This document shows, in pieces, positions 1 through 40,772 of a stretch of 40,772 nt of DNA. The notes beneath the pieces are model-generated. The model saw only the letters and a list, made by a program, of their open reading frames with translations, had not been told where the DNA came from and did not search any database. The stretch covers positions 1 through 40,772 of the IMG/VR virus record IMGVR_UViG_3300042923_000433; one strand, written 5' to 3'. Source of the stretch: a virus. The position numbers and the translations under genes were made by a program. The stretch's first letter is position 1. The number at the start of each line of letters is the position of its first letter.

Positions 1-121
1 TAGCGAAATTGAGGGGCTGGTCGCCTTCGTAGTACGACTCAGCCCTCTCAATATCGGGTCGACGGTTGTTCAGTCGCGTGTAGATACGCTGCGTCAGTTT
101 CCGGGCGGAATCCGCGTCCAT
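1..121 (-). CDS. Portal protein, N-terminal fragment (duplicate of the portal start)
   Basis: This is the first 40 codons of the portal gene, present again only because the contig ends overlap. The ATG is at 121 on the minus strand, 16 bases downstream of the terL stop. In the closed genome terL is therefore followed directly by the portal gene. The complete copy is at 39310-40770. Confidence 0.9.
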   Translation of the reverse strand, partial: MDADSARKLTQRIYTRLNNRRPDIERAESYYEGDQPLNFA

Positions 122-123
122 GC
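1..123. repeat. Terminal redundancy, copy 1 (identical to 40650-40772)
   Basis: The first 123 bases are identical to the last 123 bases of the window. The repeat lies inside the portal gene, far from the candidate packaging site next to the terminase genes. It is therefore best read as the overlap left when a circular or circularly permuted genome is assembled into a line, not as a biological terminal repeat. Removing one copy leaves about 40,649 bases. Confidence 0.95.
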
Positions 124-137
124 GCCCTCCTGACGGG

Positions 138-1790
138 TCAGTAGTAGATGAAGTTGTCCGGCTGCTCAGTCAGAGCACCGTCTGCGATGGCATCCATGCG
201 GGCTTCATGCGCCAGCACTGAGGTCATCGCGAGGTCGATCTTCTGCGGGTCGGTCGGTTTGCCGATGAAGTACCGGTTGATCCCCGTCGCGGGATCAACC
301 CCACGAGCTCGAAGGATCGCGTTCCGCAGATGCGCTTCCACATCCACGTCCCCGTCGTGCGTGAAGTCCGACTCGACGTTGTACACGTCCGTGCGGAACC
401 GCTCGAGCGCCGCATGCATCGGGTTTAGACGGTTCGTCGCCCACTTGAGGAACACCCTGTCGCCGTGTTCAGCGGCCAGGTTGTCGATCTCGGACTCCCA
501 GAACGCGGGGTCGAGGTAGGCGCGGACGATCTCGAACTCTGACGCGATCTGTGACCACGCGGCAGCAACCTCCGCGCGCGGAATACGCCCATCCCAGTCC
601 TGCGGGCGCCAATGCGTCTTCCGACGCGCGTCTCCATAGACGGGGGTGAACTGATACCCGTCGAGCGTTTCCAGCCGGATGCCGGTGTGGTCATCGTTGT
701 TCGACCCGTCGAACCCGGCACACACCTTCGTGCGCGCCGAAACGGTGATGGGCGTCTCGACCTTTCGGTCGGCCCACTTCGTCATGTCCAGCCACGCACC
801 CGAACCGGCAACGATCCGGTTCCCAAAGAACCGCTCCGCCTCAGCAGGATTCGCCTCGGACAACGCCGAAGACTCTGCCTCGATCGACCGCTGATCCACC
901 CACGGCGACCCGCCATAGTTGAACGCGAAGATCAGCGCCCGATCCTTCTTCAGATCGAACCGAAGATTCGCCGGCGGCGGGAAGTAGTGCTTGAGAACGT
1001 CCTTACGCTTCGACTCGTGCGTGTCCTGAGCCTGCGACGCCTCCGCCGGGTCGTACGGGTTCGTGGTCTCAGAGACCCGGCCACCCATACCGGCAGCACC
1101 GCGACGCAACGTCCGCATGAACTTCTTCATCTTGTTCGAGTCAGTCCACAGGCCAGTCTCATCACACTTGCCCGCCGAGATACGCGCACCAAGCTTGCCG
1201 TCAGCCTTCGACGTCACAATCTCGACCCGCGAGTCACGGTTCCCAGACGGGTGACGGATGAACGCCTCACCAGTACGCACGAGGTTCGACAGCGGCCCCG
1301 AGTCGATCATCGGGATGAGAGCACCCCATGTGTTCTCCACCTGATCCTCAACGACAGCCGCGAGCTGGATGCGAGGGGTCGGCCAGTGGCGCCCTTTCGG
1401 CTCCCCCACCTCGTAGAAGTAGACAGCGCCACACGGGCACCCATGATCGGCGCAAGCGTAGAAGTCGCCCTCGACCGCCCACCCATCGAACAGGCACGGC
1501 CCCATGAACTCGAGACACGTCTCCGCAGCAACACCAGGAGACTTCCCAACCTTCTGAGCAGCCATCCACTGGCCCGTGCGATACCTGAACGCAACGTTAC
1601 GTTCACCAGGCTTCGCGGTCGGCCGAACCTCATACCAGTTCGCCAACCACACACGATGATCGAGCGTCGGAGTGAACGGATCACCCGCGGTATCGCCCTC
1701 AGGGACTACACAGTGGTTCTCAATCCACCACATGCCGAGGTAACCGAGGGAACGCGTACGGGGAGGGATCTTGTAGTCAGGCACCTTCAA
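138..1790 (-). CDS. terL: Terminase large subunit
   Basis: A 550-residue terminase large subunit, the motor that cuts concatemeric DNA and pumps it into the prohead through the portal. Seen: a variant Walker A loop VGKSPG (residues 81-86), an acidic Walker B-like pair D210-E211 in a CDETG context, and a C-terminal RNase H-like nuclease region with Asp361 (FDGSNNDD), Asp427 (AYLDP) and a late Asp near residue 525 (KIDLAM). The length is normal for the family. The start overlaps the end of the small subunit by 14 bases. The downstream neighbour across the contig junction is the portal. The Walker A is not the canonical GxxxxGK[ST], which is common in actinophage terminases. Confidence 0.93.
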   Translation of the reverse strand: MKVPDYKIPPRTRSLGYLGMWWIENHCVVPEGDTAGDPFTPTLDHRVWLANWYEVRPTAKPGERNVAFRYRTGQWMAAQKVGKSPGVAAETCLEFMGPCLFDGWAVEGDFYACADHGCPCGAVYFYEVGEPKGRHWPTPRIQLAAVVEDQVENTWGALIPMIDSGPLSNLVRTGEAFIRHPSGNRDSRVEIVTSKADGKLGARISAGKCDETGLWTDSNKMKKFMRTLRRGAAGMGGRVSETTNPYDPAEASQAQDTHESKRKDVLKHYFPPPANLRFDLKKDRALIFAFNYGGSPWVDQRSIEAESSALSEANPAEAERFFGNRIVAGSGAWLDMTKWADRKVETPITVSARTKVCAGFDGSNNDDHTGIRLETLDGYQFTPVYGDARRKTHWRPQDWDGRIPRAEVAAAWSQIASEFEIVRAYLDPAFWESEIDNLAAEHGDRVFLKWATNRLNPMHAALERFRTDVYNVESDFTHDGDVDVEAHLRNAILRARGVDPATGINRYFIGKPTDPQKIDLAMTSVLAHEARMDAIADGALTEQPDNFIYY

Positions 1791-2232
1791 CGGAGACAGC
1801 CTTCAGCCAGTCACCCGACGACGTCTTGCGGGCAGCAGGAGCAGTCGTAGCCGGCGCCGCAGCCGTACCGTCCGAGATCCGCCAGCCGTTCTGACGCATC
1901 CCCGGGATGGACAACCCGAGCTCCGCTTCCATCCGCAGAGCCACCGTCGACCAACCGTTCACAGCCTCGGGAGCCGTCGCCTTGACATAGGCGCGCACAT
2001 AAGCCGCCACCTGAAACTTCAGACCCAGCGACGCCCACGCGGCGCCCTGAGGCTTAGCCCACAACTCATCCCACAACTCAGTCTCGACCGACAACGCCTC
2101 CGCCAGCGGGAAAGCAGGCACAGGACCCGTGTACCCCTCAGCAGGAAGATCAACCCAGTCACGATCAAGAGACCGATACGAGTTCGGATCGGGCGCAGGA
2201 CCACTACGCGCACGAGCACCACCAGAAGGCAT
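1777..2232 (-). CDS. terS: Terminase small subunit
   Basis: A 151-residue protein directly upstream of and overlapping terL, the usual place for the DNA-recognition subunit of the packaging motor. It opens with a glycine/arginine/proline-rich segment (MPSGGARARSGPAPD) typical of actinophage small terminases. A helical core follows that could form the oligomeric ring (LKFQVAAYVRAYVKA), then an Ala/Pro-rich linker and a short C-terminal segment that may contact TerL. The assignment rests on position plus the characteristic N-terminus. No catalytic motif is expected. The ATG at 2232 is the first start after the noncoding region. Confidence 0.85.
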   Translation of the reverse strand: MPSGGARARSGPAPDPNSYRSLDRDWVDLPAEGYTGPVPAFPLAEALSVETELWDELWAKPQGAAWASLGLKFQVAAYVRAYVKATAPEAVNGWSTVALRMEAELGLSIPGMRQNGWRISDGTAAAPATTAPAARKTSSGDWLKAVSVEGA

Positions 2233-2411
2233 AACACCACATCCTCAGCATCACGCTGGGCCGCATCACGCGACCGCGGAACAGTCGAACACCCCTACGA
2301 AAACGGGCGTCCCGGAACGTTTTGAACCCACCTGAGGTTTTTCACACCTCACCGGCGGGCTTCTGGTGGAGGTGCGTCGAGGCCCCTCCCCCTATGCGTT
2401 CGAACAGATGT
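2233..2411. other. Noncoding region upstream of terS, candidate packaging (cos) region
   Basis: A 179-base stretch between an HNH nuclease gene and terS with no convincing reading frame. It holds a perfect hairpin TGAGGT-loop-ACCTCA at 2333-2351 and a C-rich run near 2383-2395. In phages of the HK97 type the packaging site lies beside terS, and an HNH protein there assists terminase cutting, so this is the best place to look for cos. The cut position cannot be read from the sequence. Confidence 0.4.
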
Positions 2412-2762
2412 TCACCGTTGGTTCCAGCCTCCTGGCTGTCTGCCTGCGGTCTGTGTTGAGTCGCATGGTTTGCATAGTCCGCGGCCGGCACTGGGGTCGT
2501 TGGGGTCTAGTCCACGTGCGACGAGTTCGTCGCGTCCGAGTGGGTAGTGGTCTGCGATGACTGAGGGTGCGCGGTGGCAGATGACGCAGATGGGGTGGTG
2601 TGCGAGTACTGCGGCTCTGAACGTCTTGTGTCCACGGGTGTTGGTGTACCTGTCCCTGGTTGCATCCCTGCCCCGGGAGGCCGCTCTACGGTGCTCTAGG
2701 CAGCGTGAGCCCTCACTGGCGGGGAAGATGGTGGGACAGCCGTGGACGGAGCAGACACGCAT
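2412..2762 (-). CDS. HNH endonuclease, terminase-associated
   Basis: A 116-residue HNH nuclease. Visible are a zinc-type pair CVIC, the motif core ADHYPL, and a second Cys pair CKPC, in the order C-x2-C, D-H, C-x2-C expected for the His-Me finger fold. An N-terminal pair of cysteines and a CLEH segment may bind another zinc. The ATG at 2762 is chosen because GGAGG stands 5 bases before it; a longer frame upstream lacks such a site. Its place just before the candidate cos region and terS matches the HK97 gp74 class of HNH proteins, which stimulate terminase cutting. That role is inferred from position. Confidence 0.88.
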   Translation of the reverse strand: MRVCSVHGCPTIFPASEGSRCLEHRRAASRGRDATRDRYTNTRGHKTFRAAVLAHHPICVICHRAPSVIADHYPLGRDELVARGLDPNDPSAGRGLCKPCDSTQTAGRQPGGWNQR

Positions 2763-2797
2763 GTGTCCTCCGTGTGCTGTGGTGTCGAAGGGAAGAG

Positions 2798-2895
2798 TGG
2801 AGCTGCCGGTAATCGAAACCGGGTAACCGTGTGCTAAAAACCTGACATCGTGTCGATGTTCGGTATTTCGCACATCGGGCTTTCCTGTCAGCCCC
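2798..2895 (-). ncRNA. tmRNA-like / tRNA-like small RNA without an mRNA domain
   Basis: Read on the minus strand, the 98 bases form a 7-bp acceptor stem (GGGGCTG with CAGCTCC) whose third pair is G3-U70, followed by discriminator A73. The T-arm CCGGT-TTCGATT-ACCGG is complete. Where a tRNA has D and anticodon arms there is an unpaired 14-nt D-like region and one long helix: TGTGCGAAATACC pairs with GGTTTTTAGCACA (11 of 13 pairs), capped by ACATCG-ACA-CGATGT. The last 27 bases closely resemble, from memory, the 3' end of actinobacterial ssrA; a T-stem G-C pair is replaced by T-A, a compensatory change. No anticodon, no tag frame and no encoded CCA are seen. It lies between two genes, 36 bases before the HNH start. 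Confidence 0.62.
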
Positions 2896-2952
2896 GTGGT
2901 GTGGTTTGCGCCGTCACCTCGGCGAGATACGGAACCCCCTGATGGTTGCGTG

Positions 2953-3213
2953 TCAATCGTCTTCGTCGTCGTCTGCGTCGAATGTTGTCCCGTCGATCCA
3001 CGTGGCGTGGCGTCGTTGGGCGTAATCGAGCAGACCTGACGTGTGGTGTACGGGTTGACCGTCGGGCCATTCCCGCATGTAGTAGCCGTTGCGGTCCTCA
3101 GCGTGGACCCCGTAGACCATGAGTACCCATTCGGTACTGAACGCTCCGGGGAACTCGTCGGCGAAGTGGTTGGCGATCGCGGTTTCGAGGGCGTCTTTGG
3201 TTGCGTCGCTCAT
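2953..3213 (-). CDS. Hypothetical protein, 86 aa, acidic C-terminus
   Basis: Not recognised. The predicted 86-residue protein has a mixed helical N-terminal half and ends in a very acidic tail (DADDDEDD). The start at ATG 3213 overlaps the stop of the preceding 44-residue gene (ATGA), which fixes the start by translational coupling. It is the last gene before the tmRNA-like element and the packaging region. No membrane segment or zinc motif is visible. Confidence 0.75.
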   Translation of the reverse strand: MSDATKDALETAIANHFADEFPGAFSTEWVLMVYGVHAEDRNGYYMREWPDGQPVHHTSGLLDYAQRRHATWIDGTTFDADDDEDD

Positions 3214-3344
3214 CGGTCGTACTGCCAGAACACTCTGCCGCCGACACCTTCGCACTTGTGTGGGCCGGCATGACCAGCAGGCAGGTAGCAGGTGAGGTTG
3301 TCGGTGGCGATAACAAGGGTCGCCGTGCAGTGCTCACCCGTCAT
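3210..3344 (-). CDS. Tiny Cys/His-rich protein, 44 aa
   Basis: A 44-residue protein with spaced metal ligands (HC near the start, then CYLPAGHAGPHKC), which suggests one bound zinc ion. It is coupled at both ends by ATGA overlaps to the 35-residue gene before it and the 86-residue gene after it. The coding nature is supported by this exact stacking rather than by length. Function unknown; similar short CxLxxGHxGxHxC proteins are common in actinophages. Confidence 0.7.
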   Translation of the reverse strand: MTGEHCTATLVIATDNLTCYLPAGHAGPHKCEGVGGRVFWQYDR

Positions 3345-3448
3345 TCGCGTCCTCGTTCCCATTCGTCTGAGCAGCATTCGTCCGCCGCGATCCGGGTTGT
3401 GTACCGGGATGTGCAGTCAGGGCACTCGTATTCAGTGTCAGGACTCAC
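3341..3448 (-). CDS. Tiny zinc-ribbon-like protein, 35 aa
   Basis: A 35-residue frame beginning at a GTG (3448) with AAAGGTG 6 bases upstream and ending in an ATGA overlap with the next gene. It contains CPDC and a later CC pair, the four cysteines expected of a very small zinc ribbon. A GTG three codons earlier is a possible alternative start. Function unknown. Confidence 0.6.
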   Translation of the reverse strand: MSPDTEYECPDCTSRYTTRIAADECCSDEWERGRE

Positions 3449-3499
3449 AATCGTCACCTTTAGGGTCGGCCTGATCTGACACAAGATCCTCGATCCGGC

Positions 3500-3691
3500 T
3501 CAAGGCATGTCCAACATGAACCGGAAGTCACGGATGCGGGTCGCAACCTCAACGAGCCTCGCTTCGAAGCGCCGGTAGTGGTTGGCGCAGTACATGAGGT
3601 CCGTGCCGTTCACGGTCACACACACCCATGCTTGCGCGCCACAGTCGAGGCCGTCGCAACGGTCGGCCGCAATAGGACGCCACTCATCCAT
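3500..3691 (-). CDS. DUF7455-like protein, 63 aa
   Basis: A 63-residue protein with the pattern DRCDGLDCGAQAWV, then CANHYR. From memory this matches the short actinobacterial and actinophage family named DUF7455, with two cysteines in the first motif and C-x2-H in the second, likely holding one metal. The start at ATG 3691 overlaps the end of the upstream 56-residue gene by 8 bases. The biochemical role of the family is not known. A longer frame upstream is a shadow of that neighbour. Confidence 0.7.
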   Translation of the reverse strand: MDEWRPIAADRCDGLDCGAQAWVCVTVNGTDLMYCANHYRRFEARLVEVATRIRDFRFMLDMP

Positions 3692-3854
3692 GACGGCGGC
3701 GATCTTCCTGGTGCCACAGTTCAAGTACTTCGCTGCGCTTGTCGGCGGTGAAGTACCAGAACGGTGTCCTGGGGTCGATGGCTTGCCAGTAGCCGCCATC
3801 CCTGCCGTAACCTGTGGCGCGGTGATCTCCGCGCCTGTATACCGCGTGAACCAT
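3684..3854 (-). CDS. Hypothetical protein, 56 aa
   Basis: Not recognised. The frame reads MVHAVYRRGDHRATGY and continues with an aromatic core (PFWYFTADKRS). It starts 17 bases after the metallophosphoesterase stop and overlaps the next gene by 8 bases, which is the gene spacing seen throughout this operon. Aromatic and charged residues alternate as in a small soluble beta-rich domain. No motif identifies a function. Confidence 0.65.
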   Translation of the reverse strand: MVHAVYRRGDHRATGYGRDGGYWQAIDPRTPFWYFTADKRSEVLELWHQEDRRRHG

Positions 3855-3871
3855 TGGATGCACCGCCTCGG

Positions 3872-4996
3872 CTAGAGGACCGTGAGTGATGACAGGTCGA
3901 ACCCGTCGTCAGTGATGTCGAACACGAGGATTCCGGGGTCGGAGTCTTCGCCGGCGACGTTGCGGAACCAGTCGGAACCGTTGTCGGTGGTCGGGCACTG
4001 AAGCCACCACTTAGACCGGCCCGTGTACGGGTTACGGCCTGTGGGGACCACTGTCAGACAGTGGAAGTGACCGGAGACGAGGATGTCGGCCGACCCGATC
4101 GGTTGACCGCCGTGCTGCTGCTTCGCCCACCAGTTCACGATCCCGTTCTTGGGGGAACGGTGCCCGTGGACCACACCGAGACGGGTGCCGAGGATGTCGA
4201 GGACCGCTGATTCGTCGTACTCGGCGGGGATCGTCCATGTCACGTCGAGGCGGGCGGCTTCAGCAACCTTCCGTACCTGCTTGTGCACGAAAATGCCGAG
4301 GTCGTCACCGGGACGCCCAAGGTCGGTCTTCCCGCGACGCCATGCAGTGTGATTGCTCGGGACCGCGACGACATCGACGTGACCGTGACGGTGCATGAGT
4401 TCAACGAACTTGTACACCTCAGTGCCGGCAAGGTCCATCTGCTGCGCCAACGACAGGTCGTTGGTGAACATCGGGTTGCCGCCGGATTCGAAGTTCTCGA
4501 ACAGGTCGCCCACCTCTGCGAGCACCGTCGACTGCGGGCGGACACGCTTGAGGTGCGCCGCCAGTTTGGTCCGCTTCTCCTCAAGACGGTCCACGAGCTC
4601 GGGCGTACCGCCTCGAGCCCCAGTTTTCCCCGCCTGCACGTCCGACAATGCGACGACAGTCACTCGACGGTCAGCCGTAACCCCTAGGGGTTTTCTCGGT
4701 ACGCGCCTCGCTGTGGCGTACAGGGCGGGAAGATCGAGCCGCACCTCAAGGGGTGCGACTTTGAAAAAGTAGGACGTTAGCCATTCACCGTCAGGCTGCT
4801 GCTTGCGCCACTGGTTGACGGTCCCGACGATTTCGTACTCGCCGGCGTCATACCCGAACTGTTCGAGCAGTTCACGGTGGTTCTGGACTTCACGGATGGG
4901 GCCGGTGGTGATCTCGGCTTCGTCGCCGATGATGACCTGTCGTGCCTGCCATTCGGTGGGGATAGCGCCCATTGCGAGGCGGTTCTCGAGGCTCAT
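3872..4996 (-). CDS. Calcineurin-like metallophosphoesterase
   Basis: A 374-residue protein of the metallophosphoesterase superfamily, which binds two metal ions and cleaves phosphoesters (nucleases such as Mre11, phosphatases). The ordered metal-site motifs are visible: DVQ in place of DxH (ALSDVQAG), GD in EVGDLFE, NH in PSNHTAW, a GH-type motif in VVHGH, and GHFH in VSGHFHC. The ATG at 4996 overlaps the stop of the upstream gene (ATGA). The DxQ variant of the first motif is known in some family members. The substrate cannot be told; a DNA end-processing role is possible given the phage setting. Confidence 0.85.
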   Translation of the reverse strand: MSLENRLAMGAIPTEWQARQVIIGDEAEITTGPIREVQNHRELLEQFGYDAGEYEIVGTVNQWRKQQPDGEWLTSYFFKVAPLEVRLDLPALYATARRVPRKPLGVTADRRVTVVALSDVQAGKTGARGGTPELVDRLEEKRTKLAAHLKRVRPQSTVLAEVGDLFENFESGGNPMFTNDLSLAQQMDLAGTEVYKFVELMHRHGHVDVVAVPSNHTAWRRGKTDLGRPGDDLGIFVHKQVRKVAEAARLDVTWTIPAEYDESAVLDILGTRLGVVHGHRSPKNGIVNWWAKQQHGGQPIGSADILVSGHFHCLTVVPTGRNPYTGRSKWWLQCPTTDNGSDWFRNVAGEDSDPGILVFDITDDGFDLSSLTVL

Positions 4997-5226
4997 TCCA
5001 TGCCCCGCTTCTGCCTCCAGGCACGGAACGCCGTGTCCGACATTGACGGGGCGCCCACTGCGACCAGTTCCTTCAACAGGGCAACATGCCCCCACGCCTT
5101 GTTGCGTGCAGCGGACAGGATTGCTTCCTGCTCCGGTTCGGGGCGGGAGTCGACCCAGACGTCCATGATCGACTTACCGGCAGGGCGAACGGTTGGGGGT
5201 GTTGCGAGCTTGCTGACGAGATCCAC
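4993..5226 (-). CDS. Small helical protein, 77 aa, possible DNA-binding
   Basis: A 77-residue protein starting at a GTG (5226) with GGGGAG 5 bases upstream. The second half is a run of helices with a helix-turn-helix-like look (ALLKELVAVGAPSMSDTAF, then RAWRQKRG). It is the first gene after the promoter at 5495-5524 and overlaps the metallophosphoesterase by ATGA. An in-frame extension back to 5475 exists but has poor third-position GC, so it is not used. Function unknown. Confidence 0.7.
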   Translation of the reverse strand: MDLVSKLATPPTVRPAGKSIMDVWVDSRPEPEQEAILSAARNKAWGHVALLKELVAVGAPSMSDTAFRAWRQKRGME

Positions 5227-5494
5227 GGGTGCTCCCCTGGTTCGGGTACGCCCCCGAAACCCCGGAGGCGGGCTGCGGAAACGAAAAGGGTGCCGACCAT
5301 CAGCCACCCGTTTGGGTGCTGGCTCCGGCTTTGGCGCACACGGGGTAGCGGTCCATGTGGCGCTTTTGTGATGGCGGCCGGCTGCTGCGCGCGGCCTATC
5401 TCGACCCGTTTCGGCGGTGGTAACGACGCTCGGCGGGGAGTCTCGGTTAAACGACGAACCGGCGGGGAGACACACTCCACCACCGGCAGGACTA
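5227..5494 (-). other. Long untranslated leader of the terminase-proximal operon
   Basis: About 268 bases between the promoter at 5495-5524 and the first start codon at 5226, with no convincing reading frame (frames here have low third-position GC). A hairpin CACCC-GTTT-GGGTG lies near 5305-5320. A direct repeat CGGCGGGGAG occurs at 5431-5440 and 5460-5469, just downstream of the start of transcription. A leader this long before a late operon could hold an antitermination or other RNA signal; that is inference. Confidence 0.4.
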
Positions 5495-5524
5495 AGGATA
5501 CTACATAAGCAGGTGCTTATGCAA
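5495..5524 (-). promoter_or_regulatory. Leftward promoter with palindromic operator
   Basis: On the minus strand TTGCAT (5519-5524) and TATCCT (5495-5500) are separated by 18 bases, a sigma70-type arrangement. The spacer is largely filled by a perfect inverted repeat CATAAGCA-GG-TGCTTATG at 5504-5521, which also touches the -35 box. A repressor or activator bound there would control the genes from 5226 to the terminase and perhaps the whole late region. This is the only large gap in the leftward gene series between the early and packaging genes. Confidence 0.6.
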
Positions 5525-5554
5525 GAGGATCGCTAGATATTGTGTCCCTGGCTC

Positions 5555-6106
5555 CTACTCGGTCGGTTCAAACGCAAGGGTAGCGAGGTCCGGGTCGGGG
5601 CTCGCCTGCCATTCGCGAGCCTCGACAACGCGACCCATGACGCCCGTGCCAGGAAAGATGTCCACGACTTCATCGCCCGGCATCCACCCCATGAGATCGA
5701 GCACCCACCCGCAGAACCGTTCAGGCTTCGCGCCGGGCAGGCCGCGCTTCATGGTGATGTTCTCCGCCAGATGATCCCGGCCCACGGGGGCACCGTCCGC
5801 GCTCCGATCGCGGCCAGGCATGAACACCACAGGTTCCCAGGTGTAGGCGATGCGCACGTTGCGCTTGAAGGCGGCGAACGGCTTGACCCAGGAGCCGATC
5901 CGTGCCCCGCGCGGAACAAGCGGGAGCAGGTCGTGCAGGTTGCCGCTGGTCATGCTCAGCGCCCACCCGTCGTACTCGGAAAGCGAGTCGATCAGCTGAC
6001 GGTGAGACTCGATGTCGTCCCACACGCGCGACTCGGCATGGTGCGCGTCATAGAGCTTCCCCATGCCAAAATACGGCGGGTCGGCGTATGCGAGTCTCAC
6101 TCGCAT
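5555..6106 (-). CDS. DNA methyltransferase (N6-adenine / N4-cytosine type)
   Basis: A 183-residue amino-methyltransferase. The catalytic motif IV DPPY is at residues 9-12, and the S-adenosylmethionine-binding motif I (DIFPGTGVMG) lies near residue 155. The order IV then I is that of the beta class. No restriction partner is nearby, so it is an orphan enzyme that likely marks phage DNA against host restriction or modulates gene expression. The ATG at 6106 overlaps the preceding 34-residue gene by 10 bases. The protein is short, with little room for a target-recognition domain between the motifs. Confidence 0.85.
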   Translation of the reverse strand: MRVRLAYADPPYFGMGKLYDAHHAESRVWDDIESHRQLIDSLSEYDGWALSMTSGNLHDLLPLVPRGARIGSWVKPFAAFKRNVRIAYTWEPVVFMPGRDRSADGAPVGRDHLAENITMKRGLPGAKPERFCGWVLDLMGWMPGDEVVDIFPGTGVMGRVVEAREWQASPDPDLATLAFEPTE

Positions 6107-6201
6107 TCCCCTTCTGCGTCGCCACCGTCGATGACGGTTGCGTTCGGCCAGATCCGCATGAGGTAATCGAGGACTGTCGGGCGGTCCTGCGCGGCTGTCA
6201 T
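6097..6201 (-). CDS. Hypothetical protein, 34 aa
   Basis: A 34-residue frame (MTAAQDRPTVLDYLMRIW at the start) with GGGGG 4 bases before the ATG and tight overlaps on both sides (ATGA upstream, 10 bases into the methyltransferase). Supported by this stacking and the good ribosome-binding site. Function unknown; it may serve mainly to couple translation into the methyltransferase. Confidence 0.55.
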   Translation of the reverse strand: MTAAQDRPTVLDYLMRIWPNATVIDGGDAEGECE

Positions 6202-6341
6202 CGTTCCCCCTGTTGGTGAATCGTCAGCACTGCCTTCGGGCGGTGCGCCTCCTCGGCGTGCTCACGGAACTTCTGTTCGGCGGTGAAGCGCTGCGTGTCC
6301 CAGAACTTCTGCCCGCATGCGGAGCAGGTGTAGTGCCACAT
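6198..6341 (-). CDS. C2H2-type zinc-finger protein, 47 aa
   Basis: A 47-residue protein that begins with a classic finger: C-x2-C (CSAC) at residues 6-9, an aromatic at the next turn (KFW), and H-x4-H in EHAEEAH. The spacing resembles a C2H2 zinc finger, which in phages usually contacts DNA. The start shares bases with the upstream stop (TGATG) and the stop overlaps the next ATG. Target unknown. Confidence 0.7.
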   Translation of the reverse strand: MWHYTCSACGQKFWDTQRFTAEQKFREHAEEAHRPKAVLTIHQQGER

Positions 6342-6973
6342 CACGAACCCCCAACCGTGTGGTTCGTTCCTGCGTTGAGTGCGGTGAGGAAGAACATGAA
6401 CTGTCCGGGTAGCCAGATGACACCGCAGGGTCCGCACCTGGCGTCGAGGGTGTCTCCGGTGTTGCGGTCTCGTCGGAATGCGAGCGCGGCGGAGCGAACT
6501 TCTTCGCCGTCGACGACGCGGTATTCGTATCGTTCTCCGCATGCGGGGCATGGGAGTTCGATGGGTGCGAGGCGGGGCGGGTCCAAATAGTCTTCGATGG
6601 CTTGGATCCACTGTGCGACGACGGCGGGCGCGTACATGTTGCGTCCGTTGATGGTGACAACAGTTTCGGTGGTTGCCCACGCCGCCCACTCGACCAACAA
6701 CGTTTCGGGGTGGACGGCACCCATCACCTTGTTGAACGCCGCCCGGTGCACTTCCCACACCTGTGTTTCGATGAGGTTGTACAGGTCGAAAGCGGCAGCC
6801 TGAAACGGCAGCTTCGTCTTCCCCCCGGCGCCGGCACCATCCTGGGATGATCCGCCGTGGACGGCGTCCCGCATCTGGGAAAGAAGAGACGGCACCGAAT
6901 GGAACTCGATGCCGTCAGTCGTGTGGATCGCTTTCTTGTGATCCGAGACCAGTTGTTCAACGTCGACCGTCAT
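6341..6973 (-). CDS. Hypothetical protein with C-terminal zinc ribbon, 210 aa
   Basis: The N-terminal 130 residues are helical and unlike anything I can name. Residues 140-190 contain CPAC and CGPC separated by about 40 residues, the signature of a zinc ribbon. AGGAG lies 8 bases before the ATG at 6973, and the gene overlaps the FtsK-gamma-like gene by ATGA. Families with this architecture are common in actinophages next to FtsK-gamma-type genes, but no function is established. A nucleic-acid or protein-binding role is inferred from the ribbon. Confidence 0.75.
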   Translation of the reverse strand: MTVDVEQLVSDHKKAIHTTDGIEFHSVPSLLSQMRDAVHGGSSQDGAGAGGKTKLPFQAAAFDLYNLIETQVWEVHRAAFNKVMGAVHPETLLVEWAAWATTETVVTINGRNMYAPAVVAQWIQAIEDYLDPPRLAPIELPCPACGERYEYRVVDGEEVRSAALAFRRDRNTGDTLDARCGPCGVIWLPGQFMFFLTALNAGTNHTVGGS

Positions 6974-7395
6974 GTCTGTTCTCCTGTCGTGTCAGCCGGA
7001 ACCGCCGAACCCGGGGGTAGCAGAACCTCGCGCGCCTTCGCCCCATCGGCCGGCCCGACCACCCCGAGCGCTTCGAGACGGTCCATCATTCGATTGGCCT
7101 GGACGTAGCGCAGCCCGAGCTTGCGCTGGAACATGCTCACGGACCCGAACTGCGTCGAGACGACGAGCTCCACGGCGTCCGCGATCTGCCGTTCCGTGAA
7201 CTCCGGCGGGTCCACCTGCGTCGCGAACGCCATGAGCCGGAGTTGCTGAAGGTCGCCGCCCGCGATCAGGAATCGGTTCAGCGTTTCGATGTGCTCGGTC
7301 GCAGACTCGGGTCGCCCGGTGGCGATGCGTTCGAGATCTCGGATCGCGGCTTCTCGTCGCGCCTCTGCGGCCCGAATCAGCGCGTGTTCGGTCAC
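6970..7395 (-). CDS. FtsK-gamma-like winged-helix protein, 141 aa
   Basis: The C-terminal 60 residues match the gamma domain of the DNA translocase FtsK, the winged helix that reads KOPS orientation sequences and activates XerCD: VSMFQRKLGLRYVQANRM, then DRLEALGVVGPADG and KAREVLL. There is no motor domain. The N-terminal 75 residues are predicted helices with a possible coiled coil. GTG 7395 is chosen for AAGGAG 7 bases upstream and GTGA coupling to the previous gene. A free gamma domain could compete for host KOPS or direct XerCD on phage DNA, or be a plain DNA-binding regulator; none of these is shown here. Confidence 0.75.
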   Translation of the reverse strand: MTEHALIRAAEARREAAIRDLERIATGRPESATEHIETLNRFLIAGGDLQQLRLMAFATQVDPPEFTERQIADAVELVVSTQFGSVSMFQRKLGLRYVQANRMMDRLEALGVVGPADGAKAREVLLPPGSAVPADTTGEQT

Positions 7396-7547
7396 GGTTG
7401 GTCTCCTTCTCGGTCGTTTCGGAGGACTGGCCCCAACGGTGTCGGAGTGAGGCACATGAGACGCCGCCACCACTGGGCATGCACAACCCGCCGATGCCTG
7501 TCCCGGGCCAACGCGCCACCGCAGTAAAGGCAGAACCGTCTGCTCAT
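7392..7547 (-). CDS. Small Cys-containing protein, 51 aa
   Basis: A 51-residue protein with CLYCGG near the start, followed by a basic His/Arg segment and a second region with a single Cys. GGAGG stands 7 bases before the ATG at 7547. It is coupled to its neighbours by ATGA upstream and GTGA downstream. One half of a zinc site is visible; the other ligands may be the histidines in RDRHRRVVH. Function unknown. Confidence 0.7.
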   Translation of the reverse strand: MSRRFCLYCGGALARDRHRRVVHAQWWRRLMCLTPTPLGPVLRNDREGDQP

Positions 7548-7777
7548 TCGTGAACCTCCTTGTAGAAGCGTCGGAAGTTGGTTTCGCTGATCCGAACCAC
7601 CGCGGCCCGTTCGCCTGGTGGTAGGTCCGCGTACACCCACCCGAGGTAATGACCAGCCCTACGTGGGAATGCGTCAACAACCCGTACGGGCCGGTCCCAT
7701 CGCACCCAACGTCGGTTGAACCCGTACTGGGTGAGGAGTTCCCCACGCTTCGTAGCAACAGCCTCGCTATACGACAC
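7544..7777 (-). CDS. Hypothetical protein, 77 aa
   Basis: Not recognised. It is rich in Arg, Trp and Tyr (FNRRWVRWDRPVRVVD), compact and soluble by composition. The second of two nearby GTG codons (7777) is used because GGAGG sits about 6 bases upstream; the first GTG lies inside that ribosome-binding site. The stop overlaps the next ATG. The preceding 50-residue gene stops 2 bases before this start. Confidence 0.65.
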   Translation of the reverse strand: MSYSEAVATKRGELLTQYGFNRRWVRWDRPVRVVDAFPRRAGHYLGWVYADLPPGERAAVVRISETNFRRFYKEVHE

Positions 7778-7779
7778 GG

Positions 7780-7932
7780 TCACCTCCTCGGGCCTGGGCA
7801 GTCGCGGTTGTAGACGCCGGTGCCGTTGTTGCACTGCCCGCAACGATGTGGTGGTGGTTCCGGCGCGGGTTCCCGCATCTCCCGGAGCCAGGCGTCTTGT
7901 TCCTTCGTCACCCGGTAATAGACGTCATCCAT
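7780..7932 (-). CDS. Small zinc-binding-like protein, 50 aa
   Basis: A 50-residue frame immediately after the SSB gene. The N-terminal 20 residues are helical (VTKEQDAWLREMRE), followed by a proline-rich hinge and CGQC with a later Cys (NRDCPG), most of a zinc-knuckle or DnaJ-type ribbon. Coding is supported by the tight 3-base and 2-base spacing to both neighbours. Function unknown. Confidence 0.65.
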   Translation of the reverse strand: MDDVYYRVTKEQDAWLREMREPAPEPPPHRCGQCNNGTGVYNRDCPGPRR

Positions 7933-7935
7933 GGG

Positions 7936-8328
7936 TCAAAAGGGTGTCTCGGATTCGGGGATGGTCGTCGTCGCCCACGGGTCGGCCGATATGTCTTCGG
8001 AGACATAATTTGGCTGCGGCGCCTGTCCGGCGCGGGTTATCGAGGTTGCCCAAACGACCAGCGAGTAGTGCTTCTTCCCGTTGGTGTCTGTGCGGGTTTC
8101 GGTCTTCTCGGTGCCGGTGATGTCGATGCGTTCACCGTCCTGGAACTGGGCGAGCTGGATGCCTGACTCGCGGGACACCTTCACGTCACGGAAGGTGCGT
8201 GCCGTGGTGACCCACTGCCCGTCTACGTCCTGCTTCCGGTGCGGTTCGGACGTCTTCAATGCGAAAGCGTCACCCGACTGGTTGCGGATGACGCTCTCGA
8301 TGAACGCGGTGTAGGTGATCTGGGCCAT
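7936..8328 (-). CDS. ssb: Single-stranded DNA-binding protein
   Basis: A 130-residue OB-fold protein of the SSB type. The N-terminal 105 residues carry a beta-rich pattern with aromatic residues, ending in a strand typical of SSB (HYSLVVWATSI). The tail is flexible and ends in acidic residues plus Pro-Phe (ESETPF), the tip by which SSBs recruit replication and repair partners. The ATG shares a base with the stop of the upstream membrane protein (TAATG). The neighbourhood (resolvase-like nuclease, replication genes upstream) agrees with a role in phage replication or recombination. Confidence 0.8.
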   Translation of the reverse strand: MAQITYTAFIESVIRNQSGDAFALKTSEPHRKQDVDGQWVTTARTFRDVKVSRESGIQLAQFQDGERIDITGTEKTETRTDTNGKKHYSLVVWATSITRAGQAPQPNYVSEDISADPWATTTIPESETPF

Positions 8329-8483
8329 TAGTCGTCTTCGCTTTCGTCGTCTTCTGGTTCGAGTTCTCCGCGGGCAACCACAGCGAACATGTGAGCGGCG
8401 AACAGTTCGCACGCCACCCAAATGAGAACGACCACCCCAAGGAGGGTGGCCGCGATGTAGGCGATGAGGATCCACGGGTCCAT
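8328..8483 (-). CDS. Small membrane protein, 51 aa
   Basis: A 51-residue single-pass membrane protein: a hydrophobic segment at residues 4-28 (ILIAYIAATLLGVVVLIWVA) followed by a short acidic tail (EPEDDESEDD). It is coupled by one-base overlaps to the resolvase-like gene before and SSB after. Such tiny membrane proteins in early operons can modify host membrane functions or exclude other phages. No specific target can be named. Confidence 0.7.
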   Translation of the reverse strand: MDPWILIAYIAATLLGVVVLIWVACELFAAHMFAVVARGELEPEDDESEDD

Positions 8484-8914
8484 CAGTCGCCTCCGAACTG
8501 GGCTACCGAGTTGTATGCGGCAGCGTCCTCGTCGATGTGTGGCAGCAGTCGCACACCACCCAGCAGCACGGCGGCATCAGCGAGCGTCATCGTCACGTAC
8601 GTGCCGCCCATGTTCTTCGCGCCGAAACCACGCCGCTTGTGAGCGACCATCGCAACAGCGGCATCATCGTTGCCGCGTTCGACTTCGGCCTCAGCAACCC
8701 ACCCGGAAAGGTTCAGGCGTGCCACGTCCTTACATTCGATGACCGCCCGCTCACCCAGTACCGTTCGGATTCCGGTGATGTCGCCCCGGTCTTTGGAGCC
8801 GTTGCGGGCACGCCGCTCGATCCGGTCATCTCCGAGCGCTGCGGCGAGGAACCCGGCGACCTCGCGCTCAAACCACGACCCTGCCGCCTTTGCAGACTTC
8901 CTTGAACGGCTCAT
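8483..8914 (-). CDS. Holliday-junction-resolvase-like PD-(D/E)xK nuclease
   Basis: A 143-residue nuclease resembling archaeal Hjc-type resolvases and their phage relatives. Visible: an N-terminal helix with conserved Glu (GSWFEREVAGFL), the metal-site Asp in KDRGDITG, and the E-x-K pair in VIECKDV. The middle EAEVERGNDDAAVAMVAHKR is the family's conserved helix-strand segment. It would cut branched DNA formed in replication and before packaging. The ATG at 8914 overlaps the WhiB-like gene's stop (ATGA), and the stop overlaps the membrane-protein gene. Confidence 0.82.
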   Translation of the reverse strand: MSRSRKSAKAAGSWFEREVAGFLAAALGDDRIERRARNGSKDRGDITGIRTVLGERAVIECKDVARLNLSGWVAEAEVERGNDDAAVAMVAHKRRGFGAKNMGGTYVTMTLADAAVLLGGVRLLPHIDEDAAAYNSVAQFGGD

Positions 8915-9255
8915 GCTGCGTCCTGCTTCCTGAGTCGTGCGCGTTCAGTGGCGGTCTTCCCGCCACGGATGGAGTGCCGGTCCCATGCGGGTGCATCAGC
9001 GAGACACAGGGCACGTACCGGGCATGACGCGCACACCTCAAGCGCATGCCGGTTCGGCGACCACCCCGCGGCCGGATCCGGGAAGAAAAGTTCGGGATCG
9101 ACCTGTGTACACGCCGCCTTGACCATCCACGACCTGTCCGCGTAGGTGTCCGAGTACCCGGCTTTACAGTCCCGGCAGAACGGGGAACGGGCCGTGTCAC
9201 CCTGCTTGATGCGACGTTTGATGCCGCACCGTTCACACGCTGCCTCGTCACTCAT
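8911..9255 (-). CDS. WhiB-like Fe-S regulator with an extra N-terminal zinc ribbon
   Basis: A 114-residue protein. Residues 45-110 are a WhiB domain: cysteines 49, 75, 78 and 84 in the order C, C-x2-C, C for a 4Fe-4S cluster, then the turn SIRGGKT and a basic C-terminus. Residues 7-30 add C-x2-C (7, 10) and C-x2-C (27, 30), a zinc ribbon not found in most Wbl proteins. ATG 9255 is preferred over 9261 because GGAGG is then 7 bases away. Wbl proteins act with the primary sigma factor; phage versions such as TM4 gp49 interfere with the host WhiB2 and exclude superinfecting phage. That role here is inference. Confidence 0.88.
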   Translation of the reverse strand: MSDEAACERCGIKRRIKQGDTARSPFCRDCKAGYSDTYADRSWMVKAACTQVDPELFFPDPAAGWSPNRHALEVCASCPVRALCLADAPAWDRHSIRGGKTATERARLRKQDAA

Positions 9256-9425
9256 CGCCATGCCTCCTGCTCCGTCCGCGACATCGTCTGTCGACAGTCG
9301 CGGCATAACCCCCACCTCGAGCCGGGTCCGCGTCCACCGGCCTGACCGCACCGGTCGCAGAGGATCGGGGTCGGCCAAGCTGTCACACCGGCCGACGGTG
9401 TCACCATGTCAACACCACTGGTCAT
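9252..9425 (-). CDS. Zinc-ribbon protein, 57 aa
   Basis: A 57-residue protein with CDRC and CRDC separated by 14 residues, a four-cysteine zinc ribbon much like the N-terminal part of the next gene product, the WhiB-like protein. It overlaps both neighbours by ATGA. The resemblance of two adjacent ribbons (CERC/CRDC and CDRC/CRDC) suggests a local duplication in which one copy became fused to WhiB. Function unknown. Confidence 0.7.
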   Translation of the reverse strand: MTSGVDMVTPSAGVTAWPTPILCDRCGQAGGRGPGSRWGLCRDCRQTMSRTEQEAWR

Positions 9426-9622
9426 TGGGTCTCCTGTTGGCCGGCGATGAACCTGCGCAGGTTCTCGGTTTCGGCGTCGTATTCGGCGGCGGCACGGATC
9501 TTGTGGTCCTGCGGACGCTCCATCCGTTCACGTACCGCCTTGCTGCGGCGTCGTGAGTCTCGGAGTAGGCGGGACATCCATTCGTCCCTCCAGTCGTCCG
9601 CTGTCATCCGTTGCATGCTCAC
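9422..9622 (-). CDS. Hypothetical charged helical protein, 66 aa
   Basis: A 66-residue, highly charged, probably all-helical protein (RLLRDSRRRSKAVRERMERP). The GTG at 9622 has GGAG about 8 bases upstream; ATG codons at 9616 and 9607 are alternatives. It is the first gene after the terminator-like hairpin at 9648-9672 and overlaps the next gene by ATGA. Function unknown. Confidence 0.65.
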   Translation of the reverse strand: MSMQRMTADDWRDEWMSRLLRDSRRRSKAVRERMERPQDHKIRAAAEYDAETENLRRFIAGQQETQ

Positions 9623-9647
9623 TTGTGGTTCTCCGGGGTATGAGAAA

Positions 9648-9672
9648 GGGCCACACCAGACCGGTGCGACCC
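9648..9672 (-). terminator. Rho-independent terminator candidate
   Basis: On the minus strand GGGTCGCACC pairs with GGTGTGGCCC (10 pairs, two of them G-U) around a 5-base loop, and is followed by TTTCTC. It stands between the replication genes and the WhiB group in the leftward operon, so it should reduce read-through or be overcome by antitermination. The same TTTCTCAT tail follows the hairpin at 25166-25196. Confidence 0.65.
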
Positions 9673-9693
9673 TCGGGGATGGATGGGAGTTGT

Positions 9694-10092
9694 TCAGTTG
9701 GTTTCGAGCTCGGCCGGCGCGTAGGTGCGGGCCTCCTCCACGTCCCTCTGTCGCGCGAGGGACAGCCGTGCGGCGACGTCACCCGGCAGCGGCTCACGTT
9801 TCGGCCAATCCCGGCCAATCAGTCCTCGAGCCTTCGCCGACCGAACGTCAGCTTCGATCGCGTCATCCGTCATGCGAGTGTCGACCTCCACCGCGGCGAG
9901 AACATCGCGGACGGTAAGCGGCTTCGTGCCATGCGGTCCCGTGTAGTGGGCGACGGCGGCTTGCTGTGCCAGCGGGTACGGAACGTCCTTGAGGGCGAGG
10001 AACCATGCTTCAGTCGTGACTCGGTCGACGGTGACGAACCGGTCGAACCCGGACGCGATGGCGAGCAGTTGCCCCACTTCGACCTTGTTCAT
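9694..10092 (-). CDS. Helicase-loader-like replication protein, 132 aa
   Basis: A 132-residue, mostly helical protein directly after the replication initiator and overlapping it by ATGA. The N-terminal pattern (VGQLLAIASGFDRF, then AWFLALKDVPYPLAQQA) resembles the phage helicase loader/inhibitor family typified by SPP1 G39P, a small helical domain with a flexible acidic C-terminus. It would deliver the host replicative helicase to the phage origin. The match is by pattern and position only. Confidence 0.6.
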   Translation of the reverse strand: MNKVEVGQLLAIASGFDRFVTVDRVTTEAWFLALKDVPYPLAQQAAVAHYTGPHGTKPLTVRDVLAAVEVDTRMTDDAIEADVRSAKARGLIGRDWPKREPLPGDVAARLSLARQRDVEEARTYAPAELETN

Positions 10093-10886
10093 GCTTCGAT
10101 GCCTCTCTGCTCCGCGTAGGAGCGTGCTGCTTCTTCACGGGCCAGCTCGGCGACGAAGTCGAGGTTCTGTTCCGTGCGAGTGTTGCGGTGTCGGGGTTGG
10201 GGTAGTTCGTCGGTCCACCGTTCCCCGTTGATCCACGCGCCGAGGGCGGGGATGAACTGCCGTTCGGTCGTGGCGGCGTACGCCTGCCCGAAGCGGATGA
10301 TGTGGGCGACGAGTTCTTCGGGGTCGATGCGTCGGGCCGCGATGGCGAACCGTGCCTGCGACTGCTTCTTCTCGACCTTCTTCGGCCAGTGCTCCCACGC
10401 CTCATCGAACATGCTCGCCAGCACCGCAGGTGCGGGAGAACTGTTCCCCCGTTCCCCTGTTCCCCTGCTCCCCTGCTCCCCTGCTCCAGGCGCGGGGATG
10501 TCGCGAATGTCTCGCGAGAGTGTCGCGAGGACTGCATTTTCGGCGTCTGGTCTGGGATATCTTGGCTTCGCTGGTTTGTCGATGCGCTGGTGCGTCTCCC
10601 ACTTGCAGATGAAGAGGAACCGGCGGGAGTCGACGCTGTACCGAGTGATGAGACCCCTTTCAGCGAGGTTCGAGAGCCCTCGCTGGACCCTCGCGACGGT
10701 CTCGCGAGCATCACGGAACATGTCAGAGGCGAACAGGTCGCCGATGACGGCGGGTTCCTCGTCTCTGCCCACACCGTTGTCGTCGACGTAGCTCCAGAGC
10801 CCGATGAACAACAGTCGGTCTTCGACGTGCAGCCCGACGATGTCGGCAGAGCGCCAGAACTCCGGCTTGATGCTCCTGATCCTCAT
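10089..10886 (-). CDS. Replication initiation protein (O-like)
   Basis: A 265-residue protein with the N-terminal signature of phage replisome organisers (RIRSIKPEFWRSADI), a winged-helix DNA-binding region through about residue 110, a Gly/Arg/Glu low-complexity linker (residues 132-150), and a C-terminal helical domain (EAWEHWPKKVEKKQSQA) for helicase or loader contact. It would melt the origin and recruit the helicase with the next gene product. As in lambda gene O, the linker-coding DNA carries short tandem repeats that may be the origin itself. The ATG overlaps the stop of the 65-residue gene. Confidence 0.8.
   Translation of the reverse strand: MRIRSIKPEFWRSADIVGLHVEDRLLFIGLWSYVDDNGVGRDEEPAVIGDLFASDMFRDARETVARVQRGLSNLAERGLITRYSVDSRRFLFICKWETHQRIDKPAKPRYPRPDAENAVLATLSRDIRDIPAPGAGEQGSRGTGERGNSSPAPAVLASMFDEAWEHWPKKVEKKQSQARFAIAARRIDPEELVAHIIRFGQAYAATTERQFIPALGAWINGERWTDELPQPRHRNTRTEQNLDFVAELAREEAARSYAEQRGIEA
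10441..10528. repeat. Tandem 8-bp repeats and helically phased TCGCGA sites, origin candidate
   Basis: On the plus strand six 8-base units run without a gap from 10441 to 10488 (consensus CTGYTCCC; three CTGCTCC, two CTGTTCCC and one CCGTTCCC). Next to them the palindrome TCGCGA occurs at 10501, 10512 and 10523, exactly 11 bases apart. Two further copies, again 11 apart, start at 10691 and 10702. All lie inside the initiator gene, in the DNA for its low-complexity linker and nearby. Iterons inside an initiator gene mark the origin in lambdoid phages, so this is the best origin candidate. Confidence 0.55.
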
Positions 10887-11080
10887 GCTTCATTCCTTGT
10901 GATGGGGTGATGGTTGAGTGCCCACCGGATGACGGCGAGGTCGATGGAACAGACTTCGTTGATGTCGTATACCGTCCAGTCGTGCCAGATGAACAGACTG
11001 CGGATAGCCGCATCCCGCATCCGAGCATCGGTTGAGGCGGCGAGGGTGGCGACGAGCGATTCGGCATCCGGGATCGACAC
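10883..11080 (-). CDS. Hypothetical protein, 65 aa
   Basis: Not recognised. A 65-residue protein that looks all-helical (DAESLVATLAAS, DAAIRSLFIWHDW), with GGAGG 6 bases before its GTG at 11080. It ends in an ATGA overlap with the replication initiator, so it is made together with it. The pattern of repeated short amphipathic helices is compatible with a small helical DNA- or protein-binding domain. No motif is decisive. Confidence 0.65.
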   Translation of the reverse strand: MSIPDAESLVATLAASTDARMRDAAIRSLFIWHDWTVYDINEVCSIDLAVIRWALNHHPITRNEA

Positions 11081-11090
11081 GGCTCACCTC

Positions 11091-11453
11091 CTAGAAGCTG
11101 GGTTCGGGTTTGACTGGTTCGGCGCGACCGTCAGCGGTCAGCCACCGCATTTCGCCGCGGTACATGACAGGGATGAGGCGCGGGTCGGCCCACGAGTTCA
11201 CGGACCATCCGAGCTCGTGACCTTCAGCGGAGTGCGCGACCCCATGATCGCCGGAGTGGTTTCCGCCGGCCATCCCGCCTGCCCCGCCGCACAATGCGAT
11301 GAGGTTCCACACGTCGTGTGTGCCACCCCGTGACTTGTATTTGCGGTGATGGACGTCGGTCGCGGGCCTCTTCCCACAGCCTTCACAGATACCGCCGCAC
11401 CGTTCTTGGACGATGCGGCGGTTGTGGGCCGGGATAGGTGTGGCTCGGGTCAT
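11091..11453 (-). CDS. HNH endonuclease
   Basis: A 120-residue HNH nuclease with CEGCGK, the core DVHHRKYKSRGG and the distal N/H part VWNLIALCGG, followed by a second histidine region (NHSGDHG). The ATG at 11453 overlaps the stop of the upstream gene (ATGA), which fixes the start inside a longer frame. It lies between replication and recombination genes. It may be a free-standing homing-type nuclease or a structure-specific helper; the sequence does not decide. Confidence 0.85.
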   Translation of the reverse strand: MTRATPIPAHNRRIVQERCGGICEGCGKRPATDVHHRKYKSRGGTHDVWNLIALCGGAGGMAGGNHSGDHGVAHSAEGHELGWSVNSWADPRLIPVMYRGEMRWLTADGRAEPVKPEPSF

Positions 11454-11704
11454 ACGGGCACCAGGGATACGAGGTCGTCGTACGTATTCGGTGTCAGTCG
11501 CGCCTTGCAGTACTTGCAGATGCAATGCCGCGGGACGCTCTGACTACGTGCGCGATGCACGCAGACCGACCCGACGAGCCCGGTGTGACCGCAGCACCGC
11601 ATCCGGGCGATGTAGGTTGCCGGCTCGGTGCAGTACTGGCACGCGGCGGTGTCGTCTAGCCAGGTTTCGTTGAGGGTGTCCGACTTATCAAGAACAGAAG
11701 TCAT
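11450..11704 (-). CDS. Cysteine-rich zinc-binding protein, 84 aa
   Basis: An 84-residue protein with CQYC, CCGH, a single Cys-x2-His and CICKYC: enough ligands for two zinc ions in a ribbon-like arrangement. Starts and stops overlap both neighbours by ATGA. Many small Cys-rich proteins of this kind are spread through this operon. Function unknown; DNA or RNA binding is the usual guess. Confidence 0.75.
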   Translation of the reverse strand: MTSVLDKSDTLNETWLDDTAACQYCTEPATYIARMRCCGHTGLVGSVCVHRARSQSVPRHCICKYCKARLTPNTYDDLVSLVPV

Positions 11705-12015
11705 GACACCGGCTCCCACGGTCCAGCCTTGCGGCGCCGATGGGTAGCATGCGCGCCTGTGTTGATCTCGTAGAAGTTCATCGGCCGCAACTCATAGCGC
11801 GTGCCGTAGCCGTCGTCACCGAAGTCGCCATCCGGCACTCGGACCTTGATCCCGTACTGCCATTCGTCGGCGGGTGCCGGCTCATCGAGCGCCTCGGCGA
11901 GAAGGCACTGTGCGTCGTCCAGCAGGGACCGAGTCGTGGGCGAACAGATACCGGACTCGCGCAGGGCGTTGAAGCGGTCGACGAGTTCTTTCTGCCGTTG
12001 ACGGATGTCGTTCAT
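11701..12015 (-). CDS. Hypothetical protein, 104 aa
   Basis: Not recognised. The N-terminal half is helical (RQRQKELVDRFNALRESG); the C-terminal half is beta-like and rich in Gly, Tyr and Asp (GDFGDDGYGTRYELRPM). ATG 12015 is taken because it overlaps the stop of the upstream 53-residue gene. No metal site or membrane segment is present. Confidence 0.7.
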   Translation of the reverse strand: MNDIRQRQKELVDRFNALRESGICSPTTRSLLDDAQCLLAEALDEPAPADEWQYGIKVRVPDGDFGDDGYGTRYELRPMNFYEINTGAHATHRRRKAGPWEPVS

Positions 12016-12173
12016 GGTTTCCCGTGTCCTTTCTGCCCGCACGACGGAAGAACAGCCCCGTCAACATCCTTCGCCGTACCAACCATCGGACGTTCCCCAC
12101 ACCACGCACACGTGAACGTGGAGAACGCCATAGCCCGCACAGCATCACCAACCGGCGTCTTCGGCTTGCTCAT
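12012..12173 (-). CDS. Small zinc-binding-like protein, 53 aa
   Basis: A 53-residue protein with CAWC, then C-x4-H (SCGQKGH) about 22 residues later, consistent with one zinc site. ATGA overlaps on both sides support it as a real gene although it is short. Function unknown. Confidence 0.65.
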   Translation of the reverse strand: MSKPKTPVGDAVRAMAFSTFTCAWCGERPMVGTAKDVDGAVLPSCGQKGHGKP

Positions 12174-12385
12174 GCGCAATCACCGCCAGCGAACACATCG
12201 GTGAGGACATTGCTGATGCGGGTGTGCCAGTACGCGTGCGCGTACGCTTCACCCCACGTGTCGAACTTGTCCTGATGGAACGGCGCGAACCGGAGAACAG
12301 TCCACTGCCCGTCGTCATCCTTGAACACGATCGGACGGTGGTCGTCGTCGTGACTGTTCATCGCGTCGATGACGTTCTGGATCAT
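12170..12385 (-). CDS. Hypothetical protein, 71 aa
   Basis: Not recognised. A 71-residue soluble protein with an acidic/His-rich stretch (NSHDDDHRP) and an aromatic C-terminal half (WGEAYAHAYWHTRI). GGAGG lies 7 bases before the ATG at 12385. The start overlaps the recombination-linked gene upstream by ATGA. Confidence 0.7.
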   Translation of the reverse strand: MIQNVIDAMNSHDDDHRPIVFKDDDGQWTVLRFAPFHQDKFDTWGEAYAHAYWHTRISNVLTDVFAGGDCA

Positions 12386-12933
12386 GACGGTTCCTCCAGT
12401 TCTGTCTTGCGCTTGTCTTTCGCCGCTTTCACGTCCGGGTGCGACTGGACGCCACGCTTCCCGGCGAGATCCCACGCCGCCTTCAACGCAGGCATCGACT
12501 CCGCGTTCGTGATGTCGTCGAGTGCGGCCGTGAGACCGTCTGTGTCGACGGTGATCGGCTGCACGGTAAACGGGGCACGCTTGCCGCGGGTGACCGTGAG
12601 CGCAACCGTCAACGGCTCGCTGATGTGCGAGAGCGCCCGGATCCTGATGCCACCCACGGCGTCTTTCCCGAACCGGATCGTCGGGTCGCCGTAGAGGGTG
12701 ATGCGCCGGCCAACATACGCCGACGCTTCCGTACCCCACGCTGCGATGAGTACGCGCCGCATCGACTTCCCCGGCTTGTACGGGCGACCCGGGTACTCCG
12801 CGTTATGCAGCTCCACCGGCTGATCCGGTGGCCCCTGCTTCACCTCAGTAACCGTGATCGTCAGGTCACGTGAGGCGACGTCGTCGAAATTGAGCTGGTC
12901 CGAACGGGGCTCAACCGTCTTCGTGATGTCCAT
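12382..12933 (-). CDS. Hypothetical protein linked to the exonuclease, 183 aa
   Basis: A 183-residue protein encoded one gene downstream of the RecE-like exonuclease. The first 110 residues look beta-rich (DLTITVTEVKQGPPDQP, YVGRRITLYGDPTIRF); the last 50 are helical and basic. I do not recognise the family firmly. The position beside an exonuclease is where a single-strand annealing or OB-fold partner usually sits, so an annealing or ssDNA-binding role is a reasonable guess only. ATG 12933 is used; a TTG three codons earlier is an alternative. Confidence 0.6.
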   Translation of the reverse strand: MDITKTVEPRSDQLNFDDVASRDLTITVTEVKQGPPDQPVELHNAEYPGRPYKPGKSMRRVLIAAWGTEASAYVGRRITLYGDPTIRFGKDAVGGIRIRALSHISEPLTVALTVTRGKRAPFTVQPITVDTDGLTAALDDITNAESMPALKAAWDLAGKRGVQSHPDVKAAKDKRKTELEEPS

Positions 12934-13189
12934 CTTCGGCAACGTCCTTATCTGCCAGGTCCGAGGTGACGCTCTCGGATACCTGCGCTCTGATCTTGAT
13001 GTCGTAGTACGGGCTCGTGGCTTGCAGGCTCATCTCGAACGTCACCGGGATGTCGTCGCCAAACCCGGCGATGTCGACCTGTTCCAGGAACGCCCGGAAG
13101 TGCGCGATCGTGAGCTTGCGCGCTCCGTGTTCTGTCACGCACGCGACGACGTGGGTCGATGACGTGCTTGATGCGGTGCGTCGGATCAT
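12911..13189 (-). CDS. Hypothetical protein, 92 aa
   Basis: Not recognised. A 92-residue protein with a central motif (IAHFRAFLEQVDIAGFGDDI) and an acidic end. It shares its start with the exonuclease stop (TGATG) and overlaps the following gene by 23 bases. Its place between the exonuclease and the 183-residue protein suggests membership in the recombination module. Confidence 0.65.
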   Translation of the reverse strand: MIRRTASSTSSTHVVACVTEHGARKLTIAHFRAFLEQVDIAGFGDDIPVTFEMSLQATSPYYDIKIRAQVSESVTSDLADKDVAEDGHHEDG

Positions 13190-14040
13190 CAGACTGTGAT
13201 TTCCGTTCCGATTCCGTGGCGTTCGTCGAATGCCATAGCCGCCCACACGGGCGGTTCGAGGGTCTGTACTTCGTCGGGGTGACCGGGCCACACGTTCGAC
13301 GCTTCACACGCCGCGTACGTGGTGCGGGCGACCCGTGAGAGGGTGCGTCCCATCTCCTCGAACATGAGGCCGAGGCGGTGGACGGCGACGAGGTATGGGG
13401 CGGTCGTCTCAACTGCAACGAACACGAACTGGATCTCGCCGCCGTGGGGTCGGTACGCGTCCCGGTAAAATTCCTGCTGAACCTGATACCCGTACTTCAC
13501 GACCGTCTTCGTGAACGAATCCGCGTCCGCCCCATCACCCGTCGTCTTCAGGTCGATGCCGAACACACCCTGCGGTGTCTCCTCGGTGAGCGCGTCGAAC
13601 CGGGCACGCACAGGCACCCCGTCAACCTCACCGAACACGGACACCTCACGATGCCCCGGCAGTTCGAACAGGGCACGGGCGGTGGGGTGTGCGAGGACCG
13701 CCTGAGCCATTCCCCGGATGGGTCGCAGGTCGGCGGCTTTCATGGGGATCTTCCCCTCGAACCGCACAGCGGCAGCCCATTCCTTCGCCGCGTTCGTGGT
13801 CGCGTTGCCCCGCGCATCCAGCACGTCCCGCGGGTACTCGACCGCTTGCGCCCCAACCCCGAGGACTTCCGCATGAACGCATTTCCCGAGGTCGAAGGCT
13901 GCGCTGGTGTATTCGCGTCCCTGCCGGTACTTGAACTTCGCCGGCGACCCACCAAACTCCGGGAGAAGAAGTCGCGCCCCGGTGCTCGAAAGCTCGGGGC
14001 GCGAATGGTAATCCTGGTCGCTGAGATCCTGGAGAATCAC
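13189..14040 (-). CDS. RecE-like PD-(D/E)xK exonuclease
   Basis: A 283-residue nuclease of the YqaJ/RecE/RecB-like group. Seen: an N-terminal segment with SSTGARLLL and SPAKFKY, the helix DLGKCVHAEVLG (His in the family's GxxxH position), Asp in RARFDAL, and the catalytic D-x-K in FGIDLKTTGDG. These enzymes digest duplex ends to leave single strands for annealing recombination. GTG 14040 is chosen for AAGGA 6 bases upstream and GTGA coupling to the preceding gene. The neighbouring 92- and 183-residue genes are its likely partners. Confidence 0.85.
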   Translation of the reverse strand: MILQDLSDQDYHSRPELSSTGARLLLPEFGGSPAKFKYRQGREYTSAAFDLGKCVHAEVLGVGAQAVEYPRDVLDARGNATTNAAKEWAAAVRFEGKIPMKAADLRPIRGMAQAVLAHPTARALFELPGHREVSVFGEVDGVPVRARFDALTEETPQGVFGIDLKTTGDGADADSFTKTVVKYGYQVQQEFYRDAYRPHGGEIQFVFVAVETTAPYLVAVHRLGLMFEEMGRTLSRVARTTYAACEASNVWPGHPDEVQTLEPPVWAAMAFDERHGIGTEITV

Positions 14041-14561
14041 GAGTCGTCCTTGGGGTAGATGCGACGGGCGTCGGAAGTCAGTTCGAGAAACTTGCCGTCG
14101 ACCTCCACGCCGTTGCTTAGGTGGAACCGTCCGTCTGTGGTGACGAGAGCTGCTTCGGATTCCCCGCTCTCGTAGTCGATTTCCCAGACCTGGCCGGGCT
14201 TGGCGTCGTGCCATGAGGGTTTCGGTTCAGGGTGAGCATCGAAGTACGCCTTTGCGGCGCCGCCGAAGTTCCCCTCGAACGTGAGGCTTTCGCGAGCGTA
14301 GATACGTGCCTCGTCAAGCGCCTCTTCGTCGAAAACGCCGACCTCGCCCAGCTCGCCGTCTGGCACGACGATGTAGTTCTGGTTCTCGGGCCAGCGCCAC
14401 CGTCCGAGGCGTTCGTCTTCCTCAGCGCGGAAGAACTCACGCAGGGCGTCGACGACCTTTCCTCCCGCCAGACCGTTCCAGCCAAGTCGGTTGTGAAAGT
14501 CAAGGTCGCCGGCATCGTCAATGCGGACGCCAACCCCGTTGGATGACTTGAAATCCTTCAT
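14037..14561 (-). CDS. Hypothetical acidic protein, 174 aa
   Basis: Not recognised. A 174-residue acidic protein rich in Asp, Glu, Gly and Trp; the second half alternates short beta-like segments (GQVWEIDYESGESEAALV). GGAG is present about 8 bases before the ATG at 14561. It is coupled to the exonuclease by GTGA and to the HNH-AP2 gene by ATGA. No catalytic motif is evident. Confidence 0.7.
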   Translation of the reverse strand: MKDFKSSNGVGVRIDDAGDLDFHNRLGWNGLAGGKVVDALREFFRAEEDERLGRWRWPENQNYIVVPDGELGEVGVFDEEALDEARIYARESLTFEGNFGGAAKAYFDAHPEPKPSWHDAKPGQVWEIDYESGESEAALVTTDGRFHLSNGVEVDGKFLELTSDARRIYPKDDS

Positions 14562-15139
14562 GCGAGGTTCTCCTCTGAATGTGTGTACAGCCCGCGGCGG
14601 AGTTCCGTAGCGCGTTGCTTCGCGTCCTCTAGTTCGCGGAAGTAGCCACCATTGATGTGGCGACCGTTGTGCGTCACGGTCACCATCCAGCGCCGTCGCT
14701 GCGCCGCCCAGGTAACCCCACGGACGCCACTGGTGTTGTCTTTGCGGAGACCTACGTTCTCTGCGTTCTGTTTCTTCGTGGCGAGTCGGAGATGTCGCGG
14801 CTCGACGCACCGCCGATTGCGGCATCGGTGGTCGACAAGCATGCCGTCCGGAATCGTGGCGCCAGAGAGCATGAATGCGAACCGGTGCGCCTGTACAGTT
14901 CGGCCCTGCACAGATACTTGGCCGTAGCCGTGTGAGTTCACGGCGAGGTTCCAGTCCCTGCACTCGCCGCGTCGTGTGGTCTGCGCCCAGAACCATTCGG
15001 CGCTCGGGATCGAAGAGGCGCGTCGTGGCTTCAGGGGACGCATTTCCTCGCCCCGCCGCCGCTGTTCGTAGTGGGCCTTGCACATCCCAACGGCATGCGC
15101 ATCACGCGAACACCCGTCGAACGAGCAGTATTCGTTCAT
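14558..15139 (-). CDS. HNH endonuclease with AP2-type DNA-binding domain
   Basis: A 193-residue free-standing homing-type nuclease. Domains in order: a Cys/His cluster (CSFDGCSRDAHAVGMCKAHY), an HNH core (VDHRCRNRRCVEPRHL), and an AP2-like domain (GVRGVTWAAQRRRWMVTV, then GYFRELEDAKQRA). This HNH-AP2 fusion is a well-known mobile nuclease type in phages. AGGAG lies 5 bases before the ATG at 15139. It may spread itself between related phages; no interrupted gene is seen beside it. Confidence 0.88.
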   Translation of the reverse strand: MNEYCSFDGCSRDAHAVGMCKAHYEQRRRGEEMRPLKPRRASSIPSAEWFWAQTTRRGECRDWNLAVNSHGYGQVSVQGRTVQAHRFAFMLSGATIPDGMLVDHRCRNRRCVEPRHLRLATKKQNAENVGLRKDNTSGVRGVTWAAQRRRWMVTVTHNGRHINGGYFRELEDAKQRATELRRGLYTHSEENLA

Positions 15140-15291
15140 TGGTTCTCCTGGTGTCCTCTGGCCCATTCGACGCCAGCAAGGAACGCGTCGATCTCTGCGG
15201 CGACGATCAGGTTGGTGTCTTCGCCGAACACTGCGGACTGTTGTACGTATGCGCGTGCTGCGGCCGAAGCCACAGGATCAGTGGTGGTCAC
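15136..15291 (-). CDS. Hypothetical protein, 51 aa
   Basis: Not recognised. A 51-residue helical protein (AAARAYVQQSAVF, AAEIDAFLAGVEWARG). The GTG at 15291 forms a GTGA overlap with the upstream stop, and the stop overlaps the HNH-AP2 ATG. Supported by the stacking of starts and stops. Confidence 0.6.
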   Translation of the reverse strand: MTTTDPVASAAARAYVQQSAVFGEDTNLIVAAEIDAFLAGVEWARGHQENQ

Positions 15292-15677
15292 GGCTGGAAC
15301 CCTTCGAACTGGCGCTGAACGGCACCCATCACGTCCATGGCGGTGAGGTCTTCGATGTGTCGGCGTTCGCAGGGCTGCGGCACCTTCTCGAACCGGGGCA
15401 CGCCGTACTTCTCGCACAGGGCGAGGATGGTTCGGGCGACACCGCCGGTGGGACGGTCGCTGCCGTACGAGTAGGAGGATGAGCGCCCTTCAGAGTCCTT
15501 GAGCGTGTCCAGCGCCCGGATGCAACCGGCGAGGGCGTTCGCTTCGGGTACGGCTTTGGGTGCGGCGGGAATCCGTGCCTCAAGTTCTTCCACCTTGGCG
15601 GCGAGCGACTTGGCTCGGGATTCGGCTGCCGCAGCGGCCTCCAACAGTTGCGCCTTCGTGCGGCGATCTTCGGTCAT
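15288..15677 (-). CDS. Hypothetical coiled-coil protein, 129 aa
   Basis: A 129-residue protein whose first 37 residues form a likely coiled coil (LLEAAAAAESRAKSLAAKVE). The C-terminal half has CEKYG and CERRH, possibly a metal site. AGGAGG is well placed before the ATG at 15677. Not recognised as a named family; a scaffold or adaptor role is conceivable from the coil. Confidence 0.7.
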   Translation of the reverse strand: MTEDRRTKAQLLEAAAAAESRAKSLAAKVEELEARIPAAPKAVPEANALAGCIRALDTLKDSEGRSSSYSYGSDRPTGGVARTILALCEKYGVPRFEKVPQPCERRHIEDLTAMDVMGAVQRQFEGFQP

Positions 15678-15853
15678 GGGTTCCTCCTGGGTGAAAAGAT
15701 CACCGTCAACACGGCGTGGACAATGAGGGCGATCAGTAACCCGTCCCTGACCGCCAACGCAACAACATGGGCTTTATGGAGCCGTTTCTGTGTCCCGTAA
15801 CCATCGAGAGCAGGACGACGACCCCAACGACGAGCGGGAGGCAAGATCGTCAC
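15674..15853 (-). CDS. Small membrane protein, 59 aa
   Basis: A 59-residue protein with a basic N-terminal half (RRWGRRPALDGYGTQKRLHK) and one hydrophobic segment (GLLIALIVHAVLTVIF) near the C-terminus, ending in SPRRNP. It starts at a GTG 2 bases after the preceding stop and overlaps the next gene by ATGA. Probably a single-pass inner-membrane protein with both ends charged. Function unknown. Confidence 0.6.
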   Translation of the reverse strand: MTILPPARRWGRRPALDGYGTQKRLHKAHVVALAVRDGLLIALIVHAVLTVIFSPRRNP

Positions 15854-15855
15854 GG

Positions 15856-16065
15856 CTAGTCCCCGGCGTTGGAGGTGAGCCGGCCTCGCGGCCTCGGGGC
15901 TCCGACACTGAAGCTGGTGCCCCACTGCGAGTACCGCCGGATGACAGCCCAGATCTCTGACTGGAAAGCGACGAAGTCCCCACCGCGAATCTCGGCCACC
16001 GAGATCTCGATACGCAGGTTGTCCGCTGGCGGGTCGTACGTCTCGATGCGCTGCTCGGTTCCCAT
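15856..16065 (-). CDS. Hypothetical protein, 69 aa
   Basis: Not recognised. A 69-residue protein with a beta-rich first half (NLRIEISVAEIRGGDF) and an Arg/Pro/Gly tail. The ATG at 16065 has only a weak ribosome-binding site (AGG about 8 bases away). It is the first gene after the large hairpin at 16090-16122, so it may begin a transcription unit. Confidence 0.6.
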   Translation of the reverse strand: MGTEQRIETYDPPADNLRIEISVAEIRGGDFVAFQSEIWAVIRRYSQWGTSFSVGAPRPRGRLTSNAGD

Positions 16066-16089
16066 TTGCTTGCCTAACGTGGAAGGAGT

Positions 16090-16122
16090 GGGGGCCGGTC
16101 ATCGGAGTGAAGACCGGCCCCC
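16090..16122. terminator. Strong hairpin, terminator or processing site
   Basis: A perfect 11-bp inverted repeat GGGGGCCGGTC / GACCGGCCCCC around an 11-base loop, in the 84-base gap between the MGCDIH-type gene and the 69-residue gene. There is no T-run on either strand. It may stop or slow leftward transcription in a GC-rich host, or protect the upstream mRNA end. Confidence 0.55.
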
Positions 16123-16149
16123 GTGGGGTTGGGGATATTCAGTTGTGGG

Positions 16150-16953
16150 TCAGTTGTCGAAGCCGAAGACGATTCGGATGCGGTCGTGCGAGATGCCGCC
16201 GTGGCCGTACCACCCGGGCTCGGCCTGCGACGGGTCGGCGGAAAGGTCGGCGGCGTAGCGAATGAGCGCCGCGATAGCGTCCCGCAACTCCTTGACGCTG
16301 TCAGTCAGCGTGTCGGTCCATACGTACTGCACGTACGTCCGGGGCTTTCGCGCGAGAACTTCCGTCACGTCGTTGCCGCGCCGCTGCCAGCCTGCCGCGA
16401 GCTCTAGGTCGTCCGCGGTGATCTCGGCGCGGCTCCCCGCCTCGTACGCCTCGACCGTCAACGTCTGGATACCGAAGCCGCCGACTGAACCACTCCACTC
16501 GGACGGCTTTTCGCCCGTGCGCTTGATCTCCTCGTATGCCTCGTCGCTGATTGCGCCCGTGCGGACCATCTCCTGATCGAACAGCCCGGCCGCCTCGAAC
16601 GCGATGAGTTCCGCGAGCGTGAAGTAGGAGTGGCTGTGCATGTCTATGCCCCAACCGTCGACCTCGGCGAGCCACGCATAGCTCGCGTCTTCGGGAACCC
16701 CGCGAGGCGGCGCGAGCGGGCGGATCGGGTCACAGCGCTTGACGCCCGCGAAGCCCGTTCCGTTCCGCACGTCCGCGAGCAGCGCGAACAGGTCATAGTT
16801 CCTGCCGTCGAGCGGCGTGTTCGTCTTCTTGTCGCCGTAGTAGCTCGGGAAGATCTGGTCATCGAGTGGGGTCCAGCGCGAGGTTGGAGTCTCGCCGCGG
16901 CGCGCGTAGCGCTCCCGGTAGACCTCGACCATCGAGTGAATGTCGCATCCCAT
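16150..16953 (-). CDS. MGCDIH-type conserved hypothetical protein, 267 aa
   Basis: A 267-residue protein opening with MGCDIHSMVEVY. I recall this Cys-Asp-Ile-His start from phage and bacterial proteins of unknown function. A second conserved-looking block is DGWGIDMHSHSYFTLAEL, with Asp and His residues that could bind a metal together with the N-terminal C/D/H; the C-terminal GHGGISHDRIRI adds more His. AGGAG lies 7 bases before the ATG. A hydrolase-like metal site is a guess from these residues. It is flanked on both sides by noncoding DNA, so it may be a separately acquired gene. Confidence 0.75.
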   Translation of the reverse strand: MGCDIHSMVEVYRERYARRGETPTSRWTPLDDQIFPSYYGDKKTNTPLDGRNYDLFALLADVRNGTGFAGVKRCDPIRPLAPPRGVPEDASYAWLAEVDGWGIDMHSHSYFTLAELIAFEAAGLFDQEMVRTGAISDEAYEEIKRTGEKPSEWSGSVGGFGIQTLTVEAYEAGSRAEITADDLELAAGWQRRGNDVTEVLARKPRTYVQYVWTDTLTDSVKELRDAIAALIRYAADLSADPSQAEPGWYGHGGISHDRIRIVFGFDN

Positions 16954-17472
16954 GTCGGACTCCTTTGCTTGATGGACGGTGAATGCGTGCGCGCCGTGGA
17001 CTGGCCCACGGTGTACTGCCTGGTTCGCGCGGCGTCTTCATTTCCCCGACTTGTTCGTTCAGCACTCCATCCGCACGGTGGCGTTCAGTGCCCGACAAGT
17101 TCGTTCAGGAAATCCCTCGACGCGATGTATCAGGGCACCGCTCGGGTGCTCCTGGAAATCGTTGGTTCCCTTCGACAAGAACCCCCACCTCAACAGCGCC
17201 GCATCTCACCAGCGAACGCCCGTAGACAGATGGTCTATTCGTCGCCGCCCTGCTCCTGACCGGCCCCTGAGCGGGGATCGGAGAGCCCTTGAACCCTTGG
17301 TTCCTCACCCGTACAGGGGTGTGGTGGTTCATCGGATTGCCCTGCATCCACAGGACGGCTATGTAGTTTCTTGCGTGCATTGCTCCCGCCGTGATGCGGG
17401 TGTCGGACTGCTCCGAGGCAATGCGGTAGCCAGGCTTCGACGCGTACGCCGAAGTAGAAGGCTCGAGGCGGG
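16954..17472. other. Region without a confident gene
   Basis: About 520 bases with only weak reading frames. Minus frames ending at 17105 and 17235 have low third-position GC and no good ribosome-binding sites; a plus frame from 16973 likewise. A 17-base near-repeat (CCGACTTGTTCGTTCAG at 17046-17062 and CCGACAAGTTCGTTCAG at 17092-17108, two mismatches) stands upstream of the leftward 267-residue gene and could be a protein-binding site pair. Otherwise I see nothing firm here. Confidence 0.4.
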
Positions 17473-17715
17473 TTATTCGCGGTCGGCGGGAAGTGTCTCC
17501 AACACCGGATCAACCGGGTCGCCGAACGTGTACGCTTCCCCCGTGCCAGGGTGCGCAACCCACAAATGCCGGGAACCCCAATGGACGGTGTACGAAACCC
17601 CGTCAATAGCGACGACGATGCCGTGCGGGTTGTGGCCTAGGTAGGTGGCGGGGAGTTCCCCGATCTCGTCGCGGAAGATGACCGGGTCACCCACACACAG
17701 GGTTGCCGCGTTCAT
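17473..17715 (-). CDS. Hypothetical protein, 80 aa, SH3-like composition
   Basis: An 80-residue beta-rich protein (VGDPVIFRDEIGELPATYLG then VAIDGVSYTVHWGS), with the alternating pattern of a small barrel such as an SH3 or KOW-like fold. It overlaps the 152-residue gene by ATGA. Not recognised; followed by a long gene-free stretch, so it ends the first early cluster. Confidence 0.7.
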   Translation of the reverse strand: MNAATLCVGDPVIFRDEIGELPATYLGHNPHGIVVAIDGVSYTVHWGSRHLWVAHPGTGEAYTFGDPVDPVLETLPADRE

Positions 17716-18170
17716 CGTGCCGCCTCCGCAGCTTCGAGAGCGGCGCGCGCCAGTTCGGTAGCGCTCATCGGGGACGGTCCATGGCAGTTAGAGCAGGCGT
17801 TAGTTCCGTGCGTTCCGCAGCCCATGCCGTCCCAGTGCATAGACTCGAGAGCCTCTGCGACGGCCCGGACCTGTGCGTCGGTGATCGGCCCCTGTCGGCG
17901 GAAACCAGCAGCCAGTACCGCGTCCGAAACCTTGTAGCAAGCACCAGAGGTGTCCGACAGGGACTGGAGAGTGTCGTCGATGATGTCGGCCAGCGCTTCG
18001 CGTTCGTCGGCGGGGACCGGCTCATCGAGCAGGGCGCGGAGAGCGGTGCGTAGTTCAACCTCGTACGGCGTCAGCACCGACGTGTGGTTGTCGCGGACGA
18101 CGATTTGCAGGGCTTCGTCCAGCACCATCACCCGGTCGAGTGCGGCGCGGGCTTCGTCTCGTGCGTTCAT
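17712..18170 (-). CDS. Hypothetical protein, 152 aa, ITDAQV family
   Basis: A 152-residue protein with an acidic helical N-terminal part, a segment RRQGPITDAQVRAVAEAL, a Cys/His cluster (CGTHGTNACSNCHG) and an Ala-rich end (ARAALEAAEAAR). The ITDAQV segment and the Ala-rich end recur in the rightward gene at 22619-22876 (APITDAQVTAAMNAL and LEAARDAS), so the two are probably related. Such proteins are frequent in actinophages, function unknown. ATG 18170 overlaps the upstream stop. Confidence 0.72.
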   Translation of the reverse strand: MNARDEARAALDRVMVLDEALQIVVRDNHTSVLTPYEVELRTALRALLDEPVPADEREALADIIDDTLQSLSDTSGACYKVSDAVLAAGFRRQGPITDAQVRAVAEALESMHWDGMGCGTHGTNACSNCHGPSPMSATELARAALEAAEAAR

Positions 18171-18292
18171 GACACACCTCCTGATGCGTCCCAACCAGCG
18201 TTAAACACGGTCTGCGCCAACTCCAGTCCGAGTTCCGACAACGGTTCAAGGGTCAACGTGAACTGTGCGAACGCGAACTCACGATCACTCAT
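18167..18292 (-). CDS. Hypothetical protein, 41 aa
   Basis: A 41-residue frame (starting MSDREFAFAQFTLTLEP) joined by ATGA overlaps to genes on both sides. An amphipathic helix (LSELGLELAQTVF) is visible. It has no other recognisable feature. Its support is the exact fit into the overlapping series. Confidence 0.55.
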   Translation of the reverse strand: MSDREFAFAQFTLTLEPLSELGLELAQTVFNAGWDASGGVS

Positions 18293-18441
18293 GACACACG
18301 CTCCCGAACATCCAACGACCCGAGCGCGTCCGGGTGAGACTCGTCAATCCGCTCCGACTCGAACAGGCACGCGAGACCCCAGCAGATGGAGAGGACGAAC
18401 AAGCCGCCGATCCACGCGAGAAGAGTGCCGCCATCAAACAT
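18289..18441 (-). CDS. Small membrane protein, 50 aa
   Basis: A 50-residue single-pass membrane protein: hydrophobic residues 7-27 (LLAWIGGLFVLSICWGLACL) and a polar, acidic C-terminal tail. It is coupled by ATGA overlaps to the HNH gene upstream and the 41-residue gene downstream. Function unknown. Confidence 0.65.
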   Translation of the reverse strand: MFDGGTLLAWIGGLFVLSICWGLACLFESERIDESHPDALGSLDVRERVS

Positions 18442-18917
18442 CAGAAGGCCTCCCCTAGCAGCGCGCGGTAGCGCGGCAGTTGCCGGCACTTGATCTTCGA
18501 GACGGTCTGGCGGTGTACGCCGAAGTCCGCAGCTATCTCTGCCTGCGTCCAGCGCCCCGTTCGGACCCGGCGGTCGATCTCGCGGACCTGCTCGTCGGTG
18601 AGTGCGTTGGGGTGTGCCGCGCGAGCCGCGGCGAGATTCAGCCGGCCCTTGTCCCGAGCGTCTCGCATGTTGTCGGAGCGGGATCCGAGGAACAGGTGTC
18701 GCGGGTTGACGCAGATGCGGTTATCGCACGTGTGGCAGACGTCGGTACGCGGCGGGATGTCGCCGTGGGTGAGGAGCCACGAAGCACGGTGCGTATCGAT
18801 CGCCCGCCCCTCGTGCTTCACCTTGCCGTAGCCGGTAGGAGAGGAAGCCCCCTGCCATTCGACACACCCGGTGGTGGCGTCAGAAGTCGTGCGGGAGAAG
18901 AAGTGAACGATATCCAT
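18441..18917 (-). CDS. HNH endonuclease with C-terminal helix-turn-helix
   Basis: A 158-residue nuclease: HNH core CHTCDNRICVNPRHLFLG near residues 60-78, preceded by THRASWLL as in HNH_3 proteins, and followed by a helix-turn-helix (WTQAEIAADFGVHRQTVSKI) near the C-terminus. The combination is typical of free-standing homing-type nucleases. ATG 18917 shares bases with the stop of the regulator gene (TGATG); the longer upstream frame is a shadow of that gene. It is the second gene of the early leftward transcript. Confidence 0.87.
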   Translation of the reverse strand: MDIVHFFSRTTSDATTGCVEWQGASSPTGYGKVKHEGRAIDTHRASWLLTHGDIPPRTDVCHTCDNRICVNPRHLFLGSRSDNMRDARDKGRLNLAAARAAHPNALTDEQVREIDRRVRTGRWTQAEIAADFGVHRQTVSKIKCRQLPRYRALLGEAF

Positions 18918-19342
18918 CACGCCACCCGCCTTCTCGACCGGGACCGCGCGGACTGTGCCCACGGGTCTGCCTTCGGGGTCTTGACGTGCGCTTTGACCTC
19001 TGAAGGGAAGAAGCGCCAAACGCCCTTCATCTTGAAGCCAGGAATGTCGCCCTCGCGGGCCATCCGGTAGATCGTGTCCGTCGAAACGCCGAGCAGGGAC
19101 GCAATCTGCGGGATCCCCACGGCAACCTCTTCCGTCCCATGAATGAGAAACGGGAGCTCGCATCCAAGGGCCCCGGCGATGACCGCAGCGTCCTCAAACG
19201 TGAGGGTCTGGCTGCCGTCCACGATGACTGCCTGAAGCTTCTCGACGTCGATGCCGGATGCCTGCGCCAGCCAGTCGTAGTCGCGCCCCTGGGAGGCGAG
19301 GAGCCGGCTGATGTGCTGTGCCGGTAGTGACTGGTGTCTCAT
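18917..19342 (-). CDS. Two-domain Cro/excisionase-like regulator
   Basis: The first gene of the leftward early transcript, 141 residues with two DNA-binding domains. Residues 10-65 look like a Cro/CI-type HTH (DYDWLAQASGIDVEKLQAVI ... LTFEDAAVIAGALG). Residues 75-120 are an excisionase/MerR-type winged helix (IPQIASLLGVSTDTIYRM, then IPGFKMKGVWRF). The promoter's -10 is 7 bases from the ATG, so the mRNA is probably leaderless, and a perfect operator covers the start codon. It could repress the lysogeny genes as Cro and help the integrase excise as Xis in one protein. That dual role is inferred. Confidence 0.75.
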   Translation of the reverse strand: MRHQSLPAQHISRLLASQGRDYDWLAQASGIDVEKLQAVIVDGSQTLTFEDAAVIAGALGCELPFLIHGTEEVAVGIPQIASLLGVSTDTIYRMAREGDIPGFKMKGVWRFFPSEVKAHVKTPKADPWAQSARSRSRRRVA

Positions 19343-19378
19343 AAGTGAGACAGTACGCCGCGCGGAGTGCGCTGTCTA
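19335..19378 (-). promoter_or_regulatory. Early leftward promoter and operator
   Basis: On the minus strand TAGACA (19373-19378) and TACTGT (19350-19355) are 17 bases apart, with the ATG 7 bases after the -10. A perfect palindrome TGTCTCA-TAAG-TGAGACA (19335-19352) covers the -10 edge and the start codon. The half-site TGTCT recurs within the -35 box, and TGAGAC appears again near 19425. This is the natural target of the immunity repressor, of the regulator itself, or of both. Confidence 0.7.
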
Positions 19379-19493
19379 CCGCTTGATACGGCCAATCTGC
19401 GGAACTTCGGATTCCCACTATTGAGACTCGCAAGGCTTGTAGGATTCCTCAGGTATCAGGCCCGGAAATGGGAACTCTCAGGAACCGTGACTG

Positions 19494-19507
19494 TAGAATC
19501 GACGCCC
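19494..19507 (+). promoter_or_regulatory. Promoter -10 of a leaderless repressor gene
   Basis: TAGAAT at 19494-19499 lies 8 bases before the ATG at 19508, in the right place for transcription to start at or next to the start codon. No clear -35 box is seen 16-18 bases upstream. There is no ribosome-binding site before the ATG, which agrees with a leaderless mRNA, common in actinobacteria and usual for phage repressors. Confidence 0.5.
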
Positions 19508-19783
19508 ATGGGGACTGCCACTCGCAGGGAAGTCGCGCGTGCGCGCACGGTAGAAGTTATGCGAATGATCCAAGAGAACATCGCTAACGATGAAGCTGTG
19601 AACGTAAAGCGTGCCGCCGAAGAAGCGGGCGTGGCGCGATCCACGTTCTACCGCTGGCTGAAAACGCCGCCGGCGAAGATCGACGTGATCCAGGTGGCGA
19701 GCCTGGCCGACCACCTACACGAGGCTTACGGCCACCCCAACTTCGCTGCACTCTGGCGCGACGTCGAGGCTCGAATCAAGTAG
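19508..19783 (+). CDS. HTH protein, immunity repressor candidate, 91 aa
   Basis: A 91-residue protein divergent from the Cro/Xis-like gene, the usual place of an immunity repressor. An N-terminal helical region is followed by a helix-turn-helix (VKRAAEEAGVARSTFYRWLK) near residues 36-56 and further helices that could form a dimer interface. It is short for a CI-type repressor and has no self-cleavage domain. ATG 19508 is chosen over the longer upstream frame because TAGAAT lies 8 bases before it and the longer frame has no ribosome-binding site. Role inferred from position and HTH. Confidence 0.65.
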   Translation: MGTATRREVARARTVEVMRMIQENIANDEAVNVKRAAEEAGVARSTFYRWLKTPPAKIDVIQVASLADHLHEAYGHPNFAALWRDVEARIK

Positions 19784-19806
19784 CACCGCGAACTCGAGCA
19801 AGGTCA

Positions 19807-20014
19807 GCGAGCACTCTTCTCCCGGCTTCTTTGCCGGGCAGATGAGCTCGCAGCTAAGGCCCCGACCGCAAACGCTCATATGTATCTTCCCCCCAAGGAA
19901 CGCCCCGAAATCCCCCGTGGGGATGGCGCTTCCCTACGGCTTGGAAGAACCATAACCCGCCCCACAGACACGTGGGGTGCGAAGTGTCGCCAATCTCGTC
20001 CCCCATTCGGGGGA
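19807..20014. other. Gene-free stretch with four successive hairpins
   Basis: After the repressor stop there is a two-tier hairpin (GCGAGC 19807-19812 with GCTCGC 19846-19851, enclosing CCCGGC-TTCTTT-GCCGGG at 19821-19838). Then follow ATCCCC-CGT-GGGGAT (19910-19924), CCCCAC-AGACAC-GTGGGG (19960-19977) and TCCCCC-ATTC-GGGGGA (19999-20014). All stems are perfect 6-mers. No reading frame is convincing. The first may terminate the repressor transcript; the series could also be a structured RNA. Confidence 0.5.
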
Positions 20015-20078
20015 CAAATCGGGACATTTAGGTAACGATTTGGTAACTCGCTAGCCTAGTTGCACGATCTAACGTCGT

Positions 20079-20182
20079 TGTTCATACAGATGTGTGCTAT
20101 CCGCTGAGGTTGAGGTGTATGAACACCTTGGCGTACCCTGAGGTGTATGAACACCTTCGGTAGGGGGTCATCTGTATGAACA
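20079..20182 (+). promoter_or_regulatory. Four-site operator array and promoter of the RHH gene
   Basis: The motif TGTATGAACA occurs four times: inverted in TGTTCATACAGATG (20079-20092), in two palindromes AGGTGTATGAACACCT (20113-20128 and 20141-20156, centres 28 bases apart), and in CATCTGTATGAACA (20169-20182). The first and last sites are a perfect 14-bp inverted repeat. TTGAGG (20110-20115) and TACCCT (20134-20139), 18 apart, make a likely promoter with one operator in its spacer. The last site covers the ATG at 20176. Confidence 0.72.
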
Positions 20183-20382
20183 GAGGTGGCAGACTGTCGC
20201 GTATGCCAAACCAGCCCGCAACGACGATCCGAGGTGTGCGCATACCGGATGACATCTGGGAGGACGCCAAGCTCGTCGCGAAAGCCGAGGGATTCAACGG
20301 TGTGAGCGAAATGATCCGCGACTGCCTCGAGCTGCGCATCGCGGACTACCGGTCGAAGCATCCAGCGCCCGACGACGTGTAG
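20176..20382 (+). CDS. Ribbon-helix-helix (Arc/MetJ-type) DNA-binding protein
   Basis: A 68-residue protein with a typical RHH domain: strand TTIRGVRIP, then helices DDIWEDAKLVAKAEG and GVSEMIRDCLELRIADY. RHH dimers bind short repeated sites cooperatively, and the repeated TGTATGAACA operator directly upstream is the likely target, so the gene is probably autoregulated. ATG 20176 is used because AGGGGG lies 8 bases before it and the mapped promoter is upstream; ATG 20203 is an alternative giving 59 residues. A role in the lysis-lysogeny choice or in controlling integrase is inferred from position. Confidence 0.8.
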   Translation: MNRGGRLSRMPNQPATTIRGVRIPDDIWEDAKLVAKAEGFNGVSEMIRDCLELRIADYRSKHPAPDDV

Positions 20383-20452
20383 GCATGCCTACAAAACGTC
20401 GCCCAGGGCAGCATCCCGTAGCCCAGGGCTCAATGATCCGATCCCGTGAAAA

Positions 20453-20469
20453 TCCGCGTGATTCCGCGG
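20453..20469. repeat. 17-bp direct repeat, copy 1 (other copy 22444-22460)
   Basis: TCCGCGTGATTCCGCGG occurs here and again, identically, at 22444-22460, 1,991 bases apart. It is partly palindromic. The two copies bracket the attP core, the first small-gene pair and the integrase. They stand at the same relative place before each copy of the duplicated leader at 20595 and 22525. Confidence 0.85.
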
Positions 20470-20530
20470 AATTCGGCTCGATCGGACTGCGTTGGGTAAC
20501 TGGTTCAAGTCCCGTTACTCACCCACATGA

Positions 20531-20563
20531 AAGGCCCGGAATCATGCGGATTCCGGGCCTTTT
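20531..20563 (+). terminator. Rho-independent terminator next to the attP core
   Basis: A perfect 13-bp stem (AAGGCCCGGAATC with GATTCCGGGCCTT), a 5-base loop and a TTTT tail, the clearest terminator in the genome. It follows the tRNA-like core by 5 bases, the arrangement of a tRNA gene and its terminator, so it may have been captured from a host. In the phage it would end the RHH-gene transcript. Confidence 0.85.
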
Positions 20564-20594
20564 CTCTGTCCATGCCTACATCTGCGCCTACATT

Positions 20595-20671
20595 CCTGTT
20601 AATCTGGGTGTGAGTAAGGCCCGCACCTGCGGTAACAGGCCGGGCCGATGGCCGATCAGGAAGGGATCGAC
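20595..20671 (+). promoter_or_regulatory. Structured 5' leader, copy A
   Basis: CCTGTTAAT (20595-20603) is followed by a hairpin GGCCCG-CA-CCTG-loop-CAGG-C-CGGGCC at 20618-20646, then CGATG and a ribosome-binding site AGGAAGG before the ATG at 20672. The same order and structure recur at 22525-22618, with a compensatory G-C to C-G swap in the outer stem, so the pairing is under selection. It may be a post-transcriptional control element or part of a promoter-operator. Confidence 0.6.
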
Positions 20672-20956
20672 ATGAACAAGGATACTGACTCCAAAGCTCG
20701 CGCCGCGCTTGAGGCGCTTCAGCGGGAGATGGACGCCTACCCCGCAGACACCCTAGGTGACGACCCACAAGAGTTTGACCAGTGGCGTGTGCTCTACGAC
20801 GCCGCCGTAGCAATCCGGGGCCTCCTGGACCGCACCGCCCGACTGGACACCGCGATCCGGGCCGCACTGAACGCCACAGACAGCGTCGGTGACCAGATCA
20901 TCTGGGACAGCGCCGAAGCCTACGACATCCTGGAAGCCGCGAGGGACGCATCATGA
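20672..20956 (+). CDS. Hypothetical protein, 94 aa, ending LEAARDAS
   Basis: A 94-residue acidic helical protein (ARAALEALQREMDAYPAD near the start). The last 8 residues LEAARDAS and their DNA are identical to the end of the gene at 22619-22876, while the rest differs. AGGAAGGGA lies about 6 bases before ATG 20672. It ends in an ATGA overlap with the next gene. It has the structured leader described for copy A. Function unknown; related in style to the leftward 152-residue ITDAQV protein. Confidence 0.72.
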   Translation: MNKDTDSKARAALEALQREMDAYPADTLGDDPQEFDQWRVLYDAAVAIRGLLDRTARLDTAIRAALNATDSVGDQIIWDSAEAYDILEAARDAS

Positions 20957-21198
20957 ACGCCGTCACATACTCGGGGCGCGATGGGTGGGCCGGGATAGAT
21001 ACGGTCGAGGCGGTCGGTGAGGCAGTCGACATGATCGCCGGATGGGCGGGCGACCCGGAAGAAGCGCACTTCGCGGAAGACTCACTGTATCTCCACGTGC
21101 TGAAGCAGATCGCGGAGGGGCGCCCCGCAGACCCATCAGCGTTCGCACGTGAAGCGCTCCGCGCCGAACAACTCGACTTCCCCCACTGGTATGCCTAA
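20953..21198 (+). CDS. Hypothetical protein, 81 aa
   Basis: An 81-residue acidic helical protein (TVEAVGEAVDMIAGWAG, then HFAEDSLYLHVLKQIAEG). ATG 20953 overlaps the previous stop by 4 bases, and its stop lies 8 bases inside the integrase frame. It is therefore translated in one operon with the 94-residue protein and the integrase. A place for a small integrase partner is possible, but no family is recognised. Confidence 0.7.
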   Translation: MNAVTYSGRDGWAGIDTVEAVGEAVDMIAGWAGDPEEAHFAEDSLYLHVLKQIAEGRPADPSAFAREALRAEQLDFPHWYA

Positions 21199-22387
21199 GC
21201 CGTCGCCGCGTAAGAACAAGGACGGTTCGGTTTCGTGGCGGGTGCAGTTCCGCATCGGAGAGAAGGTCGTCCAGGAGACGTTCGAGACGGAGAAGGGCGC
21301 AGCGGAGTTCGCGCGTCTCGTTGAGACTGCGGGCGGGAAGGCCGCCCGGGAGGTACTCACCAGGCGCCGTCAGGGCGAATCTGAGGCGATAACGCTCCGC
21401 ACCTGGACCGCCCACTACCTCAACCCGGACAGTGGCCTCCTGACCGGTATCGAACCCGGCACCCGGAAAGGGTACGAGCGGGCCGCTGAGAGCTCGTTCC
21501 TCCGCATCCTCGGCGACTACCCCGTCGATGCCATCCAGAAAGCCGACGTCGGCCGGTGGCTCGCATGGCAAGAAGTGCAACCCGCGCGTCGTGGTGGGGG
21601 GAAGGCTGTGGCGGCGAAGACGATCCGCAACTACCACGGCATCCTGTCCGCTGTTCTCGCCGCCGCGGTGGCTGAGAAGGTCCGTGACGACAACCCCGCC
21701 TACAAGACACGCCTGTCCAAGGGGGTGAAGCGGGAGGCCGTGTTCCTGTCCCCCGACGAGTTCACCACCCTCCTACACTTCACCACCGACCACTACCAAG
21801 GGTTGGTGATGTTCCTCGCCGGCACCGGCACACGTTGGGGTGAAGCGACCGCAGTGAAGTGGTCCGACGTGAACTCTCGAGCCACCCCCGCGACGGTGCG
21901 TATCGATGAGGCGTGGAAGAAGTCCGAAACGAACGTCCCCGTGCTGAAGCACACCAAGTCGGTGAAGTCGCTCCGCACCATCAGCCTCCCACCCGACGTG
22001 CTCGCCGCGATGGGTGACCGTGGTGCTGCACCCGACCTTGTGTTCTCCACCCGTGAGCTCAAACGACGCGTCCGCTACCAGACGTTCCGTGACCGGGTAT
22101 GGTTGCCCGCCGTCGAGAAAGCCATGAACCCGGACCTGTGCGAACAGGCAGGGCTGACACCACTCACCCGACGCCCCACACCACACGACCTCCGCCACTC
22201 ACACGCCTCCTGGTTGATCGCCGCGGGGACACCACTCCCCTACGTTCAAGCCCGCCTCGGACACGAGTCCATCCAGACCACTGTCAACGTGTACGGGCAC
22301 CTCGTACCTGACGCGCACATTCAGATGGCCGACGTCATCGGCGGCACACTCGCCAACGTTCGCCCGTTGAAGCAGATCGCGGTCTGA
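21191..22387 (+). CDS. int: Tyrosine integrase
   Basis: A 398-residue phage integrase of the tyrosine recombinase family that inserts the genome at the host tRNA-like attB and, with an excisionase, removes it. Seen: an N-terminal arm-binding region (GSVSWRVQFRIG), a SAM-like core-binding domain, and the catalytic residues Arg215 (TGTRWGEA), a Lys in KHTKSVK, His332-x2-Arg335 (HDLRHSHASW), His358 (LGHES) and Tyr368 (VYGHL). ATG 21191 overlaps the preceding gene by 8 bases and is preferred; a GTG at 21149 would add 14 residues. The attP candidate lies upstream at 20378-20592. Confidence 0.95.
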   Translation: MPKPSPRKNKDGSVSWRVQFRIGEKVVQETFETEKGAAEFARLVETAGGKAAREVLTRRRQGESEAITLRTWTAHYLNPDSGLLTGIEPGTRKGYERAAESSFLRILGDYPVDAIQKADVGRWLAWQEVQPARRGGGKAVAAKTIRNYHGILSAVLAAAVAEKVRDDNPAYKTRLSKGVKREAVFLSPDEFTTLLHFTTDHYQGLVMFLAGTGTRWGEATAVKWSDVNSRATPATVRIDEAWKKSETNVPVLKHTKSVKSLRTISLPPDVLAAMGDRGAAPDLVFSTRELKRRVRYQTFRDRVWLPAVEKAMNPDLCEQAGLTPLTRRPTPHDLRHSHASWLIAAGTPLPYVQARLGHESIQTTVNVYGHLVPDAHIQMADVIGGTLANVRPLKQIAV

Positions 22388-22443
22388 CCGCTTAGACGGC
22401 TGGTATGCGGTGCCGGTTACTGGGGGCTACTTTGCCCTACTGT

Positions 22444-22460
22444 TCCGCGTGATTCCGCGG
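22444..22460. repeat. 17-bp direct repeat, copy 2
   Basis: Identical to 20453-20469 (TCCGCGTGATTCCGCGG). It lies 57 bases after the integrase stop and 65 bases before the CCTGTTAAT box of leader copy B. Sequences such as GGTAGCGGCAGGTAG between them look repeat-like. This could be an integrase or regulator binding site or a scar of a segmental duplication. Confidence 0.85.
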
Positions 22461-22524
22461 GTGCAGTAGCCACAGGTAGCGGCAGGTAGTCCACGAAAAC
22501 GACCACTAAACAGCCACACCCAGC

Positions 22525-22618
22525 CCTGTTAATTGTCCGGGTCAGACGATAGAATCAGAGAAGAGCCCCGCACCTGCTGGACACAGGCCGGGGCGATGAC
22601 CGGAAACGAGGTTCCGAT
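22525..22618 (+). promoter_or_regulatory. Structured 5' leader, copy B, with promoter-like box
   Basis: CCTGTTAAT (22525-22533), then TAGAAT (22550-22555) as a possible -10, then the hairpin GCCCCG-CA-CCTG-loop-CAGG-C-CGGGGC at 22565-22594, CGATG, and GAGG 7 bases before the ATG at 22619. It matches leader copy A in order, stem lengths and the inner CCTG/CAGG pairing; the outer stem differs by a compensated base pair. Confidence 0.6.
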
Positions 22619-22876
22619 ATGACCACAGTACCGAACGACCGCGACTCGCTGGTCGACATGATGCTGGAACTCGATACCATGCTCACCGAAGGCGGTCAGC
22701 GGCGCGAGCAGTGCGAACTCATCCTGGACGCCCTCGCCGAGCACGGCTTCCGCCAGGACGCACCCATCACCGACGCACAGGTGACAGCGGCCATGAACGC
22801 CCTGCACGATCTGGTCGAGAACGGTGATCGCCCCGCGGTTCGTGCCGCTCTGGAAGCCGCGAGGGACGCATCATGA
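22619..22876 (+). CDS. Hypothetical protein, 85 aa, ITDAQV family, ending LEAARDAS
   Basis: An 85-residue helical protein containing APITDAQVTAAMNAL and ending LEAARDAS. The first element is shared with the leftward 152-residue protein (17712-18170), the second, identical in DNA, with the 94-residue protein (20672-20956). The start and ribosome-binding site belong to leader copy B, and the stop overlaps the next gene by ATGA. The family is common in actinophages without known function. Confidence 0.75.
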   Translation: MTTVPNDRDSLVDMMLELDTMLTEGGQRREQCELILDALAEHGFRQDAPITDAQVTAAMNALHDLVENGDRPAVRAALEAARDAS

Positions 22877-23049
22877 GCGACCGCCCGCGCGCCGCGTGGA
22901 TGTTCGAGGACTGGCCACAGAAGAGCGCCCGCCGGGATCTCCAGCAACTCAGCATGGCAATCTTGCGTATCCGTGTCGTTGCCGTGGACAATCCGGTGCG
23001 GTCACTTGTCAGATGGCTAGATACCCGCCTGGGCGCCGGTCGCACCTAA
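22873..23049 (+). CDS. Hypothetical protein, 58 aa
   Basis: A 58-residue basic protein (RPRAAWMFEDWPQKSARRD, then ILRIRVVAVDNPVRSLV). It overlaps the 85-residue gene by ATGA, as the 81-residue gene does with its own LEAARDAS partner. Not recognised. Confidence 0.6.
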   Translation: MSDRPRAAWMFEDWPQKSARRDLQQLSMAILRIRVVAVDNPVRSLVRWLDTRLGAGRT

Positions 23050-23087
23050 GCCGTCGCCGCGTCGGACCCTGCTCGTACGCTACCCGT

Positions 23088-23369
23088 ATGGGCCGGTTGA
23101 GTAAGGCGACGCTGCTGGACATCGAGCTCTCCGCGATCTGCACCCGCAACCAATACACCCACGACCCGGGGCCAGTCATCGACGAACTGCGTCGGGTCGC
23201 CGGGAAACGAACCGACCTTCTTGCGATGGTCGCCGGCATGTGGGCCGGCTATTACAGAAACCCGTACACAACTGAACTAGCAGACGCGTTACTCCAGATC
23301 CCCGGCGCCACCGAATGGGTGCCGCTCGGGGTGAAACGACGCGGCGCCGAACCACACAGAACCCCGTAA
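23088..23369 (+). CDS. Hypothetical protein, 93 aa
   Basis: A 93-residue protein (MGRLSKATLLDIELSAI at the start, then ELRRVAGKRTDLLAMVAG). There is no ribosome-binding site, but TACGCT at 23076-23081 lies 6 bases before the ATG, so it may be a leaderless gene with its own promoter; no -35 is evident. It is the last rightward gene before the convergent terminator at 23381-23416. Expression from the prophage is plausible. Function unknown. Confidence 0.65.
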   Translation: MGRLSKATLLDIELSAICTRNQYTHDPGPVIDELRRVAGKRTDLLAMVAGMWAGYYRNPYTTELADALLQIPGATEWVPLGVKRRGAEPHRTP

Positions 23370-23380
23370 ACGCAGAGAAG

Positions 23381-23416
23381 CGCCCCTCGAACCTCCCGAA
23401 GGAGGCCCGAGGGGCG
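23381..23416. terminator. Bidirectional terminator between convergent operons
   Basis: A long hairpin: CGCCCCTCG (23381-23389) pairs with CGAGGGGCG (23408-23416), and inside it CCTCC pairs with GGAGG around a CGAA loop. It lies between the end of the rightward block and the end of the leftward lysis operon, where a two-way terminator is expected. There is no long T-run on either side. Confidence 0.75.
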
Positions 23417-23428
23417 TCAGTGTGTAGG

Positions 23429-23503
23429 TCAGAACCAGCGGAGGAAGAACCCGAAGACGAGCCGGATGCCGTTCGTCTTGCTGTGCGGAGTCGGGCGGAT
23501 CAC
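23429..23503 (-). CDS. Possible 24-aa peptide after the holin
   Basis: A 24-residue frame starting at a GTG that overlaps the holin-like gene's stop (GTGA). It reads VIRPTPHSKTNGIRLVF and ends in FFLRWF, a basic then aromatic-hydrophobic peptide. The overlap style is that of real genes in this operon, but the frame is so short that chance cannot be excluded. Confidence 0.35.
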   Translation of the reverse strand: MIRPTPHSKTNGIRLVFGFFLRWF

Positions 23504-23742
23504 GCGCGACCCCCCGTGTTGGTGTTCGCGACAGCCAGGGTGCCAACAGGGACGCCCAGGTAGGCGAGGATCGCGAGAGACGCTGTAAGGAAGTCGGGCT
23601 GTGCGACCTCGAGCGACGCATAACCCACCTGTGCGGCGCCGGCAACGATGATCACCACCACATACCCGCCATAGATGTAGGCGCGGGCCTTCGCGTTCTT
23701 CACAATCACGCCGAGCTGCGACGCGTTCGGGATGTCAGTCAT
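23500..23742 (-). CDS. Holin-like membrane protein, 80 aa
   Basis: An 80-residue protein with two membrane segments: YIYGGYVVVIIVAGAAQVGY (about residues 23-42) and FLTASLAILAYLGVPVGTLA (about 52-71), separated by a short acidic loop. Size, topology and location downstream of the endolysin fit a class II holin, which opens the membrane for the endolysin. GGAGG lies 5 bases before the ATG at 23742. A hairpin at 23760-23779 separates it from the other membrane protein of the cassette. Confidence 0.75.
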   Translation of the reverse strand: MTDIPNASQLGVIVKNAKARAYIYGGYVVVIIVAGAAQVGYASLEVAQPDFLTASLAILAYLGVPVGTLAVANTNTGGRA

Positions 23743-23759
23743 TGGTCCTCCAATAGGAA

Positions 23760-23779
23760 CGCCGCCCGTGAAGGCGGCG
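23760..23779. terminator. Small hairpin in the lysis cassette
   Basis: CGCCGCC-CGTGAA-GGCGGCG, a perfect 7-bp stem with a 6-base loop, in the 59-base gap between the two lysis membrane-protein genes. There is no T-run. It may tune holin translation or the mRNA level rather than end transcription. Confidence 0.4.
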
Positions 23780-23801
23780 CGATTGGTCTTGGTGTGTGGG
23801 G

Positions 23802-24122
23802 TCACCGGGGCAGGTTCACGGGCCAGATGGGGCGCGGGCGGTCTGTGGTCTCGACGTAGCCGCCCCACTCGTGCAGGACGTGCGCGTGAGACCGGTACGC
23901 GTTGCGTTCGTTCTCGAGCAGGGTGACGCGGTCCTCGAGCTTCTTGATGTCGTCACGCATGCCCTGTGCGTACTCGAGTGCGAGTTGGCCGGCGTCGACT
24001 CTGGCGTTGCGTCTGTTCGTCAGCCACGTGCCGAGGACAGCGCCGCCCGCCGTAAAGATCGCCGCACCGATCAGGCCGAGGGCGCCCCACACCGCTGGGG
24101 GGATGGCGGCGAGCTCAGCCAT
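23802..24122 (-). CDS. Single-pass membrane protein with coiled coil (DUF2746-like)
   Basis: A 106-residue protein with one membrane segment (WGALGLIGAAIFTAGGAVLG, residues 11-30), a basic stop-transfer (NRRNAR) and a predicted coiled coil (MRDDIKKLEDRVTLLENERN). This layout matches, from memory, the DUF2746 proteins that sit beside endolysins in actinophages. It may act as a second holin or an accessory lysis protein. The start overlaps the endolysin stop by 8 bases. Confidence 0.7.
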   Translation of the reverse strand: MAELAAIPPAVWGALGLIGAAIFTAGGAVLGTWLTNRRNARVDAGQLALEYAQGMRDDIKKLEDRVTLLENERNAYRSHAHVLHEWGGYVETTDRPRPIWPVNLPR

Positions 24123-25140
24123 TCGACATCCTCCGAACCTGCTCATCGGCGACGGCGGACGCGAGACGCGCCACATCCGCGTCACTGAGCGCCGTGAGGT
24201 TGCCTGCCGCGACAGGGAAGCTCGCAGCCTGTCCGCCGACGGCCTGGCTCTTCCAGAGGTCGTACTGTCGGTCGTTGCCTTCGAGGCGCCGGATCGAGAA
24301 GGGCTGGTTCGCGAACTCTTCCTCCGTCAGAACCTTGAAGTAGCCAATGTCGAACAGTGTCCAGGGGCGGTCGTTCTGCCCCTTGCCGAGGAAGGCTTCG
24401 TCATCAGGAACCGAGACAGAGACGTTGGTTGCGAGCGACACCCAGTAGTCGTACTGGGCGTCGTTTCCGTTACGAACCCCACCGGGCCCGACGAGAATGT
24501 CTCCCTGCTCGGCCTCAGCCTGCGAGCGGTATGTGAACACGCCCTTGGGGCCGATGAGCGCCCCGAGGCCGCGGCCGGGTGCATGGATCGAGTACATGTC
24601 TTCCTCCATGAGGATCGGTTCGGGGTTGGGGAACGGGGATGCTCCACCGCTGGCGGTCGCGCCGCGGTCGACGTACTTCTCAAAGTCGAGGGTCGGTTCC
24701 ATCGGGTAACGACCGAACCGGTAGTAGTGGCCCGCCCACAGGGTTGTGTGGACATGGGGGCCACCCGTGTTCGCCGGGATACCCGAGGGTCCGGTCGCAC
24801 CGAAGTACTCCGACCCGTACCCGGACGCACCTGAGTAGCCGACGATCTGACCGCGGGTGACACGCCCACCCCGGTCGACGTTCGCCTGATAACGGGACAG
24901 GTGCAGGTAACGCACCCTTCGGCCGTCATCAAGGTCGATGGTGATGAACCGGCCGGTAGGTGTTGCGAGGCTCCCGCCCCGCTCAAACACCCGACCATCG
25001 CCCGCCGCACGGATCGGTGTACCGATCGGGCAGTAGTAGTCGACGCCAGCCTCACTTGATGGTGTGGTGCGGCGAGTGTGGGCCAAGTAGGTGCTCATGC
25101 GACCGTTGACAGGATCGACGGGGCGAACGTATCCAGGCAT
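24115..25140 (-). CDS. Endolysin, M23 (LytM-type) peptidase domain
   Basis: A 341-residue peptidoglycan peptidase. The M23 domain spans about residues 15-150: the Asp of the H-x3-D motif (EAGVDYYCPIGTPI, Asp34), the conserved YLHLSRY (His80) and the H-x-H pair (GGPHVHTTLW, His129/His131). The first zinc ligand, normally His, is Glu30. About 180 C-terminal residues without a known repeat probably bind the cell wall (two similar segments around NGNDAQYDYW and GNDRQYDLW). GGAAGG lies 8 bases before ATG 25140. No signal peptide, so export depends on the holin. Confidence 0.85.
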   Translation of the reverse strand: MPGYVRPVDPVNGRMSTYLAHTRRTTPSSEAGVDYYCPIGTPIRAAGDGRVFERGGSLATPTGRFITIDLDDGRRVRYLHLSRYQANVDRGGRVTRGQIVGYSGASGYGSEYFGATGPSGIPANTGGPHVHTTLWAGHYYRFGRYPMEPTLDFEKYVDRGATASGGASPFPNPEPILMEEDMYSIHAPGRGLGALIGPKGVFTYRSQAEAEQGDILVGPGGVRNGNDAQYDYWVSLATNVSVSVPDDEAFLGKGQNDRPWTLFDIGYFKVLTEEEFANQPFSIRRLEGNDRQYDLWKSQAVGGQAASFPVAAGNLTALSDADVARLASAVADEQVRRMSNG

Positions 25141-25165
25141 CCGCGTTCCCTTCCGGGCATGAGAA

Positions 25166-25196
25166 AGCCCCCGACCGGAGACCGTGGTCGGGGGCT
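25166..25196 (-). terminator. Terminator upstream of the endolysin
   Basis: On the minus strand an 11-bp perfect stem AGCCCCCGACC / GGTCGGGGGCT with a 9-base loop is followed by TTTCTC. It lies between the small HTH gene and the endolysin, only about 25 bases before the endolysin start. It should lower endolysin expression relative to the genes upstream, or need read-through. Confidence 0.7.
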
Positions 25197-25210
25197 GGTT
25201 CAGCCGTTGT

Positions 25211-25405
25211 TTAGTTGGCTTGTTTCTTCCACTGGGTGATGGTGTCGGGTGAGATCCCGGCTTCCTTCGCGGCGGCTCGAACACTCGAACGTGCAGCAAC
25301 GTCAAGCACTGTTTGCCGCCAGTGGTGTTCGGCCGCGGTCTTCTGTGCCCGTGCGGCTTCGATGCGTTCGGCGTCTTGTGTGGTCACGGTGCGGCGTGGG
25401 TTCAC
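25211..25405 (-). CDS. Small HTH protein, 64 aa
   Basis: A 64-residue protein ending in a helix-turn-helix (AARSSVRAAAKEAGISPDTI then TQWKKQAN), similar to the first helices of sigma-like or Hin-type recognition domains. The N-terminal half is helical and charged. GTG 25405 overlaps the previous stop (GTGA). It lies in the lysis operon just before a terminator, so it may regulate lysis or late genes. Target unknown. Confidence 0.65.
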   Translation of the reverse strand: MNPRRTVTTQDAERIEAARAQKTAAEHHWRQTVLDVAARSSVRAAAKEAGISPDTITQWKKQAN

Positions 25406-25554
25406 CCGACCAACGTACCGAAGTCGGGTCGCCCACCGCGGGCGTATGTGTCGCGGGGGCAGACTTCGTGTCGGTCGCATTCGGTGTCGTCGTCCATGTG
25501 CCGCCAGTGGGCGGGGAAGAGGCTGGTGTCGACGTCCATGATCGTGGTCTCCAT
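25402..25554 (-). CDS. Hypothetical protein, 50 aa
   Basis: A 50-residue acidic protein (MDVDTSLFPAHWRHMDDDTE) with two cysteines in a CDRHEVCPRD context, a possible metal site. ATG 25554 is 6 bases after the -10 of a good promoter, suggesting a leaderless mRNA; ATG 25539, with GGAG about 9 bases upstream, is the alternative start. It is the first gene of the lysis operon. Function unknown. Confidence 0.6.
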   Translation of the reverse strand: METTIMDVDTSLFPAHWRHMDDDTECDRHEVCPRDTYARGGRPDFGTLVG

Positions 25555-25560
25555 AGGTGA

Positions 25561-25589
25561 ACTGTACTGGTCATCGTTACGGTTGACAA
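25561..25589 (-). promoter_or_regulatory. Leftward promoter of the lysis operon
   Basis: On the minus strand TTGTCA (25584-25589) and TACAGT (25561-25566) are exactly 17 bases apart, the closest fit to the sigma70 consensus in this genome. The ATG at 25554 starts 6 bases after the -10, so transcription would begin at the start codon. It lets lysis genes be expressed separately from the tail operon. Confidence 0.7.
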
Positions 25590-25645
25590 GAGGTTTTCCC
25601 ATAACGCGTAGAGCAGTCACCCGCGCCGCTGATACATCGCCGGGG

Positions 25646-25834
25646 CTATTGGATCGGGACCGCCGTGCCGCCCACGTTCAAGAACCGCTTCGGGTCGACG
25701 GGGATACCTCCCGACCCACCGGAATCGACGATGGTTAGGACGCTGAGGTCGAGCGGGACACCGAAGCCCCAGCCCGACCCCAACGACACCGCGTCGCTTG
25801 GGGACATGATGGCGAAAGCACCCAGGTCGGCCAT
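25646..25834 (-). CDS. Hypothetical tail-operon protein, 62 aa
   Basis: A 62-residue protein rich in Gly, Ser, Val and Pro (LGAFAIMSPSDAVSLGSGWG) that looks all-beta. It starts 4 bases after the stop of the large minor tail protein and is the last gene before the lysis promoter. Probably a small virion or fibre-associated protein, from position only. Confidence 0.65.
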   Translation of the reverse strand: MADLGAFAIMSPSDAVSLGSGWGFGVPLDLSVLTIVDSGGSGGIPVDPKRFLNVGGTAVPIQ

Positions 25835-25837
25835 GGA

Positions 25838-26836
25838 TCACACCGCCTTGATCGCGACCGCGGCGAAGCTGCCCTGACGCGCAGTGAGGACATACTGTCC
25901 ACTCGACAACGTGTCGCCGTCCGCCTGAGAAGCATCCGTGGCGACGTAATACAGATCTTTAAGCTCGCCGAACTTGCCGATGCTGCTGGTCGAGCTGGAC
26001 GCACCGTTGGATACGCTGCCGCCGGTAACGAACAGCGGCCACCCGATGGCCCCCCATGTCGGTGTCCCCACGGCAGCGAGGCCGCTCGGCAGCGACGGCC
26101 AGACCGTGCCCTGCGCGCGCCAGTCCGACATTGCGGCCAGAGGCGGGATGCGAGTGAAAGAGAACGTCGCGTTGGTGTTCGAGTTGCTGCTGGCTGACGA
26201 TGAGCTCGCTGCTGACGCGGCAATCGCGTTGGTGGCGATTTGCGCAACGCACAGCGGGAACAGCTTCACGCCCGCCGCCGCGGTGTACGCAGAAGACGGC
26301 GTGTACAGCCCACAGTAGAGGACGCGTGTCGTGGAGACGCTCGTGTATGCGATCACCCGGTCTGCCGTGATGGAGACCTTCGCCCGGAACACAACGGATG
26401 CCTGCGTTACGAGGAACATGTTGGCCGTGGCGGTGCTCGCGTTCATGCCGTTGCTTGCGGACTCCAGCGCCGCACCCGTCGAGCCGTGGAAGGAGCATGT
26501 GGTCGTGTCGAAGGTGGTGCCGCTACCTTGAATCGCACCCCGGAACCCGAGGTGAGTCGTCGAGTTGTAGTCCTCAAACGGGAAGAACCAGATAGAACCG
26601 GCGCCCGTGGTTGTGTACGCGACATCGAGGTACCAGTCGAGGTTCGCTGCGTTTGACGCGGCGGGCGACTTCCACACCTTGTGGGTGCGGGCGCCGATCA
26701 CCACTGTGTCGACGAGCGTGTACCCCGCGGCCGTTAGCAGGCCGGCGATGCCCACCGCGCCGGACGACCCCACGGTGGTGCCGTAGAGGTCCGCCGCCGG
26801 GTTGGCCGAGTTCACGTCGAAGTGCGCGTAGCTCAT
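25838..26836 (-). CDS. Minor tail protein, putative receptor-binding, 332 aa
   Basis: A 332-residue Ser/Thr/Ala-rich, beta-type protein with alternating hydrophobic residues and no helix-rich region, as in phage tail tip or fibre proteins. It follows the collagen-like protein, with which it overlaps by ATGA. Fibre genes placed after tape measure, tip and collagen-like genes usually carry the host-binding domain, so receptor binding is the best guess. No family motif is recognised. Confidence 0.7.
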
Positions 26837-27414
26837 GCGTTAATCCATTCGTCGCCGGAGATCCAGTTCGTCGGGTCATCGACGCCCTCGGTGCCCGTGT
26901 ACTGCCAGAAGTTCTTCGTGAGAGCGCTGTTTCGCAACGCGCCCTGCGTGACGTGCGGGTTGTTTGCAGAACCAGCGGCGACAGATAGGTCGGCGACCCA
27001 ACCGGTGTCATGGTCGGCGTTGGAAGCCTTCTTGAGCACCTGCCCGGTCGTGCCACCTGTGGGAACACCCACACCAGGCGCACCGTCCGCGCCATCGGCT
27101 CCGTCATCGCCAGCCGGACCCTGTGGGCCAGTCTCGCCCTGGGGGCCGGTGGCACCTGCGGGACCAGTGTCTCCGGTCGCACCCGCGGGACCGGTCGCAC
27201 CCTGGATGCCCTGCACACCCTGGACACCCTGCGGACCCTGCGGACCCACCTCACCCTGGGGGCCGGTCGCGCCGGCCGGACCTGTCGCCCCCGTGGCGCC
27301 AGTAGCACCAGTGGCACCAGTCGCGCCAACCGGACCCTGCGGGCCAGGCTGACCTGTCAGCACCTCAACCACAGTGGGCGGGTCGACAGGAACTTCAACG
27401 ATGTCGTCAGTCAC
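26833..27414 (-). CDS. Collagen-like tail fibre protein
   Basis: A 193-residue protein with about 32 consecutive Gly-X-Y triplets (residues 21-117; [19 protein letters not shown] and similar), flanked by a short N-terminal anchor and a C-terminal domain ([15 protein letters not shown], then [15 protein letters not shown]). Collagen-like triple helices make stiff rods in phage tail fibres. The repeat DNA is a likely spot for length variation by recombination. It overlaps the next gene by ATGA and the previous one by 8 bases. Confidence 0.9.
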
Positions 27415-27748
27415 GGGTAACGTCCTGTCGCCACTTGGTCTTGCACCGGATGAACGTTCGCACCGTCACACCATCCAACGCCTGCACGTCGAACACGCCA
27501 GAAGCGCCCATCGCGCGGGTCTGCTCGGGCGTCGCTGACACCACGATCGTTCCGTCAGCGGGGTCACCCGAAACAGAAGCCGACAGTGTGATCGAGTCGG
27601 TAGCGTCAGGGGTTTCCCGCCACTCCGCTTCCCAATCCGACCACCCGGTCAGATCCTCAGGATCGTCCCCCGTCTTGAAGACGAACGCCTGCGACCACGT
27701 GTCCCCCGCGTACACCTCGAGCGCTGTCGAGTAAATCGGTACAGCCAC
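27407..27748 (-). CDS. Minor tail protein, 113 aa
   Basis: A 113-residue beta-rich protein ([36 protein letters not shown]) like small immunoglobulin-like or baseplate-type adaptor proteins of phage tails. It starts 2 bases after the YadA/S74 fibre stop and overlaps the collagen-like gene by 8 bases. Probably a fibre adaptor, from position and composition. Confidence 0.65.
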
Positions 27749-27750
27749 GG

Positions 27751-28575
27751 TCAGCCCTCCAAGTTTTCGAGCTCGACAACGCGCGCGGACAACCGCGCGA
27801 CCTGAGCAACCAGCAACCCGAGGACGTCGATCCCCGCAGGGTTCCCCTCGTCATCGAATGTCACGAACCGTTCCGCGTCCGTACCGACCAAATCATCAGC
27901 CATCGGGCCAAGACGCCGCCGGCCAGGAGCATCGATGTACTCCCACTCAAACAGGGCCGGGAAGATCGTCTGCAACTCCGGCGCCGGCTCGATGTTCTGC
28001 TTCAGATGACGTGCGGACGGGTTCGAGAACGTACCCGGCACAGACACCGTGTCCGAAGCCGTCCCCAACCGCACCTGATTCGCAGCCGTCGTCGCCGCAC
28101 CCTGCCCGATCGCCGTACCACGACTGTGCCCAGCAGAAGCCGACTCACCAAACGCGGACGACTGCACCGCAGTAGCAAACGCGTTCCGACCCATCGAGGT
28201 CGCGTTGAGAGCGTTCGCGCTCGCGTTCACACCAACCGCGACCGACTGCTCACCGAACGCCGTCGCATCAATACCAAACGCAGCCGAGTTCTGCCCCGTA
28301 GCCTCACAGAACGCCCCGACAGCGGTCGAGAAGCTGTTCGACGCGAGCGCGAACCCACCCAACGCCAGGTTGTACGAACCCGACGCAGACGCATTCCGGC
28401 CGACCGCAACAGCATTCCCGCCAGCCGCAGTCGCAGAAAACCCCAGGGCAACACTGTTCGTACCCGTACCCGGGTGGGACGAATCAGCCCCACCACCAAG
28501 GGCCTGCAACAGCCGATTGACGTCCTTACGCAACTGCCGCACCTCACGGCCAACATCCCCAAGGTCATCAGGCAT
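27751..28575 (-). CDS. Tail fibre with YadA-like head repeats and S74 chaperone domain
   Basis: A 274-residue fibre protein. Residues 10-28 may form a short coiled coil. Residues 40-165 are nine 14-residue repeats (NSVALGFSATAAGG, NAVAVGRNASASGS, ...) with the left-handed beta-roll pattern of trimeric adhesin (YadA/Hia) heads. Residues 180-274 are a peptidase S74 intramolecular chaperone: PSARHLKQNIEP with the Ser187/Lys192 dyad (Ser, then Lys at +5), RRRLGPMADDL, and a final coiled coil (ARLSARVVELENLEG). S74 domains help trimers fold, then cut themselves off. GGAGGT stands 5 bases before ATG 28575. Confidence 0.88.
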   Translation of the reverse strand: MPDDLGDVGREVRQLRKDVNRLLQALGGGADSSHPGTGTNSVALGFSATAAGGNAVAVGRNASASGSYNLALGGFALASNSFSTAVGAFCEATGQNSAAFGIDATAFGEQSVAVGVNASANALNATSMGRNAFATAVQSSAFGESASAGHSRGTAIGQGAATTAANQVRLGTASDTVSVPGTFSNPSARHLKQNIEPAPELQTIFPALFEWEYIDAPGRRRLGPMADDLVGTDAERFVTFDDEGNPAGIDVLGLLVAQVARLSARVVELENLEG

Positions 28576-29608
28576 CTTGCACCTCCGGCACCACCGTGAA
28601 ACCCATGTCGCCCCGCAACCCAATAACCCGCTTCTCGTGCGTCCCGTCAGGAATGAACTCGTCCCCCGCGATCGTCAAGTTCAACAACCGCCCAGGCGCG
28701 GCGAACTCCGGCCCCCCAGGGTGAACACGCAACGGAAACGACCACTGGTCCGTCTCCGCGATCCGCTCCGCGAACGTCGCATCAACCGCGTTCTGCAACC
28801 GACCCCCGTCAATGTCACCGAAGTTCACCCACACATCACGCACCGAGAACGGAGTCCCACCGGGCGGGTACTCAGCAATCTCCTGAGCCCCGTCTTTCCC
28901 AAGCCCGAGAACACCCGTCACCTGTCGGCTGTAATCCGTCTCAACGTCAACATCCACAACGAGGTCTTCAACCGCCGTCGCCGTTCCAGACGTGATCTGC
29001 GTCGCAACCCGCGCCTCCCACCGGAGGTAACCAGACCCATCCAGATACGGGCGGAAGTCGATCTCACACCCGTCCTTCTCGATCTGATCCAGGTGGTCCT
29101 CGACCATCAACCGTTCGTCGTACTCCCACGACGCAGAGAACCCACCCGACCCATCCGAAGGAAGGTCGATCGGCAACTCCCAGTCAAAGTTCGGCATCGC
29201 CGTCGACAACACCGCTCGAGCCGCACCAGAATGCGACTTCCCCGACACGGCCAGAACAACACCCGGAGACGTATCCGCACCAACGCCGTACAGCATCCGC
29301 GCGTTCAGGTACGCGGCACGCAACTCCGCAGAATGCAACGTCAACACCCGCGACCGCCGGTTATACCGTCGCCGCTGGATCACACCCGCATACGCGACAT
29401 GGTCCTCCCACATCTGACACACGGTGTACTTGTTGCCCTGCGAAATCTCCCGCACCAGCGAAGACGCCAACCCCGCACCAAACAGCGGGATAGCGTGCTT
29501 CCCCCGACCCTGACCCGTCAGCCGCCGATCCCACTGACCCTCGCTAGCCTCAACCACCTGCTCAGGCGAACCAGACCGGGTCTCAAAGATCCCAACTGTC
29601 CACGTCAC
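28568..29608 (-). CDS. Minor tail protein (tail hub/tip), 346 aa
   Basis: A 346-residue mixed alpha/beta protein after the distal tail protein, in the place of the tail-associated hub protein (gp27/Siphovirus ReqiPepy6 gp37-like in actinophages). N-terminal and C-terminal barrel-like segments (YAGVIQRRRYNRRSRV; GRLLNLTIAGDEFIPDG) surround a central insertion. It overlaps the distal tail gene by 4 bases and the fibre gene by 8. The hub role is inferred from order and size. Confidence 0.75.
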   Translation of the reverse strand: MTWTVGIFETRSGSPEQVVEASEGQWDRRLTGQGRGKHAIPLFGAGLASSLVREISQGNKYTVCQMWEDHVAYAGVIQRRRYNRRSRVLTLHSAELRAAYLNARMLYGVGADTSPGVVLAVSGKSHSGAARAVLSTAMPNFDWELPIDLPSDGSGGFSASWEYDERLMVEDHLDQIEKDGCEIDFRPYLDGSGYLRWEARVATQITSGTATAVEDLVVDVDVETDYSRQVTGVLGLGKDGAQEIAEYPPGGTPFSVRDVWVNFGDIDGGRLQNAVDATFAERIAETDQWSFPLRVHPGGPEFAAPGRLLNLTIAGDEFIPDGTHEKRVIGLRGDMGFTVVPEVQDA

Positions 29609-30030
29609 GGGGTAACCTCCGTGATCGTCGGGTCAGGCGCCCACAATTGCAGCCGGTACCGGGCCACGCTCCCGTACACCTCAATGACGATGTCGGGGGC
29701 GCCATCCCTGCCAACGGAGATCGAGAACGTCCCCGTCGCCTGCTCCACAACCAGGTCATCCATGCTGCCGTCATCGAGAAGTGTCGCCAGTGCGGACATC
29801 GCGTTCTCGAAGTCGACGTCCGAGGTCGCCCGGATGAGGCCGCTGATGGTGATGAGCCGAGGCCCGAGGAACCCGGGCGCCGGGAAGTCACCAACAGCGG
29901 CGGCGCGAGCGATCTTCTCCCGCCGCATCTCCACACCGTCAAACCAACCCCGCAACCCGTCAGGGAAGATCGAGTACGTTGCGGTGCCCCCGTCGCCGAC
30001 GAACGTCAGGCCACCAAGAGTCGCGATCAT
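29605..30030 (-). CDS. Distal tail protein (Dit-like), 141 aa
   Basis: A 141-residue beta-rich protein immediately downstream of the tape measure gene, the conserved place of the distal tail protein. Segments such as RLITISGLIRATSDVDFENA and IEVYGSVARYRLQLW match the N-terminal belt domain of Dit, which forms the ring between tube and tip. It overlaps the tape measure stop by one base and the hub gene by 4. Confidence 0.78.
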   Translation of the reverse strand: MIATLGGLTFVGDGGTATYSIFPDGLRGWFDGVEMRREKIARAAAVGDFPAPGFLGPRLITISGLIRATSDVDFENAMSALATLLDDGSMDDLVVEQATGTFSISVGRDGAPDIVIEVYGSVARYRLQLWAPDPTITEVTP

Positions 30031-32723
30031 CAGTTCCCTCTCAGCGCAAACGTCATCTTCTCGGCGGCGATACGCGCGATCTGCGCCTCCGACATGCCGG
30101 GGGCCGGCTGAATCGTCTGGCTGATGCTGATGCCCCGGGCAGCGCTTGAGCCGCCGCCACCGTGCAACTGCTCACGGAACGCATACACAGCGTGCTGCCC
30201 ACCCATCGCGTCCACGTCCGCAGCGGTCAGCATGTGCTCACCGGGTGCGGCCATAATTGGGACGGAGTCGACTCCCTTGGCGCCGGATCCGTAGATCTCT
30301 CCGCCGTTTGCACGGCCCGGCCGACCGCCTGGGATAACCAGCGAATCGGTCCCCACGTTCAGTCGCAACGTCGTGCCGTTGTAGGCACGAACAAAGCTGT
30401 CGATCGTGGCGCGCGCGCCGGTGTCGTACACGGTGAGCGTGATCGCCTTCTTGTCAGGAATGCCACCGACCGCCGCCGCGACGTCGCGCAACGCATTCTC
30501 CACGTCGGACGCCGACCCCATGTTCTGGTCAGCCCACAGGATCGCCTCTTCACGAGACTCCCCCATAGACTCACGCATCTGGATGACGGCCTCACGGCCC
30601 CTCTCCCACTCGGTGCGGGCATCCTGAAGGGTTCCGCCGTTCTTGAGGATCGCGTCCGCGGCGTCACGGTGCGACTGCTCCACCTCACGCATAGAATCCC
30701 GCAACGCAATGGACGCATCGTCCACCCCATCGAGGGTCACACCCTCGGCCTTCGCGGCCTCGTTGAGTGAGTTGATAGCGCCTAGTGCGGCATCCTTCGC
30801 GTCCCCCATCTCCAGCGCGGCGGCAGCGACACCCCGCAGGGCTTCTTCCATGGCAGATAGGTTGTCTTCCGCCTCGTCTGCTTCCTCCGCAATTGCAGCA
30901 ATCGCGTCAGCCGCACCCGTAGCGGCTGCGGGAGCCTTCTCGAGCAGGAAGTTGAGCACCGCCTGACGGTCGGCCGCTTCGCCCGTCGCCGTGAGATGCT
31001 TACGAACCGCGTCCCGCAGACCGGGCATCTCGTCGAGGAGAGTGGCCATCTGCCCGCGGGACAGCCCCAGCTCATCGCCCCACCGCTGGAACTTCTTTGC
31101 GGCGTCCTCGAGCGGAAGCGCCTCCATACCCTTGTCTAGCTCGGCAAGGGCATCGCGCAACGTCAGGATGTCGAAGCCGACAGATCCGGCCGTGTTGCCC
31201 GTAGCGAGCGCGTCGAGTGCCCGAATCACACCTTCAGCAGTCGCCTCCGTGGTGACACCAAGATCGTCCATCGACTTCAGGAACGACTGGTTTGTGGTCG
31301 TCGCTTTTGCTACGGCATCATCAGTTCCGCGGACAGCCCGCGAATACTCCACCAGTGCATCCGCGGCCAGCGTGACCGCCGTAGCGATCGCCGCCGTAAT
31401 GCCGATACCCTTACCCATCGTCGCCAGCGCGCGACCGGCGCGCGCCGCGTTCGGCCCCATCGTCGCCAACGCCGCGTTGTACTCGGCAATCTTGGGAACC
31501 AAGAGAAGGTATGAACCGTAAGCGGTGAGAGCTGCCGCACCAGCCGCAGTGATCCAGAACACCGCCTGCTGCCCGCCCTCGGGCATCTCGTTGAACTTGT
31601 CGACGAGCTCGGTGATCGACTGGACGATGTAGCGAAGCGGCCCGTTTGCGGCCTCACCCATCGAGATCATGGCCGTATCGACAGCCCCCGAAAGCGCCTC
31701 CCAGTCACCCTTGAGGTTGTCGAGCTTCGTAGCCGCCGTCTCTGACGCGAACCCTGCGTCGTCAACATTCTCGGTCCACTGGGCAATGCCCTCGGCGCCC
31801 TCCTTATAGAGGACGTTCGCGGCACGGATGGCGTCAGAACCAAAGATGGTGGCAAGCGCCGAGTCGCGTGTCTCCTGGCTGAGATCACTCATCGCGGTCT
31901 GAAGCTGGCCGGCGAGGCTAGCCATCCCCACAAAGTTGCCGCCGGCGTCGTAGGCGCTGATGCCCAGCGACTTCATCAGGTCCGACGACTCCTTCGTCGG
32001 GTTGCCGAGTCGAAGAAGCATGGTGCGGAACGACGTGCCGGCGTCGGACCCGAGCAGACCCGCCGAGGCGAAAGCAGCCAGCGAACCGACCGTCTCTTCA
32101 ACGGACAGCCCGAACTGGTTCGCGATCAGGCCGGACTGGTTGAGCGCCTGCGACAGATCGGAGACGTCACCCATAGCCTTGTTGGCGCCGGCGGCGAGAA
32201 GGTCCGCCACGTGCGACGCCTTGTCGCCAGACAACTCGAACTGCTGCAACGTGGTCGCCGCGATGCCAGCGGCATCCGCCACCGCGATCCCGCCCGCAGC
32301 GGCAAGGTCGAGCGACCCCGCCAGTCCGCCACTCAGGATGTCGCTGGTGGTGAGACCCGCCTTGCCGAGCTCCTCAATCGCGTGAGCCGACTCGGTAGCG
32401 GAATAGACGGTCGTCGCGCCAGCCTCGAGAGCCGCTGCACGCAGCAGATCCATGTTCTCGGCGGACTCGGACGTAGCGGCCTTCACATCCGACATTGCCT
32501 TGTCGAACTCTGCGAACTTAGCGACCACGACAGCCAGACCCGCCGCCATAACCCCACCGGCGGTGAGCGTCGTACGTCCCAGGAGCGTGAACGCCTCCTG
32601 CATCTGCGCGAGCTTCTGCGCCTCAGATGCAGTCTCGCGGGTAGCCTTTGCGGCCTTGTGCATCCCGTCGACGTACTGCTGCATTTGCAGCGCAAGAGTG
32701 ACCTTTGTCTGCCGGTCAGCCAT
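30030..32723 (-). CDS. Tape measure protein
   Basis: An 897-residue, largely helical protein: an N-terminal coiled coil (residues 10-45), the PhageMin_Tail-type core (TSESAENMDLLRAAALEAGA, ELGKAGLTTSDILSGGLAG), hydrophobic segments around residues 400-480 (AVFWITAAGAAALTAYGSYL; IGITAAIATAVTLAA), and Ala/Glu-rich helices to the end. It sets tail length and is ejected with the DNA. At about 0.15 nm per residue it predicts a tail of roughly 135 nm. ATG 32723 is preceded by GGAGGTGCG; a longer frame upstream lacks support. Confidence 0.95.
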   Translation of the reverse strand: MADRQTKVTLALQMQQYVDGMHKAAKATRETASEAQKLAQMQEAFTLLGRTTLTAGGVMAAGLAVVVAKFAEFDKAMSDVKAATSESAENMDLLRAAALEAGATTVYSATESAHAIEELGKAGLTTSDILSGGLAGSLDLAAAGGIAVADAAGIAATTLQQFELSGDKASHVADLLAAGANKAMGDVSDLSQALNQSGLIANQFGLSVEETVGSLAAFASAGLLGSDAGTSFRTMLLRLGNPTKESSDLMKSLGISAYDAGGNFVGMASLAGQLQTAMSDLSQETRDSALATIFGSDAIRAANVLYKEGAEGIAQWTENVDDAGFASETAATKLDNLKGDWEALSGAVDTAMISMGEAANGPLRYIVQSITELVDKFNEMPEGGQQAVFWITAAGAAALTAYGSYLLLVPKIAEYNAALATMGPNAARAGRALATMGKGIGITAAIATAVTLAADALVEYSRAVRGTDDAVAKATTTNQSFLKSMDDLGVTTEATAEGVIRALDALATGNTAGSVGFDILTLRDALAELDKGMEALPLEDAAKKFQRWGDELGLSRGQMATLLDEMPGLRDAVRKHLTATGEAADRQAVLNFLLEKAPAAATGAADAIAAIAEEADEAEDNLSAMEEALRGVAAAALEMGDAKDAALGAINSLNEAAKAEGVTLDGVDDASIALRDSMREVEQSHRDAADAILKNGGTLQDARTEWERGREAVIQMRESMGESREEAILWADQNMGSASDVENALRDVAAAVGGIPDKKAITLTVYDTGARATIDSFVRAYNGTTLRLNVGTDSLVIPGGRPGRANGGEIYGSGAKGVDSVPIMAAPGEHMLTAADVDAMGGQHAVYAFREQLHGGGGSSAARGISISQTIQPAPGMSEAQIARIAAEKMTFALRGN

Positions 32724-32772
32724 CGCACCTCCAAGGGTGTATTGGGGACCGGCGCTCCGGTACTGTTCGGTT

Positions 32773-33087
32773 ATGCAGATGAAGAATCCACCGCTGGTCG
32801 CCCTAATCGGCGTGGCCGTGGCGGGCGTCCTAGCGGCAGTAGTCCTATTCGCGATCGCTAACGCCGGGCTTACCGGCACCTACGACTTCGCGACAGGCGA
32901 CCGCGTCGGCGGCATGTCGCCTTGGGTTGCGGTGATTCCACTGGCGATCGGCGCTGCGGCCGGAATCGGCGCGCTCATCCTCTGGGGAACGCAGTCGGCT
33001 AGTTCAGCTTCTCCACGTTCCACACCAGCGACGGGTCACCCTCGTCCTGAGGATTCGCCGCATACCACGCCTTCTGAGCCTGCGTGA
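32773..33087 (+). CDS. Lone rightward gene: two-pass membrane protein, 104 aa
   Basis: The only rightward gene in the structural region. Its 104 residues have two membrane segments (LVALIGVAVAGVLAAVVLFA and WVAVIPLAIGAAAGIGALIL) and a polar Ser/Pro/Thr tail encoded antisense to the end of the tail-chaperone frame (89 bases of overlap). TACTGT at 32761-32766 lies 6 bases before the ATG and there is no ribosome-binding site, so the mRNA is probably leaderless; a -35 is not clear. Opposite orientation, own promoter and membrane location suggest a prophage-expressed exclusion or conversion protein; that is inference. Confidence 0.7.
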   Translation: MQMKNPPLVALIGVAVAGVLAAVVLFAIANAGLTGTYDFATGDRVGGMSPWVAVIPLAIGAAAGIGALILWGTQSASSASPRSTPATGHPRPEDSPHTTPSEPA

Positions 33088-33777
33088 GGGCACGCATCGC
33101 CCAGTCGCGGGTCGGGTTGCTCGCCTTGAACGCAAACTGGTTGTCCGGGTCCGTCGCGTCTCGGATCGAGTAGCCGTGCGGTCCACGCTTGACCCTGCTC
33201 CGGCGCCGCGCTTCGAGGAGCACTGCGACGTCCAGCGTCGAGAACTCAGGTTCACGGATCGTCACCGACCGCACCACCCGGTCATCCTCGTATTCGAGAG
33301 TGGTGATTTCAGCAGGCTCCCATCCGGACAGACGCCGAGGGGAAATTCCGAGCTCGAGGGCTAGTTCCGCTTCTTCCTGGAAACGGCCCCCGAGGAAGCT
33401 TTTCCCAGTTCGAGGATCCTCGATGCAGGGCCATGCTGGTTCAGTCCCCAGAGTTTCAGCGTGACGGTCTCGCGCCACGGTGCGTCGAGGAGCGAATACA
33501 GATCAGCCCACTCGGTACCGGTCGCGGGTTCGCCGCCGACGGTCACTGACGCGGCCGGATAGCTACCGGCGACAGCGTCAAGGTTGTAGCCGAGGCTCGA
33601 GTCCAGGTGAGCCCCCTTGCGGGGAGGGTGGACCGCGGTCAGCTCAGACCACTCGGCGCCCAGCAACTTCGTGAAGCCCAGCGCCACCAGCTCGCCGGCG
33701 ACCACAACATTGGCTGAGTCGGTGGGCGGCGCAGCGGTTTCAGCTCGCGCCCGTTCAATGAGATCCTGAACGCTCAT
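32999..33777 (-). CDS. Tail assembly chaperone fusion made by -1 frameshift (G-T type)
   Basis: The short chaperone frame (33777 to 33361) and a second frame ending at 32999 overlap in the -1 relation. In the overlap the heptamer GGGAAAA (33406-33400) is read in zero frame as G GGA AAA, the canonical slippery site. A hairpin (CTTCCT with AGGAAG) follows within a few bases. Slipping gives a 259-residue protein: the first 126 residues of the short form (to LELGK), then SFLGGRFQEEAELALELG and on to NVEKLN. Such pairs bind the tape measure and guide tail tube assembly in most siphoviruses. Confidence 0.9.
33361..33777 (-). CDS. Tail assembly chaperone, short form
   Basis: The 138-residue product made without frameshifting. 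Helical N-terminus (SVQDLIERARAETAAPP), a mixed middle, and a basic end (SRKKRN) that is lost in the fusion. Located before the tape measure gene as usual. It starts 4 bases inside the upstream 103-residue gene (ATGA). Confidence 0.88.
   Translation of the reverse strand: MSVQDLIERARAETAAPPTDSANVVVAGELVALGFTKLLGAEWSELTAVHPPRKGAHLDSSLGYNLDAVAGSYPAASVTVGGEPATGTEWADLYSLLDAPWRETVTLKLWGLNQHGPASRILELGKASSGAVSRKKRN
33400..33406 (-). other. Programmed -1 frameshift site
   Basis: GGGAAAA on the minus strand in the phase X XXY YYZ relative to the short chaperone frame. It is the slippery type reported often in actinophage tail chaperone genes. The downstream stem begins almost at once (GCTTCCT, pairing with AGGAAG about 15 bases later). 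Confidence 0.9.
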
Positions 33778-34085
33778 CGAAGCCCCCCGCGGATGCGACG
33801 CATGGCCTCGATTGCTTCCGCCGCCGCGTCAGCGGGAGTAAGCCCCACTGCGATGCGGATGTCGGGATCCTCGTAACCGCCAACCTTCTCGATCTCCCAA
33901 AGCAGGGAGGAAGCGCGCTTACGTTCCTCTGGCCACCTGCTGAAGTATGCGTCCTGCGCTTCCTTCAGCGCGGCCTCCGCCCAATCGCGGACCGGGACCG
34001 GGGCCACCTTGAACGCGAACTGGTTTTCGGGATGCGTGGCGTCGCCGTTCGGAAACGGGTGACGCTCTCCTGTGCGTACGAACAT
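33774..34085 (-). CDS. Paralogue of the chaperone T-domain, 103 aa
   Basis: A 103-residue protein whose first 70 residues resemble the C-terminal part of the frameshift product: GDATHPENQFAFKV / RDATDPDNQFAFKA, then RDWAEAALKEAQDAY / RDWAMRALTQAQKAW, then SLLWEIEKV / SLVWNVEKLN. The two are therefore duplicates on either side of the short chaperone. It overlaps the short form by ATGA. It may be another tail assembly chaperone subunit. Confidence 0.75.
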   Translation of the reverse strand: MFVRTGERHPFPNGDATHPENQFAFKVAPVPVRDWAEAALKEAQDAYFSRWPEERKRASSLLWEIEKVGGYEDPDIRIAVGLTPADAAAEAIEAMRRIRGGLR

Positions 34086-34135
34086 TCGTTGTGTTCCTCG
34101 TCGTCGTCTGGAACTGTCCCACCGTGAATGGAAGA

Positions 34136-34173
34136 CCGGCCTGGGTGGACGGTGGAGGAACCACCCAGGCCGG
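34136..34173. terminator. Strong hairpin after the major tail protein
   Basis: A perfect 13-bp inverted repeat CCGGCCTGGGTGG / CCACCCAGGCCGG around a 12-base loop, in the gap between the major tail gene and the chaperone paralogue. No T-run. Such hairpins behind major virion genes reduce read-through and protect the abundant mRNA. Confidence 0.7.
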
Positions 34174-34180
34174 GGTCTTG

Positions 34181-34663
34181 TTACGCAGCGATCGCGACGT
34201 CGTCTTCCGTGATGTCGATCACGAACAGCGTCTGCGTAAGGGTCTGCACACCGTTCTCAACGGGCGAGTCCTTACGCTGCTTGCCGCACTCAACGGTGAT
34301 GACATCGACGATCTGCGCCGCAGCCCAGGTCGTCGAGTTCGGAATCGAGTACCGGAGCGTCAGGTGACCCTTCGTGCCCTGCACGAGAGTCGCCGCCGCC
34401 ACGTCCGCTGCGTCACCGAAGATGTAGTTCACCTCGACGGTCTCAGTGACCTTGCCGGGGCGCTCCAGGATCTGCTTCAGCGTGAGACGCGGGTCTTCGA
34501 TGCGCGCCTCGTTGATGGTGCGCGTGAGCGTCTTCAGCGAGTACGTCAGGTCCACACCAGCGATCAGGTCAGCGGCCGACTTCGGGTCGTCCGCCTCATC
34601 GGTCCACGTGATGCGGAGGTTGTCGTCCCAGTTGACACTCTGGGGAACAGCTTCTGCTGCCAT
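34181..34663 (-). CDS. Major tail protein
   Basis: A 160-residue tube protein. The beta-rich pattern (NLRITWTDEADDPKSAADL, TYSLKTLTRTINEARIED, TETVEVNYIFGDAADVA) and position between the tail terminator and tail chaperones identify it as the subunit of the tail tube. AGGAG lies 8 bases before ATG 34663; a TTG further upstream is a frame extension only. It is bracketed by hairpins at 34136-34173 and 34854-34881. Confidence 0.85.
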   Translation of the reverse strand: MAAEAVPQSVNWDDNLRITWTDEADDPKSAADLIAGVDLTYSLKTLTRTINEARIEDPRLTLKQILERPGKVTETVEVNYIFGDAADVAAATLVQGTKGHLTLRYSIPNSTTWAAAQIVDVITVECGKQRKDSPVENGVQTLTQTLFVIDITEDDVAIAA

Positions 34664-34664
34664 G

Positions 34665-34832
34665 TCAGTTCTCCTCTGTCTTGTCGCCCGTGGGCGGCTC
34701 AATGGACCCGGACAGGTCCGTGTTCTCCGCCACGGGGCGGAAGCTTTCTGCGAGACGCGGCCAACGCCGCCAATGCGCGACGGTCACGGTGACCCGGTTC
34801 CCGTTCGCGTCCTCGAGTTCGATCAGGTCCAT
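34665..34832 (-). CDS. Hypothetical protein between tail terminator and tube genes, 55 aa
   Basis: A 55-residue protein beginning MDLIELEDANGNRVTVTV, then HWRRWPRLAESFRPV and an acidic tail. GGGGG lies 7 bases before the ATG at 34832. It ends one base before the major tail protein start. Small genes of this kind (a beta hairpin then a Trp-rich segment) are found at this place in several actinophages; role unknown. Confidence 0.75.
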   Translation of the reverse strand: MDLIELEDANGNRVTVTVAHWRRWPRLAESFRPVAENTDLSGSIEPPTGDKTEEN

Positions 34833-34853
34833 ACGGGAACCCCCTTAACTGGC

Positions 34854-34881
34854 GAAGCCCCCACCAGCAGGCAGGGGCTTC
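34854..34881. terminator. Hairpin upstream of the tail-tube genes
   Basis: GAAGCCCC / GGGGCTTC, a perfect 8-bp stem around a 12-base loop, between the tail terminator gene and the 55-residue gene. With the hairpin at 34136-34173 it frames the major tail protein transcript. It may be an attenuator or an RNA-processing or stabilising site. Confidence 0.5.
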
Positions 34882-34895
34882 AACGGGACTAGCGC

Positions 34896-35321
34896 TTATA
34901 GGGGGTCGGCGGACCAACCCACCTCAACGACCGCGTAAATCACGGGCGGCAGGGGATCCATCTGCACCCGAATCGGCAGCGGGCAGGCGAACTGAACAGG
35001 CTTCGACCGCTCCCCCGCGACACTCATCACGATCCCTCGACCACCGGGCGACAGTTTCGCCTCGAGCAGGTCAGTGAGTACCTGAACCTGATCCGCAGAT
35101 TCCCCGACGATGTGACCCGTGAACCGTGGGTTCTTGGTGGACCGTGGCGCCGTGACCCCCGGCTGACTGTTCGTGCCGTTCGCGGGATGCCACACGATGT
35201 ACGGAGGCTCAGGCTTCACGGCGCTGTTCGGGTACTGCGCGACGGTGACGAACGTCTTGGTGGCGAACGCCGCGATCTCCTGTGTCTTCGCCTTCAGGGC
35301 GTCAGTGTGCTTCTTAGCCAT
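34896..35321 (-). CDS. Tail terminator / tail completion protein, 141 aa
   Basis: A 141-residue protein with the mixed beta pattern of tail terminators (PPYIVWHPANGTN, RFTGHIVGESADQVQVL then VLTDLLEAKL, PVIYAVVEVGWSADPL). It sits between the gp10-like connector and the tube genes, the conserved place for the protein that caps the tail tube. Its ATG shares a base with the previous stop (TGATG). Confidence 0.75.
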   Translation of the reverse strand: MAKKHTDALKAKTQEIAAFATKTFVTVAQYPNSAVKPEPPYIVWHPANGTNSQPGVTAPRSTKNPRFTGHIVGESADQVQVLTDLLEAKLSPGGRGIVMSVAGERSKPVQFACPLPIRVQMDPLPPVIYAVVEVGWSADPL

Positions 35322-35746
35322 CAGAGCCCCGCCTTCCGCCGCGCGTCTTCCTCGGCACGCTCAACACCGCGCATGAAGTCCTCTTCGTTCTCATGCAAGG
35401 ACGTCGCCAACTCATTGCCGGGCGTGAGCGCGTTCGGTGAACCAGGGGCGCCAAACTCGACAAGGTTGCCGAGCTCACCCGCCGGACGTTCCTTGTCGTA
35501 CCCGATCTCCGACTGGATGATCTTCACCCCGAACCCGGAGAAATGCTTCACCTCGAAGTCGATCGCCGCCGCGGCCTGCTTGAAGTGCTTCCGCCGGCCA
35601 ACCTTCCGCGACGCGGCACGCTTCACGTTCACCGACGTGAACTTGATCGCCGATTCGAGAAACGGGCCGATGTTCTTCGGCACGGACTCGAGGTCAGCAG
35701 CCAGCCGGGTCAGTTCGGTGAAATCGAAGCTGACACCATCCGCCAT
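35321..35746 (-). CDS. HK97 gp10-like head-tail connector, 141 aa
   Basis: A 141-residue protein resembling HK97 gp10: FDFTELTRLAADLESVPKN, a basic helix (VKRAASRKVGRRKHFKQAAA), a central strand (VKIIQSEIGYDKE), and the hallmark end region LVEFGAPGSPN followed by a long helix (DFMRGVERAEEDARRKAGL). It helps join the tail to the head. ATG 35746 shares a base with the upstream stop. Confidence 0.85.
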   Translation of the reverse strand: MADGVSFDFTELTRLAADLESVPKNIGPFLESAIKFTSVNVKRAASRKVGRRKHFKQAAAAIDFEVKHFSGFGVKIIQSEIGYDKERPAGELGNLVEFGAPGSPNALTPGNELATSLHENEEDFMRGVERAEEDARRKAGL

Positions 35747-36144
35747 CAGGTCACCCGCTCCACCGGATAACGCCACGCCGTAACCTGACCAGACTGCGGT
35801 TCACCCTTGGTGCGGAACTCCCGACCGACCAGAGCCGAATCGGACGTCGATGCGGTACACCGCCAAAGAACATTCACCGCCACGTTTGGCGTGGCACCGA
35901 CCGCAACATGGACCTCCACATCCTGCACGGCCGGCACTTGAGCGCCCTGCTCGCGCTCCGACACTGTCAGCGTCGGGTACTTCACCCGCCCCGCCACAGA
36001 GGCGTACAGCACGTCCTCGGTGTCCTCGAAGAGCCCCGTGGACTCGTTCAGCACCCGATCGACCGCGTAAGCAGTGAACGTCTCCGTGAACCGCGCCTCA
36101 GCCTGCCGACGCCCCATCCCCAGCGCCCCCGACAGCACACTCAC
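35746..36144 (-). CDS. Head closure protein (DUF6093-like), 132 aa
   Basis: A 132-residue beta-rich protein in the head-completion place. GRRQAEARFTETFTAY and RVLNESTGLFEDTEDVLY, then RVKYP and a C-terminal barrel (VGREFRTKGEPQSGQV), match from memory the actinophage DUF6093 family, which seems to be the stopper between connector and tail. ATGA overlap with the preceding gene. Confidence 0.72.
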   Translation of the reverse strand: MSVLSGALGMGRRQAEARFTETFTAYAVDRVLNESTGLFEDTEDVLYASVAGRVKYPTLTVSEREQGAQVPAVQDVEVHVAVGATPNVAVNVLWRCTASTSDSALVGREFRTKGEPQSGQVTAWRYPVERVT

Positions 36145-36701
36145 CGGGTCTCCACCACCGTCACGTCACCACGCCCGAACTCGCGGCGGATAAGAGCCTG
36201 CTGAGGTGCAGGGAGAACCATCCCCGACTCCGCTCCCCCATTGGAGAACGCAGCCCGGAAGTCATCAAGCGCGACGGACGACAGCCCACCGAACGTAAGC
36301 CCCGTCCCCGTCTCCACAGACAGGATCGCCTGCGACACCAGCACCGCCGTAAGCGACACCAGCAGATCGGGTGCTTCAGCGAAGCCCCACGTGAACGTGA
36401 TGTCCACCGGGTCGTCACAGTCAACAGTCAGATACCCGGGACGGTACGTGTAGTCCACCGCCACCGAGTCACGTTCGACCGCATCGACGGACACGACCGG
36501 ATACTGAGGCAGATCAACCCGCCCAGCATCCGGCCATGCCGTGAACGTCGATTCTGTGACCGGGTAAACCTGCTGCCCGATCACCCCCCGAAGGTACGCG
36601 GAAGCGTCCACGAGCAGCACAGCAACCCAGTCCTCCTCAGCCGACGTGAACGTGCGGTTGAGTCGGGCTGCGACCGCATCAGCATTCGTGAACGCTTCCA
36701 C
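36141..36701 (-). CDS. Head-tail adaptor protein (gp6-like), 186 aa
   Basis: A 186-residue protein in the position of the connector that binds under the portal. The helical N-terminus (ADAVAARLNRTFTSAEEDWV, VDASAYLRGVIG) is followed by a beta insertion typical of HK97 gp6/SPP1 gp15 relatives and a C-terminal helix-rich part. GTG 36701 with AGGAGG 8 bases upstream. It is the first gene after the capsid. Confidence 0.8.
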   Translation of the reverse strand: MEAFTNADAVAARLNRTFTSAEEDWVAVLLVDASAYLRGVIGQQVYPVTESTFTAWPDAGRVDLPQYPVVSVDAVERDSVAVDYTYRPGYLTVDCDDPVDITFTWGFAEAPDLLVSLTAVLVSQAILSVETGTGLTFGGLSSVALDDFRAAFSNGGAESGMVLPAPQQALIRREFGRGDVTVVETR

Positions 36702-36719
36702 GCGAACCTCCTAGTTGTC

Positions 36720-37580
36720 TTACGCGGTGGCGTCGAACTCGACCACTGCGAGAGCGGTCGGACGGGTCACCTTGGCGCCGTACACGTGGAGACCCTTGAC
36801 GCCATCGGCGAAACGGTTCTCGCGGCGGACACCCTCAACCGAGACGATCTGCTCGGCGAACGTGGTCGCGATCGAGTGGCCGGCGATGGCGAGGCCACCG
36901 GTAGCGGCAACGTCGGTCACAGCCGGGAGGTTGTTCGACTTGTACAGCTCGAGGCCCGCGATGGAGCCGATGAAGCCGTTGCGGCGAGCGGCGGGGGCCG
37001 CGTCGTCGCCAGGCTTGATGAACGTGTCGAGCTTCAGCAGGCGACCGTGCAGCGACGGCGACACGACAGCCCAACGGCCCTCCTCGGGCACGTTGTCCTC
37101 GTCGAGCGTGACCGCGAGGTCAACGAACGCGTCGTAGAGGTTCTGCGCCGTGGTGTGGATGGCCTTGGTGCCGAGGTCGTTGCCCGTGCCCTGGATCGCC
37201 GTGTTCATCGTCGACAGCAGGAACGCGTCCGCAGTGTCACGGAGCTGGTACGTCGCGTTGTCGATGGCCTGGTTCATCACGGCACCGCCGTTGACAGCCT
37301 GAGCCTTCTCGATGTCGTCGAGCTCGAACGCGAAGTACTTCGCCTGGTCGATGAGCAGCGAACGGGTCGCGTCGTCGATGTCTTCCCAGGTGATGTCGTT
37401 GTGCGCGGTGTACGACCCGATCGTCACGTCGTTGATCGACGTGATCTTGACGGAGTCACCCATCCGCTTGACTTCGCCCTCGTAGTCACGGTTCACGAGA
37501 CCACCGGCGACAGCCTTCTTGCGGAGGGCGACGAGGATCTTCGCCGTCCAGATGTCGGGTACAAAGTTGGTAACAGCCAT
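36720..37580 (-). CDS. Major capsid protein
   Basis: A 286-residue HK97-fold coat protein. The pattern VKRMGDSVKITSINDVTIGS, then DAKYFAFELDDI-like text (QAKYFAFELDDIEKAQ) and a P-domain/spine helix (NATYQLRDTADAFLL) and late GVKGLHVYGAKV resemble the P22/Sf6-like coat group found in actinophages. It follows the scaffold, as usual. The short length suggests no N-terminal delta domain; a separate scaffold protein is present instead. Confidence 0.92.
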   Translation of the reverse strand: MAVTNFVPDIWTAKILVALRKKAVAGGLVNRDYEGEVKRMGDSVKITSINDVTIGSYTAHNDITWEDIDDATRSLLIDQAKYFAFELDDIEKAQAVNGGAVMNQAIDNATYQLRDTADAFLLSTMNTAIQGTGNDLGTKAIHTTAQNLYDAFVDLAVTLDEDNVPEEGRWAVVSPSLHGRLLKLDTFIKPGDDAAPAARRNGFIGSIAGLELYKSNNLPAVTDVAATGGLAIAGHSIATTFAEQIVSVEGVRRENRFADGVKGLHVYGAKVTRPTALAVVEFDATA

Positions 37581-37598
37581 GATTGGCCTTTCTGTGGA

Positions 37599-38210
37599 TT
37601 ACCCCTTGCCGCCGAGCAGGTTCGACAGTTGACCGTTTGCTTCGGCCTCGAGAATCTGATCGGGGGTGAGGGATTTGAGTTGTTCGCGAGTGAGCTGCTG
37701 AGGCTGCGTCGCCTTGCCCTTCGCGCCCTGGTCCGCTGTTCCGCCGAACTTCTTCTGATCGGCGGGCTTCAGCTCCGGGTACTGCGAAAGGACGGCTTCG
37801 ATCGCGTCCGTCACGGACTGCGGGTCAACCTCACCGTTGGCATCGACGTCAATCTCTGACGCGTCGATCACCTTGAGTGCGAGGGCGGGGTTGTTCACCG
37901 CGCCCTTCAGAGCGGCCCTAAGTTCGGCCTGCACGAGCCGCTGATTGAAAGCGTTCTGCGCTTCCTCGCGTGCTTCGCGGCGGGCCTGCTCAAGAGCCTG
38001 TTCAGCCGGCTCCTTGTCCGCATCTGCACGGGCAGCCTCGGCAGCGGAAGCACGACGCTCCGCTTCCCGACGAGCCTTCCGCTCAGCGGCAAGAGCCTTC
38101 TTCAGACCAGCCGAGGGATCTTCGTCAACCACGTCGTCAGTGGTGGCGTCAACCTCGTCGGTCTCAACGATTTCCGCGTCCGTCGTCTCAACGGTCTCGG
38201 CATCAGTCAT
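37599..38210 (-). CDS. Scaffolding protein
   Basis: A 203-residue protein with an acidic N-terminus (many Glu/Asp/Thr), a long charged helix or coiled coil (residues 37-95, ERKARREAERRASAAEAARA), and a Gln/Lys-rich C-terminus. This composition just upstream of the capsid gene is typical of scaffolds that shape the prohead and leave before packaging. No protease gene is seen near it. Confidence 0.88.
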   Translation of the reverse strand: MTDAETVETTDAEIVETDEVDATTDDVVDEDPSAGLKKALAAERKARREAERRASAAEAARADADKEPAEQALEQARREAREEAQNAFNQRLVQAELRAALKGAVNNPALALKVIDASEIDVDANGEVDPQSVTDAIEAVLSQYPELKPADQKKFGGTADQGAKGKATQPQQLTREQLKSLTPDQILEAEANGQLSNLLGGKG

Positions 38211-38236
38211 GTGGAATCACTCCTTGGATGGGATAG

Positions 38237-38282
38237 AAAAGGAGCCCCGTCACAGGACTCCCTTGGCACCCCATGCGGGGTG
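38237..38282 (-). terminator. Terminator between MuF-like and scaffold genes
   Basis: On the minus strand a stem GGAGTCC / GGGCTCC (38255-38261 with 38241-38247, one G-U pair) is followed by TTTT (38240-38237). Just before it is a second hairpin CACCCC-ATGC-GGGGTG (38267-38282). The gap of about 100 bases here is the largest in the head operon, so it probably sets scaffold/capsid levels apart from portal levels. Confidence 0.6.
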
Positions 38283-38306
38283 ATTCACCGCGTCACGCGG
38301 GAAGAT

Positions 38307-39338
38307 TCAGTACAGGTACCCGTACCGCTGCAACAGCTCACGGGCACGCTCAGGCGTTGTCGCCATCTGCATGATCTGCTCCGGCATCAGCCGGAGCGTC
38401 TGCGAACGCCGGTACCGATCCGTGCCTTGCTTGGCGAGATCGGTTTGCGACCGCCCCCACAAGCCGCGCGACGTCGTGCCCTCGGGGGTCGCGTACACCA
38501 TCAACGGTTTCCCGTCGCGACTCGTCCCGACCTGCACCGGCCGAAGCTGCGCGAGACTGTACGACCCATCCGGACGCTTCGTCGACGTCAACGCACCACG
38601 ACGAGAGTTGACGACCTTGACCGGGTCAGCACCCTGCCGGATCGCCTCAGCGCCAGCCTTCGTGAACACCCGATCCTGTTCCGCCTCCGACAACGACTCG
38701 AAATAGTCGCCCGGGGACGTGAAGAACCCAGGAGGGGTCTCGTCCTCATACAGCGGCATCGACGTGCAACGGCAACCAGGGTGCCGGTCAAAGTCAGTTC
38801 GGTACCCCTTCACGCCGGCGAGGATCGCACACCTTGAACAGGCGCCCGGCTGGACTACCCGCACCGAGAACCGCGACCCGCGCCCCGTCGCCAGGGTGGA
38901 GTCCGCGGAACGGCCCGCGTCACGGACAAGCGTCGCCGCCATCACCGACATATAGGCGGTGGCGGTCTCGAAAGCCCGCCCCACACCCACACCCCGCCCA
39001 ATGAGCGACTTCGCGGTCGTGATCGCGGCGTACAGTTCCGGCGCGATAGCGCGGCCTTCACGAGTCGCCCCGCCGAACGCTTCCGGAACCACCCGGGCAG
39101 GCGCCATATCGGCGCCCATCAGTTCCCCCGACGCCCGCACGTAAGCCGCGGAGCCACGAGCCGCAGTCACCTGAGCAGAGGTGATGATCCGCTCCACCTC
39201 GGGGGCAATGACAGACCACCGGGCGTCCATGTCACCGTTCGCCTGACGCCACAACCGCAGAACCCGCCGCGACGCGACATCAGATGTTGCTACGAGTCGG
39301 TTCTGTCGCTCACTCGCCAGGCTCGTCAGCGACGTCAT
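38307..39338 (-). CDS. MuF-like minor capsid protein
   Basis: A 343-residue head protein following the portal, which it overlaps by 29 bases. The N-terminal half is helical (SPP1 gp7/MuF-like). The middle has the characteristic cysteine motif ACSRCAILAGVKGY followed by RHPGCRCTSMPLYE, a likely metal site in this family. The C-terminal 130 residues (after GYFESL-like text) may form a variable domain. MuF proteins enter the capsid and sometimes are injected. No toxin domain is recognised at the C-terminus. Confidence 0.85.
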   Translation of the reverse strand: MTSLTSLASERQNRLVATSDVASRRVLRLWRQANGDMDARWSVIAPEVERIITSAQVTAARGSAAYVRASGELMGADMAPARVVPEAFGGATREGRAIAPELYAAITTAKSLIGRGVGVGRAFETATAYMSVMAATLVRDAGRSADSTLATGRGSRFSVRVVQPGACSRCAILAGVKGYRTDFDRHPGCRCTSMPLYEDETPPGFFTSPGDYFESLSEAEQDRVFTKAGAEAIRQGADPVKVVNSRRGALTSTKRPDGSYSLAQLRPVQVGTSRDGKPLMVYATPEGTTSRGLWGRSQTDLAKQGTDRYRRSQTLRLMPEQIMQMATTPERARELLQRYGYLY

Positions 39339-40770
39339 CGGTCATCCCGTCCTGAACAGCCATCTGAACCCCGGCGCCCAGCGCCTCGTCGAGTTCCTTC
39401 TGCCGCAGCTTCATAATCCGGCGAATGTCAGCCGGCGAAGCCCCGTCAAGCTCGAGCAGGTACTCAAACGGGTAACCCATCTGAGCCTTCTTCACGAGCG
39501 CGTCAGCGAGCTGCGCCTCAGAACGGATCTCCGGCGACTCCCAAACGATCTTCGCCAGGCGTGCACCCTCGGCAGCCTTCCTGTCGTCCTTCACCAGAGC
39601 CACCAGACGCAGCACCTCCCGCAACTGCGGGTCAGTGAACGTGATGAACTCCCGAGCCTTCTTATTCAGGCCCGTCTCAGCGGACTTCAGCGCATCACCC
39701 GACAGGTTCGAGATGCCCTTGTTCGACACAAGATAGTGAGGAGGAGTACGGGTCTGCGCCGCAATGTGCCCCACCGCAATCTCGATCGTGTCCGTGAAGA
39801 TGTCGAGGCTCGCAGCCTTCCACGAATCGATCTTCGCGTTATCGCCCGTAATCGTGATGAGGCGCCGTTCGCGAAGATCCTTCATGTCGACCGGCCGCGA
39901 ACCAATCGCCTTCCCGTCAGCATCCAGGATCGGAATCATGGGCGGCTGAGTGCCGAGCATCACACGTGCATCCATCGACGCGTAATCCGCAGCGAGGAAC
40001 AGGTACGCCCACAGCAGGTTGATTGCATCCTGCATGGGCATGACACCCTGAATCTCCGACAGCGGGTCACCCTTGAGCGTGGGCCGGTTCTGGATCTCCA
40101 CCACCGGAACCACACCCAGCGGGTTCGCGATCGGCCACGAGTCATCGCCCGTACCCTGCCGCTCCACCCACCCACCCGAGGCGGCGTACTCCTGCCGCTG
40201 CTGCTCCGACATCGACTCAAGCTCGTTCGCCGGCGTCACACGCGGGCGAATCCACTTCCACACCTCAGTAGCCGTGTACAGGGTCGCGAACTCGTCATCC
40301 TCGTCCACCCACGTCTTCAACGCGGCCGTCCGCAGACGCGGGTTCTCCCAGTCGTACTCAATCTCAACCGACGACGGGTGCTCAAACGTCACAATCGGGG
40401 CACCCGAAGAGTCACCCCACACGATCACGAAACACCGCTTCGCCGTCAGCGCCGTCACAGCACCCTGCGAGAACTGCGCATCGAACTCGTTCATCTGCAA
40501 CGCGTCCCACAGCTTCGACGCCGTCGACTTCGGCATGTTCGCAATACCGATCGGCTTCAGACGCTCAGCCTCAGCATTCACGACCGTCCCACACCAGTTG
40601 TCGGAGAAGTCCGCGTAACGCGACGCGTTCGCCTTCTTCCACTCGTCGGTAGCGAAATTGAGGGGCTGGTCGCCTTCGTAGTACGACTCAGCCCTCTCAA
40701 TATCGGGTCGACGGTTGTTCAGTCGCGTGTAGATACGCTGCGTCAGTTTCCGGGCGGAATCCGCGTCCAT
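39310..40770 (-). CDS. Portal protein
   Basis: A 486-residue portal of the SPP1 gp6 type, the twelve-fold ring at the DNA entry vertex. Seen: a helical N-terminus (KLTQRIYTRLNNRRPDIERA then YYEGDQPL), the wing with TYKTWVDED-like strands, the conserved stretch MPMQDAINLLWAYLFLAADY, the crown/clip region (RTPPHYLVSNKGISNLSGDA, the usual portal signature near a tunnel loop), and an acidic C-terminus. It follows terL directly across the contig junction. The ATG is at 40770. Confidence 0.93.
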   Translation of the reverse strand: MDADSARKLTQRIYTRLNNRRPDIERAESYYEGDQPLNFATDEWKKANASRYADFSDNWCGTVVNAEAERLKPIGIANMPKSTASKLWDALQMNEFDAQFSQGAVTALTAKRCFVIVWGDSSGAPIVTFEHPSSVEIEYDWENPRLRTAALKTWVDEDDEFATLYTATEVWKWIRPRVTPANELESMSEQQRQEYAASGGWVERQGTGDDSWPIANPLGVVPVVEIQNRPTLKGDPLSEIQGVMPMQDAINLLWAYLFLAADYASMDARVMLGTQPPMIPILDADGKAIGSRPVDMKDLRERRLITITGDNAKIDSWKAASLDIFTDTIEIAVGHIAAQTRTPPHYLVSNKGISNLSGDALKSAETGLNKKAREFITFTDPQLREVLRLVALVKDDRKAAEGARLAKIVWESPEIRSEAQLADALVKKAQMGYPFEYLLELDGASPADIRRIMKLRQKELDEALGAGVQMAVQDGMTDDVADEPGE

Positions 40771-40772
40771 GC
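40650..40772. repeat. Terminal redundancy, copy 2 (identical to 1-123)
   Basis: Exact copy of the first 123 bases; see the entry at 1-123. It covers the start codon and first 40 codons of the portal gene. Confidence 0.95.

Follow-up and report, generated by a model that had tools for sequence, protein, structure and literature searches.

What is the 98-nt RNA that can be read from the minus strand at 2798..2895 of the viral DNA analysed here (the window, 40,772 nt), and what might it do beside phage packaging genes? An initial annotation, made from sequence alone, had described it as a tmRNA reduced to its tRNA-like domain (TLD) and as potentially alanylated. This description was supported by the anatomy of the RNA, by covariation among its relatives and by the Rfam tmRNA model (RF00023), which accepts a sister class; charging is inferred.

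Read from 2895 to 2798 on the minus strand, the elements follow each other in the order GGGGCTG-ACAGGAAAGC-(hairpin)-TTAC-CCGGT-TTCGATT-ACCGG-CAGCTCC-A. The 5' strand of the acceptor stem (GGGGCTG, 2889..2895) contains G3 of a G3-U70 pair and was assigned from sequence and MFE structure. It is followed by a stemless D-like stretch (ACAGGAAAGC, 2879..2888), identified from the fold and by comparison with the D-loops of host tmRNAs, in which the same GG is found. A single long hairpin (2827..2878, RNA positions 18-69, placed by MFE) replaces the tag/pseudoknot domain and is composed of a P2-like helix (CCG/CGG) and a hypervariable apical part; the CCG/CGG base is kept among relatives and the remainder varies. 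The T-arm (CCGGT-TTCGATT-ACCGG, 2806..2822) was placed by sequence and MFE, and its stem covaries among relatives. The 3' acceptor strand (CAGCTCC with U70, 2799..2805), assigned by sequence, MFE and homologues, pairs with the 5' strand in 7/7 positions including G3-U70, and the sequence gives A73 as discriminator (2798..2798). A third pair G-U and a discriminator A are identity elements for alanine. A73 is followed by C74, and CCA is incompletely encoded (CTC).

The MFE structure corresponded to the proposed TLD, with a 7-bp acceptor stem, the T-arm, the stemless D-like stretch and one long hairpin. Its energy was -41.4 kcal/mol, compared with -24.6 +/- 3.0 for shuffled sequences (z = -5.5; 0/200 shuffles as good). 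A covariance model built from 10 relatives with the window left out (R2) recovered 2895-2798 at 63.4 bits (E = 4.8e-14), and chance resemblance was therefore rejected. Coordinates and anatomy as initially annotated thus held. ARAGORN made no call in the window, Rfam returned nothing at the RNA at gathering score or up to E = 10, and RF00023 run alone on the window gave no match. A search for sigma-70 promoter-like sites in the vicinity of the RNA gave none. At 2859-2845 (-), its apical hairpin followed by CAGGTTTTT scores as terminator-like, a feature not common to relatives.

An HNH endonuclease gene (2412..2762, minus strand; PHROG 144, E = 4.5e-12) starts 35 nt downstream of the RNA. The probable terminase small subunit (1777..2232, minus strand) was assigned by position, without a confident domain match, and the terminase large subunit (138..1790, minus strand) is 57% identical to the protein annotated as terminase large subunit in Brevibacterium phage AGM1. 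Directly before the RNA slot lies a conserved leader (2896..2940, minus strand; AGGGGGTT..TATCTCG..GGTGACG.CGCAAACCACACC), which is shared by relatives with differing occupants; it could be a packaging site, a promoter or a processing leader, and its role is unassigned. An integrase is encoded at 21149-22387, 18 kb from the RNA. The terminase large gene is located at the left end of the window (1-40772), and the same strand encodes a head maturation protease close to the right end. Judged by this layout and the integrase, the window may represent nearly all of a temperate phage genome with circular permutation. Among 395 actinobacterial genomes, relatives of the window's terminase were at most 58% identical, and the host of the phage was therefore not identified.

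Relatives were searched in IMG/VR. The first DNA pattern consisted of both acceptor strands and the T-loop and matched at least 119 viral contigs; a stricter pattern with a longer spacer matched 21. The second pattern fixed D-loop, GAC and T-loop letters only and left the acceptor unconstrained; it matched at least 120 viral stretches in 2.9 million viral contigs. A scrambled T-loop pattern matched 0 viral contigs. In all, about 150 distinct RNAs consisting of a TLD alone, 75-108 nt long, were obtained, a few of which may be chance matches. In the main class (79-nt class, about 75-81 nt) the D-loop (UGGUUUCGAC) is of tmRNA type and the apical hairpin is small. Longer classes are also present, one of which (GGAAAGCCCG) includes the window RNA and has the D-loop GGAAAGC, compared with GGTTTCGAC in the 79-nt class. 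Extracted elements were not called by ARAGORN, except for two tRNA-like sequences; since it calls none of the TLD-only RNAs, the whole class has been passed over.

Both classes were connected by covariance models. Model R1, built from the 79-nt class, recovered 8/8 window-class records (E 6e-6 to 1.5e-3) and matched only the T-arm of the window itself. Model R2 recovered the 79-nt members of Pontimonas phage phiPsal1, GiJojo and Jojan60 (E 3e-4 to 5e-3). Streptomyces phages GiJojo, BRock and Tomas and Stenotrophomonas phage Jojan60 carry an unannotated TLD element among or beside tRNA genes. Streptomyces phage Tomas (NC_070781) has a full-size tmRNA match at 97147-97421 (104 bits, RF00023) and a TLD-only element at about 88030-88107. 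Another viral record from an isolate genome (L078:4775-5328) lines up three elements: a TLD, a sequence resembling tRNA-Leu and another TLD-like element with a weaker score (E = 1.8e-4). Two candidates were rejected. Synechococcus phage S-CRM01 (L128:1500-1600) encodes a permuted two-piece tmRNA, unannotated in the record, with the 3' piece before the 5' piece. The 'tRNA-Ala' of Rhodococcus phage Trina, found by blastn likeness, is annotated as a normal tRNA-Ala.

Kinship to tmRNA was assessed with four cellular tmRNAs as yardsticks, whose D-loops are of the GG.NTCGAC type, whose T-arms are preceded by GGAC and which end in CTCCA. The junction letters of the 79-nt class match these cellular ends, with GGTTTCGAC in the D-loop and GGAC preceding the T-arm. 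RF00023 scored 79-nt members at 54-72 bits, above its cut-off of 47, with matches spanning model positions 1-374 and the middle missing, whereas window-class members reached 27-38 bits or nothing. The 79-nt class is thus tmRNA by Rfam's own threshold, and we interpret the window class as a more diverged form.

Homologues with broken acceptor stems would have spoken against the reading, as pointed out in the initial annotation. For 71 distinct 79-nt-class elements from the acceptor-unconstrained pattern, 7/7 acceptor pairs, G3-U70 and A73 were each found in 71/71. These comprise 21 acceptor sequences with several Watson-Crick pairs at positions 4, 5 and 6. As the 5' offset was picked for best pairing, acceptor strands were swapped among elements as a control; 7/7 pairing persisted in 21%, as expected because many elements share a stem. 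P2 pairs at positions 1-8 were present in 93, 93, 93, 84, 89, 88, 79 and 72 of 95 elements of the same class, compared with a swapped-strand mean of 38-52 for positions 2-8 (position 1 is near-invariant and uninformative). Covariation was counted on equal-length members or without alignment, because MAFFT misaligned the acceptor stems; for 18 equal-length members the score was 0.70, compared with 0.17 for shuffled and at most 0.14 for slid partners. The initially noted absence of tag frame and pseudoknots also held: the RNA has only 98 nt, and the family shows no excess of tag frames, any GCN..stop frame occurring in 34/86 elements vs 26 in shuffles (range 16-39).

This conservation bears on two other explanations. 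As a relic, the RNA would be a decayed ssrA, as the initial annotation had considered, or an attP copy of a tmRNA 3' end left by integration. In favour are the integrase of the window phage and the likeness of the RNA's 3' end to tmRNA attP regions from mycobacteriophages, but 5' and 3' halves are both present and covary, the integrase is 18 kb distant, and mycobacteriophage DS6A, a related case discussed below, integrates at a tRNA-Lys gene (PMC10865867). The relic is all but excluded, and decay of an ssrA was rejected on the ground that the family as a whole maintains its stems. As a passive SmpB sponge, the RNA would inhibit host tmRNA by SmpB binding alone, with charging irrelevant. TLD-only RNA is reported to inhibit tmRNA in E. 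coli, perhaps by titration of SmpB (PMC4131195 and PMC11915505, citing Mao 2009), and the DS6A-like TLD inhibited whether or not it was chargeable (Mao et al. as reported in PMC4131195). Against the sponge, G3-U70 and A73 in 71/71 diverse homologues imply selection for alanylation, an inference made without charging data. The strict G3-U70 would thus suggest that charging matters, and we consider a mere sponge unlikely.

TLD-only RNAs are viral and almost absent from bacterial chromosomes. In bacterial and archaeal genomes totalling 257 Gb, the second pattern gave 6 matches, of which no more than two are real (Cellulosimicrobium clearly a TLD, Synechococcus doubtful); the remaining ones were rejected as chance. 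Model R1 gave 12 matches at E <= 1e-5 across the 395 actinobacterial genomes. Five, each 87 nt long, were rejected as cellular TLD-only RNAs, being 3' ends of the cell's own full-length tmRNA; two correspond to tRNA-Ala or overlap one; a further match (L317) is shortened; and four are genuine TLDs. Three of these adjoin phage terminase or phage exonuclease genes and the fourth lies near phage-type glycosyltransferases. Full-length tmRNA is also present in 3/4 of their genomes. The five full-length tmRNAs (L318, L319, L322, L323, L324) repeat GGGGCTGAGAAAAGCG 87 nt upstream of the 3' end, and this second copy could pair with the acceptor 3' strand.

Close relatives of the window were collected via the terminase large subunit. 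They share a leader of about 65 nt ending in ..GGTGACGACGCAAACCACACC, directly before the RNA. TLD occupants behind this leader have differing hairpins and the acceptor stems GGGGCTG, GGGCCTG, GGGGCG and GGGCCG. The same slot holds tRNA-Gln(CTG) in L237:2971-3070, tRNA-Asn(GTT) in L241:3860-3960 and an undecoded tRNA-like element, possibly a tRNA without D-arm, in L243:3862-3990 and L283:2734-2860. Among close relatives, the slot upstream of the HNH-terminase genes thus behaves as a cassette position for tRNA-like genes. In 17 distinct TLD-like occupants, G3-U70 was present in 16 and A73 in 17; 14 pair 7/7 and three 6/7. Most of them had been found via the acceptor pattern, so the fair test is restricted to four relatives found via the terminase gene only (L239, L244, L245, L265). 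Three of the four have G3-U70; one has seven acceptor pairs and keeps G3-U70, and three have six. The L239 member carries G3-C70. In L116:3370-3460 the P2 helix is unpaired and the halves resemble two different relatives; this member is possibly a recombinant or an assembly chimera.

The neighbours of the RNAs bear on a role in cis, in which a tRNA-like processing site (RNase P / 3' endonuclease) would set late-mRNA ends upstream of HNH-terminase or capsid genes. HNH endonucleases are frequent beside the window class (13/63 proteins scanned), the window RNA itself being separated from its HNH gene by only the 35-nt gap; the downstream gene of the 79-nt class is the major capsid gene in at least 14/70, and the TLD of L331 is located just upstream of a terminase gene. 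Against this, G3-U70 is unnecessary for processing and some members lie within tRNA arrays, and the cis element is very unlikely. RNA-level control of the HNH/terminase transcript, another suggestion of the initial annotation, was not supported as a general function because homologues precede capsid genes or stand inside tRNA arrays.

The tRNA-like company of these RNAs is also relevant for a decoy function towards host defences targeting tRNA, tmRNA or SmpB-like domains; a tRNA without anticodon could not be cut by anticodon nucleases. In favour, true tRNAs fill the same slot in relatives, Streptomyces phages hold the TLD RNA in tRNA arrays with RNA ligase genes adjoining, and the SmpB-like domains of CoCoNuT defence systems are predicted to bind tmRNA (PMC11090510). 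However, no link to any particular defence was found, and ribosome entry accounts better for the alanine identity and the junctions of tmRNA type. A decoy is therefore regarded as unlikely.

The reading preferred here, with modest confidence, is that the window RNA is a phage-encoded, alanylated tagless tmRNA which uses host SmpB and diverts trans-translation. Its structure, the AlaRS identity elements, covariation, the viral distribution and the absence of a conserved tag frame are shown; expression, charging, SmpB binding and an effect on the host are inferred. The RNA would be excised from a transcript as tRNAs are, receive CCA from the host and be charged with alanine by host AlaRS via G3-U70 and A73. 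It would then bind host SmpB and EF-Tu as the tmRNA end does and enter stalled ribosomes in competition with host tmRNA. SmpB is known to bind the TLD and to stand in for the anticodon arm; in vitro, a TLD fragment together with SmpB supported untemplated polyalanine synthesis (PMC3929946). Since the RNA has neither a resume codon nor a tag frame, the nascent chain would be taken over without a proteolysis tag, and host trans-translation would be suppressed or diverted. The outcome could be either blocked tagging or rescue without a tag, between which we do not decide.

Several points stand against the proposal. Inhibition alone, which is reported without charging (PMC4131195), leaves the strict alanine identity unexplained. 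The window-class D-loop differs, its score is below the RF00023 cut-off, and R1 finds no more than the T-arm of the window. Slot members include L239 with G3-C70 and L116 with its broken P2. A bolder reading, which we regard as rather doubtful, is that widespread, unrecognised viral tagless tmRNAs take over ribosome rescue: alanyl-TLD and host SmpB would accept stalled chains, which would then be released or extended with alanine but receive no degradation tag; viral proteins would thereby be protected, or host defences that rely on trans-translation defeated. Should SmpB and stalled ribosomes be the targets of the RNAs, trans-translation would have natural inhibitors or modifiers in them. Each RNA is encoded by one gene of about 80 nt, open to deletion or to expression in trans, so that the part which ribosome rescue plays when phages infect could then be tested directly.

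Compared with bacterial tmRNA (ssrA, RF00023), the phage RNAs have the same acceptor stem, G3-U70, A73, T-arm and stemless D-loop, and in the 79-nt class only also the D-loop letters and the GGAC junction, but they lack the mRNA-like domain, tag frame and pseudoknots and are 75-108 nt long instead of about 350. Unlike permuted two-piece tmRNA, the window RNA has the standard 5'-3' order. With tRNA-Ala it shares the alanine identity elements and the T-arm, but it has no anticodon arm and no D-stem and is not called by ARAGORN. Mitochondrial (RF02544) and Mallomonadaceae plastid CDS-less tmRNAs are likewise tagless TLDs, the mitochondrial one being retained together with SmpB (PMC11915505); mitochondrial forms are usually permuted, whereas the phage RNAs are one-piece with a capped P2 helix. 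One survey detected tmRNA with ARAGORN in 402 phages (PMC9004378). Another, of 97,179 sequences, listed 9 standard-form CDS-less tmRNAs and one TLD-only phage RNA, that of DS6A (PMC11915505), which had been listed as 'TLD only' before (Mao 2009; Hudson 2014, PMC4131195). The initial impression that such an RNA would be new failed in part, as DS6A is a precedent, the only phage one in the open-licence literature searched; reports elsewhere are possible. That literature contained neither the size of the family nor its conservation of G3-U70 and A73 under unbiased sampling, and neither the class with the long hairpin nor the exchangeable slot; these points are apparently new. The DS6A RNA likewise comprises little beyond the tmRNA tRNA-like domain and no tag frame, and the definition it meets, a phage gene consisting of the tmRNA TLD only, is met by the window RNA on a viral contig with integrase and terminase. 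DS6A is a single reported case, whereas the present family is large and its window class, placed in an exchangeable tRNA slot near the terminase genes, is distinguished by a long, variable hairpin.
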